Positions 1 to 64,000 of a stretch of DNA of 64,000 bases are shown here, in pieces. Origin of the DNA: Bacteroidota bacterium. Lineage in GTDB: Bacteria; Bacteroidota; Bacteroidia; Flavobacteriales_D; Crocinitomicaceae. Position numbers and translations under genes: made by a program. The notes under the pieces were generated by a model. That model saw only the letters and a list, made by a program, of their open reading frames with translations, did not search any database and was not told the origin of the DNA. Position 1 is the first letter of the stretch. The number at the start of each line of letters is the position of its first letter. The stretch lies in NCBI GenBank assembly GCA_016192075.1, contig JACPUU010000021.1, positions 124,001 to 188,000 of the forward strand. The letters run 5' to 3'.

Positions 1-1107
1 ACTTCTACCTTCCACGGAGATCTGATCAATGCGTTCATGTTCTCACAAGTTCCGGTTGAACAAGCTATTCCACTTGTTATTGGTGCTGATGTTAAAAACA
101 TTGGTTACCTGGCACAAACCAACATTGCTATTGAGTGGGAAGTTTTTGACCCTTCTGCAGCTTCAGTTGGAAGCGGTACTTCTTCTACAACTATCGCATC
201 ACTGAACAACAATGAAAATGACACCATCTGGATTAACACCGGTATTACACCAACTGCACTTGGTAACTACACCTTTACCTTTAATGTAATTGCTACTTCA
301 CCGGATGATGCTACCTCAAATAACTCCATGGATAATACCAATTTCTGGTTAACACCATATACCTACGCTGCTGATTATGGCAACCCAAGTGCTGCATTCT
401 ACAACTGGTCAGGAAACAACGACGGAGCCTGCTCTATCGGTAATATCTATACCATTGAAGCAAATGACGTAATTGGTGGTATCACAACACGCATTGACAA
501 CAATGTGGTAGTGGAAGATAAACTGATGTACTACGTACTTTATAAATTTGACGGAACAACGTATGTTTATGAAGACCAAACCAGCGATTATACAACTACA
601 CCTGCTGACAACGGTCAGTTTGTAACACTGTTCTTTGACGCTCCGGTAAATGCAGTTGCAGGTGATGCTTTCCTTGCTATGGCTGCACACTACGGTGGAA
701 CTGAAACTGTAGGTTTTGAAATGGGTGGTTCAGTTTCTCAGGGATCTGTTGCCGGAACTGACGAAACCAGTGCACTGGTTTCACTTATCAGCCCTGCTGC
801 TCCATTTGTTCGTATGTTAATGCATGATTTTACAGGTGTTGAAGAAACTGCTTCAGCTGATCGTTTTGAAGTATATCCAAACCCTGCATCAGAAGCATTG
901 AACGTAACACTGACACTGACTCAATCAGAAAACACAATTATCAATGTACTTGACATTACCGGAAAAGTGGTTAAAACCATTAACCTGGGAACTGTTAACG
1001 GAGATAAAAACGTTACTGTTTCACTGGACGAAATGACCAGCGGAATTTACTTCATTCAATTGGTAAATGCCGATGGAAAACAAGTGAAAAAATTCGTGAA
1101 AAAATAA
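1..1107 (+). CDS. Secreted T9SS cargo protein, 5'-truncated by the window edge
   Basis: The frame is open from the first base, so the start lies outside the window; 368 codons are visible. The first ~110 visible residues look like an extracellular beta-sandwich of the CARDB/Ig-like kind, rich in Asn, Thr and Asp. The middle part matches no family I recognise. The last ~85 residues form a type IX secretion sorting module: FEVYPNPASEALNV, a GIYFIQLVN strand and the basic tail KQVKKFVKK. This module directs export across the outer membrane and is normally cleaved off. A hairpin terminator follows directly. The cargo function is unknown. Confidence 0.85.
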   Translation, partial: TSTFHGDLINAFMFSQVPVEQAIPLVIGADVKNIGYLAQTNIAIEWEVFDPSAASVGSGTSSTTIASLNNNENDTIWINTGITPTALGNYTFTFNVIATSPDDATSNNSMDNTNFWLTPYTYAADYGNPSAAFYNWSGNNDGACSIGNIYTIEANDVIGGITTRIDNNVVVEDKLMYYVLYKFDGTTYVYEDQTSDYTTTPADNGQFVTLFFDAPVNAVAGDAFLAMAAHYGGTETVGFEMGGSVSQGSVAGTDETSALVSLISPAAPFVRMLMHDFTGVEETASADRFEVYPNPASEALNVTLTLTQSENTIINVLDITGKVVKTINLGTVNGDKNVTVSLDEMTSGIYFIQLVNADGKQVKKFVKK

Positions 1108-1129
1108 GCATACAAAACGCTTTGATGAA

Positions 1130-1162
1130 AAGGCTGTCCGCAATGCGGGCGGCCTTTTTTTT
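1130..1162 (+). terminator. Intrinsic terminator after the T9SS cargo gene
   Basis: An 11-bp GC-rich stem (AGGCTGTCCGC paired with GCGGGCGGCCT, with G-U pairs), an AAT loop and a run of eight T. Confidence 0.85.
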
Positions 1163-1252
1163 GCACACGAAAATGCATTTCCCGCAATACCAACGGGCAT
1201 TTTTTAAGCGTAAAAACGTAGCAAAAAGTGAACGGATAAAAGATACGCCGGC

Positions 1253-1594
1253 CTAAAGCCCCGGTTGACTGAGACGGAAATTAATGCTGTCCAGCGCAGC
1301 TTCATAAATGCCGTAAATAACGTGCGTGTTTTTTGAATAAAAGGTGTAGCTTGAATCAAAGCTTTCTTTTGTCACCCCATATTCATTAAAGACTACTGCA
1401 CTTGAAGAATCCAATGCGTTTTTGTAAAGATCAGGCCGCTGATAAAGCCGCTGAAAATGCGATTCCAGAATTTGTAAATCCACAATAATCGGAATCATTT
1501 TTTCAGTCGAAATCAAATTGCCGGGTACATTCAAATCTTCTTCTCCTGAACAGGAAAAACAACAAACCAATGAACCCAGCAACCATTTTTTCAT
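1253..1594 (-). CDS. DUF4296 family lipoprotein
   Basis: A 113-residue protein with a short signal peptide and a lipobox-like CCFSC around Cys15, so probably a lipoprotein. The rest is a helical domain (IVDLQILESHFQRLYQ, NEYGVTKESFDSSYTFY) of the DUF4296 type. This family is confined to Bacteroidota and is often found next to dihydroorotase, as here: the gene starts 3 nt after the pyrC stop codon, so the two are almost certainly co-transcribed. The biochemical role is not known to me. Family assignment is from the motif pattern and the neighbour. Confidence 0.8.
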   Translation of the reverse strand: MKKWLLGSLVCCFSCSGEEDLNVPGNLISTEKMIPIIVDLQILESHFQRLYQRPDLYKNALDSSSAVVFNEYGVTKESFDSSYTFYSKNTHVIYGIYEAALDSINFRLSQPGL

Positions 1595-1597
1595 GCA

Positions 1598-2938
1598 TCA
1601 GTGAATTGGTGAAAAAAACAGCCGCTGCCCGGCTTTCTGTTCGTTTAACTGACCCCGGTGATAAACCATTTTACCATTTACAAACGTGGTTTCAATGGTA
1701 TGGCTGAAGGTATAACCTGCAAAGGGTGACCAGTCACATTTTGACAAAATCACGTTTTGATCAACCACATAAGCCTTTGACGGGTCAATAACTACCAGGT
1801 CAGCAAAGTAACCTTCACGGATAAAACCTCTTTCCTGGAGCCGGAAGCAAACAGCCGGTGCATGTGCCATTTTTTCTACCGCCCGCGCCAGGGTTATTTT
1901 ACCTTCTTTTACCTTTTCAAGTATTGCCAGTACGGCATGCTGTACAAGCGGTCCGCCAGAAGGGGCACTCAGGTATTTCTGCTGTTTTTCTTCTTTGGTA
2001 TGGGGTGCATGATCGGTTGCTAAAATATCAATGCGGTCGTCATTCAGGGCATCCCACAACGCATCACGGTCTTCGGCTGTTTTAACCGCCGGATTCCATT
2101 TAATCCAGTTGCCTTTTGTTTTATAATCGGCATCTGTAAACCACAGGTGATGAACACAGGCTTCTGCCGTTATCCGCTTTTTTTCAAGCGGCAACGTATT
2201 GTCAAAAAGCTGCGTTTCTTTTGCGGTAGAGATATGCAGAATGTGTAACCGGGTATTATACTTTTTTGCAAGTTCAACCGCCAGGTGTGATGACAAATAA
2301 CAGGCTTCCTTATTGCGGATAACCGGGTGCATTTCTGCCGGAATGTCTTCACCGTACTGCTGCTTTGCCGCTTCCAGGTTTTTGCGCACGGTATGCTCAT
2401 CTTCACAATGGGTGGCAATAAGCATTGGGCATTTTGAAAAAATACCGGTCAGTGTTTGTTCATTATCAACCAGCATGTTGCCGGTTGATGAGCCCATAAA
2501 AACCTTGATACCGCAAACTGCAGCCGGGTCGGTTTTCAGCACTTCTTCCAGGTTATCATTGGTTGCACCCATGAAAAAGGAATAATTGGCCAGTGAACTT
2601 TGAGAGGCAATTGCATATTTCTCAGCCAGTAAGCCTTGCGTAGTGGTGGTAGGTTTTGTGTTTGGCATTTCCATAAAACTGGTAATGCCGCCGGCAACAG
2701 CTGCACGTGACTCAGAATAAATAGTGGCCTTGTAGGTTAACCCGGGTTCTCTGAAATGAACCTGGTCATCAATCATGCCGGGAATGAGCCATTTACCTGA
2801 AAGATCAATTACCGCCGCCTGATTATCTGTAATCGATGACGCAATTTTTTCAATGCGGTCATTTACAATCAACAAGTCAGAAACAAACGTTTTTCCTTCA
2901 TTGACAATGGTGGCATTTTTTAGCAGGTAACGTGACAT
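1598..2938 (-). CDS. pyrC: Dihydroorotase
   Basis: A 446-residue amidohydrolase that interconverts carbamoyl-aspartate and dihydroorotate in pyrimidine synthesis (cytosol). Visible motifs are the N-terminal metal motif DDQVHFREPG, GIKVFMGSSTGNML with the lysine expected to be carboxylated, THCEDE, LHILHIST, the catalytic ATDHAPHT and a C-terminal composite-domain strand (GYFADLVVIDP). The first His of the classical HxH metal pair is Gln here; I recall this variant from other Bacteroidota dihydroorotases. It is first in an operon with the DUF4296 lipoprotein. A good Bacteroidota promoter lies 19 nt upstream. No other pyrimidine genes are nearby. Confidence 0.95.
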   Translation of the reverse strand: MSRYLLKNATIVNEGKTFVSDLLIVNDRIEKIASSITDNQAAVIDLSGKWLIPGMIDDQVHFREPGLTYKATIYSESRAAVAGGITSFMEMPNTKPTTTTQGLLAEKYAIASQSSLANYSFFMGATNDNLEEVLKTDPAAVCGIKVFMGSSTGNMLVDNEQTLTGIFSKCPMLIATHCEDEHTVRKNLEAAKQQYGEDIPAEMHPVIRNKEACYLSSHLAVELAKKYNTRLHILHISTAKETQLFDNTLPLEKKRITAEACVHHLWFTDADYKTKGNWIKWNPAVKTAEDRDALWDALNDDRIDILATDHAPHTKEEKQQKYLSAPSGGPLVQHAVLAILEKVKEGKITLARAVEKMAHAPAVCFRLQERGFIREGYFADLVVIDPSKAYVVDQNVILSKCDWSPFAGYTFSHTIETTFVNGKMVYHRGQLNEQKAGQRLFFSPIH

Positions 2939-2957
2939 GTATAAACAGTTTGCACTA

Positions 2958-2991
2958 CAAAAGTACAGAAATAACGGGGAAAGAGCTCAAA
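2958..2991 (-). promoter_or_regulatory. Promoter for pyrC-DUF4296
   Basis: Read on the minus strand: TTTG (2991-2988), 22 nt, then TACTTTTG (2965-2958), a full match to the Bacteroidota -7 element TAnnTTTG. Transcription would start around 2953, giving a leader of about 15 nt. Confidence 0.6.
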
Positions 2992-3003
2992 AAGTATACG
3001 CTA

Positions 3004-3744
3004 TCAGAGTTTAAGCCAGCGCATTTTCCAGACACCCCAAAAAGCTTCTTTGAAAATGCTGCCACTCATTTTAGATGTACCAAATTCACGGTCAATAAAC
3101 GTAATAGGCACTTCAACTACTTTAAATCCGTGCTTAACCGCGGCATATTTCATGCAAATCTGAAACGCATACCCTTTAAATGTAACCGCGTCAAAATTGA
3201 TTTTTTCAAGTACAGCGCGATGATAGCATTTAAACCCGGCTGTTGTATCACGAATGCTCACCCACAAAATCATACGTACATAAAGCGAGGCAAAAAAAGA
3301 CAATAGCAGCCTTTTCCGATCCCAGTTTGCTACTTTGCCTCCCTTGGTATACCGTGAACCAATAGCCAGCTGTGCCCCATTTTTACAGGCATCGAGTAGC
3401 CGCACAAGGTCATCCGGGTTATGTGAAAAATCAGCATCCATTTCAAAAAGATAATCATACCCGTTTTTCAGGCCCCAGCGAAAACCGTGTAAATAAGCGG
3501 TTCCCAGCCCTTGTTTGCCGGCACGCTCTTCAATAAACAACTGATCGGGATATTTTTTCTGAAGCTCTTTAACAATAGCCGCTGTGCCATCAGGTGAGCC
3601 ATCGTCCACAACAAGCAGGTGAAATTTTTCAGGCAACGAGAACACCTTGTGAATCATTTTTTCAATGTTCTCTTTCTCATTATACGTTGGTATGATTACG
3701 AGCGATTTCAACTTTTTGAGTTTGCTAATATACTTCAAAATCAA
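3004..3744 (-). CDS. Polyprenol (dolichol-type) monophosphomannose synthase, GT2 family
   Basis: A 246-residue soluble GT-A glycosyltransferase. It shows the N-terminal nucleotide-sugar motif SLVIIPTYNEKENIE, VVDDGSPDGTA, the metal-binding EMDADFSHNP, AIGSRYTKGG and the later DTTAGFKCYHR block typical of dolichol-phosphate mannosyltransferases. There is no C-terminal membrane domain, so it is the single-domain type that loads mannose (or a related sugar) onto a lipid-phosphate carrier at the inner face of the membrane. The assigned ATG gives 13 residues before SLVIIPTYNE; a TTG two codons before that motif is an alternative start. The gene follows pyrC's upstream region and is probably transcribed alone. 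Confidence 0.85.
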   Translation of the reverse strand: MILKYISKLKKLKSLVIIPTYNEKENIEKMIHKVFSLPEKFHLLVVDDGSPDGTAAIVKELQKKYPDQLFIEERAGKQGLGTAYLHGFRWGLKNGYDYLFEMDADFSHNPDDLVRLLDACKNGAQLAIGSRYTKGGKVANWDRKRLLLSFFASLYVRMILWVSIRDTTAGFKCYHRAVLEKINFDAVTFKGYAFQICMKYAAVKHGFKVVEVPITFIDREFGTSKMSGSIFKEAFWGVWKMRWLKL

Positions 3745-3923
3745 AAAAACATTGTTCCCGGGAGCATGAAATGCGACCGGTTTTTAACGAATTTTATAAA
3801 TCCGTTCTGTAAAAAACAAAAGCGTTTCTGCAATTTCAGGGGGATCAGACCTGTATAGCTGTTTTAAAGGATGTCTTGTTTCAAACGAAAATAGCAGCCA
3901 AAAACTCGCTACCTTGGCTGCAA

Positions 3924-5264
3924 ATGCGACTACTTCTTTTTTTCACGCTGTTTGCGCTTATAGCATTGCCAGGCCTTTGCCAGGATCAGAAAAATATTCT
4001 GCTGCTTGACAACTGGACAGATACAACCATAGCCGGAAGCCCGGGTGGTGTACGTTTCAATGAGGTGCAGGGCTTTGAGTTTAAGGGTAAAAATTATGCC
4101 GTAATTGGCTCAAACAATGGTGCACACATTCTGAAAATTGAAAACAAATCACTTCAGTTCATTGACTTTGTTGCGGGAAAATACCAGGCCATAACAGCCG
4201 AAAATCGTGATTACGCTGTTTACGAAAATTATTTATACGCCGTGTGTGATGAGGGCAACAGCAGCCTGCAGATTATGGATTTGTCCTACCTGCCTGATTC
4301 GGTTTCATTGGTCTATGACAGCGATGCCCTGTTTATGACCGCACATACCCTTTGTATTGATACGCTGCACGCCAAAATGTATGCCTGTGGCACCAATTCG
4401 GCAGCGCTTAAACTAATTGATCTGACCAATCCCGTGAATCCAACACTGCTAAGTGATTTTACGGCTGTGAGCTATGTGCATGACTGCCACGTTGTGAATG
4501 ACACCGCTTTTTTGAACTGCGGGTATGACGGGTTGCGTATTTATGATTTCAGCGGACCGGTTCCACAACTGCTGGGGCTGCTTGATTTTTATGCTAACCA
4601 GGGCTACAACCACAGTGGTTACCTGGCTGATTCGCGACAGCAATATGCATTCACCGATGAAACAGAAGGTACTAAAATCAAACTCTGTTACCTGGCCAAT
4701 TTTGCAGATATCAAAGTAGACCAGGAATTTGGTACCGCTAATTTTGAAACAACCATTCCACATGAACTGGTGCTGCTTGAGAACCTGTTGTTTTGTGCCT
4801 ATTACAATGAAGGGTTGCGCATTTATGACCTGGCCGGCTCACCCATTCGTGAAATAGGCAGTTATGATACATACCTGAAAGATTCTGATTTTAAAATGAA
4901 CGGCGCCTGGGGGGTTTCTTTGTTTGAGAATGATAACCTGATTGTGGTTTCTGACAGGCAAAGCGGCTTGTTTTTATTTTCATTTCCAATCAAAGAAATT
5001 GAGGCGGGCACTGACCAGGGCACCTTTGTAACCAACACCCCTTTCATTGACCAAAACCGGATGTTGATTCCGCGAAACTATCTGAATGCTGATAAATTAT
5101 ACTTCAGTATCAGCACCTCAGCCGGTGCGCTTGTCTATCACCAGCAAAACTACCTGAACTGGGTTGAGATTCCGCTTGACCTGGCTGCCGGAAGCTATAT
5201 CTACAGCATTTTTACAGATGAAAAAACCATTTTGGAAAGCGGAAAATTTGTGATCGGGAATTAG
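3924..5264 (+). CDS. Choice-of-anchor B family beta-propeller protein (LVIVD-type repeats)
   Basis: A 446-residue secreted protein. I place the start at 3924 because MRLLLFFTLFALIALPGLC is a clean signal peptide, whereas a longer in-frame extension upstream is not. The body holds repeated blades with the pattern 'L-x-I-x-D-L' (LQIMDLSYLPDSVSL, ALKLIDLTNPVNPTLLS, LRIYDFSGP, LRIYDLAGSP), plus HTLCID, HDCHVV, HELVLL and YNHSGYL His-containing turns, as in choice-of-anchor B proteins. The last ~90 residues form a small beta domain that resembles a degenerate surface-anchoring or sorting module without the canonical YPNP. Substrate and function are unknown. Confidence 0.75.
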   Translation: MRLLLFFTLFALIALPGLCQDQKNILLLDNWTDTTIAGSPGGVRFNEVQGFEFKGKNYAVIGSNNGAHILKIENKSLQFIDFVAGKYQAITAENRDYAVYENYLYAVCDEGNSSLQIMDLSYLPDSVSLVYDSDALFMTAHTLCIDTLHAKMYACGTNSAALKLIDLTNPVNPTLLSDFTAVSYVHDCHVVNDTAFLNCGYDGLRIYDFSGPVPQLLGLLDFYANQGYNHSGYLADSRQQYAFTDETEGTKIKLCYLANFADIKVDQEFGTANFETTIPHELVLLENLLFCAYYNEGLRIYDLAGSPIREIGSYDTYLKDSDFKMNGAWGVSLFENDNLIVVSDRQSGLFLFSFPIKEIEAGTDQGTFVTNTPFIDQNRMLIPRNYLNADKLYFSISTSAGALVYHQQNYLNWVEIPLDLAAGSYIYSIFTDEKTILESGKFVIGN

Positions 5265-5366
5265 ACTGTTTCACTAATGAAAAATTAACTGTTCATAATT
5301 CACCCGGCGTGGCCATTCATCAAGCCCTTTTCTTTCTGAACTTTGATAACTGACGAATTGGGACGA

Positions 5367-6329
5367 ATGAAACACCTATTGATTTTTACAGTACTGCTTG
5401 CTGTTTTAAGCTGTGTTCCGGTAAAAAAATACCGTGATCTGGAGGCTAATTACAACAAGTGTATGGAAGAGCAGTCTGTATACAAATCCAAAGCCATCGA
5501 TTATGAAAATCAGGTAAAAGAACTGAATGTTCAGCTTGAGAATATGCGCACCAGCATAGAAACATTGATTGCAGATACTGCCCGCATAGGTCATGAATAC
5601 AGAACCCTGCAGACAGATTATCAGAAAGCAGTGGAAACCAATAAAGCGCTGGAAGAAAAATATACACACATGGTTACCTCCGGCACGGCTGAAAATGCCA
5701 AACTGATTAATGAGCTGGAAGCTACCCGCATTGAACTTCAGAAAAAAGAAGATCAGCTCAACGAACTTGAAAAAGAACTGAATGCCCGTTCACGCGTACT
5801 GGATGAAAAAGAAAAGCGCATTGATGAACTGGAGCAGATTATTGCCAGCAAAGATGAAGCGGTGCGTTTGCTGAAAGAAAAAATTGCATCAGCGCTCCGT
5901 GGATTTGCTGACCGCGGCATTACCGTTGTTGAAAAAGACGGACGGATTTATGTGCGCATGGAAGCGCAGCTGCTTTTTGCATCCGGCAAAACGGATGTAA
6001 GCAAAGACGGCCAGGTGGCGTTGATTGACCTGGCAAAAGTGCTGGAAACCCAACATGACATTGATATACTTGTTGAGGGTCATACAGATATTGATCCGAT
6101 GAACAGCGGCACCAGCCCTAAAGACAACTGGGAGTTGAGTGTACTCCGTGCCACATCGGTTGTAAAAATTATGCTGGCCAACAGCGCCATGGATCCTACC
6201 AGCATTACTGCCGGCGGACGATCAGAGTTTGTGCCGGTTGACCCTGCCGACAAATCTAAAAACAGACGTATTGAAATTATTATTACCCCTGATCTGAGTA
6301 AACTATTTGAACTCATTTCAGCCGAATAA
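5367..6329 (+). CDS. OmpA-family peptidoglycan-binding lipoprotein with coiled coil
   Basis: A 320-residue lipoprotein: signal peptide with lipobox VLSC at Cys16, then a long heptad-rich coiled coil (about residues 20-180), then an OmpA/MotB-like C-terminal domain (LFASGKTDVSKDG, VEGHTDIDPM, NWELSVLRATSVV, GGRSEFVPVDP, KNRRIEIII). The Asp and Arg that bind diaminopimelate in this family are present. It should tether the outer membrane to peptidoglycan. I chose the ATG at 5367 because it begins the lipoprotein signal; an in-frame ATG 24 nt upstream would add a hydrophilic tail. A hairpin terminator lies 50 nt downstream. Confidence 0.88.
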   Translation: MKHLLIFTVLLAVLSCVPVKKYRDLEANYNKCMEEQSVYKSKAIDYENQVKELNVQLENMRTSIETLIADTARIGHEYRTLQTDYQKAVETNKALEEKYTHMVTSGTAENAKLINELEATRIELQKKEDQLNELEKELNARSRVLDEKEKRIDELEQIIASKDEAVRLLKEKIASALRGFADRGITVVEKDGRIYVRMEAQLLFASGKTDVSKDGQVALIDLAKVLETQHDIDILVEGHTDIDPMNSGTSPKDNWELSVLRATSVVKIMLANSAMDPTSITAGGRSEFVPVDPADKSKNRRIEIIITPDLSKLFELISAE

Positions 6330-6378
6330 ACGAAGCTACAACAACCAAAAATCCCCCACGACGGGATTCACGACTAAG

Positions 6379-6410
6379 AACCTCTGAACTACCAATCGGA
6401 GGTTTTTTTT
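6379..6410 (+). terminator. Intrinsic terminator after the OmpA-family gene
   Basis: A 9-bp stem (AACCTCTGA with TCGGAGGTT, one wobble), an 8-nt loop and eight T. Confidence 0.8.
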
Positions 6411-6531
6411 ATTTATAGCTGTCAAACAATTGTACAAATTTCAAATGACGGCAAGAACGGTAAAACACGTTTACTATTTGTCATTTCGTATTTATTATTC
6501 TGCCGCCCGCAGAAGGCTGAAACCCGTCTTT

Positions 6532-7260
6532 TTAATTCAGCGCATTGCCTGCCGCTACACAAATATCAAGTCCCTGCACCATCCAGTCAATACCCGACGT
6601 TTTAGTATGTCCCCAAACGGGAATAATACTTGGGTTATTCAGTTCCAGTATAATTTTTGTTTTGTCTGCGCGCAGATCCGGATAAATCCAGTTTGGCAAC
6701 AGAACCCGCAGTTCAGTAGAATTGAGAAGTTTGTGGGCCCCGTCAGCGCTGCCATAAAACGTTCCTTTTTTGTGGAGGGCATCTGCATTGATATCCAGTT
6801 TTGAATCATCCGGAATTCTGCCATTCACGCGGTTGTTCCAGAACTCATCGTTGTTGAGAAAAAAGTTACCGGTTTGAAACAAGGTAACATCCGGAAAATT
6901 GGCATCTGCTTTCTCAAGCCAGATTTTAAGTGTGGGGTAAACCGTTGTATTTCCACTCAGGTTTTCTTTATACCGGGCATCTGTTATCATATCGCTGACT
7001 CCATCAAAAATTTTGGCTTTGTTGTAAGCAATGTTCTTTTCTACCCTGGCGGTATACCCTTTATACGTTCCGGTAAACTGCTGGCCGTTCCATTTTAAAC
7101 CGGTTCTGCCCTCAAAATCACGTATCATGGTATCAGCCGCAGCCTGCCCGCGCTGTTTGGCTTTACGAATCTGACGGGGAATTACAATAATCAGTATAAG
7201 AACAAAAAGAACGCCCACACCTATTCCGATATAAGCACCCAGCATTGGATTTGCATTCAT
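6532..7260 (-). CDS. Unknown membrane-anchored protein
   Basis: A 242-residue protein I do not recognise. It has one N-terminal transmembrane helix (about residues 8-27, GAYIGIGVGVLFVLILIIVI), a basic segment RQIRKAKQRG that suggests a cytoplasmic C-terminus, then a soluble mixed alpha/beta domain with no motif I can name. Few cysteines, no repeats. It stands alone between the OmpA-type gene (convergent) and the BlaI-type gene (divergent). Codon use resembles its neighbours, so it is probably a real resident gene. Confidence 0.65.
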   Translation of the reverse strand: MNANPMLGAYIGIGVGVLFVLILIIVIPRQIRKAKQRGQAAADTMIRDFEGRTGLKWNGQQFTGTYKGYTARVEKNIAYNKAKIFDGVSDMITDARYKENLSGNTTVYPTLKIWLEKADANFPDVTLFQTGNFFLNNDEFWNNRVNGRIPDDSKLDINADALHKKGTFYGSADGAHKLLNSTELRVLLPNWIYPDLRADKTKIILELNNPSIIPVWGHTKTSGIDWMVQGLDICVAAGNALN

Positions 7261-7397
7261 GGTTTAATTTTAAGATTTAACCGAATATAGCCTTTTTTCT
7301 GATTTATACGTATACCCCCAAAACAGCAGGCTTTAGCGTATTCAGTCAACCAAACTGAACACTGAAAAAATGAAAGCGGCTGAAGGGTAAATTTGGT

Positions 7398-7423
7398 TAT
7401 ATTTGTTCCACTAACAAATTAGT
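7398..7423 (+). promoter_or_regulatory. Promoter and likely operator of the BlaI-type gene
   Basis: TATATTTG (7398-7405) fits TAnnTTTG exactly. Directly after it, ACTAACAAATTAGT (7410-7423) is an inverted repeat (ACTAA/TTAGT) ending one base before the start codon. A repressor bound there would block its own transcription start, as is usual for BlaI/MecI/CopY proteins. The binding is inferred. Confidence 0.5.
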
Positions 7424-7424
7424 T

Positions 7425-7748
7425 ATGCAACGGTTAACGCCTGCTGAAGAACAAGTTATGCTGCGGTTATGGGGGCTTCAGGAAGCCACTGTACAGGAGA
7501 TTATTAACTTTTATCCACTGCCAAAACCGGCTTACAATACAACGTCTACCATTGTACGCATTCTCGAGCGCAAAGGCTTTATCAAACACCGCAAAAAAGG
7601 CAAAGGGTATATTTACCTGCCCAAAATATCCAAAATCGCTTACCGCGATTATGCGGCCAACTGGTTGCTCGAAAATTATTTTGACTGTTCCAGCCAGGAT
7701 GCCATTAACTTTTTTCAGCAGGCTAAAAGTCTGGATGAGTTACTTTGA
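7425..7748 (+). CDS. BlaI/MecI/CopY family winged-helix repressor
   Basis: A 107-residue regulator: MQRLTPAEEQVMLRLWGL is the classic first helix; AYNTTSTIVRILERKGFIKHRKKGKGYIYLPKIS is the recognition helix and wing. The C-terminal dimerisation region is short (ENYFDCSSQDAINFFQQAKSLDELL). Family members usually sense through a neighbouring BlaR1/MecR1-type M56 protease or bind copper; neither a protease gene nor a CxC metal site is visible here, so it is an orphan and its signal is unknown. The ATG follows the operator-like palindrome at 7410-7423. Confidence 0.85.
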   Translation: MQRLTPAEEQVMLRLWGLQEATVQEIINFYPLPKPAYNTTSTIVRILERKGFIKHRKKGKGYIYLPKISKIAYRDYAANWLLENYFDCSSQDAINFFQQAKSLDELL

Positions 7749-7799
7749 GGAGTTAGCTCCCTCAGTTTACCTACTTTGCAAGCAAACCGGGATTTCTTT

Positions 7800-8105
7800 T
7801 CAAGAGGCAGCCCGTTTATTTCCACAAGCCGCGCAGAAACTGGCAACGCTTGTACGATAGGGTTTTCCGCACTTTTCACAAGGGGGCCCATACAAACTAA
7901 TCCGATGATGCCAGATAGCGTTTTGATTTGTTTCCATAAATCCGGTGAGCTCAAAATATTTATCCAGAACTGGTCTGAATCGTTCGGATAGATTACCCGA
8001 CCTGGCCTTGGATACTTTACTGAATAGTGGTGCTATTTGCGCAAACTCTTCCTCGTCAAGCATTGGCATTTCCATCCTGCATCTCCAGCACCAAAGAACT
8101 TTCAT
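7800..8105 (-). CDS. Small zinc-ribbon-like protein of unknown function
   Basis: A 101-residue protein with two cysteine pairs at each end: WCWRC near the start and CEKCGKP plus CAACG near the end, which look like zinc ligands. Between them is a helical stretch (DEEEFAQIAPLFSKV). The N-terminal WCWRCRMEMPMLDEEE block seems familiar from uncharacterised Bacteroidota proteins, but I cannot name a function. It converges with the BlaI-type gene, ending 51 nt from it. Confidence 0.6.
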   Translation of the reverse strand: MKVLWCWRCRMEMPMLDEEEFAQIAPLFSKVSKARSGNLSERFRPVLDKYFELTGFMETNQNAIWHHRISLYGPPCEKCGKPYRTSVASFCAACGNKRAAS

Positions 8106-8246
8106 TTAATTTGATTAGTAATGAATCAGGCTAAACAGTGCTCAAAAAATGATCCTGGGCTGCTAAATCCGGTATGCAAACAGGCACAGACAGCACCAGA
8201 AACCAGGCTTTTGCCGTTTGTACTTATTTGCTCTGCTTCCTGTTAT

Positions 8247-8579
8247 TTAAGACGCTATTTGTATTCTTTGATTTTTCAATTCCACATGGAAACTTATTTT
8301 TGCTTTCAGAGCAGTAAACACGCGAAGTATTGTTTCCATTGTAACATTCGTGGTATTATTTTCCAATTTAGAAATCTGAGCTCTCTGAACACCAATTAAT
8401 TTTCCGAGTTGTTCCTGGGTAAGATTTCGTTCGAGCCGCACTTGTTTGATTACATCACCAAGCAATTCCATTTGCAAATCGTGTTCATATTTTTCGCGTT
8501 TGGCCGTTCCACGCTTGCCAACAAACTCTTCTTTTATTTGATCTAAAGAGTAAAGTTTCATTTTGTTTTTAGCTGCCAT
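8247..8579 (-). CDS. XRE/HigA-type antitoxin
   Basis: A 110-residue DNA-binding antitoxin. The XRE helix-turn-helix spans about residues 42-95 (VIKQVRLERNLTQEQLGKLIGVQRAQISKLENN). The C-terminal tail is short. It starts 4 nt after the toxin stop codon, so the order is toxin first, which is typical of higBA modules. It should neutralise the upstream toxin and repress the operon through the inverted repeat at 8953-8976. Confidence 0.85.
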   Translation of the reverse strand: MAAKNKMKLYSLDQIKEEFVGKRGTAKREKYEHDLQMELLGDVIKQVRLERNLTQEQLGKLIGVQRAQISKLENNTTNVTMETILRVFTALKAKISFHVELKNQRIQIAS

Positions 8580-8583
8580 ACGT

Positions 8584-8922
8584 TTACTTTTTTAATTTAA
8601 AATACAGTTGTCTTAACTTCTCTGCTTTCTCAAGTTCCTTTTCCGGAGTTTTGTCTGTTTTTTTAATTATTCCATGTGTTGTAATCACCAATGTTTGAGT
8701 CTTATCTGATTTGTCCCAAAAAGCGAACAACCTATAATATGTTTTATTGTATAAGGTTCTGAATTCCCAGATTTCGCCTTTTAGCTTTTTAAAAAGCTCT
8801 TTGTCATTATGCAGTCTGGCCTTATCAATTGTATAGATTATTTTATCGCTGGATTTTTCGTCAAGTCCTTTCAGAAATCCGCGCGCGTCCTCCATGAACA
8901 AAACATTAAATTTACCAGCCAT
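8584..8922 (-). CDS. RelE/HigB-type (phage Gp49-like) toxin
   Basis: A 112-residue basic protein with the RelE-fold pattern: KFNVLFMEDARGFLKGLDEKSSDKI, a KLKGEIWEFRTLYNKTYYRLFAFWD core and LVITTHGIIKKTDKTPEKELEKAEKL at the C-terminus, which is the hallmark of the Gp49/HigB-like subfamily. Such toxins cleave mRNA at the ribosome. It lies first in a two-gene operon with its antitoxin and has a consensus promoter with overlapping palindromes upstream. The block between the zinc-ribbon gene and gldH looks like a small mobile toxin-antitoxin islet, though I see no transposase or flanking repeat. Confidence 0.85.
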   Translation of the reverse strand: MAGKFNVLFMEDARGFLKGLDEKSSDKIIYTIDKARLHNDKELFKKLKGEIWEFRTLYNKTYYRLFAFWDKSDKTQTLVITTHGIIKKTDKTPEKELEKAEKLRQLYFKLKK

Positions 8923-8927
8923 GTATG

Positions 8928-8976
8928 AATGTTTCCTTACAAAGATACAAATAATGTTTCATTAAATGGAAACATT
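8928..8976 (-). promoter_or_regulatory. Toxin-antitoxin promoter with candidate HigA operators
   Basis: The minus-strand -7 element is TATCTTTG (8947-8940), 17 nt before the toxin ATG. Upstream, 8953-8976 is an inverted repeat with perfect 8-bp arms (AATGTTTC and GAAACATT) around an 8-bp centre. A further half-site AATGTTTCC lies at 8928-8936, between the -7 element and the start codon. The arrangement suits autorepression by the antitoxin. Confidence 0.65.
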
Positions 8977-9040
8977 TTGAAAAAAAACGAATTTCAGGTC
9001 ATTTTGCAATTGGGGGTAATAACTCCATAGCGCTAAATCC

Positions 9041-9529
9041 CTACTTAGCCTCCATAAACGCCACCCTGAAGCCAATGTCAATGATCTCCGGCAAATCAGG
9101 TTCACGCATGGCATGCTGAATTTTAAAGATGTATTTTCCGCTGTTTGGAAAACGTCCGCCGCGTGAAATGAGAATCTGGTTTTCAACTACAGTGCCAGAA
9201 CTTTCACCCAGCCATTTACCATCTGATTCGGCCAGAATAAATTCGAGCGTATCCTTATCGGTGTATCCGTTTGGATATTCGCTGTAGAGAAAAATATAGA
9301 GGTTGCTGTACGCATAATCTGTGGTGGTGCGTATGTTCACAAACAGGTCCAGCGGACTCAGCGTATCGGTGATGTCGAATGCAAATGACTTGACATCTTC
9401 TTTGTTCCAGACATTATTTTCTACACTGAAATTCTCTTCGTAAATACGATTTGAATCACATGAAACCATAGACCCCGCAATCCAAAAAATGAAAAGCAGC
9501 TTCCAGCTATTCCGCTTTACTTTCTCCAT
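9041..9529 (-). CDS. gldH: Gliding motility lipoprotein GldH
   Basis: A 162-residue lipoprotein: signal peptide MEKVKRNSWKLLFIFWIAGS with lipobox MVSC at Cys24, then the GldH domain (NRIYEENFSVENNVWNKED, LFVNIRTTTDYAYSNLYIFL, GKYIFKIQHAMREPDLPEI). GldH is needed for gliding in Flavobacterium and is linked to the type IX secretion system. I placed the start at 9529 because it begins the signal peptide; the frame is open much further upstream only because it shadows the low-complexity tail of ricT. It overlaps the ricT stop by 23 nt, so the two are translationally linked. The ricT-gldH order is conserved in related genomes. Confidence 0.9.
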   Translation of the reverse strand: MEKVKRNSWKLLFIFWIAGSMVSCDSNRIYEENFSVENNVWNKEDVKSFAFDITDTLSPLDLFVNIRTTTDYAYSNLYIFLYSEYPNGYTDKDTLEFILAESDGKWLGESSGTVVENQILISRGGRFPNSGKYIFKIQHAMREPDLPEIIDIGFRVAFMEAK

Positions 9530-11117
9530 TCGGTTTATTTTGATTGTCCTTATTTCTGTTTCTGTTGCGGTTTTTATTCCGGTTTCGGTTTTTGTTCGGC
9601 GCTTTATTTTCGCCACCCACCTGGCCCTGTGCTGATTGTCCCTGCGGCATTCCCTCAGCTTTTGGCTGCTGGACTGCTTTTGGGTTCTGTGATTGCTTCT
9701 CGTTGTTGCGTGAGGCTTCACGTGGCTGGCCGGATTTATTTGCCTGCTGTCCTGACTTTTGACCTTGCGGTTTATTCTCGTTGCGCGGCTGACCCGATTT
9801 ATTGCCCTGTTGGCCGGATTGACCCGATTTGTTTTGCTGACCGGACTGGCCCTTTGGCTTATTCTGATTGCTGCGCGGTTGACCCGATTGACCCGATTTA
9901 TTTTGTTGGCCGGATTGACCCGGTTTTTGGGTTTGTGCTTTAGTCTCACTGTTACTGCGAGATTCATCTCGCAATTGCCCGGATGGTTTCTTTTTCTTCT
10001 TCTTTTTGCGTTTAAAGGCATTGTCAAACCGGTTGAGGCTGTCCTGACCAACAACATTGGTGTAATCCGGTTCCTGCTCTTCAACCTCAGCCATGTATGA
10101 TTTTAAATCAACCGGTTTTTTGCCGGTTTTATTCATCTCAATCACTTCTTTGACATCTGCAGGAGATAACGGTACTAAAACATTTTTAGAAACTTCTTCC
10201 GTTCGCTCTTCCTGCATGTACCACATCTGTCCTTTAAAAACATCGGTTTTTACGTGGTAAGCTGTACCTTTTTCAGTATGCAGTTTAACATCTGAACTCG
10301 GAAAACTTTTCAGTGCATCCAGGTATGAATCCAATTCATAATTCAGGCAGCATTTCAGTTTTCCGCATTGACCGGCCAGCTTCTGCGGGTTTAATGACAA
10401 CTGCTGATAACGGGCCGCGGCTGTAGACACTGATCTGAAATCAGTAAGCCAGGTAGAGCAGCATAATTCACGTCCGCAGGAACCAATGCCCCCTAAGCGG
10501 GCAGCCTCTTGCCGTACACCGATTTGTTTCATTTCAACCCGCACCTTAAAGGCATCTGCCAGGTCTTTGATCAGCTGTCTGAAATCAATACGATCTTCTG
10601 CCGTATAATAGAACGTTGCCTTGGAACCGTCACCCTGGTACTCAACGTCTGATATTTTCATATTTAACGCCAGCTCAGATGCCAGTTCACGCGACTTATA
10701 CATGGTCAGCTGTTCACGCTCACGCGCATCTTTCCACTTGTCCAAATCTTCGCGATTTGCCTTACGATAAATTTTACGCGCCTCGTGCGGTTTAAAGTTT
10801 GGTGCCTTTTTTCTGACTTGTATACGGGCTAATTCACCAACTACTGAAACCACCCCGACATCATGCCCGGGACTAGCTTCTACCACCACCGCATCACCTA
10901 CCTGCAGCTGAATGTCTTTCATGTTACGAAAGAATCCTTTTCTGCTATTTTTGAATCTGACTTCTACAACGTCATAGGTACTTTGACCACTCGGCAAATC
11001 AATATCTGCCAGCCAATCGTACACTGATAATTTTCCACATCCACCAACCCCGCAAGCACCATTACTTTTACAACCGTTCGGTACGCCGTTTCCTGATGAA
11101 CAATTTCCGCACCCCAT
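9507..11117 (-). CDS. ricT: PSP1-domain protein RicT (YaaT-like) with long disordered tail
   Basis: A 536-residue protein. The N-terminus is Cys- and Gly-rich (MGCGNCSSGNG, GVGGCG) as in Bacteroidota homologues. The PSP1 domain covers about residues 45-275, with VEVRFKNSRKG, FYYTAEDRIDFRQLIKDLA, GIGSCGRELCCSTWL and LAGQCGKLKCCLNYEL; the paired cysteines bind an iron-sulfur cluster in RicT. After about residue 370 the tail is low complexity: KKKKKK, then many KSGQSGQ/NKPQGQ units and a basic NRNRNKNRN stretch, likely disordered and possibly RNA-binding. Bacillus RicT acts in RNA maturation; the role here is inferred. Confidence 0.88.
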   Translation of the reverse strand: MGCGNCSSGNGVPNGCKSNGACGVGGCGKLSVYDWLADIDLPSGQSTYDVVEVRFKNSRKGFFRNMKDIQLQVGDAVVVEASPGHDVGVVSVVGELARIQVRKKAPNFKPHEARKIYRKANREDLDKWKDAREREQLTMYKSRELASELALNMKISDVEYQGDGSKATFYYTAEDRIDFRQLIKDLADAFKVRVEMKQIGVRQEAARLGGIGSCGRELCCSTWLTDFRSVSTAAARYQQLSLNPQKLAGQCGKLKCCLNYELDSYLDALKSFPSSDVKLHTEKGTAYHVKTDVFKGQMWYMQEERTEEVSKNVLVPLSPADVKEVIEMNKTGKKPVDLKSYMAEVEEQEPDYTNVVGQDSLNRFDNAFKRKKKKKKKPSGQLRDESRSNSETKAQTQKPGQSGQQNKSGQSGQPRSNQNKPKGQSGQQNKSGQSGQQGNKSGQPRNENKPQGQKSGQQANKSGQPREASRNNEKQSQNPKAVQQPKAEGMPQGQSAQGQVGGENKAPNKNRNRNKNRNRNRNKDNQNKPNGESKAE

Positions 11118-11168
11118 GTTTTCGAATAAGTAATTAAAGACGTAAAGTTACGGTTTTATAAAGACAAA

Positions 11169-12053
11169 TCAGAAATTGACCTTTTCAATATCAACGCGGC
11201 CGTTTTGATAAACTTCTACAATCAGGTAATTATCACTGATTCCACCCCCCATACCACTGCCATAAAAATGAAACCGGTTATAATGATCTTCATAATAAGC
11301 GGGTAAGGTGTAATGTGACCCCATATCACCGGCAAAAAACCAGGTTTCTATGCCTGTGCTGTCAAAGCATGGAAAAACATCACACCAGAAATCAGATGTG
11401 CCGTCGTAGCAGGCAAAGGAATTGGGTCTTAACGAATCTAACCCGAATTCAGCGGGAGGGTTTCGCTCCCACCACAACTGGTGTGTAAATACAAAAATGT
11501 TGTCTGTTGAATCACTTTTCAGCTGCTGCAAATGGTTGGTTAGCACTTTACGCTGATCTTCATCCACTGTCCACCCCGGGTTTGAGGTGTTTAATACCAG
11601 CATCTCACTTCTGCCTGATCTCACAAACCAATAAGGACCACCCAAACCGCAAGACTCATTGAATGGTCGAGAAACCGGAACAAAACCGTTTCCCAAATCA
11701 TGATTGCCCGGCGCAATCAGCCATTTTAAATTCAAACTATTTAGTTCAGCCAAAACGGTGTTCCAGTTTGAGTCAGTTGCGTGGGCCACCACATCACCGG
11801 TTAAAAACAGAAAATCAAAGTGCCTGGCAGCGTGATCTTTTTTTAACTGTGCTAAAAAAGGTGGATAAATGGAATTGGTATAGGTATCCGGGTTTCCATA
11901 AATATGTCCGGCCACTGCAAACGTAATTGCCGGTTTTTCTTCCGTTATGGATACGTCTGCACCGGCATGCTTTGTTTCATCAACACAGCCGCAGCAGGCT
12001 TGTAATAGCAGCAATGCCAGACCTGCAATTATATGAACGAACGGCTTTTTCAA
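11169..12053 (-). CDS. Metallophosphoesterase lipoprotein
   Basis: A 294-residue calcineurin-like phosphoesterase exported as a lipoprotein (signal peptide, lipobox LQAC at Cys20). Metal-binding motifs are in order: FAVAGHIYG (an atypical first motif, usually GDxH), FLTGDVVAH, APGNHDLGNG, FVFTHQLWW and FFAGDMGSHYT. The Asp of the first motif is missing, so metal binding may differ from the norm. It overlaps the upstream leucine-rich repeat gene by 4 nt and belongs to the holB-to-gldH run. The substrate is unknown. Confidence 0.8.
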   Translation of the reverse strand: MKKPFVHIIAGLALLLLQACCGCVDETKHAGADVSITEEKPAITFAVAGHIYGNPDTYTNSIYPPFLAQLKKDHAARHFDFLFLTGDVVAHATDSNWNTVLAELNSLNLKWLIAPGNHDLGNGFVPVSRPFNESCGLGGPYWFVRSGRSEMLVLNTSNPGWTVDEDQRKVLTNHLQQLKSDSTDNIFVFTHQLWWERNPPAEFGLDSLRPNSFACYDGTSDFWCDVFPCFDSTGIETWFFAGDMGSHYTLPAYYEDHYNRFHFYGSGMGGGISDNYLIVEVYQNGRVDIEKVNF

Positions 12054-13264
12054 TAGCGCACCTGCACTTCAGGATGAACAAGATATGTTTTCACTGATTC
12101 AAATTGCTCAACGCTTAACGGCATTCCGCTAAGATCCAGTTCCTGCAGTTTGGTGAGGTAAGACAGTTTCACCGGTACGCTGTTAATTAACGTGCTGGAC
12201 AAATCAAGCGATACCAGGTTGGTTAAACTCCAGAAGTTTTCAGGCAGCGTAGAAATAGGGTTGTCATCCAATGTCAGCGCCTGCAAATTGATCAGTTTAT
12301 GAATGTTATCGGGCAGCATAAAAATCTGGTTGTATGAAAGGCCTAACATTTCAAGCCCTGAAAGATTCAGCACCACCACCGGAAATTCACGAAACTGGTT
12401 TACATCCAGGTTTAACTCACGCAAATTAACGAGCTTACTCAATGATTCAGGCAATGCACTTAGTTGATTTCCGTTCAGATCAAGTTCAGTGAGATTTACC
12501 AGGTTACCAATAGCATCAGGCAATTGTGCCAGTTGGTTTTCATAAACGAAGAGGTATTCCAGTTCCTTCAGGTTGCAAATGGATTCAGGCAGCACTTTAA
12601 TCTGGTTGTCTCCCAGGTCAAGCACGCTCAGGTTAATTAACATGCCAATACTTTCAGGAATTTTTACCAGGCGGTTGCTGCCAATGTAGAGATCCGTCAC
12701 GTTGGAAAGTTCACCAATACTTTTGGGTAGTTTTTCAAGATCGTTTACATACAAATCAACCACCCGCAGATTTTCCATATTCCCTATTGATTCAGGCAAC
12801 TTTCGCAGGTTGTTAAAATGCAGATCAAGTTTGGTGAGTGCCGTCAGATTTCCAAAGCTTTCAGGCAGACCAATAAGTTTGTTATTGTTCAGACTAAAGG
12901 TGTGCAGGTTTACAAGATTTCCGACAGATGAAGGTAAACTGACAAACTGGTTTCGTTCAGCATGCAGAATCTGTAAATTGGTGAGGCTTGTAATTATTTC
13001 AGGAAAAGTAACCATGCCATTGTTAGCAATGGAAAGTTCCTGCAGGTTTTTAAGCGTTTTGATTGATTCAGGAAGTTCACTTAATTTCTGATTTGACAAG
13101 TCTAACCGGTACACCTTGTCCGGATTTGCAAGTGCCTTTTCGAGTTCTTTGAATACCTGTTCAGAGGCCAGCTCTTCATCACTTAAAAGCTGTAAATAGG
13201 CAGCAGAATGCACCAGGCAAAAACCAAGAACCAGGTAAAATCTGAGGTTGAATTTTGTTTTCAT
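12050..13264 (-). CDS. Secreted leucine-rich repeat protein
   Basis: A 404-residue protein with a signal peptide (about the first 22 residues) and roughly 14 leucine-rich repeats of 23 residues from about residue 50 to the end, with the consensus 'LPESIGNLxNLxxLDLxxNxL' (for example KLPESIGNMENLRVVDLYVN). This is the SDS22/PIRL-like repeat form, suited to protein binding. No catalytic domain or T9SS sorting signal follows. The stop overlaps the next start by 4 nt (translational coupling with the phosphoesterase). It starts 21 nt after holB. Confidence 0.85.
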   Translation of the reverse strand: MKTKFNLRFYLVLGFCLVHSAAYLQLLSDEELASEQVFKELEKALANPDKVYRLDLSNQKLSELPESIKTLKNLQELSIANNGMVTFPEIITSLTNLQILHAERNQFVSLPSSVGNLVNLHTFSLNNNKLIGLPESFGNLTALTKLDLHFNNLRKLPESIGNMENLRVVDLYVNDLEKLPKSIGELSNVTDLYIGSNRLVKIPESIGMLINLSVLDLGDNQIKVLPESICNLKELEYLFVYENQLAQLPDAIGNLVNLTELDLNGNQLSALPESLSKLVNLRELNLDVNQFREFPVVVLNLSGLEMLGLSYNQIFMLPDNIHKLINLQALTLDDNPISTLPENFWSLTNLVSLDLSSTLINSVPVKLSYLTKLQELDLSGMPLSVEQFESVKTYLVHPEVQVRY

Positions 13265-13285
13265 AGCCGTTTACCTGTTTTAATT

Positions 13286-14416
13286 TTACACTCCTTTTTT
13301 GATGAGCTTGGTCAGCTTAATTACCAGGTCTGTAAATAGAATTTTTGCACTTGCATTCCGTTCCAGGTGATAAAAAGCCTCGTTAAATTCTTCATTCAGT
13401 TCACTGATGTTGTGATTATTGATAAAGCGTGCAAATTTCTCCAGAAAAGCGCGCTCTTCGTTGCGCAGGTTTACCAGTTCTCCCTTCATGTAATTGAGAA
13501 TAACACTTTCTCTGAAAAGGTGCAGGCCGTATTTGATAAAATTTTTCTGCTGTTCTTTTTCAAGCGCTGCCAGTTCGTCACTCAGGCTCATCAGTTCAAA
13601 CGCATTGGCAGCATAAGCGGTGCGCATCATTTTAACAAACAGGTCAAAATAAATGTGTTGATTTTCATCTCCACTCACCATTTGAATGGCTTCTACCATA
13701 TTACCCTGTGCTAACCCGGCAACTGAATAAGACACCGTTTTATCTACGGCAAATTTTGTTTCCAGGTAACGGGCAATATCATCTGTTTCAAAGGGTGCAA
13801 TTTTCAGCAGCTGCGTGCGCGAAATAATGGTTGGCAGCATGTTTTCAATGCTGTCACTCAACAGAAAAAACAGCGTTTGTTCAGGCGGCTCTTCCAGCAT
13901 TTTGAGCAATTTGTTGGCCGCTGAATTGTTCATGCGTTCAGGCAGCCATATAATCATGATTTTGTATTTTCCGCTGTATGATTTGAGTGAGAGTTTTTGA
14001 AGAATACTGCGGCTTTCTTCAACTCCTATAACTGCATTTTTTCCGCGCTCGTCAAGATATTCCTGCCAGGTATTCAAATCAAAATACGGATTTTTTAAAA
14101 TCAGGTTGTTCCATTCACTCCGGCGGTCATCTGAACAGGCAATTTTTTCAGTTGCCGAAAGCACAACCGGAAAAGCAAAGTGAAGATCAGGGTGAACAAG
14201 ACTTGAAATTTTCTGGCAGCCGGGACATTTACCACAGGCATCATTGGGGCCCGGGTTCTCACACAAAAGGTAGCCTGAAAATGCAATAGCCAGGGGTAAT
14301 TTGGCTGATCCTTCAGGACCCAAAAAAAGCTGGGCATGGCTGATACGGCCCTCTTTTACTTCATTCAAAAGCGCTTTTTTTTCTTTTGCGTAACCAATAA
14401 TATCGCCAAACAGCAT
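13286..14416 (-). CDS. holB: DNA polymerase III subunit delta'
   Basis: A 376-residue clamp-loader subunit. Features are the AAA+ start GYAKEKKALLNEVKEGRISHAQLF, a degenerate Walker A GPEGSAKL (no GKT, as expected for the non-hydrolysing delta' subunit), zinc ligands CGKCPGC, HPDLHF, MIIWLPERMNNSAANKLLKMLEEPPEQT with the sensor block, and ISRTQLLKIAPF. It is first in the minus-strand run with the leucine-rich repeat protein, phosphoesterase, ricT and gldH. Linkage of holB, ricT and gldH is common in Bacteroidota. Confidence 0.92.
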   Translation of the reverse strand: MLFGDIIGYAKEKKALLNEVKEGRISHAQLFLGPEGSAKLPLAIAFSGYLLCENPGPNDACGKCPGCQKISSLVHPDLHFAFPVVLSATEKIACSDDRRSEWNNLILKNPYFDLNTWQEYLDERGKNAVIGVEESRSILQKLSLKSYSGKYKIMIIWLPERMNNSAANKLLKMLEEPPEQTLFFLLSDSIENMLPTIISRTQLLKIAPFETDDIARYLETKFAVDKTVSYSVAGLAQGNMVEAIQMVSGDENQHIYFDLFVKMMRTAYAANAFELMSLSDELAALEKEQQKNFIKYGLHLFRESVILNYMKGELVNLRNEERAFLEKFARFINNHNISELNEEFNEAFYHLERNASAKILFTDLVIKLTKLIKKGV

Positions 14417-14490
14417 GGGGTAAAATTAGTTATTCTGTGTTATGAATTTTGTGTGTTGACTTAAATTTCTTAATTTTAGAAAAACCACAG

Positions 14491-14519
14491 CCGGGGCTTC
14501 GACTACGCTCAGCAGCCGG
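14491..14519. repeat. Short repeat-like intergenic element
   Basis: CAGCCGG occurs at 14488-14494 and again at 14513-14519, flanking GCTTCGACTACGCTCAG. The 'CTTCGACTnCGCTCAG' core is, from memory, a frequent intergenic repeat in Bacteroidota genomes. Only one copy is seen here, so this is tentative. Confidence 0.35.
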
Positions 14520-14549
14520 CGGACTTACTTTACCTTAAATACTTTTTAC

Positions 14550-15203
14550 ATGAAAACACTCATTACACTCGTAGCAACTACACTCAGCATCAGCCTGACC
14601 GCACAGGTCAGAGTTGAAGAAAAATCAGTAAACATAGACGGCTCCAAAAATGGATTCTACATTTCAATTCCATATGGAGATGATAAACAAATTGAAAAAG
14701 CACTGAAAGAAGAATTGCAGGGCTGGAAAGGCAAATACAGCACCAAAGGATACATTTTTGTAGATGATTGTTCTATCAAAGACATGGGTGATAATACGTT
14801 TGATGTTTATGCCATCATTGAAGACATTCAGGAAGGTGGTGCTACTGTTTCTATTGCCATTGACCTGGGCGGTGCATACATGAGTTCAGGCCAGCACAGT
14901 TCACAATTCAGCTATATGAAAAGCCGCCTGACCACATTTGGTATCAAAGCCGCCAAATCTGCGGTAGATGATGAAATCAAAGCAGAAGAAGAAATTCTGA
15001 AACAAAAACAAAAAGAGCTGACAGATCTTGAAGCAGACCAGGCCAAAAAAGAAAAAGAAATTGAAGATTACAAGGCCAAAATTGCAGAAAACGAAAAGGC
15101 AATTGAAGAGTCAAAAAAGAACCAGGAAACCAAAAAGGGTGAAATAAAAGAGCAGGAAACCAAAGTACAGGGCGTTGTTGCAAAAAAAGAAGCTATTAAA
15201 TAA
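14550..15203 (+). CDS. Secreted protein of unknown function with C-terminal coiled coil
   Basis: A 217-residue protein not assigned to a family. It has a signal peptide (MKTLITLVATTLSISLTAQ), a small alpha/beta domain (about residues 20-135, with GFYISIPYGDDKQIEKALKE and GYIFVDDCSIKDM) and a Lys/Glu-rich coiled coil to the end (EEILKQKQKELTDLEADQAK). The domain order suggests a periplasmic or surface structural protein. A strong terminator follows 30 nt downstream. Confidence 0.75.
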   Translation: MKTLITLVATTLSISLTAQVRVEEKSVNIDGSKNGFYISIPYGDDKQIEKALKEELQGWKGKYSTKGYIFVDDCSIKDMGDNTFDVYAIIEDIQEGGATVSIAIDLGGAYMSSGQHSSQFSYMKSRLTTFGIKAAKSAVDDEIKAEEEILKQKQKELTDLEADQAKKEKEIEDYKAKIAENEKAIEESKKNQETKKGEIKEQETKVQGVVAKKEAIK

Positions 15204-15233
15204 GAACCATCCTTTTCAAAACAATACTTTTGC

Positions 15234-15267
15234 TCCCGTCAGTTATTCCCTGACGGGATTTTTTTTG
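15234..15267 (+). terminator. Intrinsic terminator overlapping the next gene's start
   Basis: A perfect 9-bp stem (TCCCGTCAG/CTGACGGGA), a 7-nt loop and eight T. The last two T of the run and the next G form the TTG at 15265 that is the likely start of the EamA transporter. Confidence 0.85.
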
Positions 15268-16182
15268 TCTTCTTCGGGTAATTTAAAATATCAGTTCATT
15301 CTTCATTTCATTGTGCTCATCTGGGGGTTTACCGGTATCCTTGGGGGGCTAATCAGTTTGGAAGCCAATGAAATTACATTTTTCAGAACCGGCATTGCCT
15401 TTCTTTCACTGGTAGTAGTTGGCTTTTTTATTCGCGGAAACAGAAAACTCACTAAAAAAGAACTGCTTTGGCTCATTATCACCGGTGTTATTGTTGGCCT
15501 GCATTGGATCACTTTTTTCTACTCCATTAAAATCAGCACCATTTCTATTGCCGTAGTGTGCATGTCAGCCTCTACTCTATTCACGTCTTTTCTGGAGCCC
15601 ATCATTTTTAAACGGCGTTATTATTTCAGTGAGCTGATTCTGAGCATTGCCGTTTCAGCCGGTGTTATGGTTATTTTTGGCTTTGAAACCAGGTATACCT
15701 TTGGAATTGTTATTGGTTTAATCTCAGCCTTTTTGTCAGCGCTTTACAATACGCTGAACGGCATGTTTGTAAAAGAAATTGCCTCACAAAAAATAGCACA
15801 ATATGAAATGCTGGGCGGCTTGCTTACCGCAACAGCTTTTTTGCTGGTGACTGATAATCTGAATGCATCAACCTTTGACCTCAGCGGCACAGATCTTTTT
15901 TACCTGCTTGTTTTGGCCCTTATTTGCACCACGTTTGCATTCATGACCAGTGTGTGGGTTATGAAGTTTGTAACGCCATTTACAGTCAGCATCAGCGTAA
16001 ACATGGAGCCCGTTTATACAATTATTCTGGCCCTTTGCATAGATTGGTACCGCGGTACAAATACCGAACAAATGACCGACGGTTTCTATGCCGGCGGGGC
16101 TATTATCATTGCAACCATTTTGGTTCACGCCTGGCTTAAAACCCGTCTGTCAGACAGACAGGCAAAAAAAAACGGGGGTTAG
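15265..16182 (+). CDS. EamA/DMT-family transporter
   Basis: About 305 residues and ten hydrophobic helices in two EamA halves (FILHFIVLIWGFTGILGG to about residue 130, then a second set ending IIIATILVHAWLKT). EamA proteins export metabolites or amino acids; substrate unknown. No ATG exists before the first helix. The frame is open upstream through a terminator into the previous gene, so the best start is the TTG at 15265, giving MSSSGNLKYQF just before helix 1. Translation from further upstream would have to cross the terminator. The start should be treated as uncertain. Confidence 0.82.
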   Translation: MSSSGNLKYQFILHFIVLIWGFTGILGGLISLEANEITFFRTGIAFLSLVVVGFFIRGNRKLTKKELLWLIITGVIVGLHWITFFYSIKISTISIAVVCMSASTLFTSFLEPIIFKRRYYFSELILSIAVSAGVMVIFGFETRYTFGIVIGLISAFLSALYNTLNGMFVKEIASQKIAQYEMLGGLLTATAFLLVTDNLNASTFDLSGTDLFYLLVLALICTTFAFMTSVWVMKFVTPFTVSISVNMEPVYTIILALCIDWYRGTNTEQMTDGFYAGGAIIIATILVHAWLKTRLSDRQAKKNGG

Positions 16183-16236
16183 AATCCCGCATAAATTAAA
16201 TATCCCTATCTTAACCTCCCAATTGCTTAAAAGCAA

Positions 16237-16244
16237 TACATTTG
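16237..16244 (+). promoter_or_regulatory. Promoter -7 element of the universal stress gene
   Basis: TACATTTG is a full TAnnTTTG match, 32 nt before the ATG. No clear TTTG lies at the upstream position. Confidence 0.45.
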
Positions 16245-16276
16245 CAAAAAATTAAAACCAGTAAACCATTTTCATT

Positions 16277-17110
16277 ATGACCAAGAAAAAGTTACTTGTA
16301 CCCTATGATTTTACTGAGGTTGCGGACAGTGCCATTGAACATGCGCTTGTTACAGCCAAAGCTGTTGAGGCCGAGGTTCATGTGCTCCACGTTGTTTCTA
16401 AAAAAGACTCTATTAAAGATGCCAAAGAAAAACTGGATGCCGCTACTGCTAAACTAAGTGCCGCTTCACGCGCTAAAGGAATTGTTATTGTAGGACACGT
16501 GCGCGTTGGAAATATTTTTGACGATATTGCTGATTTTTCACTGGAAATTGGCGCTGAACTTATTTTTATGGGAACACACGGTGCACACGGCTGGCAGCAT
16601 ATTACCGGCAGCCATGCACTGAAAGTAGTTACCAACTCACCTACCCCTTTTGTCATTGTGCAGGAAAGCAAAATTGATGACAATGGATACAATGACATTG
16701 TTGTTCCACTGGATCTTGAAAAAGAAACCAAACAAAAGCTGACCCTGGTTGCCAACATGGCCAAATATTTTAATTCACGCGTTCACGTTATCATTCCGGA
16801 CGAAAGCGATGAATACCTGAAACACACCATACGCGCAAACATTGTTTTTGCCAATAAATATTTTGGTGACAGAGGTATTCAGTGTACAACCACACTTGCC
16901 CCTTCCAGCGGTTTTGAAAAAGAAGTGGTAAAACATGCGGTTAAAATTGGCGCTGACCTGATTGCGATTATGAATACTCAGAAAAACCAGCTTTTAGGGT
17001 CACTGGGAGCTAATCACGAACAATACATTATTACCAATGATGCAAAAATACCTGCGTTGATTCTGAATCCAATCAATGCTTCAAACGCTTACCAGGCTAT
17101 TTTTACCTAG
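16277..17110 (+). CDS. Tandem-domain universal stress protein
   Basis: A 277-residue cytosolic protein with two UspA domains. The first (1-140) starts KKLLVPYDFTEVADSAIEHAL and carries the nucleotide-binding loop MGTHGAHGWQHITGSHALKV. The second (about 145-277) starts NDIVVPLDLEKETKQKLTLV but has lost the glycine loop (IAIMNTQKNQLLGSLGANHEQ), so only the first half is likely to bind ATP. It is monocistronic, with its own -7 element and terminator. Confidence 0.9.
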   Translation: MTKKKLLVPYDFTEVADSAIEHALVTAKAVEAEVHVLHVVSKKDSIKDAKEKLDAATAKLSAASRAKGIVIVGHVRVGNIFDDIADFSLEIGAELIFMGTHGAHGWQHITGSHALKVVTNSPTPFVIVQESKIDDNGYNDIVVPLDLEKETKQKLTLVANMAKYFNSRVHVIIPDESDEYLKHTIRANIVFANKYFGDRGIQCTTTLAPSSGFEKEVVKHAVKIGADLIAIMNTQKNQLLGSLGANHEQYIITNDAKIPALILNPINASNAYQAIFT

Positions 17111-17137
17111 GAGTTGTTTTTGAAACGAATTGTTGTA

Positions 17138-17166
17138 AATCCGGGTCTGCTGATCCGGATTTTTTT
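17138..17166 (+). terminator. Intrinsic terminator after the universal stress gene
   Basis: Stem AATCCGG/CCGGATT with a short loop and a run of seven T. Confidence 0.8.
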
Positions 17167-17281
17167 GTGCCCGGTAATTACCCCCGCTCACCCATTCGGG
17201 GGTGTTCTGAAATCCTCCTTTAAGGTCATTTAAATATTCAGGTTGTGACAGACTTTTGCTAACGAAATTAAACGTTGCCCT

Positions 17282-18124
17282 ATGTCTACCCCCAAACGAA
17301 TAAAACGAACGCTTTTGCTTGCCATGTTGTTTCTGACGCCAGGCATACACGCGCAGATTTTTGCGCTAAAAAAAACCTACACCGGATCACATTACGCCTT
17401 CTCTCATTTTGACCCAACAGGCATTAACCAGTTTGTTGTTCAGTTCAATGAAATGTGGAGTGACGCTATTCAAACCGGTTTTCACCAGTATGACGGCAGT
17501 GAACTGGGACAAACATTTACCACCAGCGGTTTGCGTTTTATCTGGGGCCAAAACAGCATGAAATGGACAGCCAGTTCAGACTATGCATTTGGCGCCGGAA
17601 AAGATAAAAACGAAGTTGTTTTCAATAACGGCATGACACAACTCATGACCTTAAAATCAACCTGCAACCAGATTAATAACACGTTTGGAATTACGCTGAA
17701 CGAAGAAAAATTGTGGCTTGAAGCGCTCTACTGCACCAACCTGGGTAAAGTACTCATTGAATATTCTACCCTGCAGCCAAATGGTGTAGAAAGTTTTGGA
17801 ACCGAGTATAAGCTCAACGGACTTTATACCGGTACGTTGAAAACCATGCAGTTTGGTGTGCAGACAAGTTACAAATACAAAAAATACGTGTTTTACGCAC
17901 GCGCCATGATACCTACCGTTGTGCTGGGACCTGACAAATCAGCGCGCGGGCTGGTAGATGCACAAAGCAGCCAGGCTGATCCGCGCGATTTTCCGTCCAA
18001 CTACAACACGTATGTAAATGACCCGCAGGGACATGTTTCACGACTGGAAAACCTGCAAACCACCAACTTTAAAGGTTACTCTTACGGATTTGGAATGTTT
18101 TACTTAATAGGCAAAGACAAATGA
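17282..18124 (+). CDS. Predicted outer-membrane/secreted protein of unknown function
   Basis: A 280-residue protein with a signal peptide (cleavage probably after GIHAQ) and alternating aromatic strands (YAFSHFDPTG, LRFIWGQNSMKWTASS, YKYKKYVFYARAMIP) that suggest a small beta-barrel. It matches no named family that I recognise. It overlaps the following lipoprotein gene by 4 nt (ATGA), so the two are co-translated and may act together at the outer membrane. Confidence 0.7.
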   Translation: MSTPKRIKRTLLLAMLFLTPGIHAQIFALKKTYTGSHYAFSHFDPTGINQFVVQFNEMWSDAIQTGFHQYDGSELGQTFTTSGLRFIWGQNSMKWTASSDYAFGAGKDKNEVVFNNGMTQLMTLKSTCNQINNTFGITLNEEKLWLEALYCTNLGKVLIEYSTLQPNGVESFGTEYKLNGLYTGTLKTMQFGVQTSYKYKKYVFYARAMIPTVVLGPDKSARGLVDAQSSQADPRDFPSNYNTYVNDPQGHVSRLENLQTTNFKGYSYGFGMFYLIGKDK

Positions 18125-18630
18125 TACCATTTAAAAAATTTACCGCAATTGTTTTGTTCAGTGCCCTGCTTTTTACAGCATGCAACAAAGAAAAAAAACT
18201 CATGGAGGGCTTAATTGGCAATTGGAATATTGAGGAATCAGAAAGAGCTTATTTGCACGGTGATGGTTCTGAAGAAATCTATGAAACCCTTACCAATGCC
18301 GGTAAACTGATTATTTCAGAAGATGCTGAAAACCCGTCTGAAACCAGCAAACACTATAAACTGACCTTTATTGACAGTGCGCAGGATACGCTGGAGGCCG
18401 AGGATATGTTAATTACCGATGAAAAAAACAAACGCATTATTTTACTGCATGCATTGAATGATTCAACGGCACAAACCAACATGGTGTGGACCATTGAAAA
18501 AGAAAAAAAGAATCAACAGGTATGGTCACTTTATGGTACTGATTCTACCTTCTTTTATCCGGCTGAAATGAATAACCCCGGTGCTGCTACCAATTCACTG
18601 GTATGGCGAATAAAACTGAAAAGAGAGTGA
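18121..18630 (+). CDS. Lipocalin-like lipoprotein of unknown function
   Basis: A 169-residue lipoprotein (lipobox FTAC at Cys21). After the anchor it begins with LIGNWNIEESERAY, a 'G-x-W' start typical of lipocalin-like domains in Bacteroidota, followed by beta strands (KLIISEDAEN, MVWTIEKEKKNQQVWSLYG). It is translationally coupled to the predicted outer-membrane protein upstream. Function unknown. Confidence 0.75.
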   Translation: MIPFKKFTAIVLFSALLFTACNKEKKLMEGLIGNWNIEESERAYLHGDGSEEIYETLTNAGKLIISEDAENPSETSKHYKLTFIDSAQDTLEAEDMLITDEKNKRIILLHALNDSTAQTNMVWTIEKEKKNQQVWSLYGTDSTFFYPAEMNNPGAATNSLVWRIKLKRE

Positions 18631-18684
18631 AGCAATGAGGACATTCATTGTAGATGCTGTGAACTATTCCTTACACGGCATTTT

Positions 18685-19095
18685 TTAGTTCAGCTTACCG
18701 TCAAAAATATACGTGGCGTTAGTTCCTGATGCCTCTCCCGAAATAAAACCTTCAGTAATTGCAATGGTCCAGGTCAGCGTTTCACCGGTAGAAGAAACTG
18801 CCGTTGCTGAAAAGTAATAGGTTGTCAAACCATCTGTATCCTCCGCTTCAACGGTATAAGCAGCATCAGCAAATCCGTTTTTTTTCGAAAAACCGGAAGT
18901 TACTTTTCCCGCCTGAAATTGAATTTCGTCTGACCAGGTTTCAATCTCTCCCTCCTCATTTTCAATCTCTACCGTGACACTGTAAATTTTACCGTCAAAT
19001 GACAGTTGCTGAGCGGTAGCCGCTGATGTAAATACAATGCCAAAAAGAATACTGCAAAGCAACACATGACCAAAAATACGTATCGGATGTTTCAT
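18685..19095 (-). CDS. Small secreted protein of unknown function
   Basis: A 136-residue protein with a signal peptide (cleavage probably after SAATA) followed by a beta-rich domain (FDGKIYSVTVEIENEEGEIE, TEGFISGEASGTNATYIFDG). It is acidic, with no cysteine in the mature part and no known family. It is third in an operon after the CotH-type protein and a lipoprotein, starting 28 nt after the latter's stop. Confidence 0.65.
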   Translation of the reverse strand: MKHPIRIFGHVLLCSILFGIVFTSAATAQQLSFDGKIYSVTVEIENEEGEIETWSDEIQFQAGKVTSGFSKKNGFADAAYTVEAEDTDGLTTYYFSATAVSSTGETLTWTIAITEGFISGEASGTNATYIFDGKLN

Positions 19096-19123
19096 TTTTT
19101 TGCGCTTACCACGTGTTTTTAAA

Positions 19124-19885
19124 TTAATAAATCAACTGCAAATCGGCAGCCTGCTGAACAGATTTGTTTTCGTCAATGGTTACGCTGATTGCGCTTTTAA
19201 CGGTCTCCGTTGGACTCAGAGTGTCTTGTGAAACAACATAAACGGTATAGCTTCCTTTAACCAGGTTGGTGAAAGAATAATCACCGTCACCGCCGGTGCG
19301 TACCTCATCACCATAGCCGTCTGCATCCCCATAAACCAGGTAAACGCGAGCATCTGTATGCGGCATGGACGTACCAAAAAACTCATCTTCTCCCTGATCT
19401 GTCACATTGATTTCAAAAGCTGTGCTCATGTTGTTTGCATCTGGCACATGGCCCGCCGTTTTGTTGGTGAGCGTGAGAATGTCATTTTGAATGGCAACTG
19501 TAAAATCATTACCGGCAATGGCAGAAATGGCAGCAGCAGTATTGTTGGCAATATCCAGGTTGGAATCACTGTAATTAAACGTTACCTCAATACCGGTTCT
19601 CCCCTCCAGGTATGGGTTTCCGTCCGAAATCCAGGTTGGATTACCATACCAGATGTAATAATACGTTTCACCAACCGGGGCATTGAGAATCCAAAAATCA
19701 CCGTGTTCCAGTTCAGATCCGGGACTCATAATAACCTCAGTAATTTCATTTTTTGCCGGCTCAAATTCACGCCCCATTACCGTGCCTCGAATGGTTGACG
19801 TACCGCCCGGGCCTTCTGTTTTATTACACGCTGTAAACGCTATTAGCGCAACAGTTAAAACCGGAAAAAGCTGTTGTATTTTCAT
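19124..19885 (-). CDS. Lipoprotein with carboxypeptidase-regulatory-like domain
   Basis: A 253-residue lipoprotein (lipobox FTAC at Cys20). It opens with STIRGTVMGREFEP and ends with GGDGDYSFTNLVKGSYTVYVVSQD, the strand pattern of CarboxypepD_reg/SpaA-like beta-sandwiches that serve as extracellular spacers or binding modules. The middle (about 60-170) is beta-rich and unassigned. The start codon is 9 nt after the CotH-type gene's stop, so they share a transcript. Confidence 0.75.
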   Translation of the reverse strand: MKIQQLFPVLTVALIAFTACNKTEGPGGTSTIRGTVMGREFEPAKNEITEVIMSPGSELEHGDFWILNAPVGETYYYIWYGNPTWISDGNPYLEGRTGIEVTFNYSDSNLDIANNTAAAISAIAGNDFTVAIQNDILTLTNKTAGHVPDANNMSTAFEINVTDQGEDEFFGTSMPHTDARVYLVYGDADGYGDEVRTGGDGDYSFTNLVKGSYTVYVVSQDTLSPTETVKSAISVTIDENKSVQQAADLQLIY

Positions 19886-19894
19886 TTCAAAAAC

Positions 19895-22099
19895 TTACAT
19901 TTTAATAAACCGTGCTGATCCAATTTTTGCATCTGAATTTTGCAGTTCAACAAAATAAACCCCGGCCGCATAGGCAGAAACATCGAGTGACCAGGAACCG
20001 CTGTTTTCAATACGTTCCTCTTTAATCACAACACCGTCAGCACTCATTATACGCACCGTTGCCGCTGAAACCTGGTCAGGAATGATAATGGTTAATTTCT
20101 CAGCAACCGGGTTGGGATAAACCGTTAACTGAACCTGCGAAAATGTTTCAAAACTCAAATCAGCACAAGAACCAAACATGTTTGCATCCATCCAGTCGAG
20201 CCGTTGTGTTGTCCAGTCTTTCAGGTATTGAATTTCTTCAGCGTAGGTTGCACCCACAAAATTATTCGGCCACAGGTAAACGCCTAACACGGGCCATTTA
20301 ACGTAGTTGCGCTGCTGTGCATCATCCAGGTAAAGGGCCATGGTATCAATGTAATTCATCAGGCTGTCTGTGTTCAGCACATCTTGCCGCAACTCCTGCC
20401 AGCGACAGTTTACTGCGTGTGCATATTCAGGATCCTGTAGCAGCCTGTCCCACCAGAAAGGGTTTTGCAAACCGCCGCCGCCGCCACAAACGGAGTTGAA
20501 ATAAATTTCCCAGCCGGTTGTTAAACCGCCTTCACAATAATCGGCGTTGCCCCAGGCCAGGTTAAAATCCCACAGGGGCCCGGCAACCAATTCACCACCC
20601 TCACTCAGGCGTTCTTTGTATAAAAAAGTGCTGATACGATAGCCGTCTACATTTTTGGAAATTTCATTCACCAGCATAAAATCAATAAATGACATTTCAT
20701 CGATATAAGGTGCATATCCCAAAACCGAGTCAGCGAAATCTGGTCCGGCAAGGGCATCTTCCCAATCTGTCACATACTGCTCAATGTATTGCAGCTGCAG
20801 CGGGTGCAGGGTATCTAGTTCAGGATCGTGCAACTGGTAGTCAATTGGTCCCCAACCCGGCGAAGCACAGGTGTAAGGAGAGGTCCAGGCCACCACACCA
20901 CCCGCCGTCGTTTTGTCTACTTTGATAATGTATCCGCCGGTGAGTTCATTGCCAAGTGTGTCGTTGTAATTTAACGGATCAATGTCAACCCTGCCGGGAT
21001 TTTGTTTGATGCGTTCCATAAACACATAAACGCCCTGGTACTCACCATTCAAAATAACTTCACACATTTGTGTGCGGGGCGCATAATGTCCCGTTTCATT
21101 TCCAATCTTATAGGTGAGCACATTCCTGATCAAAGCCTTGTCATTATAGGGGGCATACAAAATCCAGTCATTGTCTGACGGCCAGTCAAAAATTGACGCG
21201 TTGTAATTAATTTCAGGTGATGGTCCACGGGTTTCAAGCCCGTATGATTTCATAGGGAAACCGCCACTGGATGAGCCCCGGGTTTCAATACCTATTTCAC
21301 CATAAAATTCGTTGAACGGATCTGTTATTGAATTTAACTGATCAGGACCATTGTAAATAATACCCATGGTTGCATCTATTTTGGGTTCATCCGGAATACC
21401 AACACCAGAGGTATTGATCACAACAATGGGCAAATTGGTTGTTGTAAGTTCAACCGGTGGATTAAACCATGTGGGAACAGGACCATAATCTGCCGATGTG
21501 TTATTGATGCCCAGGTGCAAAAAAACGCGTGATGATAAATCACTGGACCCGGCAGATTGATTATGCGTCTGCACGCACAATACATTGGTTCCGTTTTGCA
21601 GATACGCAGCAACAAATGCCTGATCCAATATCAGCTGGAGCGGGTAACCACCCTGGTACATTTCAGCTTCATGCAGCGCTGATGCAAGGTCATTGTAAGC
21701 CGGCTGACCAGTGCCCGCCATTTCAGAACGGGCAAATTCAACCCCGTTCAGGTACGCTACAAAACCATCATCGTAATCAATATTGAAAACCATTTTTTCA
21801 ATGGCGCTAACATCTGTCACTGAAAATTGTATGCGTTGAAAAACGGATACAGTGCCGCCCGGTAAGGTGGTATTATCATCTGCATCACCCATACCAAATC
21901 CACCGGGCCCGGTAAGCCAGGCGGCATCATTAAACGCAGGTGTAATCCAGGATGAAGAAACGGCCGAGGCAGGGACCAGGTATTTCCAGGTGTCATTTTC
22001 GTAAACAGCGGTTTCCCAATGATCTACCTGGCTGTGTGCCGGATAAATTAAAAACAGGCTGACAAGAGCCGGCAAAACCGATTTACCAATACCTTTCAA
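19895..22099 (-). CDS. Secreted CotH-kinase family protein with T9SS sorting domain
   Basis: A 734-residue protein: signal peptide, an N-terminal beta-sandwich (about 25-200, WKYLVPASAVSS to VLCVQTHNQSAG), then a CotH kinase domain (about 215-610). The latter shows IETRGSSSGGFPMKSYGLE, NDKALIRNVLTYKIG, LNGEYQGVYVFMERIK, GGYIIKVDK and the active-site-like GPLWDFNLAWGN. CotH proteins are atypical secreted kinases acting on proteins. The C-terminus is a T9SS sorting module (VYPNPVAEKLTI, GVYFVELQN). It leads a three-gene operon. A one-mismatch -7 element (TATCTTTC) lies at 22124-22117. Confidence 0.9.
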   Translation of the reverse strand: MKGIGKSVLPALVSLFLIYPAHSQVDHWETAVYENDTWKYLVPASAVSSSWITPAFNDAAWLTGPGGFGMGDADDNTTLPGGTVSVFQRIQFSVTDVSAIEKMVFNIDYDDGFVAYLNGVEFARSEMAGTGQPAYNDLASALHEAEMYQGGYPLQLILDQAFVAAYLQNGTNVLCVQTHNQSAGSSDLSSRVFLHLGINNTSADYGPVPTWFNPPVELTTTNLPIVVINTSGVGIPDEPKIDATMGIIYNGPDQLNSITDPFNEFYGEIGIETRGSSSGGFPMKSYGLETRGPSPEINYNASIFDWPSDNDWILYAPYNDKALIRNVLTYKIGNETGHYAPRTQMCEVILNGEYQGVYVFMERIKQNPGRVDIDPLNYNDTLGNELTGGYIIKVDKTTAGGVVAWTSPYTCASPGWGPIDYQLHDPELDTLHPLQLQYIEQYVTDWEDALAGPDFADSVLGYAPYIDEMSFIDFMLVNEISKNVDGYRISTFLYKERLSEGGELVAGPLWDFNLAWGNADYCEGGLTTGWEIYFNSVCGGGGGLQNPFWWDRLLQDPEYAHAVNCRWQELRQDVLNTDSLMNYIDTMALYLDDAQQRNYVKWPVLGVYLWPNNFVGATYAEEIQYLKDWTTQRLDWMDANMFGSCADLSFETFSQVQLTVYPNPVAEKLTIIIPDQVSAATVRIMSADGVVIKEERIENSGSWSLDVSAYAAGVYFVELQNSDAKIGSARFIKM

Positions 22100-22173
22100 A
22101 ATGAGTAAGCTGAACCGAAAGATACAAAATAGTTTTCATGTTAAGCCAATGTTAACTCAGAAAAGCACGGGCT

Positions 22174-25100
22174 TTAATTTTCTACTTTCAGAGCGAACAG
22201 CAGAATGTCATCCAATTGCTCCAGATCACCTTTCCAGTTATCAAGGTGTTTTTCCATTTGCGGCAGTTGTTCTTCAACGGGCAGGTGTGCAATGGTCAAT
22301 AAAAAATTCACCAGGTTGGCATGCTTTAATTTGCCGCCTTTAGGGCCTCCAAACTGATCAGGATAGCCGTCAGTAAAAAAGTAAAGCATGTCATTTTTTT
22401 GAAGTTCAATCTGATGCGGTTGAAACGGATCTGTCAAAAATCCACCGCCGATAGGCATTTTATCAGCAGGCTGATACGTTGCCTTACCATTGCGTATCAA
22501 CACCGGGTGATTTTGAGCAGATGAATAGGTAATGGTTCTTTTTTCAATATCATACCGCATCAGCGTACCATCCATTCCATCTTTGGCGGCATCAACCGCC
22601 AGGTTTTCTATTAATTTCATGCGCACATAATCGAGCACAATGTTGGGTGATTCTATTTTTTTCTCTACCACCGCTTCATACAAATACCTTATGTTCAGCA
22701 AACTCATAAATGCCCCGGGAACGCCGTGACCCGTGCTGTCACAAATAGCCAGAAAAAACGCATCATTGGTTTTTGCTGCCCAATAAAAATCACCGCTTAC
22801 AATGTCTTTGGGTTTAAAGAAAATAACGTGCGGCGGTAAATTGGCTTCAAGCAAATCACGGTGTGCAAGCAGTGAATCCTGAATGCCTTTTGCATAATTA
22901 ATACTGTCTGTCAATTCCTTGTTTTTTACTTCAATAATACCTTTCTGCCGTTCAATTTCATGCACCTTTTCATTTACCTGGTGGGTGCGTATTTCCACTG
23001 CCTCTTTCAATTTTATTTTTGCCCGTTTCAGGTTGCGTTCACGCCAGGTTATATACCCAAAAATCAACCCCAATCCAACGGCAACCTCAAGTAAAATAAA
23101 CCACCATTTGAGCCAGAAGGGTTTGTCAATAAAAAACGGCACTGACAAGGTATTACTCATGTTATCATACCCGTCAACGCAACGCACCTGGAATTCATAA
23201 TCACCCGGCTGAAGGTTGGTGTACGATGCTTTATTCTGGCTGCTGGTACTGATCCAGGAAGAGTCAAGCCCAATGAGCCGGTACTGGTAGGTTTTACCCC
23301 CGCTGGCATACAGTAAATCAGACCCAAACTCAATGGTAATAAAATTTTCATTCCACATCAGACTGGGTTTTGACACACAAAATTCCTGCTCACGCTGCTG
23401 TGACAAAGTGTCTTTTCCAATAACAATTTCAGAGATGTACATTTTTGGCGGGCGCGTGTGAAAAATGATTCGCCGCGGATCAAACATCAGCAAACCGTCG
23501 TTGGCCGGAATTATTACCTCTTCACGGTTGTGTTTACGAATAAACCGGTCACTGAAACCGCCCGCATCAAAATCATGGCGCTTGTCAAACCGAAACGTTT
23601 CTTTGGTATTGGGGTTATACCGTATCAGATCTGTGTTTAACGCTATCCACAAAACACCCTGCTGATCGCGTGCCAGGCAGCGCACTACATCTGTCTCACC
23701 CAGGTTCAGATCAGGCTGAATGTTGACCGTTTCACCGGTTTTATAATCAAATGCATAAACACCGTTTTCTGTTCGCAGCCAGCTGATTCCAAAATTGTCA
23801 ATGTGCAAAAGACGGATCACGGAATCCGGAAAATTCTGATACGGCTGAAGGTAACTGTATGTTTTTAATTCATTCTTTTCTGAATTATAAATCATGAATG
23901 AATTGGTGTTGTAACGCAAATAGTAATTGACCGAATCTATGGCTTCAAAAACACCATACGCATCGGGTTCACCGGTGCGAATGTCTGTTGGCAGATAGAG
24001 AAAAGGTTCTTCTTTCAGTGTGCGTGTATCCAGCTTATTGATGCTTGAAATCACATCGGTGTGATTGGTATCTGTTACATTTTTATGCGCACCCAGCATC
24101 AGAATTTCATTTTCACCGTTATAGGCTGATGGTGAAAAACCCTCCAGCAATTCCATGGTAGAAAAATCAAGTTTACCGCTGGCTGTATAATACCGCACCA
24201 TTCCACAATACGTTCCAATGGCGTAACCATCTTTTACCTCATGCACAACACCAACGAAATTAGGATTGTTGTGATTGTATTTTTCCAGGGCGGGGTTTTG
24301 CGCCAGTGCCTTCAGAAATGGCTCTCTTATTTCAATACGTTTTACCTCGCCGGTTTCACTGTTGTAGACTGATATTCCATTTCCATGCGCCACAACAATG
24401 GCCGGTGATGTGTTGGAAACAATCATGTAATTAATTGCAAAAAGGCCCTGCGCGTTGTGCATCTTAGATGCCTGCAGGTAATCATTGGAAACAATTTTTA
24501 CCTGACCCTCGTTGGGGAAATAAACATCCAATCCGCCTGACCGGGTAGCAACCCAGATATTACCATAAGGGTCTTTATCCACATCACGGATAATGTTGCC
24601 GCTGATGCTGGAATGGTTGTACAAATTTTTACGGAGATAAGCCACTGCTTTTTTCTCCAGGTCATACATCAGTATTCCGTCTACCTCTGTATAAAACCAT
24701 AAAACATGTTCATTCTCAGGTAAAAGCCCAAGCACATTATCAAACGTAATGTGCCCGTTTGAGGTCAGCAGATTTTTATCAAGCCCGGTAATGCGCAGAA
24801 TTGTTTTTTGCAGATGATCAACATAAAACAACCCGTTATAGGTGCCCACCCACCAATTGCCCTGCTCATCTGTTTCAACAAAATGTACAATGCGAAAAGC
24901 GTCTTTGATTTTTTGAATTTCAATCTCACTTTCAAAGGTGTATTCTGCTGTTTCAAACTTTGAAAAAGTTTTTGTTTCAGGATTAAACAAGGTCAGTGAA
25001 TTGTCATACCCATCACCCTCCCAGGTTGATAAAATAAGTGTTCCATCGGCGGTTTCTGTTATGCCGGTAACGTTGGTTGTCTGTAATGAGTGTGCATCAC

Positions 25101-25620
25101 CGGCAACAGGCATGTAGCGCGTAAATTTACCCGTTGCCCGGTCAAGCAGGTTCAGGCCACCGCCCCAGGTTCCAATCCAGAAATTGCCGGCGCTGTCTTC
25201 ATAAAAAGAAGAGGCCATAGCATCGGGAAAACTCTGTTCATCATTTTTGGAATGGGTAAAATGCGTGAACGTTTCAGTAACCGGATCAAAAAGGCTGATA
25301 TAACTGTCAACATAGGTGATCCACAGTTTATTTTGCTGGTCAAGGTAAAGGTAAAAAGGGCGTGCCGGCAACAAGCCTGATGAGTCAGCTGCAACACCGT
25401 AAAATTTACCCGAATGACCGTTGTAACACATCAGGCCTTTATCAGTAAGCGCCCATAACTGGCCAATGCTGTCAAACTCCATGGACTGAACAAATTCAGC
25501 CGGAAAACCATTGCTATGATTCAGGTGACGGAATGAATAATTAACCGAACCCTGGGCCAGGCCCAAAATTGGAAAAAGAAGGTAACAGTATAGAAGAATT
25601 GGGTTCAAATAGTTCTTCAT
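22174..25620 (-). CDS. Two-component-propeller sensor with SpoIIE/PP2C phosphatase output
   Basis: About 1148 residues. The ATG at 25620 begins a signal peptide (MKNYLNPILLYCYLLFPILG); a start nine codons earlier adds a second hydrophobic run and seems less likely. The periplasmic part is a Reg_prop beta-propeller (blades such as DSAGNFWIGTWGGGLNLLD) followed by a Y_Y_Y domain (YQYRLIGLDSSWIS, YEFQVRCVDGYDN). One transmembrane helix (FWLKWWFILLEVAVGLGLIF) leads to a coiled coil and a SpoIIE domain with FKPKDIVSGDFYW, CDSTGHGVPGAF, KDGMDGTL and FFTDGYPDQFGG. Metal-binding Asp residues are present. It should dephosphorylate an anti-sigma antagonist in response to an envelope signal; no partner is encoded here. 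Confidence 0.9.
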   Translation of the reverse strand: MKNYLNPILLYCYLLFPILGLAQGSVNYSFRHLNHSNGFPAEFVQSMEFDSIGQLWALTDKGLMCYNGHSGKFYGVAADSSGLLPARPFYLYLDQQNKLWITYVDSYISLFDPVTETFTHFTHSKNDEQSFPDAMASSFYEDSAGNFWIGTWGGGLNLLDRATGKFTRYMPVAGDAHSLQTTNVTGITETADGTLILSTWEGDGYDNSLTLFNPETKTFSKFETAEYTFESEIEIQKIKDAFRIVHFVETDEQGNWWVGTYNGLFYVDHLQKTILRITGLDKNLLTSNGHITFDNVLGLLPENEHVLWFYTEVDGILMYDLEKKAVAYLRKNLYNHSSISGNIIRDVDKDPYGNIWVATRSGGLDVYFPNEGQVKIVSNDYLQASKMHNAQGLFAINYMIVSNTSPAIVVAHGNGISVYNSETGEVKRIEIREPFLKALAQNPALEKYNHNNPNFVGVVHEVKDGYAIGTYCGMVRYYTASGKLDFSTMELLEGFSPSAYNGENEILMLGAHKNVTDTNHTDVISSINKLDTRTLKEEPFLYLPTDIRTGEPDAYGVFEAIDSVNYYLRYNTNSFMIYNSEKNELKTYSYLQPYQNFPDSVIRLLHIDNFGISWLRTENGVYAFDYKTGETVNIQPDLNLGETDVVRCLARDQQGVLWIALNTDLIRYNPNTKETFRFDKRHDFDAGGFSDRFIRKHNREEVIIPANDGLLMFDPRRIIFHTRPPKMYISEIVIGKDTLSQQREQEFCVSKPSLMWNENFITIEFGSDLLYASGGKTYQYRLIGLDSSWISTSSQNKASYTNLQPGDYEFQVRCVDGYDNMSNTLSVPFFIDKPFWLKWWFILLEVAVGLGLIFGYITWRERNLKRAKIKLKEAVEIRTHQVNEKVHEIERQKGIIEVKNKELTDSINYAKGIQDSLLAHRDLLEANLPPHVIFFKPKDIVSGDFYWAAKTNDAFFLAICDSTGHGVPGAFMSLLNIRYLYEAVVEKKIESPNIVLDYVRMKLIENLAVDAAKDGMDGTLMRYDIEKRTITYSSAQNHPVLIRNGKATYQPADKMPIGGGFLTDPFQPHQIELQKNDMLYFFTDGYPDQFGGPKGGKLKHANLVNFLLTIAHLPVEEQLPQMEKHLDNWKGDLEQLDDILLFALKVEN

Positions 25621-25769
25621 CGGAGTGAAGATAATAATGAATCCCATACAGCCGGGCTAAATCAGATTAATGCAACATTTTTGGCTATGAATGTGTTGAT
25701 TTAAACTCTGAATAAAATACCGGTAAAATTCACCCTGAAAAAAAAGCGGACACACGTGAAAGGTACTTT

Positions 25770-27257
25770 TTAAATCCGGATTCCGATTACCAGGATATCA
25801 TCTACCTGTTCATGATCACCGCGCCAGGTTTCAATAGCTTCATCCAGTTTTTTCTCCTGCTCAGAAATGGGCAGCGTACTTACTTCTACAAGCAGCCGGT
25901 GAAATTTTTTCATCATGAATTTTTTACCCTGATCGCCGCCAAACTGATCTGCATACCCATCGGTAAAGAAATAACACATGTCACCTGAACGCACTTCTAT
26001 TTCATTGTTGGTGAAATTACCACGCTCCATACTTGCATTACCAATCGGGAATTTATTGGCCTTGTATTCAATCATCTCTCCGTCACGCACCATACAAAGA
26101 GCCCGGTAAGCCCCTGCGTATTGCAGCCGGTTTTTGTTTTTAAGATCAAAGCTGAGCAGGGCAATGTCCATGCCGTCACGGGTTTCACCATGCCGGCCAT
26201 CCTGTTTAAGTACGTTGGTAATTCCTTTGTGAAGGAGATCGAGTGCCTCAGCCGGATTTGTTACTTTGCGCTCACGCGTAATATGATTCAGCAGGTCATT
26301 GCCAATCATACTCATTAATGCACCCGGTACACCATGGCCGGTACAATCAGCCGCTGCAATCAACCCATGCCCCTCTACATTGGAGAAATAATAAAAATCT
26401 CCGCTGACAATGTCTTTTGGTTTGTAAAGAATAAAGCAATTGTCAAATACAGCAAAAATTTCTTCTTTGGGTGCAAGAATGGCTGACTGTATACGTTTGG
26501 CGTAATTGATACTGTCGAGAATGTCTTTGTTTTTTTGGGTGATAATCTGGTTTGATTCTTCAATTTTTCGTTTGGCTTCTTCATCGGCCCGGGCAATCTG
26601 GCGCACCAGGCGCAGCATCACAATAGCAATGAGTAAAAAAATGCCAAACGTAATAACCAGGTTTTTGAAAAGTTTGGCGTGCGCCTCAGCAATAAAAACA
26701 TCAAACATGGCATCCACCTCAACCATTGCCACCACGTTTCCCTTCGAATCTTTTACCGGCGCCAGGGCTGTTAACCAGGTACCAAATTCATCGGTGTACT
26801 GATGAATGACACCACCCGTTTTATAATAATCCAGAAATTCCTGGTCGTAATCTTCATACGGGTCTCTCACATAGGGTGAGTCCAGTGAATTCATGATATA
26901 ATCCATGGTCATGTCATCATTCAGAATCAGCGTGGCAATTTCAGATTCCAGGTGATTTGCCTCATGCGCATGTTTGAGCGGTTTCCACAATTCATAATAA
27001 ATGCTGTCATCGGTGTTAGATGTCAGCTGTCCCGGTTCTGAATAGCGGTTGGCAATGATCTGGTGCTTGTCTCCGTCAATTTGAAAAGCCACTGTATTGG
27101 CAATAGCCTCAAGCCGTTTCAGGGCATTTTTTTCAGCTTCATCCAAAAATGAAATATAGGTGTTGACAACAAAATACGTTGACAATACCAGAAGGCCGGT
27201 AAAAACTGTCAGTACAATTTTCTGACTGGGTTTAAGACGCTTGAAAAATTGAAACAT
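25770..27257 (-). CDS. Membrane sensor with SpoIIE/PP2C phosphatase domain
   Basis: About 495 residues. Start taken at 27257 (MFQFFKRLKPSQK, a typical basic lead to helix 1); an ATG 27 nt upstream is possible. Two transmembrane helices (about 14-35 and 215-235) enclose a periplasmic dCache/PAS-like sensor (TVAFQIDGDKHQII to VVAMVEVDAMFD). A coiled coil and DSINYAKRIQ linker lead to the phosphatase: YKPKDIVSGDFYYF, ADCTGHGVPGALMS, RDGMDIALLSFD, FFTDGYADQFGG. It lies 149 nt upstream of the propeller phosphatase on the same strand, so the two may respond together. Confidence 0.9.
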   Translation of the reverse strand: MFQFFKRLKPSQKIVLTVFTGLLVLSTYFVVNTYISFLDEAEKNALKRLEAIANTVAFQIDGDKHQIIANRYSEPGQLTSNTDDSIYYELWKPLKHAHEANHLESEIATLILNDDMTMDYIMNSLDSPYVRDPYEDYDQEFLDYYKTGGVIHQYTDEFGTWLTALAPVKDSKGNVVAMVEVDAMFDVFIAEAHAKLFKNLVITFGIFLLIAIVMLRLVRQIARADEEAKRKIEESNQIITQKNKDILDSINYAKRIQSAILAPKEEIFAVFDNCFILYKPKDIVSGDFYYFSNVEGHGLIAAADCTGHGVPGALMSMIGNDLLNHITRERKVTNPAEALDLLHKGITNVLKQDGRHGETRDGMDIALLSFDLKNKNRLQYAGAYRALCMVRDGEMIEYKANKFPIGNASMERGNFTNNEIEVRSGDMCYFFTDGYADQFGGDQGKKFMMKKFHRLLVEVSTLPISEQEKKLDEAIETWRGDHEQVDDILVIGIRI

Positions 27258-27321
27258 ACCACAGGTAAAAAGTCTCTTGTACAATGATAAGGAATTCTTT
27301 TATTATTTCTACTTTTCCGCC

Positions 27322-28425
27322 ATGAAGGAACGGGATATAAGCGTTGACATTTTGCGCGGAATAGCCATTTTTGCAATGATAGCCGCCAATATGGCTCCCT
27401 ACAATTTTCTGGAACCTCATTCTTTTTCATTCCGCATTTACGGCAGCATGGCCGCACCCATGTTTATTTTTCTGGCCGGCATGATGGTGAGTTATACCGC
27501 GACCATCAAAGCACACAAACTGAATTATTACCTCAAAAGAGCCCTTGCAACATTGGCTGTTGCGATGCTCATTGATACGTTTATCTGGGATATTTTACCC
27601 TTTGTTACCTATGATGTGCTCTATGTTATTGCACCTGCCATGCCGCTGATTTTTTTCTTCATTAAACTTCCGCGCATTGCGCAGCTCATTCTTATTGCCG
27701 TTATTTTTGGTGTAACACCGGTTTTACAATATTACCTGGGTTATGCAGATTCGCCGGCAGAAGTGTCTCTTTCTGAAGAAAATTACCTGCAAAAAGCCAG
27801 CGAAATTAGTGTTTGGAGACAGTTTCTCCACGAGGGGTGGTTCCCGTTTTTTCCCTGGATCGGGGTTGCACTTTCAGGGGCCTTTGTGGGCTCATTTAAA
27901 TTCAAAACAGTCCCCGAAATTTTTAATAAAAATCTACTGATTGCCGGTTTGGCACTGCTTATTTCAGGCATTGGCATGTGGTTGTTTTTTATGCCGGAAG
28001 TAAGCACCAACGAAGGATTTGATGGTTCACCGCAATCACCGCTTTTTTATAAATTTTTGATTACCCGTGACGGATATTCTGAATTGTTTTATCCGCCAAC
28101 ACTGTTTTACCTGTTCACATTCCTTGGGTTTATTCTGATACTCATTCCGCTAACAGCCAAATTCCAAAAAAACAGGGTGTTGAATTTGCTTACCGTTTAT
28201 GGCCGGTCGTCACTGCTGGTATATATACTGCACACCCTTTTTATTGCGCTGATTTTTGCCAATGAAAATTCTGTGTTTGGAAACATAGGGCAGCATTCTT
28301 TTGGCATTTTTATGGGATTATACCTGTTGCATGCACTGGTTTTGTGGTTGATTTGCTTTGGAGTTCAGAAACTGAAGCAGGGGAAACAGTTTCCGTTTTT
28401 GATTAATTTCATTTTAGGCGGATAG
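27322..28425 (+). CDS. HGSNAT/DUF1624-type membrane acyltransferase
   Basis: A 367-residue polytopic protein with about ten membrane helices. It begins MKERDISVDILRGIAIFAMI, the 'R-x-x-x-x-D-x-x-R-G' signature of the heparan-alpha-glucosaminide acetyltransferase (DUF1624) and acyltransferase-3 superfamily, followed by FRIYGSMAAPMFIFLAGMM. Such enzymes move acyl groups across the membrane onto sugars; the substrate here is unknown. Start at 27322 because the signature begins there; the frame is open 45 nt upstream but adds an unlikely tail. Divergent from the sensor phosphatase with 64 nt between. Confidence 0.8.
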   Translation: MKERDISVDILRGIAIFAMIAANMAPYNFLEPHSFSFRIYGSMAAPMFIFLAGMMVSYTATIKAHKLNYYLKRALATLAVAMLIDTFIWDILPFVTYDVLYVIAPAMPLIFFFIKLPRIAQLILIAVIFGVTPVLQYYLGYADSPAEVSLSEENYLQKASEISVWRQFLHEGWFPFFPWIGVALSGAFVGSFKFKTVPEIFNKNLLIAGLALLISGIGMWLFFMPEVSTNEGFDGSPQSPLFYKFLITRDGYSELFYPPTLFYLFTFLGFILILIPLTAKFQKNRVLNLLTVYGRSSLLVYILHTLFIALIFANENSVFGNIGQHSFGIFMGLYLLHALVLWLICFGVQKLKQGKQFPFLINFILGG

Positions 28426-28498
28426 CCGGACCGGTATCCTTCACCAGACAAGCGGCGTGGGCGCTTTCAGCCGCTGATGCCTGAACATTAACTGCTTC

Positions 28499-28528
28499 TT
28501 TCAGGACCCATAATTATTCTTAAATTTG
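28499..28528 (+). promoter_or_regulatory. leuS promoter
   Basis: TTTC (28499-28502), 18 nt, then TAAATTTG (28521-28528), a full match to the -7 element. Predicted leader about 40 nt. Confidence 0.5.
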
Positions 28529-28573
28529 CCTACCCTGCTGCAATGCAGCGTTCACGCAAACACAACAAATTAC

Positions 28574-31500
28574 ATGGAATACGATTTCAGAGAAATTGAA
28601 AAAAAATGGCGCAAAAACTGGGCTGAAAATAAAACATTCAGCGCCTCAGACGATACCTCAAAACCAAAATACTATGTGCTGGACATGTTTCCTTACCCAT
28701 CTGGTGCAGGACTTCACGTAGGGCATCCGCTGGGCTACATTGCCTCTGATATTTATGCCCGCTATAAACGGTTACAAGGCTATAATGTGTTACACCCCAT
28801 GGGGTATGATTCGTTTGGTCTGCCCGCTGAACAATACGCCATTCAAACCGGCCAGCACCCTGATAAAACAACAAAAGAAAACATTGCTCGCTACCGCGAC
28901 CAGTTAGATAAAATTGGTTTCTCCTTTGACTGGGATCGTGAAGTAAGAACGTCTGACCCGAATTATTACAAATGGACACAGTGGATTTTTATTCAGCTTT
29001 TTAACAGCTGGTATAACCCGCGCACCAACAAAGCTGAGAAAATTGAAACGCTCATTGCCATTTTTGAAAAAGAAGGTTTTAGCGGAAACGGGCACGACAT
29101 TTTAACCGGGGGCGTTGAAAAAAACCTGGCACCTTTTACCGCAGCAGAATGGAAAAATTTTGATGAACAACAGCAGCAGGAAACATTGATGAACTTCCGC
29201 CTGACCTATCTCGGAGAAGCTTATGTTAACTGGTGCCCCGCATTGGGAACCGTTTTGGCAAATGATGAGGTAAAAGATGGTTTCAGTGAACGCGGCGGCC
29301 ACCCGGTTGAACGTAAATTAATGCGCCAGTGGAGCATGCGTATTACCGCTTATGCGCAGCGATTATTAGATGGTTTAGATACCATTGACTGGAGTGAGAG
29401 TATCAAAGAAGCACAGCGAAACTGGATTGGCAGAAGTGAGGGAGCTTTGCTTAGATTTCAGGTTATGCCCCACCCCGACCTATCCCCAGCCCTTTCCAAA
29501 GGAAAGGGGGCCAATACGCAGGGCTCCTTGCGGAGTGAAGAAGAGCAGGGCTCCTTGCGGAGTGAAAAAGGAAAGGGGGCCAATGCGCAGGGCTCCTTGC
29601 GGAGTGAAGAAGAACAAGATACCAATGCGCAAGGCTCCTTGCAGAGTGGAAAAGGACAGGGGACCAATGCGCAGGACTCCTTGCGGAGTTCAGACAACAA
29701 GCCGGGGTATTTGACAGGGAAGGCTGAAGTATCAAAATTGAATTTGATCCGTGCCAAAGAAATGCGTGATAATCCAACACCCGCAGAAAGTAAACTTTGG
29801 AGTGAATTAAAAACAAAACAACTGGGCCTAAAAATAAGACAACAGCACCTGATTGATATTTACATTGTCGATTTTGTCTGTCTCTCAAAACGCCTGGTAA
29901 TTGAAGTAGATGGTGATATTCATGATCATCAGGTAGACGAAGATTTGGTTCGTACACAAAACCTGATTACGAAAGGATTTAAAGTAATCCGGTTCAAAAA
30001 TGATGAAGTACTCAATAACATTGGTGCTGTTATAAAACAAATCAAACAAGAACTAAACACGTTGCCCGATTTTGCGGACGATTCCGATGAAGCCACCGAA
30101 GGTGTGCTTGAAGAAAGTACCGTCCTTCCCCCTGGGAAGGAACGAGGATGGGAAATAGAAGTTTTCACCACCCGCCCCGACACCATTTTTGGTGTTTCAT
30201 TTGTAACGCTGGCACCAGAGCATGAATTGGTTTCGCAGATCACCACACCTGCGCAAAAAGCTGAAGTAGATGCATACGTAACCAAATCCAAAAACCGCAG
30301 TGAGCGGGAGCGGATGGCCGATGTCAATACAATCAGCGGAGTCTTTACCGGATCGTACGTGCTGCATCCGTTTACGGGAAAACAAATTCCAATCTGGGTT
30401 GGTGATTATGTGCTGGTGGGATACGGAACCGGTGCTGTAATGGCTGTTCCGGCACATGATGAGCGTGATTATAAATTTGCAAAACACTTTAATCTTCCAA
30501 TAACCTTTGTTATTGAGCCACCAAAGAATTCTGTCGAAGCGAAAGCGAGTCCAGAAACGACTCCCCTTTCCTTCGGAGAGGGGCAGGGGGAGAGGTACGG
30601 GGAGGGGGAACAAAAACCCTGGGCTGAAAAAGAAGGAAAATTAATCAACTCCGATTTCCTGAATGGATTGGATGTAAAAGCCGCCATCAAGAAAGCCATT
30701 GCAGAAATTGATGCACGCGGACTTGGAAAAAAACAAATCAATTACCGTTTGCGTGATGCGGTCTTTGGCAGACAACGCTATTGGGGTGAGCCCATTCCGG
30801 TTTATTACCAGAACGGAACGCCTTACGTACTGAATGAAAACGAACTTCCACTGACGTTGCCAGAAGTTGATAAATACCTGCCAACTGAAGACGGTGAGCC
30901 ACCGCTGGCGCGCGCAAATAATTGGAAATACTATCCCACCGCTGGCTCCTCCCAAGGGGAGGAGGACAAGGCCGGCTATAATTACGAACATTCCACCATG
31001 CCGGGCTGGGCAGGTTCATCGTGGTATTTTTTACGGTACATGGATCCGCACAATACCGGTGAATTTGTATCCAAAGAAAAAGCTGCTTACTGGAACCAGG
31101 TTGATCTTTACATTGGTGGATCAGAACATGCAACAGGACACTTATTATACTCCCGTTTCTGGAATAAATTTTTGTTTGACTTAGGCTATATCACCTTTGA
31201 TGAACCTTTTAAAAAGTTGATCAATCAGGGGATGATTTTGGGGAGGAGTAGTTTGCTAACCGCGATGCCGATAAACTTCGAAGTTGGGAAAAAAGATGAG
31301 CTTACAGAAGAAGATTCTAATCTTCAAATGGAGTTGATAAAACAACGTCATTTTGTTTCAAAAAATTTGGCAAAAAAAATTGTTTCTAACGATTTGAATC
31401 AGGAAGAAGAATCTCATGTCGCCGCATGTTTGAAACCTATATTCGATGAAATCAAGAATCGGTTCGCAAAGTATGATCTTAATGAAGATTCTTTAAAACT

Positions 31501-32344
31501 TAATACTATTGTCTTTACAAGGCGTGTAGATATAAAATACATTGATAATGATATTTTAAATATTAAGGACGCGAGTAAGGATCCACTTTTTAGTTTTTTG
31601 AATAAATCTCAAATTGTACCTGAATTGGATGGAACTTATATTTGTGGGAATGAGGTAGAAAAAATGTCCAAAACATATTACAACGTCCAAACACCTGATG
31701 AACTGGTAGAAAAATTTGGAGCTGATACGCTGCGTTTGTATGAGATGTTTTTAGGTCCGCTAGAACAAGCCAAACCATGGGACACACAAGGTATCAACGG
31801 CGTTCACAGCTTTTTGAGAAGATTCTGGCGTTTGTTTCACAACAGCGAAAATGAGTTCAGCGTTTCTGACGGTGAGGCCTCTAAAGAGTCGTTAAAAACT
31901 CTGCATAAAACCATCAAAAAAATTCAGGACGACCTGGAACGTTTTTCATTCAACACCGGCGTTTCTAATTTTATGATTGCCACCAATGAGTTTACCGATC
32001 AAAAGTGCAACAACCGTGCTGTGCTGCGTGAAATGGTAATTTTGCTGTCATCGTATGCGCCGCATATTGCTGAAGAGTTGTGGGAAAAATTAGGTGAAAA
32101 GGGCTCTGTGACCTACGCCCCATTCCCTAAATTCAATCCGGATTATTTAGTAGAAAGTTCATTTGAATACCCGGTTTCGTTCAATGGCAAAATGCGTTTC
32201 AAATTAGAATTGCCGCTGACTTTAAATGCCACTGACATTGAAAAAGAAGTCATGGCGCAGGAAAATACAGCTAAATACCTGGAGGGAAAAGCGCCTAAAA
32301 AAGTAATTGTGGTGCCGGGCAAAATTGTGAACATTGTCATGTAG
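28574..32344 (+). CDS. leuS: Leucyl-tRNA synthetase carrying a DUF559 domain and other in-frame insertions
   Basis: A 1256-residue LeuRS; Bacteroidota homologues usually have about 920-950. Core motifs are intact: HVGH (48-51) in PYPSGAGLHVGHPLG, editing-domain FTTRPDTIFG and GYGTGAVMAVPAHDERDY with the catalytic Asp, QINYRLRDAVFGRQRYWGEP, TMPGWAGSSWYFLRYMDP and a KMSKS loop written KMSKT (1030-1034). Extra material: residues 298-526 hold a repeat tract and a DUF559 nuclease domain; a short palindromic insert follows at about 30525-30614 and another at 30946-30964. Residues about 885-1010 also diverge from the usual pattern. I chose the ATG at 28574 because it begins the conserved MEYDFREIEKKW. 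The enzyme is essential, so the insertions must be tolerated. Confidence 0.95.
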   Translation: MEYDFREIEKKWRKNWAENKTFSASDDTSKPKYYVLDMFPYPSGAGLHVGHPLGYIASDIYARYKRLQGYNVLHPMGYDSFGLPAEQYAIQTGQHPDKTTKENIARYRDQLDKIGFSFDWDREVRTSDPNYYKWTQWIFIQLFNSWYNPRTNKAEKIETLIAIFEKEGFSGNGHDILTGGVEKNLAPFTAAEWKNFDEQQQQETLMNFRLTYLGEAYVNWCPALGTVLANDEVKDGFSERGGHPVERKLMRQWSMRITAYAQRLLDGLDTIDWSESIKEAQRNWIGRSEGALLRFQVMPHPDLSPALSKGKGANTQGSLRSEEEQGSLRSEKGKGANAQGSLRSEEEQDTNAQGSLQSGKGQGTNAQDSLRSSDNKPGYLTGKAEVSKLNLIRAKEMRDNPTPAESKLWSELKTKQLGLKIRQQHLIDIYIVDFVCLSKRLVIEVDGDIHDHQVDEDLVRTQNLITKGFKVIRFKNDEVLNNIGAVIKQIKQELNTLPDFADDSDEATEGVLEESTVLPPGKERGWEIEVFTTRPDTIFGVSFVTLAPEHELVSQITTPAQKAEVDAYVTKSKNRSERERMADVNTISGVFTGSYVLHPFTGKQIPIWVGDYVLVGYGTGAVMAVPAHDERDYKFAKHFNLPITFVIEPPKNSVEAKASPETTPLSFGEGQGERYGEGEQKPWAEKEGKLINSDFLNGLDVKAAIKKAIAEIDARGLGKKQINYRLRDAVFGRQRYWGEPIPVYYQNGTPYVLNENELPLTLPEVDKYLPTEDGEPPLARANNWKYYPTAGSSQGEEDKAGYNYEHSTMPGWAGSSWYFLRYMDPHNTGEFVSKEKAAYWNQVDLYIGGSEHATGHLLYSRFWNKFLFDLGYITFDEPFKKLINQGMILGRSSLLTAMPINFEVGKKDELTEEDSNLQMELIKQRHFVSKNLAKKIVSNDLNQEEESHVAACLKPIFDEIKNRFAKYDLNEDSLKLNTIVFTRRVDIKYIDNDILNIKDASKDPLFSFLNKSQIVPELDGTYICGNEVEKMSKTYYNVQTPDELVEKFGADTLRLYEMFLGPLEQAKPWDTQGINGVHSFLRRFWRLFHNSENEFSVSDGEASKESLKTLHKTIKKIQDDLERFSFNTGVSNFMIATNEFTDQKCNNRAVLREMVILLSSYAPHIAEELWEKLGEKGSVTYAPFPKFNPDYLVESSFEYPVSFNGKMRFKLELPLTLNATDIEKEVMAQENTAKYLEGKAPKKVIVVPGKIVNIVM
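29465..30151 (+). mobile_element. In-frame DUF559 nuclease insertion within leuS
   Basis: 229 codons inserted between LLRFQV and EVFTTRPDT, which are adjacent in normal LeuRS. The left edge bears a palindrome at 29490-29508 (CCCTTTCC/GGAAAGGG) and the right edge one at 30124-30140 (CCTTCCC/GGGAAGG), in a C-rich/G-rich inverted arrangement. Inside, after a repeat tract, residues about 389-493 are a DUF559 domain of the Vsr-like PD-(D/E)XK fold: AKEMRDNPTPAESKLW, IYIVDFVCLSKRLVIEVDGD with the likely catalytic Asp and Glu, and FKVIRFKNDEVLNN. Length 687 bp keeps the frame. It has no intein splice residues. Confidence 0.8.
29519..29690 (+). repeat. Palindromic tandem repeat cassette in the leuS insertion
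   Basis: Five copies of CAGGGCTCCTTGCGGAGT or close variants start at 29519, 29546, 29588, 29630 and 29672; the last four are exactly 42 bp apart. Each contains the palindrome CTCCTTGCGGAG. They encode QGSLRSEEE-like units, which look unstructured. Confidence 0.85.
30525..30614 (+). repeat. Second palindromic insert in leuS
   Basis: A G-rich, low-complexity segment encoding a linker of Glu, Gly, Ser and Pro, absent from typical LeuRS between the editing domain and KEGKLINSDFLNG. It contains a palindrome at about 30563-30583 (CCCCTTTCC, TTC loop, GGAGAGGGG) followed by GCAGGGGGAGAGG, resembling the elements at the DUF559 edges. Confidence 0.6.
30946..30964 (+). repeat. Third palindromic insert in leuS
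   Basis: CTCCTCCC, AA, GGGGAGGAG: a 19-bp palindrome inside a short coding insert (AGSSQGEEDKAG) just before the conserved YEHSTMPGWAGSS block. Confidence 0.6.
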
Positions 32345-32358
32345 TCCGGTAGAAAAAA

Positions 32359-32670
32359 CTACCGCACCAAAAAATACAATGCAAAACTAAGTGCTTCGCA
32401 AACCGCCACGCAAATGACAATTACAATGAGGTTAATTTTTCCGGTGCAGGTTGTTTTGAAATTTTCAGCATCGCGGAAAAAATAACGGCTTCGGGTTGAC
32501 GTACGGTTGCTGGTATCGGTGTGCTGATATTTTTCGTACCCCAATGATCCGGCCCTGAAAAGGCGGGTTTTGATCAAAAATTTGATGACAAAAACGGGGA
32601 GCAGCGAAACAATATTCAATGCCAGAATTAACCCTATCATCAATGCCAGTACACTAAGATTAACGATCAT
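32359..32670 (-). CDS. Small two-helix membrane protein of unknown function
   Basis: A 103-residue protein with two membrane helices (about residues 5-30 and 80-102) separated by a basic loop of about 50 residues (KTRLFRAGSLGYEKYQHTD, RSRYFFRDAEN). No family recognised. It converges with leuS (14 nt between stops) and lies 125 nt downstream of the DWDYWE-repeat gene on the same strand. Confidence 0.6.
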   Translation of the reverse strand: MIVNLSVLALMIGLILALNIVSLLPVFVIKFLIKTRLFRAGSLGYEKYQHTDTSNRTSTRSRYFFRDAENFKTTCTGKINLIVIVICVAVCEALSFALYFLVR

Positions 32671-32795
32671 CAGCAGCTGAGTTTGGTACCGTAAGTTCTA
32701 AAAATATTTCAAGAAAGTCAAGCCTTTGAAAGCAAAGACAACAGTGCAAAAGAGGCAGAACCCCCAAATCAAACCTTTGACAGGAATGTGCTTAA

Positions 32796-33329
32796 TTAAT
32801 TTGTTACTCCCTGAATGTAAATGCTGCTGGTAAAAACAGGAATAAAAAGCACCGCCATTTTTGCGGCATCATTCAGTCCTGAGAGGTTACCGGAAAACTC
32901 CCAGTAATCCCAGTCTTCTGATGTATACGTGCGAATAGTAGCGGTAGCATCGCCTGAAATTTCCCAATAATCCCAGTCTTCTGAGGTATAGGTGCGTGCA
33001 TTGAGTGAAACACCGCTGCCGCGGATCTCCCAATAATCCCAATCTTCAGCGGTATAGGTGCGCAGTGTCACTGCACCGCCGTTTACCTCCCAGTAGTCCC
33101 AGTCTTCTGACGTGTAGGTTCGTATAGTGCCAGTCAGTCCGCCCGATATTTCCCAATAATCCCAATCTTCTGAGGTATAGGTTCTGAATGTACCTGACTC
33201 CCCGGCCACATCATATTCCCAATAATCCCAGTCTTCTGACGTATAGGTGCGCATTTTGCCAGACTGGCCGAACACAACGACTGCGGCAAACAGCAAAAAA
33301 ACGGCAAGTGTATTTTGAAGCATGCGCAT
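32796..33329 (-). CDS. Secreted protein made of six RTYTSEDWDYWE repeats
   Basis: A 177-residue protein with a signal peptide (about residues 1-21, ending VVVFGQ) followed by six near-identical units of 20-23 residues. Each starts RTYT(S/A)EDWDYWE and continues with a variable Gly-rich half (ISGGLTGTI, VNGGAVTL). The tail NDAAKMAVLFIPVFTSSIYIQG is hydrophobic. The strict spacing of aromatic and acidic residues suggests a short beta-solenoid or a ligand-binding repeat. I recognise no family. It starts 16 nt after the stop of the haem/copper T9SS gene, so the two are co-transcribed. Confidence 0.8.
   Translation of the reverse strand: MRMLQNTLAVFLLFAAVVVFGQSGKMRTYTSEDWDYWEYDVAGESGTFRTYTSEDWDYWEISGGLTGTIRTYTSEDWDYWEVNGGAVTLRTYTAEDWDYWEIRGSGVSLNARTYTSEDWDYWEISGDATATIRTYTSEDWDYWEFSGNLSGLNDAAKMAVLFIPVFTSSIYIQGVTN
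32898..33252 (-). repeat. Six tandem ~60-66 bp coding repeats
   Basis: The DNA for each DWDYWE unit has a highly similar core of about 36 bp separated by variable segments. Synonymous changes are scattered among the copies (AATAATCCCA against AGTAATCCCA), so the duplication is old enough to have been filtered by selection on the protein. Confidence 0.8.
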
Positions 33330-33345
33330 ATCCCCTGACAGAATT

Positions 33346-34911
33346 TTAATGATTTAGTATCAGCTTACCGCTGTATGTTTCTCCACCAATAACGGCTGAA
33401 TAAAAATACAATCCCGGGGTTGTTTTGGTTCCGCTTTCTGTGGTGCCGTCCCAGGTAATTTTTTGTTCACCGGCTGACTGATTGCCGCGCACCAGTTTTT
33501 TGATGCAGCGCCCATTCACATCGTAAATGAATACGCTCACAAAACCGCTTTCAGCAAGGGAATATGAAAGTGTGACATCGCCCGATGACGGATTTGGATA
33601 AGCCTGAATCAACGCTGGTTTTGCCAACGCATAATCCTGCTGACTCAGGAAAATGGTGTTTAAACTATCTACATTGATCAACTCATCACCCGGTTCATAC
33701 AACATAAAGTGGAAGTATACCAGGAACATTTCATCCGTGGTATTTAACCCGGCACTGACATTAATGGGCGGATCGTTTGGATTATTTACATTACCTGCCG
33801 TATTATCATAAATACCGCGGCCAAACAACGTAGAATTTACCGGAAGGTATTTCATGTACTGGAAAAAATAAAATTCCTGCCAGTGAAAATCCCACTGATT
33901 GATGCGCACAAAATTAAGTGTGTCATTGGTTGGCGTAACACCATACGACTGAATGTATTTTCCCAGCAGGTGCATGTGCGGAAAAACACTCATCAGCGTA
34001 AGGTCTGCTGCAATGGGTCCGTAACTGGCATCTACTGTATCAATGGTATTTGCCGCAATGGTAAAGCCCCAGTCTTCAATAATTGGTCCGGCATAAATTT
34101 CTCTGAAATTGGTAACCGGTTCAGGATAGAAATAAATATGTACCCGGGTTTGATCCCACTCACCGTAACTGCCATCCGGATAATGCATCGCAAACACAAT
34201 ATTGGAACCTGCCTCAAGCGTCATACCGCTTGAAAAGGTAGCGGTTTCAGGAAAAATGGTAGGTGTTGCACCCGGCGTGTAAGCACCAATAAGGCCCAAT
34301 GAAGTTGGCCCCGTGCAGCTATGACTGGTAGAGTCTGTCGGGTAAGTTCCAGGTCCGTCAGCATACACCAGGCAGTGGTGAACAATGGATGGGTTACCTG
34401 CAATTACTTCAATGGCTTTTATTTTGCGGTTAGCCAGTAATCCGGTCGGCATTGAAAAACAAGCGTAGTCATCCTGAACGGCAGTTGCTTTACTCATGTA
34501 ATTGGGCATGGTAATAACCAAATCAGGCGTGCCGGGTAAAACCTGCTCTCCGTTATAAACAGGTGGCGGCGGTGCAGTTCCAAGATCACCAGATGGACCA
34601 TCGAGATCAACCCAGTTAATGATAATATCACGTTCAGTTTGCGTAAGCAAACGTTCATGAAAATAGCGCTGATACGATGTGTCTGCCGACCACGGCGGCA
34701 TCACATTTCCTTCAACCGCCACTTTAATAGCGGCCCGGTAATCGTATGCGGTTGCATAATCCATCAATGAAAAAGGTCCTATTCCATTCGGGTTATGACA
34801 CTGCGTACAATTGTTATAAAACACCTCAGCAGCATTATCACTCCAGGTGGTTTGCCCGTAGGAAGAAAAAAGCGCTGAACCAAAAGCGAGTACAAGTATC
34901 TGTTTTTTCAT
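33346..34911 (-). CDS. T9SS cargo with cytochrome c-type haem site and copper monooxygenase-like domain
   Basis: About 521 residues. The ATG at 34911 begins MKKQILVLAFGSALFSSYGQ, a clear signal peptide. A haem motif CTQCH sits near residue 35, followed by NGIGPFSLMDYATAYDYR and NVMPPWSAD, as in small c-type domains. The middle (about 150-420) resembles copper type II ascorbate-dependent monooxygenases: SIVHHCLVYADG, FAMHYPDGSYGEWDQTRVHIYF, FPHMHLLGKYIQ. The C-terminus is a T9SS sorting module (AYPNPSSGDVTLSYSL, GLYFYSAVIGG). It is probably a secreted redox enzyme of unknown substrate. It starts 50 nt after the dxr stop. Confidence 0.85.
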   Translation of the reverse strand: MKKQILVLAFGSALFSSYGQTTWSDNAAEVFYNNCTQCHNPNGIGPFSLMDYATAYDYRAAIKVAVEGNVMPPWSADTSYQRYFHERLLTQTERDIIINWVDLDGPSGDLGTAPPPPVYNGEQVLPGTPDLVITMPNYMSKATAVQDDYACFSMPTGLLANRKIKAIEVIAGNPSIVHHCLVYADGPGTYPTDSTSHSCTGPTSLGLIGAYTPGATPTIFPETATFSSGMTLEAGSNIVFAMHYPDGSYGEWDQTRVHIYFYPEPVTNFREIYAGPIIEDWGFTIAANTIDTVDASYGPIAADLTLMSVFPHMHLLGKYIQSYGVTPTNDTLNFVRINQWDFHWQEFYFFQYMKYLPVNSTLFGRGIYDNTAGNVNNPNDPPINVSAGLNTTDEMFLVYFHFMLYEPGDELINVDSLNTIFLSQQDYALAKPALIQAYPNPSSGDVTLSYSLAESGFVSVFIYDVNGRCIKKLVRGNQSAGEQKITWDGTTESGTKTTPGLYFYSAVIGGETYSGKLILNH

Positions 34912-34961
34912 GAACGAAAGATACAATAAATCAGGAAAATAACAAATGCACCCGTTCAGGG

Positions 34962-36116
34962 TCAAATCAATTCACGGGCTTTTTGCCGGGCTTCCAGATC
35001 TGTTGCAACCAGCGACTCCAGTGAAACAGAAGCCTCTTTTTGAACCAGGCCCATCACTTTTTCATTGATTTCAGCAATCTGCAAAAAGCCTATTTTATCC
35101 TGCAAAAAGGCTTCTACTGAAATTTCATTTGCCGCATTCAGAATGCAGGGAAGGTTTCCGCCCTGATCCATGGCATCATAGGCCAATTGAAGGTTTCTGA
35201 ATGTATCCAAATCAGGTTTTTCAAACGTTAACGACGGATAATTCATAAAATCAAACCGCTTGTAATCGGTTGTCAACCGGTCAGGATAGGTCATTGCATA
35301 CTGAATGGGTAATTTCATATCCGGCAATCCCATTTGTGCTTTCATAGATCCGTCTTTGAACTGAACCAGTGAATGAATAATGGATTGCGGGTGAACAATC
35401 ACATCAATCTGCTCACGTTTCAACCCAAATAACCATTTGGCCTCAATTACCTCAAGCCCTTTATTCATAAGGGTTGCCGAATCAACCGTGATTTTTGCAC
35501 CCATCTCCCAGTTGGGGTGTTTCAATGCCTGTGCCTTTGTAATCTGTGAAAGATCTTCACGCTTTTTTCCACGAAAAGGGCCGCCTGAAGCAGTAAGGTA
35601 AATTTTTTCAATGGGGTTGTGAAATTCACCGGTGATGCATTGAAAAATGGCTGAATGTTCTGAATCAACCGGGTAAATATGAACCCCTTTTTGCCTTGCC
35701 ATTTTTGTAATAATTTCACCGGCAACAACCAGTGTTTCTTTATTGGCCAGGGCAATGGTTTTACCAGCATTGATTGCACGTACGGTAGGTTTTAATCCCG
35801 AAAATCCGACCAAAGCGGTAAGCACCAGGTCAAGCTCCTGCATTTCCACCACCTCTTCCAATGCTTTTTCACCGCAAAAGGTTTTTATACCCTCTGCCCA
35901 CAAAATTTCTGATACCCGTTTATAATGTTGTTCATTGGTTATTACCACCGCATTGGGCTTAAATTTCAACGCCTGATCAATCAGCAAATCTGCATTATTA
36001 TTGGCTGTAAGCACTGAGATTTCAAATTGATCGGGATACGCTTCAACCACCTCCAGCGTTTGCTTTCCAATAGATCCGGTAGAACCAAGAATCGCTATTT
36101 TTTTCTTTTGAGACAT
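34962..36116 (-). CDS. dxr: 1-deoxy-D-xylulose-5-phosphate reductoisomerase
   Basis: A 384-residue enzyme of the MEP isoprenoid pathway that converts DXP to MEP with NADPH. Visible are the nucleotide motif ILGSTGSIGKQTLEVVEAYP, LANKETLVVAGE, the metal and substrate block VDSEHSAIFQC, the flexible loop TASGGPFRG, HPNWEMGAKITVDSATLMNKGLEVIEA, and IIHSLVQFKDGS. It is full length. A perfect -7 element ends five bases before the ATG, so the transcript may have almost no leader. Confidence 0.95.
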   Translation of the reverse strand: MSQKKKIAILGSTGSIGKQTLEVVEAYPDQFEISVLTANNNADLLIDQALKFKPNAVVITNEQHYKRVSEILWAEGIKTFCGEKALEEVVEMQELDLVLTALVGFSGLKPTVRAINAGKTIALANKETLVVAGEIITKMARQKGVHIYPVDSEHSAIFQCITGEFHNPIEKIYLTASGGPFRGKKREDLSQITKAQALKHPNWEMGAKITVDSATLMNKGLEVIEAKWLFGLKREQIDVIVHPQSIIHSLVQFKDGSMKAQMGLPDMKLPIQYAMTYPDRLTTDYKRFDFMNYPSLTFEKPDLDTFRNLQLAYDAMDQGGNLPCILNAANEISVEAFLQDKIGFLQIAEINEKVMGLVQKEASVSLESLVATDLEARQKARELI

Positions 36117-36121
36117 TGGTA

Positions 36122-36129
36122 CAAATGTA
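36122..36129 (-). promoter_or_regulatory. dxr promoter -7 element
   Basis: TACATTTG on the minus strand, full consensus, with only 5 nt to the ATG at 36116. Confidence 0.5.
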
Positions 36130-36322
36130 GACTTTGTAAAAATTCCGGTAACCTGAAAATGAAAGAACTTATTGCCAACTGCTATTTCCGGTTATGAAAA
36201 ATGGCAAATGCACTTTGTTCTAAACACCCGCTACCCGTGCCGGAAAAAGCAACAAGTTGCATTATTCGCAAAAAGCAAATCACACCCGCGGATTTCAATT
36301 GGTGAAGCGCTGCCGGACGACC

Positions 36323-36330
36323 TAATTTTG
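36323..36330 (+). promoter_or_regulatory. Promoter of the first envelope paralogue
   Basis: TAATTTTG is a full TAnnTTTG match 24 nt before the ATG, with ATTG 21 nt upstream as a near -33 element (36298-36301). Confidence 0.5.
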
Positions 36331-36354
36331 ACCCAACATTAAAACACTTCTTTT

Positions 36355-37437
36355 ATGAAACCAGTTCTACTTTTAATTGCCTTTATTACCTGCATGGTAT
36401 CAACACCGGTTCTGGCGCAGGCCGACACAGCCAAAGCCGAACAGCTTTATGCCATTACCAAGACAGATGGTACTGAGTACATTGGCACTATTTTAAGCGA
36501 TGACGGGCGCGAGGTATTGATAAACACCGCTGCTTTGGGTAAAATTTACATCATCAAATCTGACATTAAAAGTATTGTCAAAATTGACGGCGAAACTGAC
36601 TTTGTGCGGGGTGAGTACAGCCCGGGCGGACCTTTCAGCACCCGCTATGCATTTACTACAAACGCACTTCCAATTAAGCGTGGCGAAAATTATGCGCTGA
36701 TTAATCTTTACGGACCCGAAGTACACTTTGCGGTATCAGATCATTTGAATGTGGGTATAATGTCAACCTGGATTGCGAGCCCATTGGTGCTGGCCTTGAA
36801 ATATTCAGCAAAAACCAAAACCAAAAATGTCAATTTATCACTGGGCACATTGCTTGGAAGCTCAGGATACCTCAATAATTTCAGAGGATTTGGTGGGCTG
36901 CATTTTGCCAACATTACATTTGGAAGCCGTGAACAAAATATAACTTTTTCAGCCGGTTATGCCTATTACAAATCAGGCGGAGAAATGTATGGCCCGGATC
37001 AAGAAGGTACTTTTTACAACGGCAATCAATATTATGCCGTGGGCGACTATCACCTGAAACCGGCAACACACGGACCCGTTTTTTCAATTGCGGGCATTAC
37101 CAAAGTTGGCAGCAAAGCAAGTTTCGTTTTTGACTCCATGGTTGGTGTTTTTTCAAAACGCATTTTCAATACCGCAACCACTGAATTGACAGCACCATAT
37201 TACAACGCTGTTACCGGTGCCTATACCGAGGGTCAATACAAACACGTTGTTACGGAAGACAAAGCCGTGTCTACCGCACTTTTCATTATGCCGGGTATGC
37301 GCTTTCAAACTACTGAAAACAGGGCCTTTCAGGTTTCCCTGGCAGGTGTTTCAATTTTCCGCGGGCGTGGTTACGAAGGTTATAAAAAGAGCTATTCGTT
37401 CCCGTTACCCATGCTGTCGTGGTTTGTCAGGTTTTAG
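36355..37437 (+). CDS. Secreted/outer-membrane protein, first of a tandem paralogue pair
   Basis: A 360-residue protein with a signal peptide (cleavage probably after PVLAQ). Residues about 30-80 (TKTDGTEYIGTILSDDGRE, LGKIYIIKSDIKSIVKI) look like a small Sm-like beta-barrel found at the N-terminus of various Bacteroidota envelope proteins. From about residue 95 the pattern is a beta-barrel or porin-like domain with many alternating strands (GENYALINLYGPEVHFAVSD, MSTWIASPLVLALKY) and it ends in Phe (SWFVRF), as outer-membrane barrels do. Closely similar to the next gene. Function unknown. Confidence 0.75.
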   Translation: MKPVLLLIAFITCMVSTPVLAQADTAKAEQLYAITKTDGTEYIGTILSDDGREVLINTAALGKIYIIKSDIKSIVKIDGETDFVRGEYSPGGPFSTRYAFTTNALPIKRGENYALINLYGPEVHFAVSDHLNVGIMSTWIASPLVLALKYSAKTKTKNVNLSLGTLLGSSGYLNNFRGFGGLHFANITFGSREQNITFSAGYAYYKSGGEMYGPDQEGTFYNGNQYYAVGDYHLKPATHGPVFSIAGITKVGSKASFVFDSMVGVFSKRIFNTATTELTAPYYNAVTGAYTEGQYKHVVTEDKAVSTALFIMPGMRFQTTENRAFQVSLAGVSIFRGRGYEGYKKSYSFPLPMLSWFVRF

Positions 37438-37473
37438 CAGCTGGCTTCCAGTGACCAAGATTGCCTGATATGC

Positions 37474-37516
37474 TGACAATTGTCAATTTTTGCACGCAGC
37501 GGCAACCCTATCTTTG
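37474..37516 (+). promoter_or_regulatory. Promoter and palindrome upstream of the second paralogue
   Basis: TTTG (37489-37492) and TATCTTTG (37509-37516) with a 16-nt spacer; the -7 element ends 6 nt before the ATG. A perfect 12-bp palindrome TGACAATTGTCA (37474-37485) lies just upstream and could be an operator. Confidence 0.5.
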
Positions 37517-37522
37517 AGATGT

Positions 37523-38614
37523 ATGAAAAGTCTCTTTTTGCTCCTGGTACTTGCTGGCTGTTTTGCGCCCGTTTTGTATTCACAAAACAACCCGTCAGAT
37601 ACAACCAAACAACAACTTTTTGTTGTCACAAAAAATGATGGTACTGAATACATTGGTATCATTCTCAGTGATGACGGCCGTGAAATTCTGATGCAGACAG
37701 AAGCGCTTGGAAAAATTTACATTCCAAAATCAGAAATCCGCAGCATTGTTAAAATTGAAGACCGCAAAGAAATTGTGTATGGTGAATACCAGGCCACCGG
37801 GCCGTTTACAACACGCTACGCTTTTACCACCAATGCGCTGCCAATTGTAAAAGGAGAGAATTATGCGCTCATTAACCTCTACGGGCCTGAAGTGCATTTT
37901 GCGGTATCCAATCATTTCAACATTGGCATTATGTCAACCTGGATAGCCAGCCCCATGGTACTTGCCATGAAATATTCATTCAATACAAAAAATGAAAAAC
38001 TTAATTTTTCACTGGGTACACTCTTCGGTACCTCAGGTTATCTAAACACCTTCAGAGGTTATGGCGGATTACATTTTGCCAATATGACCTTCGGTGACCG
38101 CAAAAGGAACATTACCTTTTCTGCCGGATACGCTTATGTTCAGGATGGTTTCTACGACGCGTACATTACCCCCGGCACGTACTATACCAATACTGAATAC
38201 CTGGACACCTATTCAACCGGCAATCAGCTGCGCCCGGCTTCAGGGGGTCCGATATTTTCAGTTGCCGGAATTATTACCGCCGGTGCAAAAGCCAGTTTTG
38301 TTTTTGACTCCATGCTGGGTATTTTTTCAGCTGACCGAAACACCATTACCACCACTACATTAACCGAACCATACTATAATCCAAACCCGCCATACGACTA
38401 CACACCGGGCTTGTATCAACATGTGGTTGCCGACCAGAAAACCGGCACCGCAGCTCTTTTTCTGATGCCGGGCATGCGTTTTCAGACTAAAGAAAACAGG
38501 GCCTTTCAAATTTCACTGGCGGGCGTTGCCCTGTTCCGTTACAAAGGCTATTCAGGTCCTGATAAAAACACCTCTTTTCCGGTGCCTATGTGTACCTGGT
38601 TCTTTCGCTTTTAA
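37523..38614 (+). CDS. Secreted/outer-membrane protein, second of a tandem paralogue pair
   Basis: A 363-residue protein with the same plan as the gene upstream: signal peptide, Sm-like segment (TKNDGTEYIGIILSDDGRE, LGKIYIPKSEIRSIVKI), then a barrel-like domain (GENYALINLYGPEVHFAVSN, MSTWIASPMVLAMKYS, LHFANMTFG) ending in Phe (TWFFRF). Long blocks are identical between the two; the main differences are in loop-like stretches (for example after SAGYAY), consistent with exposed surface loops. I took ATG 37523 rather than an in-frame start 33 nt upstream because it begins the signal peptide and fits the promoter. Confidence 0.75.
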   Translation: MKSLFLLLVLAGCFAPVLYSQNNPSDTTKQQLFVVTKNDGTEYIGIILSDDGREILMQTEALGKIYIPKSEIRSIVKIEDRKEIVYGEYQATGPFTTRYAFTTNALPIVKGENYALINLYGPEVHFAVSNHFNIGIMSTWIASPMVLAMKYSFNTKNEKLNFSLGTLFGTSGYLNTFRGYGGLHFANMTFGDRKRNITFSAGYAYVQDGFYDAYITPGTYYTNTEYLDTYSTGNQLRPASGGPIFSVAGIITAGAKASFVFDSMLGIFSADRNTITTTTLTEPYYNPNPPYDYTPGLYQHVVADQKTGTAALFLMPGMRFQTKENRAFQISLAGVALFRYKGYSGPDKNTSFPVPMCTWFFRF

Positions 38615-38645
38615 GTAAGCCCAACCCACTTTTTCAGCAATTTGG

Positions 38646-38675
38646 TTTGGAAACTAAAAAAACTCCTTATCTTTG
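38646..38675 (+). promoter_or_regulatory. tRNA-Leu promoter
   Basis: TTTG (38646-38649), 18 nt, TATCTTTG (38668-38675). Confidence 0.6.
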
Positions 38676-38706
38676 CCGTCCCCAAAGCGATGGGGACCGA
38701 TTATCT

Positions 38707-38788
38707 GCGGGTATGGTGAAATTGGTAGACATACCAGACTTAGGATCTGGCGCTTCACGGCATGGGGGTTCGAGTCCCTCTACCCGCA
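38707..38788 (+). tRNA. tRNA-Leu (anticodon UAG)
   Basis: An 82-nt class II tRNA. Acceptor GCGGGTA pairs with TACCCGC; the anticodon arm is CCAGA, loop CTTAGGA, TCTGG, with anticodon TAG at 38741-38743; a variable arm and T-arm (GGGGGTTCGAGTCCCTC) follow. The 3' CCA is not encoded in full. It reads CUA and, through U34, other CUN codons. Confidence 0.93.
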
Positions 38789-38796
38789 CAAAAAAA

Positions 38797-38847
38797 AGCA
38801 GAGTGAGTTCAGAGAGCGAAAGCGATTGAAAACTGCTCTGCTTTTTT
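38797..38847 (+). terminator. Terminator after tRNA-Leu
   Basis: AGCAGAG (38797-38803) pairs with CTCTGCT (38836-38842), followed by six T. The loop is long (32 nt) and may hold further pairing. Confidence 0.6.
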
Positions 38848-38860
38848 GCTCTTACTGAGA

Positions 38861-38942
38861 TAAGACTGCGATTAATTACAGTCCAACAGATACCGAGTTG
38901 TTAAGAACGTGATTAATCGCGTTCTGACAGATAACCAATAAA
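38861..38942 (+). promoter_or_regulatory. Two tandem 41-nt hairpin repeats upstream of tig
   Basis: Unit 1 (38861-38901) and unit 2 (38902-38942) are direct repeats offset by exactly 41 nt. Each has a hairpin around ATTAAT (38864-38883 and 38904-38925) followed by ACAGATA. Stem arms are GACTG/CAGTC in unit 1 and GAACG/CGTTC in unit 2: two base pairs changed on both sides so that pairing is kept. This suggests selection on RNA structure in the tig leader. No TAnnTTTG promoter is visible here. The function is unknown. Confidence 0.5.
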
Positions 38943-38956
38943 AACAAGCTCATAAT

Positions 38957-40309
38957 ATGAATGTAGTAGAGGAAAAAATTGACAATCTAAACGCAGTACT
39001 TCGCGTAAAAATCTCCAAAGAAGATTACGCTGAAAAAGTAGAAAAAACGCTGAATGATTATCGCAAACAGGCAGCAATACCGGGGTTCCGTCCGGGCAAA
39101 ACACCTATCAGCCTGATCAAAAAAAAATATGGTAAAGCCATACTTGCAGAAGAGTTAAATAAAGCCGTAAACCAATCACTTTACGATTTTATCAGAAACA
39201 ATAACCTGCAGGTTTTAGGTAATCCGCTTCCAAAACAAGATGAAGAAGTAAAAGGTGATTTCGAAAATCCGACTGATTTCGAATTTGCTTATGAAATTGG
39301 AATGTCTCCTGATTTTTCATTGAACCTGGACAAAGCTGCCTTTGACTACCTGAAAATTGACATCAGCACTGAAATGCTTGACAAAGAAGTAGAAAACCTG
39401 GCCCGCCGTTACGGCAAACTGGTTTCTGCTGAAACTGTTGGTGAGCGTGACATGGTTTTGGGTAAATTCACTGAGCTGGATGGCGACAAACCAAAAGAAG
39501 GTGGTATTTCAAACACCTCAACCATATCCATGGAATTCATTGCTGATTCTGCTGCAAAGAAAAGCCTGATGGGTGCTAAAGCCGGTGACGAATTTGTGCT
39601 GGATCCTAAAGACGTTTCCAAAGGATCAACTGATATGGCTGCCATGCTTGCTATAAAAAAAGAAGAAGCTGAAGAATTAAACTCACTCTTCAATTTTACC
39701 ATTACAGAAATAAAACAAATGATTCCGGCAGAAATCAACCAGGAATTGTTTGACAAACTATTTGGTGAAGGCAATGTCAAATCTGAAGAAGAAATGCGCA
39801 GCAAAATTGCAGATGACCTGAACCGGATGTTCAGTGGCGATTCTGACCGCGTATTCAACAACGCTCTTAGCAAACACCTGATTGAAGAAACAAAAATTGA
39901 CCTGCCTGAATCCTTCTTAAAAAGGTGGATTGCTGCAACCAGCAAAGAAGAAATTACACCTGAAAAAGTAGAGCAGGATTTTGAAGGTTACCGCAACGGG
40001 TTAAAATGGCAGCTGATTCAGAATAAACTGATTAAAGAAAACGATGTCAAAGTAGAACCGCAGGATGCCATCAATTATGTAAAATCCATGATGGTAAATC
40101 AATATGCGCAATACGGCATTCCGGCACCGGCTGATGCTGAGCTGGACAAATATGCCAAAAACGCATTGAGCAACCAGGAAGAGGCAAACCGCATCTACGA
40201 TAATTTATACCAGGGCAAAATTTTTACACTGCTGAAAGGCATGGTGAAATTGAATGATAAAGTATTGTCGTACGAGAAATTTATTGAAGAGGCTTACGGC
40301 AAACAATAA
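38957..40309 (+). CDS. tig: Trigger factor
   Basis: A 450-residue ribosome-bound chaperone. The N-terminal ribosome-docking domain ends in the signature PGFRPGKTPISLIKKKYG. The middle domain (about 150-245) replaces the FKBP-type prolyl isomerase and is poorly conserved, as in other Bacteroidota. The C-terminal helical arms follow (LFDKLFGEGNVKSEEEM, IEETKIDLPESFLKRW). It lies just upstream of clpP-clpX, an order also seen in many other bacteria. Tandem hairpins lie in the leader, and a terminator separates it from clpP. Confidence 0.93.
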   Translation: MNVVEEKIDNLNAVLRVKISKEDYAEKVEKTLNDYRKQAAIPGFRPGKTPISLIKKKYGKAILAEELNKAVNQSLYDFIRNNNLQVLGNPLPKQDEEVKGDFENPTDFEFAYEIGMSPDFSLNLDKAAFDYLKIDISTEMLDKEVENLARRYGKLVSAETVGERDMVLGKFTELDGDKPKEGGISNTSTISMEFIADSAAKKSLMGAKAGDEFVLDPKDVSKGSTDMAAMLAIKKEEAEELNSLFNFTITEIKQMIPAEINQELFDKLFGEGNVKSEEEMRSKIADDLNRMFSGDSDRVFNNALSKHLIEETKIDLPESFLKRWIAATSKEEITPEKVEQDFEGYRNGLKWQLIQNKLIKENDVKVEPQDAINYVKSMMVNQYAQYGIPAPADAELDKYAKNALSNQEEANRIYDNLYQGKIFTLLKGMVKLNDKVLSYEKFIEEAYGKQ

Positions 40310-40324
40310 CCATTTTGTTTTGCT

Positions 40325-40352
40325 GTAGGCAGCAGTCGCGACTGCTGCCTAC
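40325..40352. repeat. Perfect 28-bp palindrome after tig
   Basis: Two 14-bp arms, GTAGGCAGCAGTCG and CGACTGCTGCCTAC, with no loop. No T-run follows, and a separate terminator stands 27 nt further on, so this is not simply the tig terminator. Confidence 0.7.
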
Positions 40353-40378
40353 CAACAAAACATCCAACAATTTTTCAC

Positions 40379-40409
40379 AAAAGACCGGATCGAAATCCGG
40401 TCTTTTTTT
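40379..40409 (+). terminator. Intrinsic terminator after tig
   Basis: A 9-bp stem AGACCGGAT/ATCCGGTCT with a CGAA tetraloop and seven T; the upstream A-run extends the pairing. Confidence 0.9.
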
Positions 40410-40549
40410 ATTTACGGGATAAACCCAACACGTCAAATTACCCAGCCAGGGGTGATATATGCGCCATTTCAGGCACTTTATTTTAGCCAGGTAAACCATG
40501 CACCAGGCATTAGAAACACCCTGAAATTTCGACTTTTTGACTTTTCGAA

Positions 40550-40578
40550 TTTGTTCTTAAAAATAATCCCTAACTTTA
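40550..40578 (+). promoter_or_regulatory. Likely clpP-clpX promoter
   Basis: TTTG (40550-40553), 17 nt, TAACTTTA (40571-40578), one mismatch from the -7 consensus. The rest of the 40310-40606 gap holds the palindrome and terminator already listed and nothing else I can identify. Confidence 0.4.
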
Positions 40579-40606
40579 TCCATATAATCAACTTTAACGT
40601 ATCATC

Positions 40607-41266
40607 ATGTTTGGAAAAGACGAATTCAGAAAATATGCTGTTAAACATCACGGAATCAGCAGCAGCACAGTAGATCAATACATTACCTCATCCATGACTC
40701 CCTATATCATTGAAGAGCGTCAGTTAAACGTTGCACAAATGGACGTTTTCTCGCGTTTGATGATGGATCGTATTATATTTTTAGGAACCGGTATTGACGA
40801 CCAGGTTGCCAATATCATCACAGCACAGCTGTTGTTCCTTGAATCAGTAGACCCTAAAAAAGATATCCAGATTTACCTGAACTCACCAGGTGGTGGTGTT
40901 TATGCAGGTTTGGGTATTTATGATACCATGCAATATATTTCACCGGATGTAGCTACTATCTGTACCGGAATGGCTGCTTCTATGGGTGCTGTTTTATTGT
41001 GTGCCGGTGCTAAAGGAAAACGCTCAGCGTTACCGCATTCACGCGTTATGATTCACCAACCGCTTGGTGGTGCACAAGGGCAGGCATCTGACATTGAAAT
41101 CACCGCCCGTGAAATTCAAAAACTGAAAGTAGAATTGTATGAAATCATTGCCAAACATTCCGGCAAAGATTACGACCAGGTATGGAAAGATTCAGACCGT
41201 GATTACTGGATGATTGCCCAGGAAGCAAAAGATTACGGAATGGTGGACGAAGTGCTTGGTAAATAA
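40607..41266 (+). CDS. clpP: ATP-dependent Clp protease proteolytic subunit
   Basis: A 219-residue serine peptidase. The catalytic triad is visible: Ser in GMAASMGAVL, His in VMIHQPLGG and Asp in DSDRDYWM. RIIFLGTGIDDQVANIITAQLLFLE and INLNSPGG-like YLNSPGGGVYAGL match the family. It forms the tetradecameric chamber that degrades substrates unfolded by ClpX. clpX starts 12 nt after its stop. Confidence 0.95.
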   Translation: MFGKDEFRKYAVKHHGISSSTVDQYITSSMTPYIIEERQLNVAQMDVFSRLMMDRIIFLGTGIDDQVANIITAQLLFLESVDPKKDIQIYLNSPGGGVYAGLGIYDTMQYISPDVATICTGMAASMGAVLLCAGAKGKRSALPHSRVMIHQPLGGAQGQASDIEITAREIQKLKVELYEIIAKHSGKDYDQVWKDSDRDYWMIAQEAKDYGMVDEVLGK

Positions 41267-41278
41267 TTGAACTGAACA

Positions 41279-42511
41279 ATGGCAAAAGGCACAGGCATAT
41301 CCTGTTCGTTCTGCGGACGGCCCAAAAGTGAGGTTGGCATTTTGATTGCCGGCGTCACCGGTCATATTTGTGATAGCTGCATTGCACAAGCTCACCAGAT
41401 TGTGGATGAGCAAATGCGTTTTGATACCAAATCAGAAACCAAGGCAGATTTCAAATTACTCAAACCAGCTCAGATTAAAGAACAACTGGACGAATACGTT
41501 ATTGGTCAGGACGACGCCAAAAAAATTCTTTCGGTAGCTGTTTATAACCACTACAAACGCATTGCGCTCAAATCTAAAGCCAGTGAAATTGAAGTGGACA
41601 AATCCAACGTTATTCTGGTAGGCCGCACAGGCACCGGTAAAACATTGCTTGCCAAAACCATTGCACGGTCACTCAACGTACCTTTTTGCATTGCAGATGC
41701 TACTGTTTTGACAGAAGCCGGTTATGTAGGTGAAGATGTAGAAAGCATTTTATCACGCCTTTTGCAGGCGGCTGATTTTAATGTAGAAGCGGCTGAACGC
41801 GGCATTGTTTTTATTGATGAAATTGATAAAATTGCCCGTAAATCAGACAATCCGTCTATTACGCGTGACGTATCCGGCGAAGGTGTTCAGCAGGCCCTGT
41901 TAAAACTGCTTGAGGGTACTGAAGTGAATGTACCACCGCAGGGCGGGCGTAAACATCCGGAACAGAAAATGATTAAGGTGAACACCTCCAACATACTCTT
42001 TATTGCCGGAGGTGCCTTTGATGGAATTGAGAAAATTATTGCCCGCCGGGTAAACAGAAATCTCATTGGTTTTACCGGTAAAAATGATGTTAAAGTTGAT
42101 TCAGCAAACCTGTTGCAATACATCATTCCATCTGATGTGAAGGACTTTGGATTAATCCCTGAACTGATTGGTCGTATGCCGGTGTTATCATACCTTGATC
42201 CGCTGGATGAAAAAGCATTAAGACGCATTCTCACCGAACCAAAAAACGCCCTCGTAAAACAATACGTTCATCTTTTTGCGCTGGATGGTGTTGACCTCAA
42301 ATTTGATTCAGATGTGCTTGATTTTATTGTAAACAAGGCGCTTGAATATAAACTGGGAGCACGCGGTCTTCGCTCTATTTGTGAAGCCATTCTCACCGAT
42401 GCCATGTTTGAAATACCGTCCAGCAAAACTACCAAAGAACTGCGTGTGACGCTTGATTATGCTGAGGCGCGCTTTGGTAAATCAAAAATGGCCAAACTTA
42501 AAATTGCCTGA
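41279..42511 (+). CDS. clpX: ATP-dependent Clp protease ATP-binding subunit ClpX
   Basis: A 410-residue AAA+ unfoldase. It has an N-terminal four-Cys zinc domain (CSFCGRP, CDSC), Walker A GRTGTGKT, Walker [11 protein letters not shown], the pore loop GYVGEDVES, the RKH-like loop, sensor 2 LGARGLRSI, and an IGF-like ClpP-docking region (LIGFTGKND). It is in the clpP-clpX-oxygenase transcript. The zinc domain's first two Cys are unusually close to the N-terminus but normal for the phylum. Confidence 0.95.
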
Positions 42512-42514
42512 TTT

Positions 42515-43480
42515 ATGGATGTGAATAAAATTGCCGTGGTTGATTACCACGATTACATCAGTGGTGACCCAAAAAAACGAGCGCAGTTCATTCGTGATTT
42601 TGGAGATTCATTTGCCAACATGGGATTTGCCATTGTTCGCAATCACGGTGTTACACCTGAACTCAGAAACAAATTATTTGAGATATCAAAAGCCTTTTTT
42701 GTGTTGCCTGAAGAAACCAAGCGCAATTATGAAAACATGGCGCTGCATGGCCAGCGCGGATATATTTCTAAAAATCGTGAAACGGCAAAAGGCAAATCAG
42801 TAGCTGATTTGAAAGAATTTTATCACGTGGGCCAAACCGTTACAGATGGTGATGCTATCAAAGCAGAATATCCTGATAATATATGGCCTGCAGAGATTGC
42901 TGAATTTGAAGGAGTGTGTCAAAAAGTGTATAAAACCTTTGAACAGACCGGACAAAATTTATTGAAATCAACTGCTCTTTATTTGGGATTACCCGAAGAT
43001 TATTTTGGTCCAAAAGTGCACAACGGAAACAGCATTTTGCGTTTGCTGCATTATTACCCGGTTACTGATAAAAGCCAGATTCCTGCCGGTGCAGTGCGTG
43101 CTGCTGCCCATGGTGACATTAACCTTATTACCCTGTTGATGGGTGGCAGTGCAGAAGGCCTGCAGGCACAAACACTCGACGGTCAATGGATCAGCGTAAG
43201 CCCTAAAGAAGATGAAATTGTGGTTAATATTGGCGACATGCTCGCCCGTTTAACCAACAACAAACTGCGTTCAACCCAACACCAGGTTATTTGCCCGCGT
43301 GAAGAATCATGGACCACACCCCGTTTTTCTACTCCGTTTTTTATGCACCCGCGCTCAGACATGGATTTAACCTGTCTTGAAAGCTGCATTACGGCTGAAC
43401 ATCCCAAAATTTATGAAGATATGACTGCCGGTGAGTTTTTAACTGAGCGGTTAGAGGAATTGGGGTTGAAAAAGAAATGA
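42515..43480 (+). CDS. 2-oxoglutarate/Fe(II) dioxygenase, isopenicillin N synthase family
   Basis: A 321-residue enzyme. The N-terminal DIOX_N domain has GFAIVRNHGV and QRGYISKNRETA. The catalytic jelly roll holds the iron ligands HGD (AAHGDINLITLL) and His in STQHQV, and the 2-oxoglutarate-binding Arg-x-Ser in TPRFSTPFF. It lies 3 nt after the clpX stop, so it is co-transcribed with the protease, but I know of no functional link. The substrate is unknown; plant and fungal relatives act on small molecules. Confidence 0.9.
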   Translation: MDVNKIAVVDYHDYISGDPKKRAQFIRDFGDSFANMGFAIVRNHGVTPELRNKLFEISKAFFVLPEETKRNYENMALHGQRGYISKNRETAKGKSVADLKEFYHVGQTVTDGDAIKAEYPDNIWPAEIAEFEGVCQKVYKTFEQTGQNLLKSTALYLGLPEDYFGPKVHNGNSILRLLHYYPVTDKSQIPAGAVRAAAHGDINLITLLMGGSAEGLQAQTLDGQWISVSPKEDEIVVNIGDMLARLTNNKLRSTQHQVICPREESWTTPRFSTPFFMHPRSDMDLTCLESCITAEHPKIYEDMTAGEFLTERLEELGLKKK

Positions 43481-43580
43481 CACGCTCATCACAGACCCGT
43501 ATAAAATTGGTCGAAGTCAATTCATTTTGAATTGGCTAATCTTTCGTTATTACCTACCTTACCTGTCACAACCCGGTAAT

Positions 43581-46385
43581 ATGCGAACCTTTCCTTTCAT
43601 TCTATTGTTGCTGGCAACTAATTCTTTGTCCGGACAATTTGCCAAATCCTATCATTACGACGGTGATATACAACCCTATCTGGGTGTGTACATAGCACCT
43701 GACCTGGCGGACGAAGGTACTTTTATTGGTGGTATGAAAAAAACAAATAATGACGGAACCCTCCAGTTGATTATTGGTAAAATCGATCGCTATGGAACAT
43801 CGTTGTGGTACCAGACACAGTCATTTTCTGAATCATATCCTACAATGGGCATAACTGACCTGATATCCACAGAAACCCATATTTTTTCAGGCTGTGTTTT
43901 GAAAGACCAGTTAGGTACAGACTTCCATTTTACACTCTACAAGTATGATCTTTCAGGGCAGCTACAGGATTCGCTGGTAATTGACGATGTAAAATCATAC
44001 AAAACCCAATTGGCTATTGACGGCAGCGGTGCACTTGTTTTTTCTCTTGAAAAAGCAGATGGCCTCATTCATTATTACCGAACCGATGTCTCAACAATGC
44101 AACTGACTCACGACCAATACTTCGGTTATATGACTGAAGGCAGCCTCATATATTCCCGCTCACTTTACGTGGAAACAAAACCAGCTTACTCCCTATTAGC
44201 CTATGAACGCAATGATACTGTCTACTTTAGCCGGTTCTCTGCTTATGGAACTATAACAAATCAGTTCTCAGTACCCATTCCAGGTTCAACTCTTTTTACC
44301 GGCTTCTGCATAGATGAAAGTGATCATGTTTTTTTACTGGTGAATACTCTGTACACCAGCGGTATCTCCTCTCCTGCTGACAATCCAGTTATCATTCTGA
44401 AAACTTCAGAAACCGGTTTTCTCCAAAATACATTCACCCATTCTCCATCAAAAGGTGTGACTTACCGTGATATTTGCACCGACCAGGCAAGCGGAACTAT
44501 TTATGTAGCTTGCAATGACGGCGGTGGAGGATATCAGGGAGGAATCATAAAACTGAACGTTGATGGGACCTTTCAGGAAGAACAATTGCTTGAAAATACA
44601 CCCTTAAACACCATTTATGTACATGGAAATTACGCAATGGCCAGCGGCAGAACAGTTGATCAGGTGCTATTTTGTGACACACTTTCTGAGGGTGCATTTG
44701 CACTTATCCGGCAACCCCTGAATCAGCCATTACTATCCGAAATTGCATCACCCAATACTCCGGCTCAGATTAACAACTGGAATACGCATGTAAATGCACA
44801 GGGATACCACGGTAACGGAATCAATCAAACCGGATCTTTCACCCAGGGAATAGGAATTACAATGTACCGTTCCGGCTTATTATTTGGTGGAAAAGATGAA
44901 ACAAATGATATTCGCGTGGCTAGTCCCGAGTATTATAACATATTCAGATGTGGACCTATTACGGATACACAGTACATTGATTCAGTCAATGAAGCTGATC
45001 GTTGGTCACGTTGCTGGAAAATAACCCGCCAGCAGATAGATGCTCACATACAGGCATACCAGACCGGTGATGCCGGATATAATACGCCCGAAGTCATTCG
45101 CAGCTGGCCCGGGAATGGTGACCCGGTAAAGGGTCAGTCTTTGGAATTGGCGAAATTCCAGGACCTCAATTCGAACCTGTTGTATGAACCGGAACTTGGC
45201 GAATATCCACTCATTTTAGGAGACCATTGTATACTCAGCATCTATAGCGCAAATCCTGCTGACATTGTCAATTCATATCTTGATTCGTCTGAAATGATAA
45301 AAATCCAGGTGATTGAATACACTTATGGGTTTGGCTGCACAGAAGACTCAGCCTTGCAAAACACTTTTTTCCGAACTTGCTTTATTCAAAACCCATCTGG
45401 TCAGAATTATTCCGAATGTTATTTTGGAAATTATACCGATTTTGATGTAATTGATCCATACCAAAACTACTATTCAACAGAAGTTGACAGAGGTATGTTG
45501 TATACCACTTATACTAATGGCACGGATGGTGCTGAGGCAGGAATATTGCTATTGAATTCCCAACAGGATTCTGATGGGTCAGACAACAATCTTGGGTACG
45601 GTACAAATGAAAGTGCAAATGGATTTGGATATAGCGACGGTATAACGGACAATGAAACAAAAAGTCTGACATCTTCTTACATCTATAGCTCCGGTGTTGG
45701 AAGTCCATTTGATAACGGGGTAGAAGGCGTCTATAATTTCTACAGAGGACTTTGGCCGAATGGTTCCCCATTCTTTTTTGCAGATACAACCACTATTGAA
45801 ACCACATACATGTACCCGGGAAATTCAGATACTTCTCACTTCGGAACTGGGGGTGTTGATCCCGGATTCATCTGGGATGAATGGACCGAAATGAACCCAA
45901 TCGGATCGGACAGACGTGGAATAGCCTGCTCAGGTCCATTCACGTTTATTGACCAGGAAATTATCCGTTTTGATGTAGCATTTACCGCAGCAATAACAGA
46001 CTCAATAACCAGTTCGAGTCATGATCTTTTGATTAAAGGCAGTGATAGTATCCGGAATTACTTTAAAACAAATACCACACCCTGTGGCCAGAATTTTGAT
46101 TTTTATGCACCGTTCAATGGTATTTATCCGTATCTGCAAACAAATAAAATCGAACCGGTGACTCCAACTCTTTTTCCAAACCCTACCACCGAAAATCTTA
46201 CCATTCAGGGTTTCCCTGAAAATACAACCCTGACTATTTACAACATACATGGACAACTGATCTCAAATGAACTGATCTATCATAGCAGCGTAACGTATAA
46301 TTATGGATACCTCCCGGCAGGAATCTATGTCGTAACTCTTCAAAGTGAAAACTACACTGGCACCCTCAAATTTGTAAAACAATAG
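43581..46385 (+). CDS. Large secreted T9SS cargo protein of unknown function
   Basis: A 934-residue protein with signal peptide (MRTFPFILLLLATNSLSGQ; start placed here rather than 54 nt upstream). The first half is a beta-propeller-like region of repeated strands (LIIGKIDRYGTSLWYQTQS, GTIYVACNDGGGGYQGGIIKL). The second half, from about 420, has Asp/Asn-rich motifs (DSDGSDNNLGYG, QDLNSNLLYEPELGEYPLI) that look like calcium-binding or 'DxDxDG'-style surface repeats seen in other Bacteroidota cargo. It ends in a T9SS sorting module (LFPNPTTENLTIQGF, GIYVVTLQSENY). Its function is unknown. Confidence 0.8.
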   Translation: MRTFPFILLLLATNSLSGQFAKSYHYDGDIQPYLGVYIAPDLADEGTFIGGMKKTNNDGTLQLIIGKIDRYGTSLWYQTQSFSESYPTMGITDLISTETHIFSGCVLKDQLGTDFHFTLYKYDLSGQLQDSLVIDDVKSYKTQLAIDGSGALVFSLEKADGLIHYYRTDVSTMQLTHDQYFGYMTEGSLIYSRSLYVETKPAYSLLAYERNDTVYFSRFSAYGTITNQFSVPIPGSTLFTGFCIDESDHVFLLVNTLYTSGISSPADNPVIILKTSETGFLQNTFTHSPSKGVTYRDICTDQASGTIYVACNDGGGGYQGGIIKLNVDGTFQEEQLLENTPLNTIYVHGNYAMASGRTVDQVLFCDTLSEGAFALIRQPLNQPLLSEIASPNTPAQINNWNTHVNAQGYHGNGINQTGSFTQGIGITMYRSGLLFGGKDETNDIRVASPEYYNIFRCGPITDTQYIDSVNEADRWSRCWKITRQQIDAHIQAYQTGDAGYNTPEVIRSWPGNGDPVKGQSLELAKFQDLNSNLLYEPELGEYPLILGDHCILSIYSANPADIVNSYLDSSEMIKIQVIEYTYGFGCTEDSALQNTFFRTCFIQNPSGQNYSECYFGNYTDFDVIDPYQNYYSTEVDRGMLYTTYTNGTDGAEAGILLLNSQQDSDGSDNNLGYGTNESANGFGYSDGITDNETKSLTSSYIYSSGVGSPFDNGVEGVYNFYRGLWPNGSPFFFADTTTIETTYMYPGNSDTSHFGTGGVDPGFIWDEWTEMNPIGSDRRGIACSGPFTFIDQEIIRFDVAFTAAITDSITSSSHDLLIKGSDSIRNYFKTNTTPCGQNFDFYAPFNGIYPYLQTNKIEPVTPTLFPNPTTENLTIQGFPENTTLTIYNIHGQLISNELIYHSSVTYNYGYLPAGIYVVTLQSENYTGTLKFVKQ

Positions 46386-46407
46386 TTGATCCTCCCCAAC
46401 ATATTTG

Positions 46408-46415
46408 TATCTTTG
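46408..46415 (+). promoter_or_regulatory. Likely tRNA-Ser promoter -7 element
   Basis: TATCTTTG, full consensus. It sits immediately before the terminator hairpin, so a transcript started from it would begin inside the 5' arm. Confidence 0.5.
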
Positions 46416-46417
46416 CG

Positions 46418-46451
46418 TCCCGCTTGCTTAAAAACAGGCGGGATTTTTTTT
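46418..46451 (+). terminator. Terminator of the large T9SS gene, overlapping the tRNA promoter
   Basis: A 9-bp stem TCCCGCTTG/CAGGCGGGA (one wobble), an 8-nt loop and a run of eight T. Confidence 0.75.
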
Positions 46452-46457
46452 CAACAA

Positions 46458-46586
46458 AGAGGTGGTCCCGAAGTTTCGGGAAACGCGCGGCCTCAATTAA
46501 AAGCGTGCAAAAAACATAACCGGAGAGGTGGTCCCGAAGCTTCGGGAAACGCGCGGCCTCAATTAAAGCGTGCAAAAAACATAATC
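46458..46586 (+). repeat. Two tandem 5'-truncated tRNA-Ser-like copies
   Basis: Units start at 46458 and about 46523 (66 bp apart), and the real tRNA starts 65 bp later. Each unit shares GAGAGGTGG, AACGCGC and AAAGCGTG with the tRNA in the same order, but the D-arm is replaced by TCCCGAAG(C/T)TTCGGGA, a palindrome (perfect in unit 2), and the anticodon 5' strand and the whole 3' half are missing. Confidence 0.7.
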
Positions 46587-46671
46587 GGAGAGGTGGCAGA
46601 GTGGCTGAACGCGCACGCTTGGAAAGCGTGTTTACAGAAATGTAACGGGGGTTCGAATCCCCCTCTCTCCG
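46587..46671 (+). tRNA. tRNA-Ser (anticodon GGA)
   Basis: An 85-nt class II tRNA: acceptor GGAGAGG with TCTCTCC, anticodon arm CACGC, loop TTGGAAA, GCGTG with anticodon GGA at 46621-46623, a variable arm and T-arm GGGGGTTCGAATCCCCC, discriminator G. No CCA is encoded. Partial copies flank it on both sides. Confidence 0.93.
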
Positions 46672-46930
46672 CTTTCAGTCGCAGTAGCGACTTTCAGCGG
46701 ACTTGTCCGCAATGAAATCGTGAAGGCGACAAAACACCACACCAAAAGCTCGCTTAATTTTGGTTTTGAAGTGAAGCGAATCAGACACGCAGTGGCTGGT
46801 TTTGTAAAAATGCTTTGCAAGGCTCCCCACAAGGGATCACAACGTAATCCCCCCTCTCTCCGCTTTCAGTCGCAGTAGCGACTTTCAGCGGACATGTCCG
46901 CAATGAAATCGTGAAGGCGACAAAACACCA
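46656..46930. repeat. Direct repeat carrying the tRNA-Ser 3' end
   Basis: A block of about 84 bp starting in the tRNA 3' half (46656-46739) recurs at 46846-46930, offset 191 bp, with one C added and one substitution. It includes AATCCCCC(C)TCTCTCC from the tRNA, a GTCGC/GCGAC hairpin and the palindrome GCGGACATGTCCGC. The spacer (46740-46845) holds no gene. From 46931 to 47115 I see nothing recognisable. Confidence 0.8.
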
Positions 46931-47115
46931 TTTGAATTTTCTTTTCAATACAATGGCGTAAGATAAGTTCTTCCTTCATCCAACCGGATGATTCTATACT
47001 GTGGCATTCAGCCAATGTTTCTTTGTCATCAAAAAGTCAAAATGGTATCAATACGTAATTATTGCGTGTACCGGAACAGGACACTTTTACTCCAAAAAAA
47101 TCAACCCACTTTTTG

Positions 47116-47123
47116 TATATTTG
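47116..47123 (+). promoter_or_regulatory. Promoter of the TPR-SpoIIE gene
   Basis: TATATTTG, full match to TAnnTTTG. It lies inside the open frame upstream of the next gene, so it argues that translation starts downstream, at about 47142. Confidence 0.5.
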
Positions 47124-47141
47124 ATTAACCTAACCCAGAAT

Positions 47142-49163
47142 TTGAAAACTCCGCCAAAAATTCTCTGCTTGTCATTCCAATCTCCATGGACGCTTTTGCT
47201 TGCTGTGTTGTTGTTGACCCATACACCCGCCTGGAACCAGCAGGATAGCCTGCAAACAGAACTTGAAAAAGCGAAAACCGATTCGGCAAAAGTGGATCTT
47301 CTTCTCCAATTAGGCTGGATAATACTGGGAGAAAATCCGGAAGAAGCCCTTACTTACGGACTTACTGCAGAACCTCTGGTTATTCGGCTGAAAGATCCGT
47401 ACCGTGCTGAAAACACGTACCGCCTGATGGCATTTTGTTATGGTGATATGAATGACAGGCCCTCATGCCTGGAAAATCACATGAAACGAATTCACATTCT
47501 GGAATCAATTGGTGAACGAAGCAAATTGATGGCAAGCGCATACTACGAAGCAGCCTCTGTTTTGGACAGCCAAAATCAGGATGAAGCAGCAGAAATTTTC
47601 TATAACAAATGCAGCCAGCTGGGTATGGAACTCAACATGAAAACCTTATACGCATATCCACTTTTGCCTTTGTCCGGGATGAAATCTGAACGCGGAGATA
47701 CAGTTGGTGCAAAGGCTGATTTGAGGCTGGCGTATTCATTAATTCAAAATCAGGGCACACCCATTGAACCCATTCTGCTTGCAAACCTTTCAGTCATACT
47801 TATTGAGCAGGACAGCCTTGAAGAAGCAAAACGCCTGATTGATTCAGCATATATACTACTGCCCTCTCTTGATCAGCCAGAAGTTGCCGGCTTTGTCTAT
47901 CAGGCAAGCGGATTGATTCAAACCAACCTGGGCAACCCCGCCAAAGCCGTGGAAGAATTCCATAAAGCACTTGACAACTGGGAGCCTTTGAACAAATATT
48001 TCTACCTGCAGGGACTGTATCTTCAACTTGCCCGGGCATATTCTACCGTAAATGCGGATTCAGCTGTTCACTATTTTGAAAAACACATTGAGCTTAGCAA
48101 ACAGGTAAACAATGAAGACAATAACGCCCAAATTGCCGAAATGGAGGCCCGTTATAAAAATGAAGAGAAACAAAAAGAAATTGAACTCCTTTCTGCCGAC
48201 AAAAAACTGGCTGATCTCGAAAACACGCGGCAGTCTCAAATTTCAACGCTGGTTTCCACGCTGCTTGGAGCGGTTATCCTCTTCTCCATTTTTCTCATCA
48301 GCCGTATTCGTATTATCCGAAAACAAAACAATCTGATTCAGGAACAAAAAAGAGAGGTTGTTCAGCAGAAAGAAATTGTCGAAGAAAAATCACGGGAAAT
48401 TTTTGATTCCATTACCTATGCACGGCGCATTCAGTCTGCCGCTATGCCTGATCCTAAAGCCGTTGAACAATACCTCAGCAAAGTAATTGTGACCTACATT
48501 CCAAAAGATCAACTCAGCGGAGACTTCTATTGGTTTGGAAAAATGAAATCCAAAGAGGCCAAAGAAATGGCACTTTTTGCTTTAGGTGATTGCACCGGCC
48601 ATGGAGTCCCCGGTGCGCTGCTCAGTATTTTAGGAATCAATTACCTCAATGTAAGTCAGGCGTATCACAACCTCACCGATCCTTCACACGTATTGAATTT
48701 TTTGAACGAAGGCATTTTTTCTACCTTTCAGGCATCTGACAATGAAATTCGCGATGGAATGGATATTGCGCTGGTTGCTGTTGATCCGGACAAGAAAAAA
48801 CTGTATTATGCCGCGGCAAAAAATCCGGTTTACATTTTACGTCAGTCAACCTTAATTATACTCAAAGGAGATTCACACGCCGTTGGCAAAGGCACCAGAA
48901 ACGGGCAGGCCGAACATTTCAATCTTTTTGAATTTGATTACGAGCCGGACGATATCGTCTATCTTTTTTCAGATGGATATGCCGACCAGTTTGGCGGAGA
49001 AAAAGGGAAAAAATTCTCCTCCAAACGTCTGCGCAATTACTTAACTGAAATCAAAAATCAACCTCTCAAAAAACAGCAGAACATTCTGGAAGAAAATTTC
49101 AAAACCTGGAAAGGCAACTTTGAACAATTGGACGATGTTTGTTTTATTGGGGTGCAGTTGTGA
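47142..49163 (+). CDS. TPR sensor with SpoIIE/PP2C phosphatase domain
   Basis: About 673 residues. The frame is open upstream, but the consensus promoter at 47116-47123 and the signal-like MKTPPKILCLSFQSPW point to the TTG at 47142 as the start; no ATG fits. The periplasmic part is a tetratricopeptide superhelix (about 30-360; for example VYQASGLIQTNLGNPAKAVEEF). A membrane helix (STLLGAVILFSIFLISRI) and coiled coil lead through DSITYARRIQSAAMPD to the phosphatase: YIPKDQLSGDFYWFG, GDCTGHGVPGALLS, RDGMDIALVAVD, FSDGYADQFGGEKG. It is the third SpoIIE-type phosphatase in the window and acts without a visible partner. Confidence 0.85.
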   Translation: MKTPPKILCLSFQSPWTLLLAVLLLTHTPAWNQQDSLQTELEKAKTDSAKVDLLLQLGWIILGENPEEALTYGLTAEPLVIRLKDPYRAENTYRLMAFCYGDMNDRPSCLENHMKRIHILESIGERSKLMASAYYEAASVLDSQNQDEAAEIFYNKCSQLGMELNMKTLYAYPLLPLSGMKSERGDTVGAKADLRLAYSLIQNQGTPIEPILLANLSVILIEQDSLEEAKRLIDSAYILLPSLDQPEVAGFVYQASGLIQTNLGNPAKAVEEFHKALDNWEPLNKYFYLQGLYLQLARAYSTVNADSAVHYFEKHIELSKQVNNEDNNAQIAEMEARYKNEEKQKEIELLSADKKLADLENTRQSQISTLVSTLLGAVILFSIFLISRIRIIRKQNNLIQEQKREVVQQKEIVEEKSREIFDSITYARRIQSAAMPDPKAVEQYLSKVIVTYIPKDQLSGDFYWFGKMKSKEAKEMALFALGDCTGHGVPGALLSILGINYLNVSQAYHNLTDPSHVLNFLNEGIFSTFQASDNEIRDGMDIALVAVDPDKKKLYYAAAKNPVYILRQSTLIILKGDSHAVGKGTRNGQAEHFNLFEFDYEPDDIVYLFSDGYADQFGGEKGKKFSSKRLRNYLTEIKNQPLKKQQNILEENFKTWKGNFEQLDDVCFIGVQL

Positions 49164-49200
49164 TGAGGATGGTATCTAAAAACAAATCAAGCCTCTGAAA

Positions 49201-50964
49201 TCAACATTGCACCAGCGGAAATGAAACAATAATTTTGGTGCCTATACCCACCTGGTTTTCATCTTTCAGATCTTCAACGTGAACATGATGATCCTGCTCA
49301 CTGATTTCATTTAAAATTTCAATGCGCGTTTTGGTTATGTTCATACCGTGTGATTTATTAACGCCTCCCTTGCGGTTTTCTTTTAAATGAATCGCCGTCT
49401 CTCTGCCAACCCCATTATCCACTATTTCACATACTACACGGTCATTGTGCAATGCAAATGAAATAACCAAAATTCCCTGGTAATCAATAAGACCTAAGCC
49501 ATGAACAATTGAATTTTCAACGTAAGGCTGAAGCAGCATGGGTGGAATTACCACATCGTCTGTATCAATTTCTGAACTCACGTTAATGATGTACGAAAAT
49601 TTATTGCGGAGTCTTTTTAGCTCAAGACTGATATAGGCCTCCAGAAAAGAAATCTCATCAGACAGGGTAATGTATTCTTTTAATGAATTATTGAGAACGG
49701 TGCGCATCAGTTTAGAGAACTCTGAAATATAATTAAGCGCCGGTTCCCGGTTTTCATCAAGAATGTAATACTGAATTGAATTTAAGGAATTGTAAATGAA
49801 ATGCGGATTCAATTGTGAGCTCAGCAATTTGGACTGATGCTGCAGTGCCTGGCGCTTTTCACACCGCGCTTTCTGACTTGACTTTTCAATTTCCGTGATA
49901 TCTGTAAACAAAATAATAGTGCCCGTAATATCGCCTGATTTATCAATGTATGCTGCCGAATTGTAGTAGACAAATCGATCACTTCCATCACGCGATCGAA
50001 TTCGCCTTTTGGTACGTTCAGACAAAACACCTGTAGGTTTAGCCTCGTTTTCCTGATCTTTCACATTCAGATAACCCGGCCCCAGTTTATGCACTGACAT
50101 GCCGGTAAGTTCATCGGGACAATACCCTGTAATTCTTGAAAAGCCTAAATTGGCATACCGCACACGCAACTCTGTATCCAGAATAAGAACTCCCTCGTTC
50201 ATAATTTCGAGAATGCGGTTTGCCGGAAAGGCCGAACTGTAACGGAACAGCTTGTATTTTTGTAACGCAATAAGCGAGGCTATGGAAAAGGTTAGAATTG
50301 CGGGTGCTGTAAGCGGCATTTCTTCAAGGCCCAAAACCTGCGGAAAAATAATCTGGCATACAACACCAATGGCCGAAGGAATTAAATAGCCAATAAATAA
50401 AATCAGTGACCGGCGCCTCAGAATGAGATCTTTTTTGCGTGAACTAACAGCATATCTGGCCAGAAAATACATAGTACTTGTACTTGTACAAAAAACCCAA
50501 AGCGTTTCAGCAGATTGAAAAGTACCCAGCCTGGGATCACTTTTCCAGTTCCACACTTCATCTGTAATTACCGGCCAGGTATAAATGTTCAAAATGAGCG
50601 CACCAAAAAATACAACCGCCGGCAAATAAATAAACAGGTAAAAAAGCCGTGATTTCAGCACCCGTTTGTTCCCTGAAAAAAGGACAGAAAAATGTAACCC
50701 GGCTGCGGTACAAGGTATAATTGACAAACTAATGCACCGGTTCCAGAAAATGGCTGTTGCTTCATTACCGGAAAGCCGGAAAAAACCCTCTGAAATCTGC
50801 CATACTGAACAGGAAATGACAAAAACCAAAAACACCGTTGTAGTGGTAGTCCTTGGAATCTTTAACCACATGTAAATAGATATTGCCAGGCCTATCACGC
50901 CGGGTATAAACGCAAGCAGCGAAATACCTATATAATCTGTCGTAATTTCAAAACTGGTGTTCAT
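49201..50964 (-). CDS. LytS-type sensor histidine kinase with 7TM and PAS domains
   Basis: A 587-residue kinase. The first ~235 residues form a seven-helix membrane sensor (histidine kinase 7TM type). A PAS domain follows (about 245-355, LEIMNEGVLILDTELRVRYANLGFSRITGY). The catalytic part is of the His_kinase (PF06580) class: SSQLNPHFIYNSLN with the phospho-acceptor His at about residue 388, the N box LLQPYVENSIVHGL and the G box VDNGVGRE and GIGTKIIV. Such kinases normally pair with a LytTR response regulator, but none is adjacent, so it is an orphan. It converges with the TPR-SpoIIE gene. Confidence 0.88.
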   Translation of the reverse strand: MNTSFEITTDYIGISLLAFIPGVIGLAISIYMWLKIPRTTTTTVFLVFVISCSVWQISEGFFRLSGNEATAIFWNRCISLSIIPCTAAGLHFSVLFSGNKRVLKSRLFYLFIYLPAVVFFGALILNIYTWPVITDEVWNWKSDPRLGTFQSAETLWVFCTSTSTMYFLARYAVSSRKKDLILRRRSLILFIGYLIPSAIGVVCQIIFPQVLGLEEMPLTAPAILTFSIASLIALQKYKLFRYSSAFPANRILEIMNEGVLILDTELRVRYANLGFSRITGYCPDELTGMSVHKLGPGYLNVKDQENEAKPTGVLSERTKRRIRSRDGSDRFVYYNSAAYIDKSGDITGTIILFTDITEIEKSSQKARCEKRQALQHQSKLLSSQLNPHFIYNSLNSIQYYILDENREPALNYISEFSKLMRTVLNNSLKEYITLSDEISFLEAYISLELKRLRNKFSYIINVSSEIDTDDVVIPPMLLQPYVENSIVHGLGLIDYQGILVISFALHNDRVVCEIVDNGVGRETAIHLKENRKGGVNKSHGMNITKTRIEILNEISEQDHHVHVEDLKDENQVGIGTKIIVSFPLVQC

Positions 50965-51308
50965 ACTTAATCACCTACTGGTGTACTTAGAATAGTAGAA
51001 GGTATTAGTTTGGCGCGCAACAAACAAAAAAAATTTCCCAATGCATCGTGTACCATTCCCAAAGCACGCATAATATTTTATAAATCGTTTAAAACATGGA
51101 TTAATTGGTTTTTGATGAAGATAACTTAAAAAATTAATTCCGCAAAACGGCCCTATCTTTTCGATGGAAACCTCTAAATCGGCTTTCGGAAATTCGCAGG
51201 CTGCATTGGTTTTGCAGCATTAATTCAATAACTACTGCCTGCAATGCATAGCCAAACTTCTTTCCGCAAACGTAGATTATGATTTGAAAAAAAGGGATCA
51301 GGCAAAAA
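50965..51308. other. 344-bp gap without a gene
   Basis: An AT-rich stretch between the kinase start and the end of the SUFU-domain gene. It should hold the kinase promoter, but no exact TAnnTTTG is visible on the minus strand. I see no ORF, RNA or repeat. Confidence 0.5.
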
Positions 51309-51905
51309 TCAAAACAGTCCCATGAATTTTTTTCGGGCTACCGGTTGCCGGAAAATGTCAACCGTTTCATCTATTTTTTTGTCAGCAAAAATCTGAAAAA
51401 GTGCCTTGTGTGAATTTTGTGTTTTAAACGCAAATTCTTTAGCAAATATTGGTATTACGGCCAGCATTTGAAAGCCTGCATCAACCAATAAATTACGGTT
51501 TAGCTGATTGTGCAGTGCCATGGGCTCACTCAAAATAAAATAGGTGCACTTTAAATTTTCATCTATATTTTCGGGTGGATTTCCGGCGGGCAGGGTATCA
51601 CCAACACCAAACCAGGTATTATTTTTCTGAGGTACCTGGGCAATACGGTTCAACCAGTAAACCGGCCAGTTTTTTTTTGAAAAATCCCAGTATTCAGGCA
51701 GCAGAAAATACAGTTCAATGCGCTCATGCCCCTGGTTTTTTTCATCAACCGGCTGTGGCCTGGCAGAAAGACCCTCTGTAAAAAGAAGCCTGAACGCGCC
51801 CGATTCCGGCTTCAGAGACCGGATAACAAACCCATATTCTGCATTTTTATGCAAAACAGGCGCATCAGCGGCGCCAAAAATGGTCTGAAGTTTTTCTGTT
51901 ACCAC
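51309..51905 (-). CDS. Suppressor of fused (SUFU) domain protein
   Basis: About 198 residues of the bacterial SUFU family: RIELYFLLPEYWDFSKKNW, PVYWLNRIAQVPQKNNTWFG, GDTLPAGNPPENIDE, FQMLAVIPIFAKEFAFK. The family often appears in bacterial immunity proteins of polymorphic toxins, but no toxin is nearby. The start is uncertain: no ATG lies near the domain. I use the GTG at 51905 (MVTEKLQTIFG); the open frame continues to an ATG at 52055, but those 50 residues look non-coding. Confidence 0.7.
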   Translation of the reverse strand: MVTEKLQTIFGAADAPVLHKNAEYGFVIRSLKPESGAFRLLFTEGLSARPQPVDEKNQGHERIELYFLLPEYWDFSKKNWPVYWLNRIAQVPQKNNTWFGVGDTLPAGNPPENIDENLKCTYFILSEPMALHNQLNRNLLVDAGFQMLAVIPIFAKEFAFKTQNSHKALFQIFADKKIDETVDIFRQPVARKKFMGLF

Positions 51906-52104
51906 ACTGCAAAGGTAGCCGAATATCAGAACCTGGTACCTTAAACTGCGGCAAGAATGTGTCAGCAATAAATTCCCTTTTTTGCATGCTGCGTGCTGCG
52001 CGTAATGAATGCAGTCAGCGGACCCCCAAAACAAGCCCGGGCAATAAAAAAACACCCGCGCTGAAGGGCTGAAGCATCCATTTTTGGTGGATTCAAAAAG
52101 GTAT

Positions 52105-52136
52105 TTTGACAGCAGACCATTTTTTTCATACCTTTG
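52105..52136 (+). promoter_or_regulatory. Consensus promoter of a lipoprotein gene
   Basis: TTTG (52105-52108), 20 nt, TACCTTTG (52129-52136): the best match to the Bacteroidota promoter in the window. The ATG is 25 nt downstream. Confidence 0.7.
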
Positions 52137-52161
52137 AACAAACCCCTATAAATCAATTCCT

Positions 52162-52797
52162 ATGAAAAAAATAGTCTATTCCTTTGGAGTAATTGGCTTG
52201 TTGGTTTCATGCGGCGGATCAACTGAAGAAACGACTGCCTCTGAAAACAAGGACACCGTTTCGCAGGAGCCCGTTGTGATGGAAGAACCCGTTACCGAAA
52301 ATTCATTCGTACTGGAATCTGGTGCTGTTGGCGCTTTTAAAATTGGCGAGCCCTTATCGGCACTGCCAGATGCCCTTAAAAACCGGAAAGCCACTATTAT
52401 GGTTATGGAAGATGGAGAAGAGGTAGAACATGACCAGCACATTATCTTTAACAGTCTTGAAGATGTTGTAGAGCTGGTGATGGAAAAAAATGATGCAAAA
52501 GCTGAAGAAGATCTGAATATTCAGGAGATGAAAGTGGTCAGCAACTATTATGAAACCGCTGATGGAATTAAAGTAGGTGCAACCGTTTCTGAATTGGTTG
52601 TTGTATATCCTGATATAAAATTATACTACCTGGGTGCACGTGGTGAAATTATAGGTGAAACCAGCGCTTATACCGGCGTTCAGTTTGTGATTGATCCTTC
52701 AGGCTGCACCAAAAAGGTGAGTGGCAAAAAAGACATTTCACTTTCAGAAAGCAACTTTAAAGACGACGCCAAAATTCAATACATCCGCGTCTATTAA
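52162..52797 (+). CDS. Lipoprotein of unknown function
   Basis: A 211-residue lipoprotein (lipobox LVSC at Cys17, then GGSTEETTAS). An acidic linker leads to a domain with AFKIGEPLSALPDAL, KVVSNYYETADGIKVGATVSELVVVYPDIKLYYL and QFVIDPSGC. The repeated 'G-x-x-x-S-E-L' pattern resembles SmpA/BamE-like or bacterial lectin-type folds, but I cannot assign it. It has its own consensus promoter and a bidirectional terminator. Confidence 0.75.
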   Translation: MKKIVYSFGVIGLLVSCGGSTEETTASENKDTVSQEPVVMEEPVTENSFVLESGAVGAFKIGEPLSALPDALKNRKATIMVMEDGEEVEHDQHIIFNSLEDVVELVMEKNDAKAEEDLNIQEMKVVSNYYETADGIKVGATVSELVVVYPDIKLYYLGARGEIIGETSAYTGVQFVIDPSGCTKKVSGKKDISLSESNFKDDAKIQYIRVY

Positions 52798-52819
52798 AAT
52801 ACTATTCATGTGTGTAAAA

Positions 52820-52848
52820 AAGTCCTGGTTGTAAGCCAGGACTTTTTT
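52820..52848. terminator. Bidirectional terminator between convergent lipoprotein genes
   Basis: Stem AAGTCCTGG/CCAGGACTT, a 7-nt loop and T-runs on both strands (six T after, six A before). Confidence 0.85.
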
Positions 52849-52850
52849 AT

Positions 52851-53414
52851 TTAAAGGCATTTTTCTTTCTGAATGGTGAATGATTCAAATTGTTCATTAT
52901 CACCAAATTTTTTAGTCTTATCAAAGAAGTCACCAAAGGTGCAAAAACCAGCAGTCTGATTCCAGAAATAACTGACTTCGTATATTTCATTATCGGGATA
53001 AGTGGCTTTGGTTACCACAAAAATTCCCTCTTGCAAAACCTGTCCTTCAACCGTTTGTAAATTAGCTGTCATGTTCATCACGTTCCAGAATTCCCCGTCC
53101 TGCCCGTAGAATGTTTCTATCTGCCAGGTGCTGTCAGTCTGCGCCAGTTTCCAATAGGGATGTCCCATATTACAGTACTCTGTATAAATATGCTCTTTGC
53201 CTTTCACGGTAATTTCTACCCAGTGTTTTGGAAAAGCCTGAATGGTTTCTTCAAATGAACTGTCTGCCTGCATCAGCTCCTGATCAGGGTCGGTAACCTG
53301 CCCGTCCGTATTCGTCAGCGGGTTGTCAGGGGTATGGTCTTGTATTGGTTCAGGGTCTGAAGCACAGCTTGCTGCCAGTGCAATTAAAACTATCAGATAA
53401 AAAATTGATCGCAT
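52851..53414 (-). CDS. Lipoprotein of unknown function
   Basis: A 187-residue lipoprotein (lipobox LAASC at Cys17), then an acidic, Asp/Thr/Pro-rich linker and a C-terminal domain with HIYTEYCNMGHPYWKL, TFYGQDGEFWNVMNM and FWNQTAGFCTFGDFFDKT. Several cysteines in the mature part could form disulfides. No family recognised. A near -7 element (TATCTTTA, minus strand 53444-53437) lies upstream. It ends against the bidirectional terminator. Confidence 0.7.
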   Translation of the reverse strand: MRSIFYLIVLIALAASCASDPEPIQDHTPDNPLTNTDGQVTDPDQELMQADSSFEETIQAFPKHWVEITVKGKEHIYTEYCNMGHPYWKLAQTDSTWQIETFYGQDGEFWNVMNMTANLQTVEGQVLQEGIFVVTKATYPDNEIYEVSYFWNQTAGFCTFGDFFDKTKKFGDNEQFESFTIQKEKCL

Positions 53415-53494
53415 AGGGAAAATGTATTCTGTTTTGTAAAGATAATTTAAATGCTTTTGTATACTTTTAGAAAATTGTGCAAGACTAAAACCTT

Positions 53495-53881
53495 ATGGAT
53501 TCAATTCAAGTTTCATGCGTATTGCCGGTTGATCCGGCTACTATTTACCGTGACTGGCTGTCAACCAAAGCACATACTCTTTTTACCGGCGGTGCCGCCA
53601 AGATAGAGCCTTTTGTAGGTGGCAAACACAGTGCCTGGGACGGTTATATCTGGGGTGAAACGCTGGAACTTGAAAGCGGAAAACGCATTGTTCAATCGTG
53701 GACCACATCTAATTTTCCGGATGGGGCCGAACCTTCAAGACTTGAAATAAACCTGGAGACTGACCCTGAAGGCTGCAAAATTACCCTGTTACACACCAAC
53801 ATTCCAGATGGACAAGGGCCGGAATACGAACAAGGCTGGCAAGATCATTATTTCAGCCCCATGCTGGATTACTATTCCTAG
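53495..53881 (+). CDS. AHSA1/SRPBCC-domain protein
   Basis: A 128-residue single-domain protein of the START/Bet v1-like superfamily: VSCVLPVDPATIYRDWLS, WDGYIWGETLELESGKRIVQSW, LEINLETDPEGCKITLLHTNIP and QGWQDHYFSPMLDYY, which is typical of 'activator of Hsp90 ATPase 1-like' proteins. These are small cytosolic hydrophobic-ligand binders of mostly unknown function. It stands alone, divergent from the lipoprotein gene. Confidence 0.85.
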   Translation: MDSIQVSCVLPVDPATIYRDWLSTKAHTLFTGGAAKIEPFVGGKHSAWDGYIWGETLELESGKRIVQSWTTSNFPDGAEPSRLEINLETDPEGCKITLLHTNIPDGQGPEYEQGWQDHYFSPMLDYYS

Positions 53882-54028
53882 CAACCGGCTGAATTTTTTA
53901 GCTGAATCCCTTCTTTCTTTAATGAATTCTGTTTTTGCGATTACCGCAAATGCTCTTTTTGCGTGCGAAAATCAATTTTAACCGCCGGTCCAATTGCCGC
54001 ATCTTTGACTCAACAAAAAAACAAAAAG

Positions 54029-54349
54029 ATGAAAACGTACCTATTCTTTATCACCCTCTTTTTTATTTCCTCAGGGTCTTTTGCGCAAAACAGCACTTCA
54101 ACAAACCTTGAAAATGAAGCGGTAACACCGACGTATCTGCCCGAAAAAGAAGAAACTCCCTTTTATTTCAGTGGCCTCGCAAATACAGCATCCGAAAATC
54201 AGCCAACTGAAAAAAATACGCTGGCCAAAGGAGAAGTAGCTGCCTTGGTCATAGCCGGTTTCGTAGTAAGTGCAAACGTTGTTTTGGTAGTCGTTATTAA
54301 ACAGGCCTTAGACAACCTGAACAAAAAAACCATTCATTTTACGTTGTAG
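54029..54349 (+). CDS. Small secreted or membrane protein of unknown function
   Basis: A 106-residue protein with a signal peptide (MKTYLFFITLFFISSGSFAQ) and a C-terminal membrane helix (VAALVIAGFVVSANVVLVVVIKQ). The part between is short, polar and low complexity. I chose the ATG at 54029 because it begins the signal peptide; an earlier in-frame start would add 22 hydrophilic residues. A near -7 element (CATCTTTG) lies at 54000-54007. Confidence 0.65.
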   Translation: MKTYLFFITLFFISSGSFAQNSTSTNLENEAVTPTYLPEKEETPFYFSGLANTASENQPTEKNTLAKGEVAALVIAGFVVSANVVLVVVIKQALDNLNKKTIHFTL

Positions 54350-54396
54350 CCTGTTCAGCTAAATGAAGTCCGCTATCTAAATATCCACCATGGGCC

Positions 54397-55413
54397 TTAA
54401 AAGCAGTAGCGCAGAAAGTCAGCAACCAACGTTGCACTTGAAATGTGAACATCGGCAAAATATTCACTCAGGCTAATGCGGACACCTGCCAGGTCATTAT
54501 TCATAAAATCTGACTTATACAGGGTAATTTCTGTCTGAAAGGTTGCTTTTTCAGAATTTGAGGGTTCACCGGTGTGTTTAAAGGTTTTGATGGCACCGTC
54601 TTTAAATTTAAACAGTACATAACTTTTTGCATTGGCATTTCCCAAATCAAGTGCATGTGACAAATAGAGCGTGAGCTTATCACCATTAAGGCCCAATTGA
54701 ACCATTAATTTATGCGGTGACGACCCAATTTCACGCAGTTTAGAAAGCTTTAGCGGTTCACCAGCTGCGTTCAGGGTGTCTTTTTCAAATTCACATTTCA
54801 GCGTGCCGCTCATAATAACAGTAGAGCCTGAACCTGAAATAAAAGAAGCGCCTGAACCGTCAGGCAGCAGCAACGTCTCCCGTTCTGAATCAAAATTCAG
54901 GTTGTCTACACCAACCGATTCTGCAATACACAGCGCGCCGGCCAGAATACGGGTTTGATCAGCCGGATCAATTTCATATTCCTGCCGTGAACCAAGCAGC
55001 CTGATTTTAACCAGCTTGTCTGTATAAAACCGTTCAGCATCTGCCTTTGTGTAGACACGGCAGTTGGCATGCGTAATGAATTCACTGCCCTCTTTGATTT
55101 TAGACATTTGTTCAATTTGCAGGGTCAGCTCTTCATCATTCGCAAAAACCAAAATGATGTCTGAACCAAAAACCAGGTCTTGTGACCGGCCTGATGTAAG
55201 GTGAAAAAAGAACCGGTTGTTATCAATGACCCTGAATGAGGCCGAGCGCGAATCTACCACCGTTGGCTGTGAAAAAACCGTGCGCTGTGAAAAAATGGCC
55301 GGTTCGTTTGTGAAATCATCCACGGCGCCTTTTTCAAGATACTTATTACAACTCTGCGCCATGGAAACTGCTGAAAAAAGCAGTCCGGCCAGTAATGAAA
55401 AAATGTGTTTCAT
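54397..55413 (-). CDS. Secreted protein of unknown function
   Basis: A 338-residue protein with a signal peptide (MKHIFSLLAGLLFSAVSMAQ). It appears to consist of two similar beta-rich halves, each with a strand-turn 'F-x-x-D-x-x-L' pattern (LVFGSDIILVFANDEELTLQ and SYVLFKFKDGAIKTFKH), and contains several cysteines. No family assigned. It has an exact -7 promoter element 17 nt upstream. Confidence 0.7.
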   Translation of the reverse strand: MKHIFSLLAGLLFSAVSMAQSCNKYLEKGAVDDFTNEPAIFSQRTVFSQPTVVDSRSASFRVIDNNRFFFHLTSGRSQDLVFGSDIILVFANDEELTLQIEQMSKIKEGSEFITHANCRVYTKADAERFYTDKLVKIRLLGSRQEYEIDPADQTRILAGALCIAESVGVDNLNFDSERETLLLPDGSGASFISGSGSTVIMSGTLKCEFEKDTLNAAGEPLKLSKLREIGSSPHKLMVQLGLNGDKLTLYLSHALDLGNANAKSYVLFKFKDGAIKTFKHTGEPSNSEKATFQTEITLYKSDFMNNDLAGVRISLSEYFADVHISSATLVADFLRYCF

Positions 55414-55430
55414 AAAATTTATACCAGCAA

Positions 55431-55438
55431 CAAATATA
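55431..55438 (-). promoter_or_regulatory. Promoter -7 element of the secreted protein gene
   Basis: TATATTTG on the minus strand, full consensus, 17 nt before the ATG at 55413. Confidence 0.45.
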
Positions 55439-55610
55439 CCAGATAATCAAAACAGATAACGCTCCAGCCGGGCACAGGCTGAATATTCCATCATTCAAAA
55501 ATAAATACCCTCAGGTGCAGCTGCCAGCTACCGGTATAAATTGCGCTGCTTTTTTTCATGCGCGGCTGCCGCAATTTTCTGTAAATTCGTTTTCACAATC
55601 TATTTCACTC

Positions 55611-56867
55611 ATGAGCAAAACCAAAGATTACGCATTTACAGTTGCAGAACGTTTCATCAATTATGTCAAAATTGACACCGAGGCAGATCCAAAATCAACC
55701 TCGTTTCCATCAAGCATGAAACAAAAAGACCTGGCACAGGTATTGGTCAAAGAACTGCATGCTATGGGTATCGAAGATGCTGAAATGGATGAGTGGGGCT
55801 ATGTCTTTGCCACCATCCACGCCAACACCAAAAAAGAGCATGTACCTACGCTTTGTTTTTGTTCGCACATGGATACAGCGCCGGATTGCTCAGGTAAAAA
55901 TGTGAAACCCATTTTGCATCATAAATACAACGGTGAACCTATTACATTGCCAGATGATACCACCCAGATTATCACCACTGAAAAACATCCGTATTTAAAA
56001 GAAAAAACGGGTGATGATATTATCACCGCCAGCGGACTTACGTTGTTGGGTGCCGATGACAAGGCGGGCGTTGCCATTATTATGGATTTTGCACACTTTA
56101 TGGTTAAAAATCCGCAGATTGAACATGGCAAAATACGCCTGCTGTTTACCCCTGACGAAGAAGTGGGACGCGGTGTAGAACACCTTGATATGATTAAGCT
56201 GGATGCTGATTATGGCTATACATTGGATGGCGGTGAATTAGGTTCTATTGAAGATGAAAGTTTTTCAGCCGACTCGGTTGAAGTAACCATTCACGGCATT
56301 TCTGCACACCCAGGTTATGCTAAGGGAAAGATGAAACACGCCATTAAAATTGCAGCCGAATTTGTGGATGAATTACCCAAAGATTCCTGGTCGCCCGAAA
56401 CCACCTCAGACCGCCAGGGATTTGTTCACCCAACGGTATTTAACGGGTTACTTGAAAAGGCCACGGTTGGTTTTATTATACGTGATCATGAAACCGCTAA
56501 ACTGAAAGAATATGAAGACCGGCTGAAAGCTATTTTAGATAAGGTCATTGCAAAGTATCCGGGTGTTACATCGGAATTTAAAGTGAAAGAACAATACCGC
56601 AACATGAAAGAGGTGATTCGCACTGTTCCGTTTGTAACCGATTACGCCATTGAAGCCATGAAACGGGTGGGCATTACACCAAAACCCGTAATCATTCGCG
56701 GTGGCACTGACGGTTCGCGTTTATCATTTATGGGGCTGCCCTGCCCGAATTTATTTACCGGTGAAATGGGCATCCATTCCCGCCACGAATATGTGAGTGT
56801 GCAGGACATGCAAAAAGCGGTTCAAACGATGGTAGAGCTGGTGGGGATTTGGTGTGAGAAGAATTAA
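55611..56867 (+). CDS. pepT: Peptidase T (tripeptidase)
   Basis: A 418-residue M20B zinc aminopeptidase that releases the N-terminal residue of tripeptides in the cytosol. The metal ligands and catalytic residues are in place: CFCSHMDTAPD, LLGADDKAG, FTPDEEVGRG, YTLDGGELG and GIHSRHEYV. I placed the start at MSKTKDYAF (55611), where family similarity begins; the frame is open 96 nt upstream but adds a Cys-rich tail with no support. Usual length is about 410, so it is complete. Confidence 0.93.
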   Translation: MSKTKDYAFTVAERFINYVKIDTEADPKSTSFPSSMKQKDLAQVLVKELHAMGIEDAEMDEWGYVFATIHANTKKEHVPTLCFCSHMDTAPDCSGKNVKPILHHKYNGEPITLPDDTTQIITTEKHPYLKEKTGDDIITASGLTLLGADDKAGVAIIMDFAHFMVKNPQIEHGKIRLLFTPDEEVGRGVEHLDMIKLDADYGYTLDGGELGSIEDESFSADSVEVTIHGISAHPGYAKGKMKHAIKIAAEFVDELPKDSWSPETTSDRQGFVHPTVFNGLLEKATVGFIIRDHETAKLKEYEDRLKAILDKVIAKYPGVTSEFKVKEQYRNMKEVIRTVPFVTDYAIEAMKRVGITPKPVIIRGGTDGSRLSFMGLPCPNLFTGEMGIHSRHEYVSVQDMQKAVQTMVELVGIWCEKN

Positions 56868-56882
56868 TTAACCCAATAAAGC

Positions 56883-57482
56883 ATGTTCTCTATAAGATTT
56901 TGCATTCTATCAATTATTTCTTTATTATTTTCTGTTGCAAAAGGAATCGAACATCAGGTAGTTGTTTTCGAGAATATTGGTTTTTGTGACCTGAATGGAG
57001 ATAATGAACTTTTATTGGGGGACCGTATTTTAACAGAAGTTGATTATCGTACGCTGAGTCCTTTTATCAAAGACTCTACTTATACAGAACTTGATAATGC
57101 GCATCTGTATGATGAGAATTGGAGAGAAGGAAAAAACAATGTAATATTTGACTGTAAAGATTCATTGGACTTAGACCTGTTGGTGACAATTATTGAGGCA
57201 TGCACGAAGAAGTTGCTGTTTCTTAACAATAGGCTGTTTTATAACTATGATATCAGTAACAGGGCTAAATCACTTTTACCCGGCAGTCTGCAAATAAGAA
57301 TATATGATGAAACGGGAAAACTTTCTCATCATTATTATAGCGAAGGCATTGTAAACACAACCAAATGGATGCATTACCTCGCTGAAAAATCAACGCTTAT
57401 TCCGGCATTAAAAACCTGGGGCATGGATAAATTTTTAATTGGAACGGCTGAGCTGCTACAAGAATCCTGCATTGGAGAGTAA
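56883..57482 (+). CDS. Secreted protein of unknown function
   Basis: A 199-residue protein with a hydrophobic N-terminal signal (MFSIRFCILSIISLLFSVAKG) and no domain I know. The mature part is acidic (DLNGDNELLLGDRILTEVDY, YDENWREGKNN). Its DNA is visibly more AT-rich than pepT just upstream (16 nt before), which may reflect recent acquisition or weak constraint. It has no paralogue in the window. Confidence 0.55.
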   Translation: MFSIRFCILSIISLLFSVAKGIEHQVVVFENIGFCDLNGDNELLLGDRILTEVDYRTLSPFIKDSTYTELDNAHLYDENWREGKNNVIFDCKDSLDLDLLVTIIEACTKKLLFLNNRLFYNYDISNRAKSLLPGSLQIRIYDETGKLSHHYYSEGIVNTTKWMHYLAEKSTLIPALKTWGMDKFLIGTAELLQESCIGE

Positions 57483-57689
57483 ATGCACCTTTGCCGCGCA
57501 ACTGGCACGTAAAAAAGAACCGAAAAACCTATACGGTAGCCCTTTTCAAGTATCTGCCTGCCGGTTTATTTTATTTCTTTTACTTTTAAATTACGCTGCA
57601 AAACAAAAACCGCAAAACCGAATACTGAAGAGCGAGATCTGATGTGACAACAGGACAGCATCGTGATTACTCTTCAACAACAATTGGTT

Positions 57690-57740
57690 GCCACGAATAA
57701 AAACGAATTAATTTGGTAAAAAATTCGTGCATTCGTGACG
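57690..57740. repeat. Palindromic intergenic repeat of the 'CACGAAT' type
   Basis: GCCACGAAT (57690-57698) faces ATTCGTGAC (57731-57739), with further CGAAT/ATTCG pairs between. From memory this element, often ending in GCCACGAAT, is scattered through many Bacteroidota genomes. The rest of the 57483-57802 gap holds nothing I recognise. Confidence 0.5.
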
Positions 57741-57802
57741 ACAAAAAAGCATTGTAACCTAATTAATTTTCAGCATTATTAAATAGTTCTCTTCTCCTTC
57801 AA

Positions 57803-59011
57803 ATGCTGCTGAAATTTTTACCCATCTCCCTCATTGTATTTATCATCACGGGCTGTTTCAAAGAAACACACCAGGAAGGCTGGGAATACAACAACCCCCA
57901 AAACGGCGGCTTTGAAAAGGTGCCTTTTTACGAGCAGGAAACCCCACCCGACATGGTATTGATTGAAGGCGGGGCTTTGGCTGTTAAAACTACTGCGGGT
58001 ACATCTGACAGCGTTATTTGCGCACATTTTTACATCTCCCGGTATGAAGAAACAAACGGGCAGTACCTGGCCTATGTCTCTTACCTGAAAAAATATTACT
58101 CCCTTACCACGTATCAAAATGCATTGCCTGATACCACGGTGTGGCAACATGAAAACCTGCCTGATTCAGCAAAAAAATACCTGCTTGAAAATTATTTCCG
58201 CAACCCGCTCTACAAAGATTATCCGGTGGTAGGGGTTTCACCCGAACAAGTGAAAAACTATGCCGCCTGGAAAACGGACCGGATAAATGAATTCATTTTA
58301 ATTCGTGAAGAAATTTTTGCTTATACCGAACCCCTGGATTCATCCACTGTTTTCGCTACTGAAAAATACCTGACAACAGGTTATTATGCACCAGACGAAC
58401 CCGGGCTGATTGATCTGAATCCGGAAAAAAAAGGACTGTTTCAAAAAAATGTTCATGGGGAGCGCCTTATCCGTTTTGAAGATGGCATTTTAATGCCCCG
58501 GTACCGGCTGGTTGGTTGGAATGAATGGCTCCAGGCTGCTTTGGCTATTGGTGACGGAAAACCGGGTTACATCAAAACATTACCGGAAGAAACGTACGGT
58601 AAAAAAATACGTGCACATCATTTTGGTTTTTTGAAAGTGACATCAACCAAACAGAAGCATCAGAAATCAGGTATTCCGGTGCTGCCTGTTCTGCAGAAAA
58701 TTGGAACCGTGTATGCCGGTATACCTGACAATTATGGTGTTTACGGCCTTTCAGCCGGTGTGCGTGAAATGGTTCAGTTAGATGATTCAGTGTATGGCGT
58801 TGCCGGAGGCTGCTGGAAAGAAGCAGAAAATTATGCCGCCGTTTACAAAAAAACAAACCGGGATAGCCTGACCTATACCCTGCCCCGGGAAGTAAAAACA
58901 CCTGACACCATTGCCCCACAAGCACCCGGTGTTTACGGATTCCGGTTAGCCATGGACCGCTTTGGTGATCCGCAAGGATACCAGCCCACCCGCCGGGTAA
59001 AAGGAAAATAG
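57803..59011 (+). CDS. GldJ-like lipoprotein with a formylglycine-generating-enzyme (SUMF1) fold
   Basis: A 402-residue lipoprotein (lipobox ITGC at Cys18). After GWEYNNPQNGGFEKVPF it follows the gliding protein GldJ: MVLIEGG, NALPDTTVWQ, NPLYKDYPVVGVSPEQVKNYAAWKTDRINE, DGILMPRYRLVGWNEW and the final GFRLAM. These are landmarks of the FGE-sulfatase fold in GldJ/GldK. GldJ itself is about 560 residues and the usual MPRYRLPTEAEWEYAA core is partly altered (RYRLVGWNEWLQAA), so I call it a paralogue, probably non-enzymatic and outer-membrane linked. It lies far from gldH. Confidence 0.75.
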   Translation: MLLKFLPISLIVFIITGCFKETHQEGWEYNNPQNGGFEKVPFYEQETPPDMVLIEGGALAVKTTAGTSDSVICAHFYISRYEETNGQYLAYVSYLKKYYSLTTYQNALPDTTVWQHENLPDSAKKYLLENYFRNPLYKDYPVVGVSPEQVKNYAAWKTDRINEFILIREEIFAYTEPLDSSTVFATEKYLTTGYYAPDEPGLIDLNPEKKGLFQKNVHGERLIRFEDGILMPRYRLVGWNEWLQAALAIGDGKPGYIKTLPEETYGKKIRAHHFGFLKVTSTKQKHQKSGIPVLPVLQKIGTVYAGIPDNYGVYGLSAGVREMVQLDDSVYGVAGGCWKEAENYAAVYKKTNRDSLTYTLPREVKTPDTIAPQAPGVYGFRLAMDRFGDPQGYQPTRRVKGK

Positions 59012-59090
59012 CGAGTATCGCTGAGTAACTGTTTAAATTTGGTTTTTTGATCAAAAATATTCCCGCAACGCTTGCGTAGAGGATTTTGCC

Positions 59091-59350
59091 GAGACCCGCT
59101 GAGTTTGTATGCATCAACTTTTTCTCTGTTACCTCAGCGCCTTCCCGGTGGCCCTCTGCGGTTACGAAATTAGTTACCATACATAGGCCTGTGTTTTTAC
59201 CGCAGAGAATACGCAGAGACCTGCTGAGTTTGTATGCATCAAATTTTTCTCCGCGTGGCCTCAGCGCCTACCCAGCGGCCCTCTGCGGTTACGAAATTAG
59301 TTACCATCAATACAACTGTTTTTACCGCCTGCTGAGTTGTCTGCGTCAAA
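59091..59350. repeat. Intergenic direct repeats of the 'CTCTGCGG' type
   Basis: Copy 1 (59091-59180) and copy 2 (59216-59307) are nearly identical, running from GAGAC..GCTGAGTTTGTATGCATC to ACGAAATTAGTTACCAT; a truncated third copy begins at about 59328. Inverted CCGCAGAG/CTCTGCGG segments occur in the set. Similar units are, from memory, common in several phyla. The 59012-59435 gap has no gene. Confidence 0.75.
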
Positions 59351-59435
59351 ATGCTATCTGCAAATCAGCGGGGAAGCGTGGTAGCTGTCAAATAATACCG
59401 TATCTTTAAATAACACTAATCCCTCCCGTGCCGCC

Positions 59436-59798
59436 ATGCAACGAAAGGTACTTTTTATACTGCCGGTCATTTTGATTTCATACAACCTCCTGTCATTTAT
59501 GTTGTCTGCAGATGAGCCGCTCATTAAATGGCGCAAAATTGACACCGAACAAAAAGCGCGCACTGAAATGGATAAACTGATTTTACCGGCAAGTAATTTT
59601 GAGGTCGATTACACCTTGTTATCACACCAAAAACACGAATGGCTTTCAGCAGCCGGTGATTCGGTAATCTATTTTCATTCACCTTACGTTTCAGTTCACC
59701 CACTTGCTATGGTGGCGCGCAAATGGATGTATACCTTTCATTTCACCGCTGAAAAACTAACCGGTTTTTCTGTGGAAAGAGGGTTGCTTGGACCCTGA
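59436..59798 (+). CDS. Small exported or membrane protein of unknown function
   Basis: A 120-residue protein with an N-terminal hydrophobic segment (VLFILPVILISYNLLSFML) and a charged C-terminal region (EPLIKWRKIDTEQKARTEM, HEWLSAAGDSVIYFHSPYVSV). No family or motif is recognised. A one-mismatch -7 element (TATCTTTA) lies about 30 nt before the ATG. It may form a short cluster with the next genes. Confidence 0.55.
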   Translation: MQRKVLFILPVILISYNLLSFMLSADEPLIKWRKIDTEQKARTEMDKLILPASNFEVDYTLLSHQKHEWLSAAGDSVIYFHSPYVSVHPLAMVARKWMYTFHFTAEKLTGFSVERGLLGP

Positions 59799-59846
59799 TT
59801 GGTTCAGACATAGTTAACCCGATCCAGCATCTGAACATAACCCATT

Positions 59847-60212
59847 ATGCCTAAAGAAACCAATCAAACTTACGATTACATCTGTTTTACAGACCTTGTT
59901 TATGAATCTCAGCCGGCACAGCAAAAGGCCATTGAAACAAAACTAAAACGGCGGCTTAAGTATCATAAACTGGGCGCTTACAACCAGGCCAGGGTAGATT
60001 ATATACGCAAGCTTAAAAATGAACTCTGTGCTGAAATTACTGCCGCCTCTGCTTCAAAATACTATACTGCTTCTGAATCAGGATTTGCTGAAATGCGTGA
60101 TTTCAATACCGCGCTGATGAACGATGAATATGGGGCAAAGTACACTGAAATAGATGCTGACGAACTGAGTGCCATGATTGGGTTTGCCATTTATAGTTAT
60201 TACCTGCGGTAA
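59847..60212 (+). CDS. Small cytosolic protein of unknown function
   Basis: A 121-residue helical protein without signal or membrane segment. It is rich in Lys, Tyr and Ala (AIETKLKRRLKYHKLGAYN, RVDYIRKLKNELCAEITAA). No family is recognised. The codon use resembles its neighbours. It lies 48 nt after the previous small gene on the same strand. Confidence 0.55.
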   Translation: MPKETNQTYDYICFTDLVYESQPAQQKAIETKLKRRLKYHKLGAYNQARVDYIRKLKNELCAEITAASASKYYTASESGFAEMRDFNTALMNDEYGAKYTEIDADELSAMIGFAIYSYYLR

Positions 60213-60287
60213 CCAGCAGAAAATACGGCTCAATGTTGTATCTTTAAACGGTCATAACCAGCAACCCGCACTAAAAACCCAACGCCT

Positions 60288-60461
60288 GTGAACGCACTCA
60301 AAAAAATAGTTTTAGTTATTCTGCTTTTATTAAATGCAGCCGTACTGCTAGGCCAGGTTTGGCCCGAGGGAGCGCCGCCTTTTGCGCAGAGCGTAAACAT
60401 CACCTTTTTGTGTTTAAGCCTGCTTGTTTTTTTGTACCTGCTGATTCGTAAATCACACTAA
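60288..60461 (+). CDS. 57-residue two-helix membrane protein
   Basis: An ORF from a GTG at 60288 to a TAA at 60461 encoding MNALKKIVLVILLLLNAAVL and, after a short polar loop (WPEGAPPFAQS), a second helix (ITFLCLSLLVFLYLLI) with a basic end RKSH. The charge pattern gives N-in/C-in topology. A near -7 element (TATCTTTA, 60239-60246) lies 41 nt upstream. No family is recognised. The helix pattern supports coding. Confidence 0.5.
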   Translation: MNALKKIVLVILLLLNAAVLLGQVWPEGAPPFAQSVNITFLCLSLLVFLYLLIRKSH

Positions 60462-60482
60462 AATGCCTTTGCCGCCTGCCCG

Positions 60483-60953
60483 ATGATAACTGTTAAACAC
60501 ACCGACTCTAACGACCCCGGCTTTCAGCATCTGGTAAAATTACTCGACCGTTACCTGGCAGAAATGGATGGCGACGAACATGCCTTTTATGCCCAATACA
60601 ATAAATCTGACAGTTTAAAGCACGTAGTGGTGGTCTACGACCAGGAAAAAGCTATTGGCTGCGGGGCCATTAAACCTTTTGACACGCATACCCTGGAACT
60701 GAAACGCATGTATGTTTTGCCTGAAACCCGTAACCGTGGAATTGCACAGAAAATTCTGAACGAACTTGAATCCCTGGCGCGTAAACTTGGCTTTGAAAAA
60801 TGCATTCTGGAAACCGGCAAAAAACAAACAGCGGCAATTGCTTTGTACCAGAAGTGCGGATACCTTCAAATTCCCAATTACGGACAATATGCCGGAGCAC
60901 AGAACAGTCTTTGTTTTGAGAAATATGTTGGCACCGCGCCTGGCAGCAACTAA
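60483..60953 (+). CDS. GNAT-family N-acetyltransferase
   Basis: A 156-residue acetyltransferase. The acetyl-CoA loop is visible as VLPETRNRGIAQKILNELE (the R-x-x-G-x-A form), preceded by ELKRMY and followed by KCILETGKKQTAAIALYQKCGY, the usual motif B. Substrate unknown. It starts 21 nt after the small membrane ORF. The C-terminal QNSLCFEKYV is a typical closing strand. Confidence 0.9.
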   Translation: MITVKHTDSNDPGFQHLVKLLDRYLAEMDGDEHAFYAQYNKSDSLKHVVVVYDQEKAIGCGAIKPFDTHTLELKRMYVLPETRNRGIAQKILNELESLARKLGFEKCILETGKKQTAAIALYQKCGYLQIPNYGQYAGAQNSLCFEKYVGTAPGSN

Positions 60954-61028
60954 ATTTGGGTACGTTTATCTTTGATCTATAAGGCCCGCGTTCATAGCGG
61001 AATCTCCCGTTAAAATCAATTTCTTTAA

Positions 61029-61754
61029 TTATGCTTGTTTAGAACCCAGCACATACCTGAGTGCAACACCGGCAGAAGGATACCAATTGAATTTTAGGGC
61101 GTTTTTTGATCCCAGTTCATTGGCCGGATCATTGTAGTAACTATGCGCAACGGGTATATTCATGTTGCCAACTGCCTGTGCATTTATTCCAATAATGAAA
61201 CGATAAAATGGTACATCCAGGGAAGCGCCCAATGCCAAACCGGTAGAAACATAATGCGTTTTGGAAGTAACATCCATGTATTCCGGATTTGTATAATAGG
61301 TATCTGGCAAGCCTGATTCCGGCGGGTAAGCGCTGTAATTCCAGTTACCATATTCATCCCTTATCTGAAAGTTGCTTGATGAAAAATTATAGCCCTGCAT
61401 ATAACCCAGCACCAAATCAGCGTGCAGCGAAATCAAGTCCCATTTCAATTTGCGCTCAACACCACACCGTATATCAAAAAGCTGATCTCCCTGGGAATAA
61501 AAACGCTTATCCATTTTTAAACTATCTGAAAGAATTAACTCTTTTTGGCTGACCTCGTCGGAATAAAAATGTCCGGTAGACGCCCCAAGCCGGAGTGTGT
61601 AAAACGTATTCAGCGGCTGTCTGAATTCCAGCTGCAGCCTGCTTTCATACATCATTGACAGCCTTATGCCAATATCTGGTTTTAATTGTGCTTTTAAACC
61701 GGTTGACGTTACTGCATACAGCAGTGCTATCAACATTTTGTGAGGTGTTTTCAT
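61029..61754 (-). CDS. Predicted outer-membrane beta-barrel protein
   Basis: A 241-residue protein with a signal peptide (cleavage probably after GLKAQ) and alternating hydrophobic/polar strands (DIGIRLSMMYESRLQLEF, YVSTGLALGASLDVPFYRF, SAGVALRYVLG). The pattern suits an 8-10 strand outer-membrane barrel, but the last residues (LGSKQA) do not end in Phe, which is unusual. The loops are rich in Tyr and Asn. Function unknown. Confidence 0.65.
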   Translation of the reverse strand: MKTPHKMLIALLYAVTSTGLKAQLKPDIGIRLSMMYESRLQLEFRQPLNTFYTLRLGASTGHFYSDEVSQKELILSDSLKMDKRFYSQGDQLFDIRCGVERKLKWDLISLHADLVLGYMQGYNFSSSNFQIRDEYGNWNYSAYPPESGLPDTYYTNPEYMDVTSKTHYVSTGLALGASLDVPFYRFIIGINAQAVGNMNIPVAHSYYNDPANELGSKNALKFNWYPSAGVALRYVLGSKQA

Positions 61755-62082
61755 ACAAATGGATTTTTAGCTGCAACGACAACAACATGCCGTTTCTTGT
61801 ATTTCAAATTCAACTTTTTTATTGCATAAATTCCTCAAAAAAATTATTGTGCTACAGGCCTGAAATTTTTAACTGCCCGATTTTTCGAACTACTTTTTAC
61901 AGCCGGTAACACCCTTTTTTCAGGTTGATTTTCTCATTTTGAAAATTATTTTTTTAAAATGAAAATGCTTTCGTCGAATGATGCTTGACTCATACCGCGT
62001 AAATCCGTAACTTGAAAAAAACCTGAAAAACAGGAACGGAAATTGCAGCGGAAACCGTCCTATCACTTTAACCCTTTGTAGT
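61755..62082. other. 328-bp gap between divergent genes
   Basis: An AT-rich region that should hold the divergent promoters. No exact TAnnTTTG is visible on either strand; a stretch of A and T (61940-61970) is the only notable composition. I see no ORF or RNA gene. Confidence 0.5.
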
Positions 62083-62607
62083 ATGAAACAGACAACCAAA
62101 ATGACGAGCATTTTACTTGCAGCAACCTGTATAATGGCAGCGTGCCAGAAAGAAAAAGGAACAGGTTTTATGAACATTCGTATGGTAGATGTACCGGTAA
62201 ACTTTGATGAAGTTAATGTAGAGGTTGAACAAATTAAAGTACACCACAGCGGGTCAGGTTGGCTGGACCTGGCAACCAACGCGGGAGTATATGATCTGCT
62301 GGATTTGCAAAATGGCGTTTCAGCGGCGCTGGTTACCGGTGAAGAATTGCCGGTTGGTCATCTGACCCAAATGCGCCTGATACTTGGCGATGACAACACC
62401 GTGATGGTGGATAGTACCTACTTTCCACTGATACTATCAAGCCAGGACAAATCCGGATTAAAACTAAATCTGAATACAGACATCGATGTGAATGATTCGG
62501 TGGAAGTTGTATTTGATTTTGACGCCGAAAAATCTATTGTCATAGAAGGTAACAACACCTTTCGGCTAAAGCCGGTATTACACCTGGAAAGTGTACTGTT
62601 TTTCTAA
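62083..62607 (+). CDS. DUF4382 lipoprotein
   Basis: A 174-residue lipoprotein (lipobox MAAC at Cys21). The mature part matches the DUF4382 pattern: MNIRMVDVPVNFDEVNVEVEQIKVH, WLDLATNAGVYDLLDLQNG, LVTGEELPVGHLTQMRLILG and a closing RLKPVLHLE. This family is common in Bacteroidota and Proteobacteria and its function is unknown. A strong terminator follows 20 nt downstream. Confidence 0.85.
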   Translation: MKQTTKMTSILLAATCIMAACQKEKGTGFMNIRMVDVPVNFDEVNVEVEQIKVHHSGSGWLDLATNAGVYDLLDLQNGVSAALVTGEELPVGHLTQMRLILGDDNTVMVDSTYFPLILSSQDKSGLKLNLNTDIDVNDSVEVVFDFDAEKSIVIEGNNTFRLKPVLHLESVLFF

Positions 62608-62626
62608 GGACTGACAGTACCAGCTC

Positions 62627-62670
62627 CCTCCGCATCACATACCCTTGCGTTGTGATGCGGAGGCTTTTTT
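62627..62670 (+). terminator. Intrinsic terminator after the DUF4382 gene
   Basis: A 13-bp perfect stem CCTCCGCATCACA/TGTGATGCGGAGG with an 11-nt loop and six T. Confidence 0.9.
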
Positions 62671-62771
62671 CTGCGTAAATCTATGTACCGGAAAATCTGC
62701 AAAGAGCACGATGCAGGGAGAAAAACTGTAATTCCGTTTTTTCAAATAGCTTATCAGCTTGTTTCATTTCT

Positions 62772-62779
62772 TATCTTTG
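62772..62779 (+). promoter_or_regulatory. DUF2007 gene promoter -7 element
   Basis: TATCTTTG, full consensus, ending 6 nt before the ATG at 62786. This leaves almost no leader. Confidence 0.5.
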
Positions 62780-62785
62780 AAAGAG

Positions 62786-63235
62786 ATGGCCCTGATAACT
62801 GTTAAAACTTTTGATAACTCAATTGATGCCTACCTGCTCAAATCAAAGCTGGAAAGTGAAGGTATTGTCTGTTATTTGTTTGATGAGCACACCGTTTCTG
62901 TGAATCCGTTATACAACGTAACTGTGGGTGGTATCAAATTAAAAATCAACGAAGCCGATCTTGAAAAAGCGCAGCAGGTTTATGCTGAAATTCAGGCCTC
63001 ACCCTATACTGATGACAAAGGCAATGCCATTCAATGCCCCAATTGTCAGTCCATTGATTTGTTTACCGGTTACGATGCGCGCAAAGGTGTAAAAGGATTT
63101 TTTTCAACGCTGGGCGCTTTGCTGCTTACCTTTGTTCCTGCTTATTCCAAAAAAATGTACAAGTGCAAAAAATGCGGAACGGCGTTTAAGCATCCCGTAC
63201 CGCCAGAAAACAAAGCCGGTAATTCAGTGGATTAG
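62786..63235 (+). CDS. DUF2007-domain protein with a C-terminal zinc ribbon
   Basis: A 149-residue protein. The N-terminal DUF2007 (putative signal-transducing) domain spans ALITVKTFDNSIDAYLLKSKLESEGIVC and GGIKLKINEADLEKAQQVY. A zinc ribbon follows with CPNCQS and CKKCGTAF, and between them a hydrophobic segment (FFSTLGALLLTFVPAYS) that could be a membrane helix. I took the ATG at 62786 because the family begins there and the -7 element lies just upstream. Function unknown. Confidence 0.85.
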   Translation: MALITVKTFDNSIDAYLLKSKLESEGIVCYLFDEHTVSVNPLYNVTVGGIKLKINEADLEKAQQVYAEIQASPYTDDKGNAIQCPNCQSIDLFTGYDARKGVKGFFSTLGALLLTFVPAYSKKMYKCKKCGTAFKHPVPPENKAGNSVD

Positions 63236-63309
63236 TGCCTTTTATTTGGTCAAAATCACTTTTTTTTATACCTTGGATCATACGCTTTGCTTATTAACCC
63301 ATTGAGCTT

Positions 63310-64000
63310 ATGAATCTGCACCTTTCTCCAAAAGCACTGCCCCGCAACCTGGGTATTCTGGGCATCACCCTGCCTTTTATTTTATGGATCGGACAAGGGC
63401 TTGCTCCATCTATCAGTCATTATTATTACTCTGACCTGGGCATTTATTTCACCGGTGTATTATTTGCGTTTGGTTTGTTTCTTTACGCTTACAAAGGGTA
63501 TAAACCCACCACTGAAAAAATCTCAGACAACGCTATATGCAACGCGGCCGGCATCTGTGCCATAGCAACCGCACTGATACCCACTTCTTTTAAAACAGAG
63601 GAACTCGTGCCTTATGATTTTCTGACCAAGGGCGGACCCAATGCACACAACAATGATATTGCAGGCATTATTCACTTAAGTTGTGCAGGCCTGTTCCTGA
63701 TCATTATGGGCTACCTTGCTTTTTTTCGTTTTACAATGAGTGGAAAAAGCAAATCAGCCTATTATGCCCGGCGTTTTTATTTGTATCGCATTTGCGGTGT
63801 TATGGTTTGGATTTCTATTGCCTTGATGGCTGCTGATTTTGTTTACAAACACTTCAACCACCAGCTCTTTTTCAGCCCTTACGACGTGTACTTTGGTGAA
63901 CTCATTGCCCTCGTTTTCTTTGGCACCGCATGGCTTGTCAAAAGTCAGATTAAGTTGCTGAAATATGTTGGCCTGGTGAGTGATGAAGAACTCAACCAGA
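63310..64000 (+). CDS. Polytopic membrane protein, truncated by the window end
   Basis: The frame opens at ATG 63310 and is open to the last base: 230 codons. It shows about five or six membrane helices (NLGILGITLPFILWIGQGL, GIYFTGVLFAFGLFLYAYK, ICNAAGICAIATALIP, IIHLSCAGLFLIIMGYLAFF, ICGVMVWISIALMAADFVY) with short loops. The arrangement resembles DUF998-like membrane proteins, which is tentative. No transporter or enzyme motif is visible. Confidence 0.7.
   Translation, partial: MNLHLSPKALPRNLGILGITLPFILWIGQGLAPSISHYYYSDLGIYFTGVLFAFGLFLYAYKGYKPTTEKISDNAICNAAGICAIATALIPTSFKTEELVPYDFLTKGGPNAHNNDIAGIIHLSCAGLFLIIMGYLAFFRFTMSGKSKSAYYARRFYLYRICGVMVWISIALMAADFVYKHFNHQLFFSPYDVYFGELIALVFFGTAWLVKSQIKLLKYVGLVSDEELNQ

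Follow-up and report, generated by a model that had tools for sequence, protein, structure and literature searches.

The window analyzed here, a 64,000-nucleotide (nt) stretch of the genome of a Bacteroidota bacterium, contains leuS, the gene for leucyl-tRNA synthetase (LeuRS; 1256 aa), which occupies positions 28574 to 32344 on the plus strand as one open frame of 1256 codons and is uninterrupted through a large insert. The gene is the genome's sole copy: a search of the 4.65-Mb genome with the LeuRS model found one LeuRS gene, and the further matches, in frames of 892, 730, and 1182 aa, fell below the cut-off and are inferred to be ValRS, MetRS, and IleRS. The insert is a whole in-frame element at 29465 to 30153 (+), located in a loop of the editing domain (here site A) and adding a net ~224 codons, as judged from spacer lengths and from an alignment of 32 LeuRS sequences that shows the insert join. 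More specifically, the spacer that runs from NWIGRS to the (E)VFTTRPDT strand measures 246 aa in the window LeuRS versus 21 to 38 aa (21 to 25 aa in 25/29) in the LeuRS of 29 relatives, drawn from 39 genomes searched, and none of these 29 carries DUF559 in this spacer (0/29). Likewise, the LeuRS of PDB 1h3n, which we take to be that of T. thermophilus, aligns up to residue 297 and resumes at residue 524, i.e., it lacks the insert.

The left end of the element (29468 to 29511, +) consists of a C-rich arm (29468 to 29489) followed by the hairpin CCCTTTCCAAAGGAAAGGG (29490 to 29508). Next to it lies a repeat tract (29521 to 29694, +), which encodes an AQGSLRSE-like peptide predicted to be disordered (model pLDDT ~30) and comprises four imperfect 66-nt copies at spacings of 69, 42, and 42 nt; when this tract was searched against its own genome, the next match reached only E = 0.275. 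Peptide repeats reminiscent of this tract were seen ahead of DUF559 at two other loci, L037 and L180 (GCPQDGVVNTPLE and NPESGEVSEGRRGQ, respectively). The DUF559 nuclease domain itself (29750 to 30055, +; LeuRS residues 393 to 494) is supported by Pfam, by conserved residues, and by fold; in the Pfam scan it is flanked by LeuRS domains (E = 1e-32), and its match to PF04480 (112.7 bits against a curated cut-off of 20.6) satisfies family membership. The right end (30123 to 30153, +) carries the hairpin TCCTTCCCCCTGGGAAGGA (30123 to 30141) and a G-rich arm. Farther downstream, leuS contains two more palindromic features in frame: a second relic without DUF559 at site C (30564 to 30611, +; hairpin at 30564 to 30582), recognized by sequence and by a pattern match at G000:C19:154564-154582, and a solo hairpin, CTCCTCCCAAGGGGAGGAG, at LeuRS site B (30946 to 30964, +), where ten other fetched LeuRS genes have DUF559. 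A 177-aa frame of TYTSEDWDYWE repeats adjoins leuS on the opposite strand (32796 to 33329, -).

A Pfam scan of LeuRS revealed no intein or Hint domain, and an Rfam search of 28400 to 32500 gave no match up to E = 1, i.e., no recognized intron. The intein reading was rejected for lack of a splicing domain in that scan, and the group I/II intron reading for lack of an Rfam match in a continuous frame. Production of a separate DUF559 protein from an internal start was considered as well; by eye, the fused copies share no Met just before the domain. A further alternative is that the insert is removed before the enzyme functions, by an unknown type of splicing, by proteolysis in the linkers, or by translational bypass. 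Its location in an essential enzyme speaks for removal, and flexible linkers on both sides would allow cleavage. Against it stand the absence of any Hint/intein domain or Rfam intron, linker ends that by eye appear unconserved, and the two LeuRS sites being loops variable in length and sequence; we consider removal very unlikely.

These data bear on a sequence-only reading of the locus, which had proposed an in-frame DUF559 insert in the LeuRS editing domain, a repeat tract ahead of the domain, bounding palindromes, an apparently intact nuclease with its likely catalytic residues, and no intein splicing residues. These claims held: the first by open frame, Pfam, and spacer comparison; the second as the four imperfect 66-nt copies; the third in that the palindromes are real and specific, with a hairpin at each end; the fourth in that the residues are invariant in the copies compared, activity being inferred; and the last in the sense that Pfam finds no intein or Hint domain.

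Hairpins and inverted ends of the element

Only three pyrimidine-arm hairpins (arm of ≥7, ≥60% C) occur in the 64-kb window, and all of them lie inside leuS: two mark the ends of the insert, and the third is at 30946 to 30964. When the hairpin pattern was searched in the whole genome, it matched four places, three of which are in leuS (the left end of the insert, 30564 to 30582, and 30946 to 30964), whereas a reversed control pattern gave no match. A hairpin with a G-rich arm resembling the window's left arm was observed between predicted frames at G000:C2:34500.

End statistics cover 68 internal insertions. Hairpins with an arm of ≥7 were present in 52/68 left and 50/68 right flanks compared with 21/242 host control segments. 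The left end matched the reverse-complemented right end with a mean score of 20.4, versus 9.9 for shuffles and 13.3 for each of two further controls (right ends of other elements and direct orientation). All 50 of their own shuffles were beaten by 49/68 elements, and 19/68 failed to do so. The ends of the window copy match only weakly, with a score of 11, or of 9 (shuffles averaging 9.6) when a shorter (180-nt) flank is used. Terminal inverted repeats are supported across elements (49/68), and not in the window copy at the shorter flank length; we read its poor end match as a sign of age, which would argue against very recent arrival. A typical end consists of a C-rich arm and then CCCCTCTCC-AAA-GGAGAGGGG. 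Loops of filled and empty alleles are too diverged to define any target-site duplication. The idea that DUF559 has a fixed frame relative to the hairpins was dropped, as all three hairpin frames are read (by eye).

Free-standing DUF559 genes show hairpins as well, with 13/17 free copies having one on at least one side (by eye). Tandem pairs of free-standing DUF559 genes were observed at L196 (2344 to 2733 and 2905 to 3294) and L194, with 96% and ~88% DNA identity, respectively, and hairpins of the same kind on both sides.

The DUF559 domain has a conserved, predicted Vsr-like nuclease fold

In an AlphaFold model of LeuRS residues 219 to 639, the nuclease block reached a pLDDT of ~90 to 97 and the linkers ~30; the pTM of this model was 0.39, leaving the placement of the nuclease on the enzyme unresolved. 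The model thus predicts that the insert comprises a folded nuclease held by flexible linkers. DUF559 modeled alone (pLDDT 87.9) was compared by Foldseek with known structures and matched PDB 3hrl, an endonuclease-like DUF559 relative (E = 3.6e-7), and 3r3p, the homing endonuclease I-Bth0305I (E = 1.8e-5), with 1vsr as a weak match (E = 0.058). Similarly, a sequence profile search returned 3hrl (E = 9.3e-35) and 3r3p (E = 6.5e-6). Nine residues, E405, W409, Q424, D433, E444, D446, H450, D457, and R460, are invariant in 77/77 fused and 17/17 free copies. A Vsr-like nuclease fold with conserved residues is supported by model, Foldseek, and invariant residues, and we infer from sequence and model, without cutting data, that the insert encodes an intact DUF559 nuclease of the Vsr/EDxHD type. 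The copies compared were chosen among good DUF559 matches, which favors intact ones; DUF559 copies with stops or cut short also occur.

The DUF559 domain is under purifying selection. Of 21 related pairs, 10 had a DUF559 dS of <2; in these 10, dN/dS was 0.038 to 0.109 for DUF559 and 0.09 to 0.55 for the linkers. These pairs share members and hence are not independent, and pairs with saturated dS were excluded. In one pair (L129/L165), the linkers are constrained about as much as the nuclease.

DUF559 insertions occur in many host families

The genome of the window contains three DUF559 domains, one fused and two free. DUF559 was found in 79/200 genomes of a family sample, in 58/299 of an order sample (E of 1e-20), in 113/295 of a class sample (E of 1e-24), and in 114/296 of a phylum sample (E of 1e-26), the last with long frames outside the class too. 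DUF559 hits were also obtained on plasmids. Of 150 matches from the class sample (a subset of all matches there), 71 lay in frames of ≥350 aa, and the frames of 74 were ≤200 aa. Sixty-three of the 71 long frames were internal, with ≥30 codons of frame on each side of DUF559; the 63 internal insertions comprise 62 class loci and the window. The other eight were not clean internal insertions, seven of them (L133, L141, L145, L147, L164, L169, and L189) being terminal or cut and the eighth being L140, described below. Regions were fetched for 80 loci (the 71 long frames and nine free copies), and additionally for ten and for 40 more.

Nineteen host families were named by model, five of them below the cut-off. 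Above the curated-model cut-off were LeuRS, MetH, IleRS, Acs, RecJ, RecG, MutS, TsaD, TsaB, IcmF, and HisF, together with HsdR, HemF, and PaaZ; below it were a RecB/AddA-like helicase, an RluA-family protein, a CaiB-like protein, threonylcarbamoyl-AMP synthase, and a SpoIIE-type phosphatase. Host names without curated-model support were assigned by eye, and one locus (L284) gave no family. An acetyl-CoA synthetase with DUF559 from the Bacteroidetes MAG ZH-Jul18-109 (L073) is a named example. In HisF and HemF, DUF559 is N-terminal, i.e., these are fusions and not internal insertions. Three genomes (L295, L296, and L297) have DUF559 at the N terminus of an oxygen-dependent coproporphyrinogen oxidase, a name given by NCBIfam for L295 only. 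HsdR-like type I restriction genes are recurrent hosts inside and outside the class (L127, L279, L280, L282, L285, and others), L127 being named HsdR by NCBIfam and the rest by eye.

At one LeuRS site-A locus (L140, G577), a stop codon interrupts the right linker and LeuRS resumes in the same frame; a pseudogene, read-through, and a sequence error are each possible.

The insert could in principle be an artifact of assembly or annotation, a concern raised in the sequence-only reading. Most searched genomes are drafts, and the stop in the LeuRS of L140 would fit such an account. Against it stand an open host frame, selection, and recurrence in many genomes. Because the insertion type recurs in this way, the single-contig genome G512 included, an assembly error is very unlikely, and the artifact explanation as a whole is all but excluded.

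Two LeuRS loops are recurrent insertion sites

Excluding the window, LeuRS insertions in the 80 regions first named cluster in two loops, with 16 at site A (including L140) and 10 at site B; both loops are variable in length and sequence. Pyrimidine-arm hairpins follow the same places: in 57 LeuRS genes (28 with and 29 without DUF559), 45 were at site A, 15 at site B, and 13 elsewhere in 154,590 bp, versus none in 251,822 bp of DNA neighboring LeuRS genes. As the loci were picked for DUF559 or LeuRS, these counts give hairpin location and not frequency, and hairpins at site B may be undercounted, this site being unplaced in many LeuRS genes.

Hairpins without DUF559 occupy the same loops at site A (L013, L017, and L123) and at site B (the window and L186). 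These solo hairpins favor an alternative in which the palindromes are the mobile units, moved by something else in the manner of Rickettsia palindromic elements (RPEs), with DUF559 a passenger or captured between two of them; in Rickettsia, genes receive RPEs as in-frame insertions (PMC10969869). In contrast, a mere passenger would not need nine residues invariant in 77/77 copies or purifying selection, and the near confinement of the hairpin pattern to leuS in its own genome (3/4 places) indicates that it does not spread freely there as a repeat. We therefore hold this alternative to be unlikely.

Mapping the site-A label on the LeuRS tree takes 7 changes, of which 5 or more are forced. The window LeuRS is sister to an empty LeuRS of its own family with 99% support, and the window DUF559 is closest to site-A elements from other families. 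A single origin of all LeuRS site-A elements was not rejected by the AU test (P = 0.217), and independent origins at site A are accordingly not claimed. Host and element distances correlate (Mantel r of 0.655 at site A and 0.719 at site B). Because a single origin is unrejected and these distances correlate, part of the pattern is explained by vertical inheritance followed by loss; this route and transfer have probably both contributed.

Near-identical copies and alternating alleles

In one genome (G388), two SpoIIE-type genes (identified by eye) carry DUF559 copies that are 96% identical in DNA, and on the right side their host proteins share only 31.5% identity over 184 aa. Identity between the copies drops just past the right hairpin and G-rich arm; for one copy, a contig end cuts off the left junction. 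Unrelated hosts also share DUF559 copies with 76 to 81% DNA identity, namely MetH/LeuRS (L124/L308), Acs/RecJ (L114/L161), and RluA-type/CaiB-type (L138/L167); for the MetH and LeuRS copies, which come from one genus, the identity is 80.7% over 212 nt.

At site 2 of MetH, in one genus, the element is present in 9/36 genomes; two of the 36 could not be read as empty (G690, cut at a contig end, and G675, without a MetH match). One MetH allele (L212, G680) is an in-frame remnant in which DUF559 is internally deleted and both hairpin ends are left, and another (L222, G677) is an empty allele with an apparent part of the C-rich arm; these two may represent stages of decay. On a MetH host tree of 17 rows, 6 changes are needed, 5 of them forced by well-supported branches. 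The junction was found in 17 of 33 loci (30 plus L126, L128, and L139), and the 16 others were dropped. Filled, empty, and remnant MetH alleles thus alternate within one genus. For the cutting of empty alleles and copying in of the element, the second-gene copy and the alternating alleles provide indirect support only, and these steps are inferred without cutting data.

These observations weigh on the possibility that the insert is a domain acquired for the benefit of the host, for example, as a DNA/RNA-binding arm or a nuclease arm linked to defense or stress, and inherited vertically. Purifying selection and partly tree-like inheritance are in keeping with a host benefit, as is the resemblance of several hosts to restriction enzymes (HsdR by model). 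The nineteen host families by model, the empty alleles in relatives, the alternation of filled, empty, and remnant alleles in one genus, and the 96%-identical domain in two distant genes all speak against it, and we judge it highly improbable.

DISCUSSION

We propose that the leuS insert is a copy of a mobile nuclease element with hairpin-bearing inverted ends, which resides in frame and apparently without splicing inside host proteins. We consider this likely (probability of roughly 0.73), with movement and retention being inferred. The element would be ~0.4 to 0.7 kb long, with a DUF559 nuclease of the Vsr/EDxHD fold as its sole recognized product and inverted repeats as its ends, both of which contain an internal hairpin. 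It would reside in frame and stop-free within loops of conserved host proteins, and in consequence the nuclease would be translated as a domain on disordered linkers inside the host enzyme, where it probably remains, unspliced. Our data show that the element lies in frame, that its active-site-type residues are conserved and the domain is under purifying selection, that its hairpin ends are inverted, and that its sites recur. Essential hosts would protect the element, because its frame-breaking loss would be lethal and only clean in-frame loss tolerated.

Movement would begin with the nuclease breaking DNA at an unoccupied target, which could be a solo hairpin copy or the host allele without the element; break repair would then copy the element in, and later in-frame internal deletion would leave solo hairpins and short scars. 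Allele alternation and near-identical copies in distant host genes are shown. That DUF559 drives the movement, what kind of target is used, and that the domain is retained in the mature protein are inferences, made without data on movement, cutting, or protein product. As the DNA-binding region known from EDxHD enzymes is absent, targeting might, speculatively, come from the hairpins, the host protein, or a partner.

Several known systems resemble parts of this element. RPEs, reportedly described by Ogata and co-workers in 2000 and 2002, likewise place palindromic DNA in frame in unrelated genes and keep the frame open, and the insertions described here meet that RPE-type definition (palindromic, in frame, in unrelated genes). 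RPEs differ in being ~150 bp long (PMC10969869) and in a different phylum, whereas here the hairpin ends are inverted and a conserved nuclease is encoded; RPEs are not known to carry a nuclease. The solo hairpins seen here are possibly derivatives of the full element. The nearest relative in fold and sequence with a known mobile role is the EDxHD (Vsr-like) homing endonuclease I-Bth0305I, described as an enzyme of a group I intron family with a long, multidomain DNA-binding structure (PMC3943268), and a DUF559 gene has been assigned to EDxHD (PMC9403480). Unlike that enzyme, the window insert has only the catalytic domain, in frame in a protein and without an intron; a long DNA-binding region beside the catalytic domain is absent, the insert consisting of DUF559 and low-confidence linkers. 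Inteins with a homing endonuclease are similar in being in-frame nucleases of patchy distribution in conserved proteins, but their splicing domain was not found here, and the sites here are variable loops; inteins lie mostly at active-site motifs. Free-standing DUF559 proteins (NGO0050, PDB 3hrl; Caulobacter VsrA) have the same domain but are separate small genes; VsrA contains DUF559 and is reported to be required for a DNA-damage response in cells without ScmA (PMC12907096). REP/RAYT systems, like the present element, link short hairpins to a nuclease gene. The RAYT nuclease belongs to the HUH enzymes, and most REPs lie outside genes. In contrast, the nuclease here is Vsr-like, and the hairpins are mostly intragenic in the window genome. 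By analogy, then, the element is comparable to an intein without splicing, or to an RPE that brings its own nuclease, and is not a proven homing endonuclease.

The sequence-only reading had gone further than the locus itself. Its suggestion that the nuclease stays in the mature enzyme is supported by inference from open frame, selection, and the missing splicing domain, and was not measured. Its view of a non-splicing analogue of an intein in an essential gene is also supported, except that the case is not special to leuS and homing is not shown. Its remark on DUF559 frames near such palindromes agrees with the hairpins beside 13/17 free copies (by eye, as above). It would have been refuted by a lack of empty sites in relatives together with absence of the domain from other genes and freely varying catalytic residues: all 29 relatives' LeuRS examined are empty at the site, DUF559 occurs in frame in many other genes, and the residues show no variation in the copies compared. 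The observation is confirmed, and the earlier interpretation is supported.

We found no description of DUF559 elements inside proteins in the open-access literature searched (titles and abstracts, with most subscription journals and bioRxiv outside the search). A bolder reading, toward which the balance tips only slightly, is that these are phylum-wide, autonomous selfish elements living as permanent, unspliced domains in essential enzymes. Their hairpin-ended DUF559 nucleases would spread by cutting unoccupied host loops or solo hairpins, the expression and indispensability of the host gene would guard them against loss, and the in-frame hairpin scars left behind would reshape DNA-repair proteins, methionine synthase, and aminoacyl-tRNA synthetases.

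It is generally accepted that selfish nucleases inhabit essential genes by way of inteins and self-splicing introns, with splicing hiding the cost. Here, the same niche is seemingly filled without splicing, in loops that can hold a tethered domain with little damage. If this is true, the element would represent a mobile element of a new type and would account for large insertions in conserved enzymes that have lacked an explanation. It would also suggest a testable way in which selfish DNA contributes to protein evolution, show naturally which loops of LeuRS, IleRS, MetH, MutS, RecG, and others tolerate insertions, and supply a concrete, testable role for DUF559, a family whose function has seen little testing.
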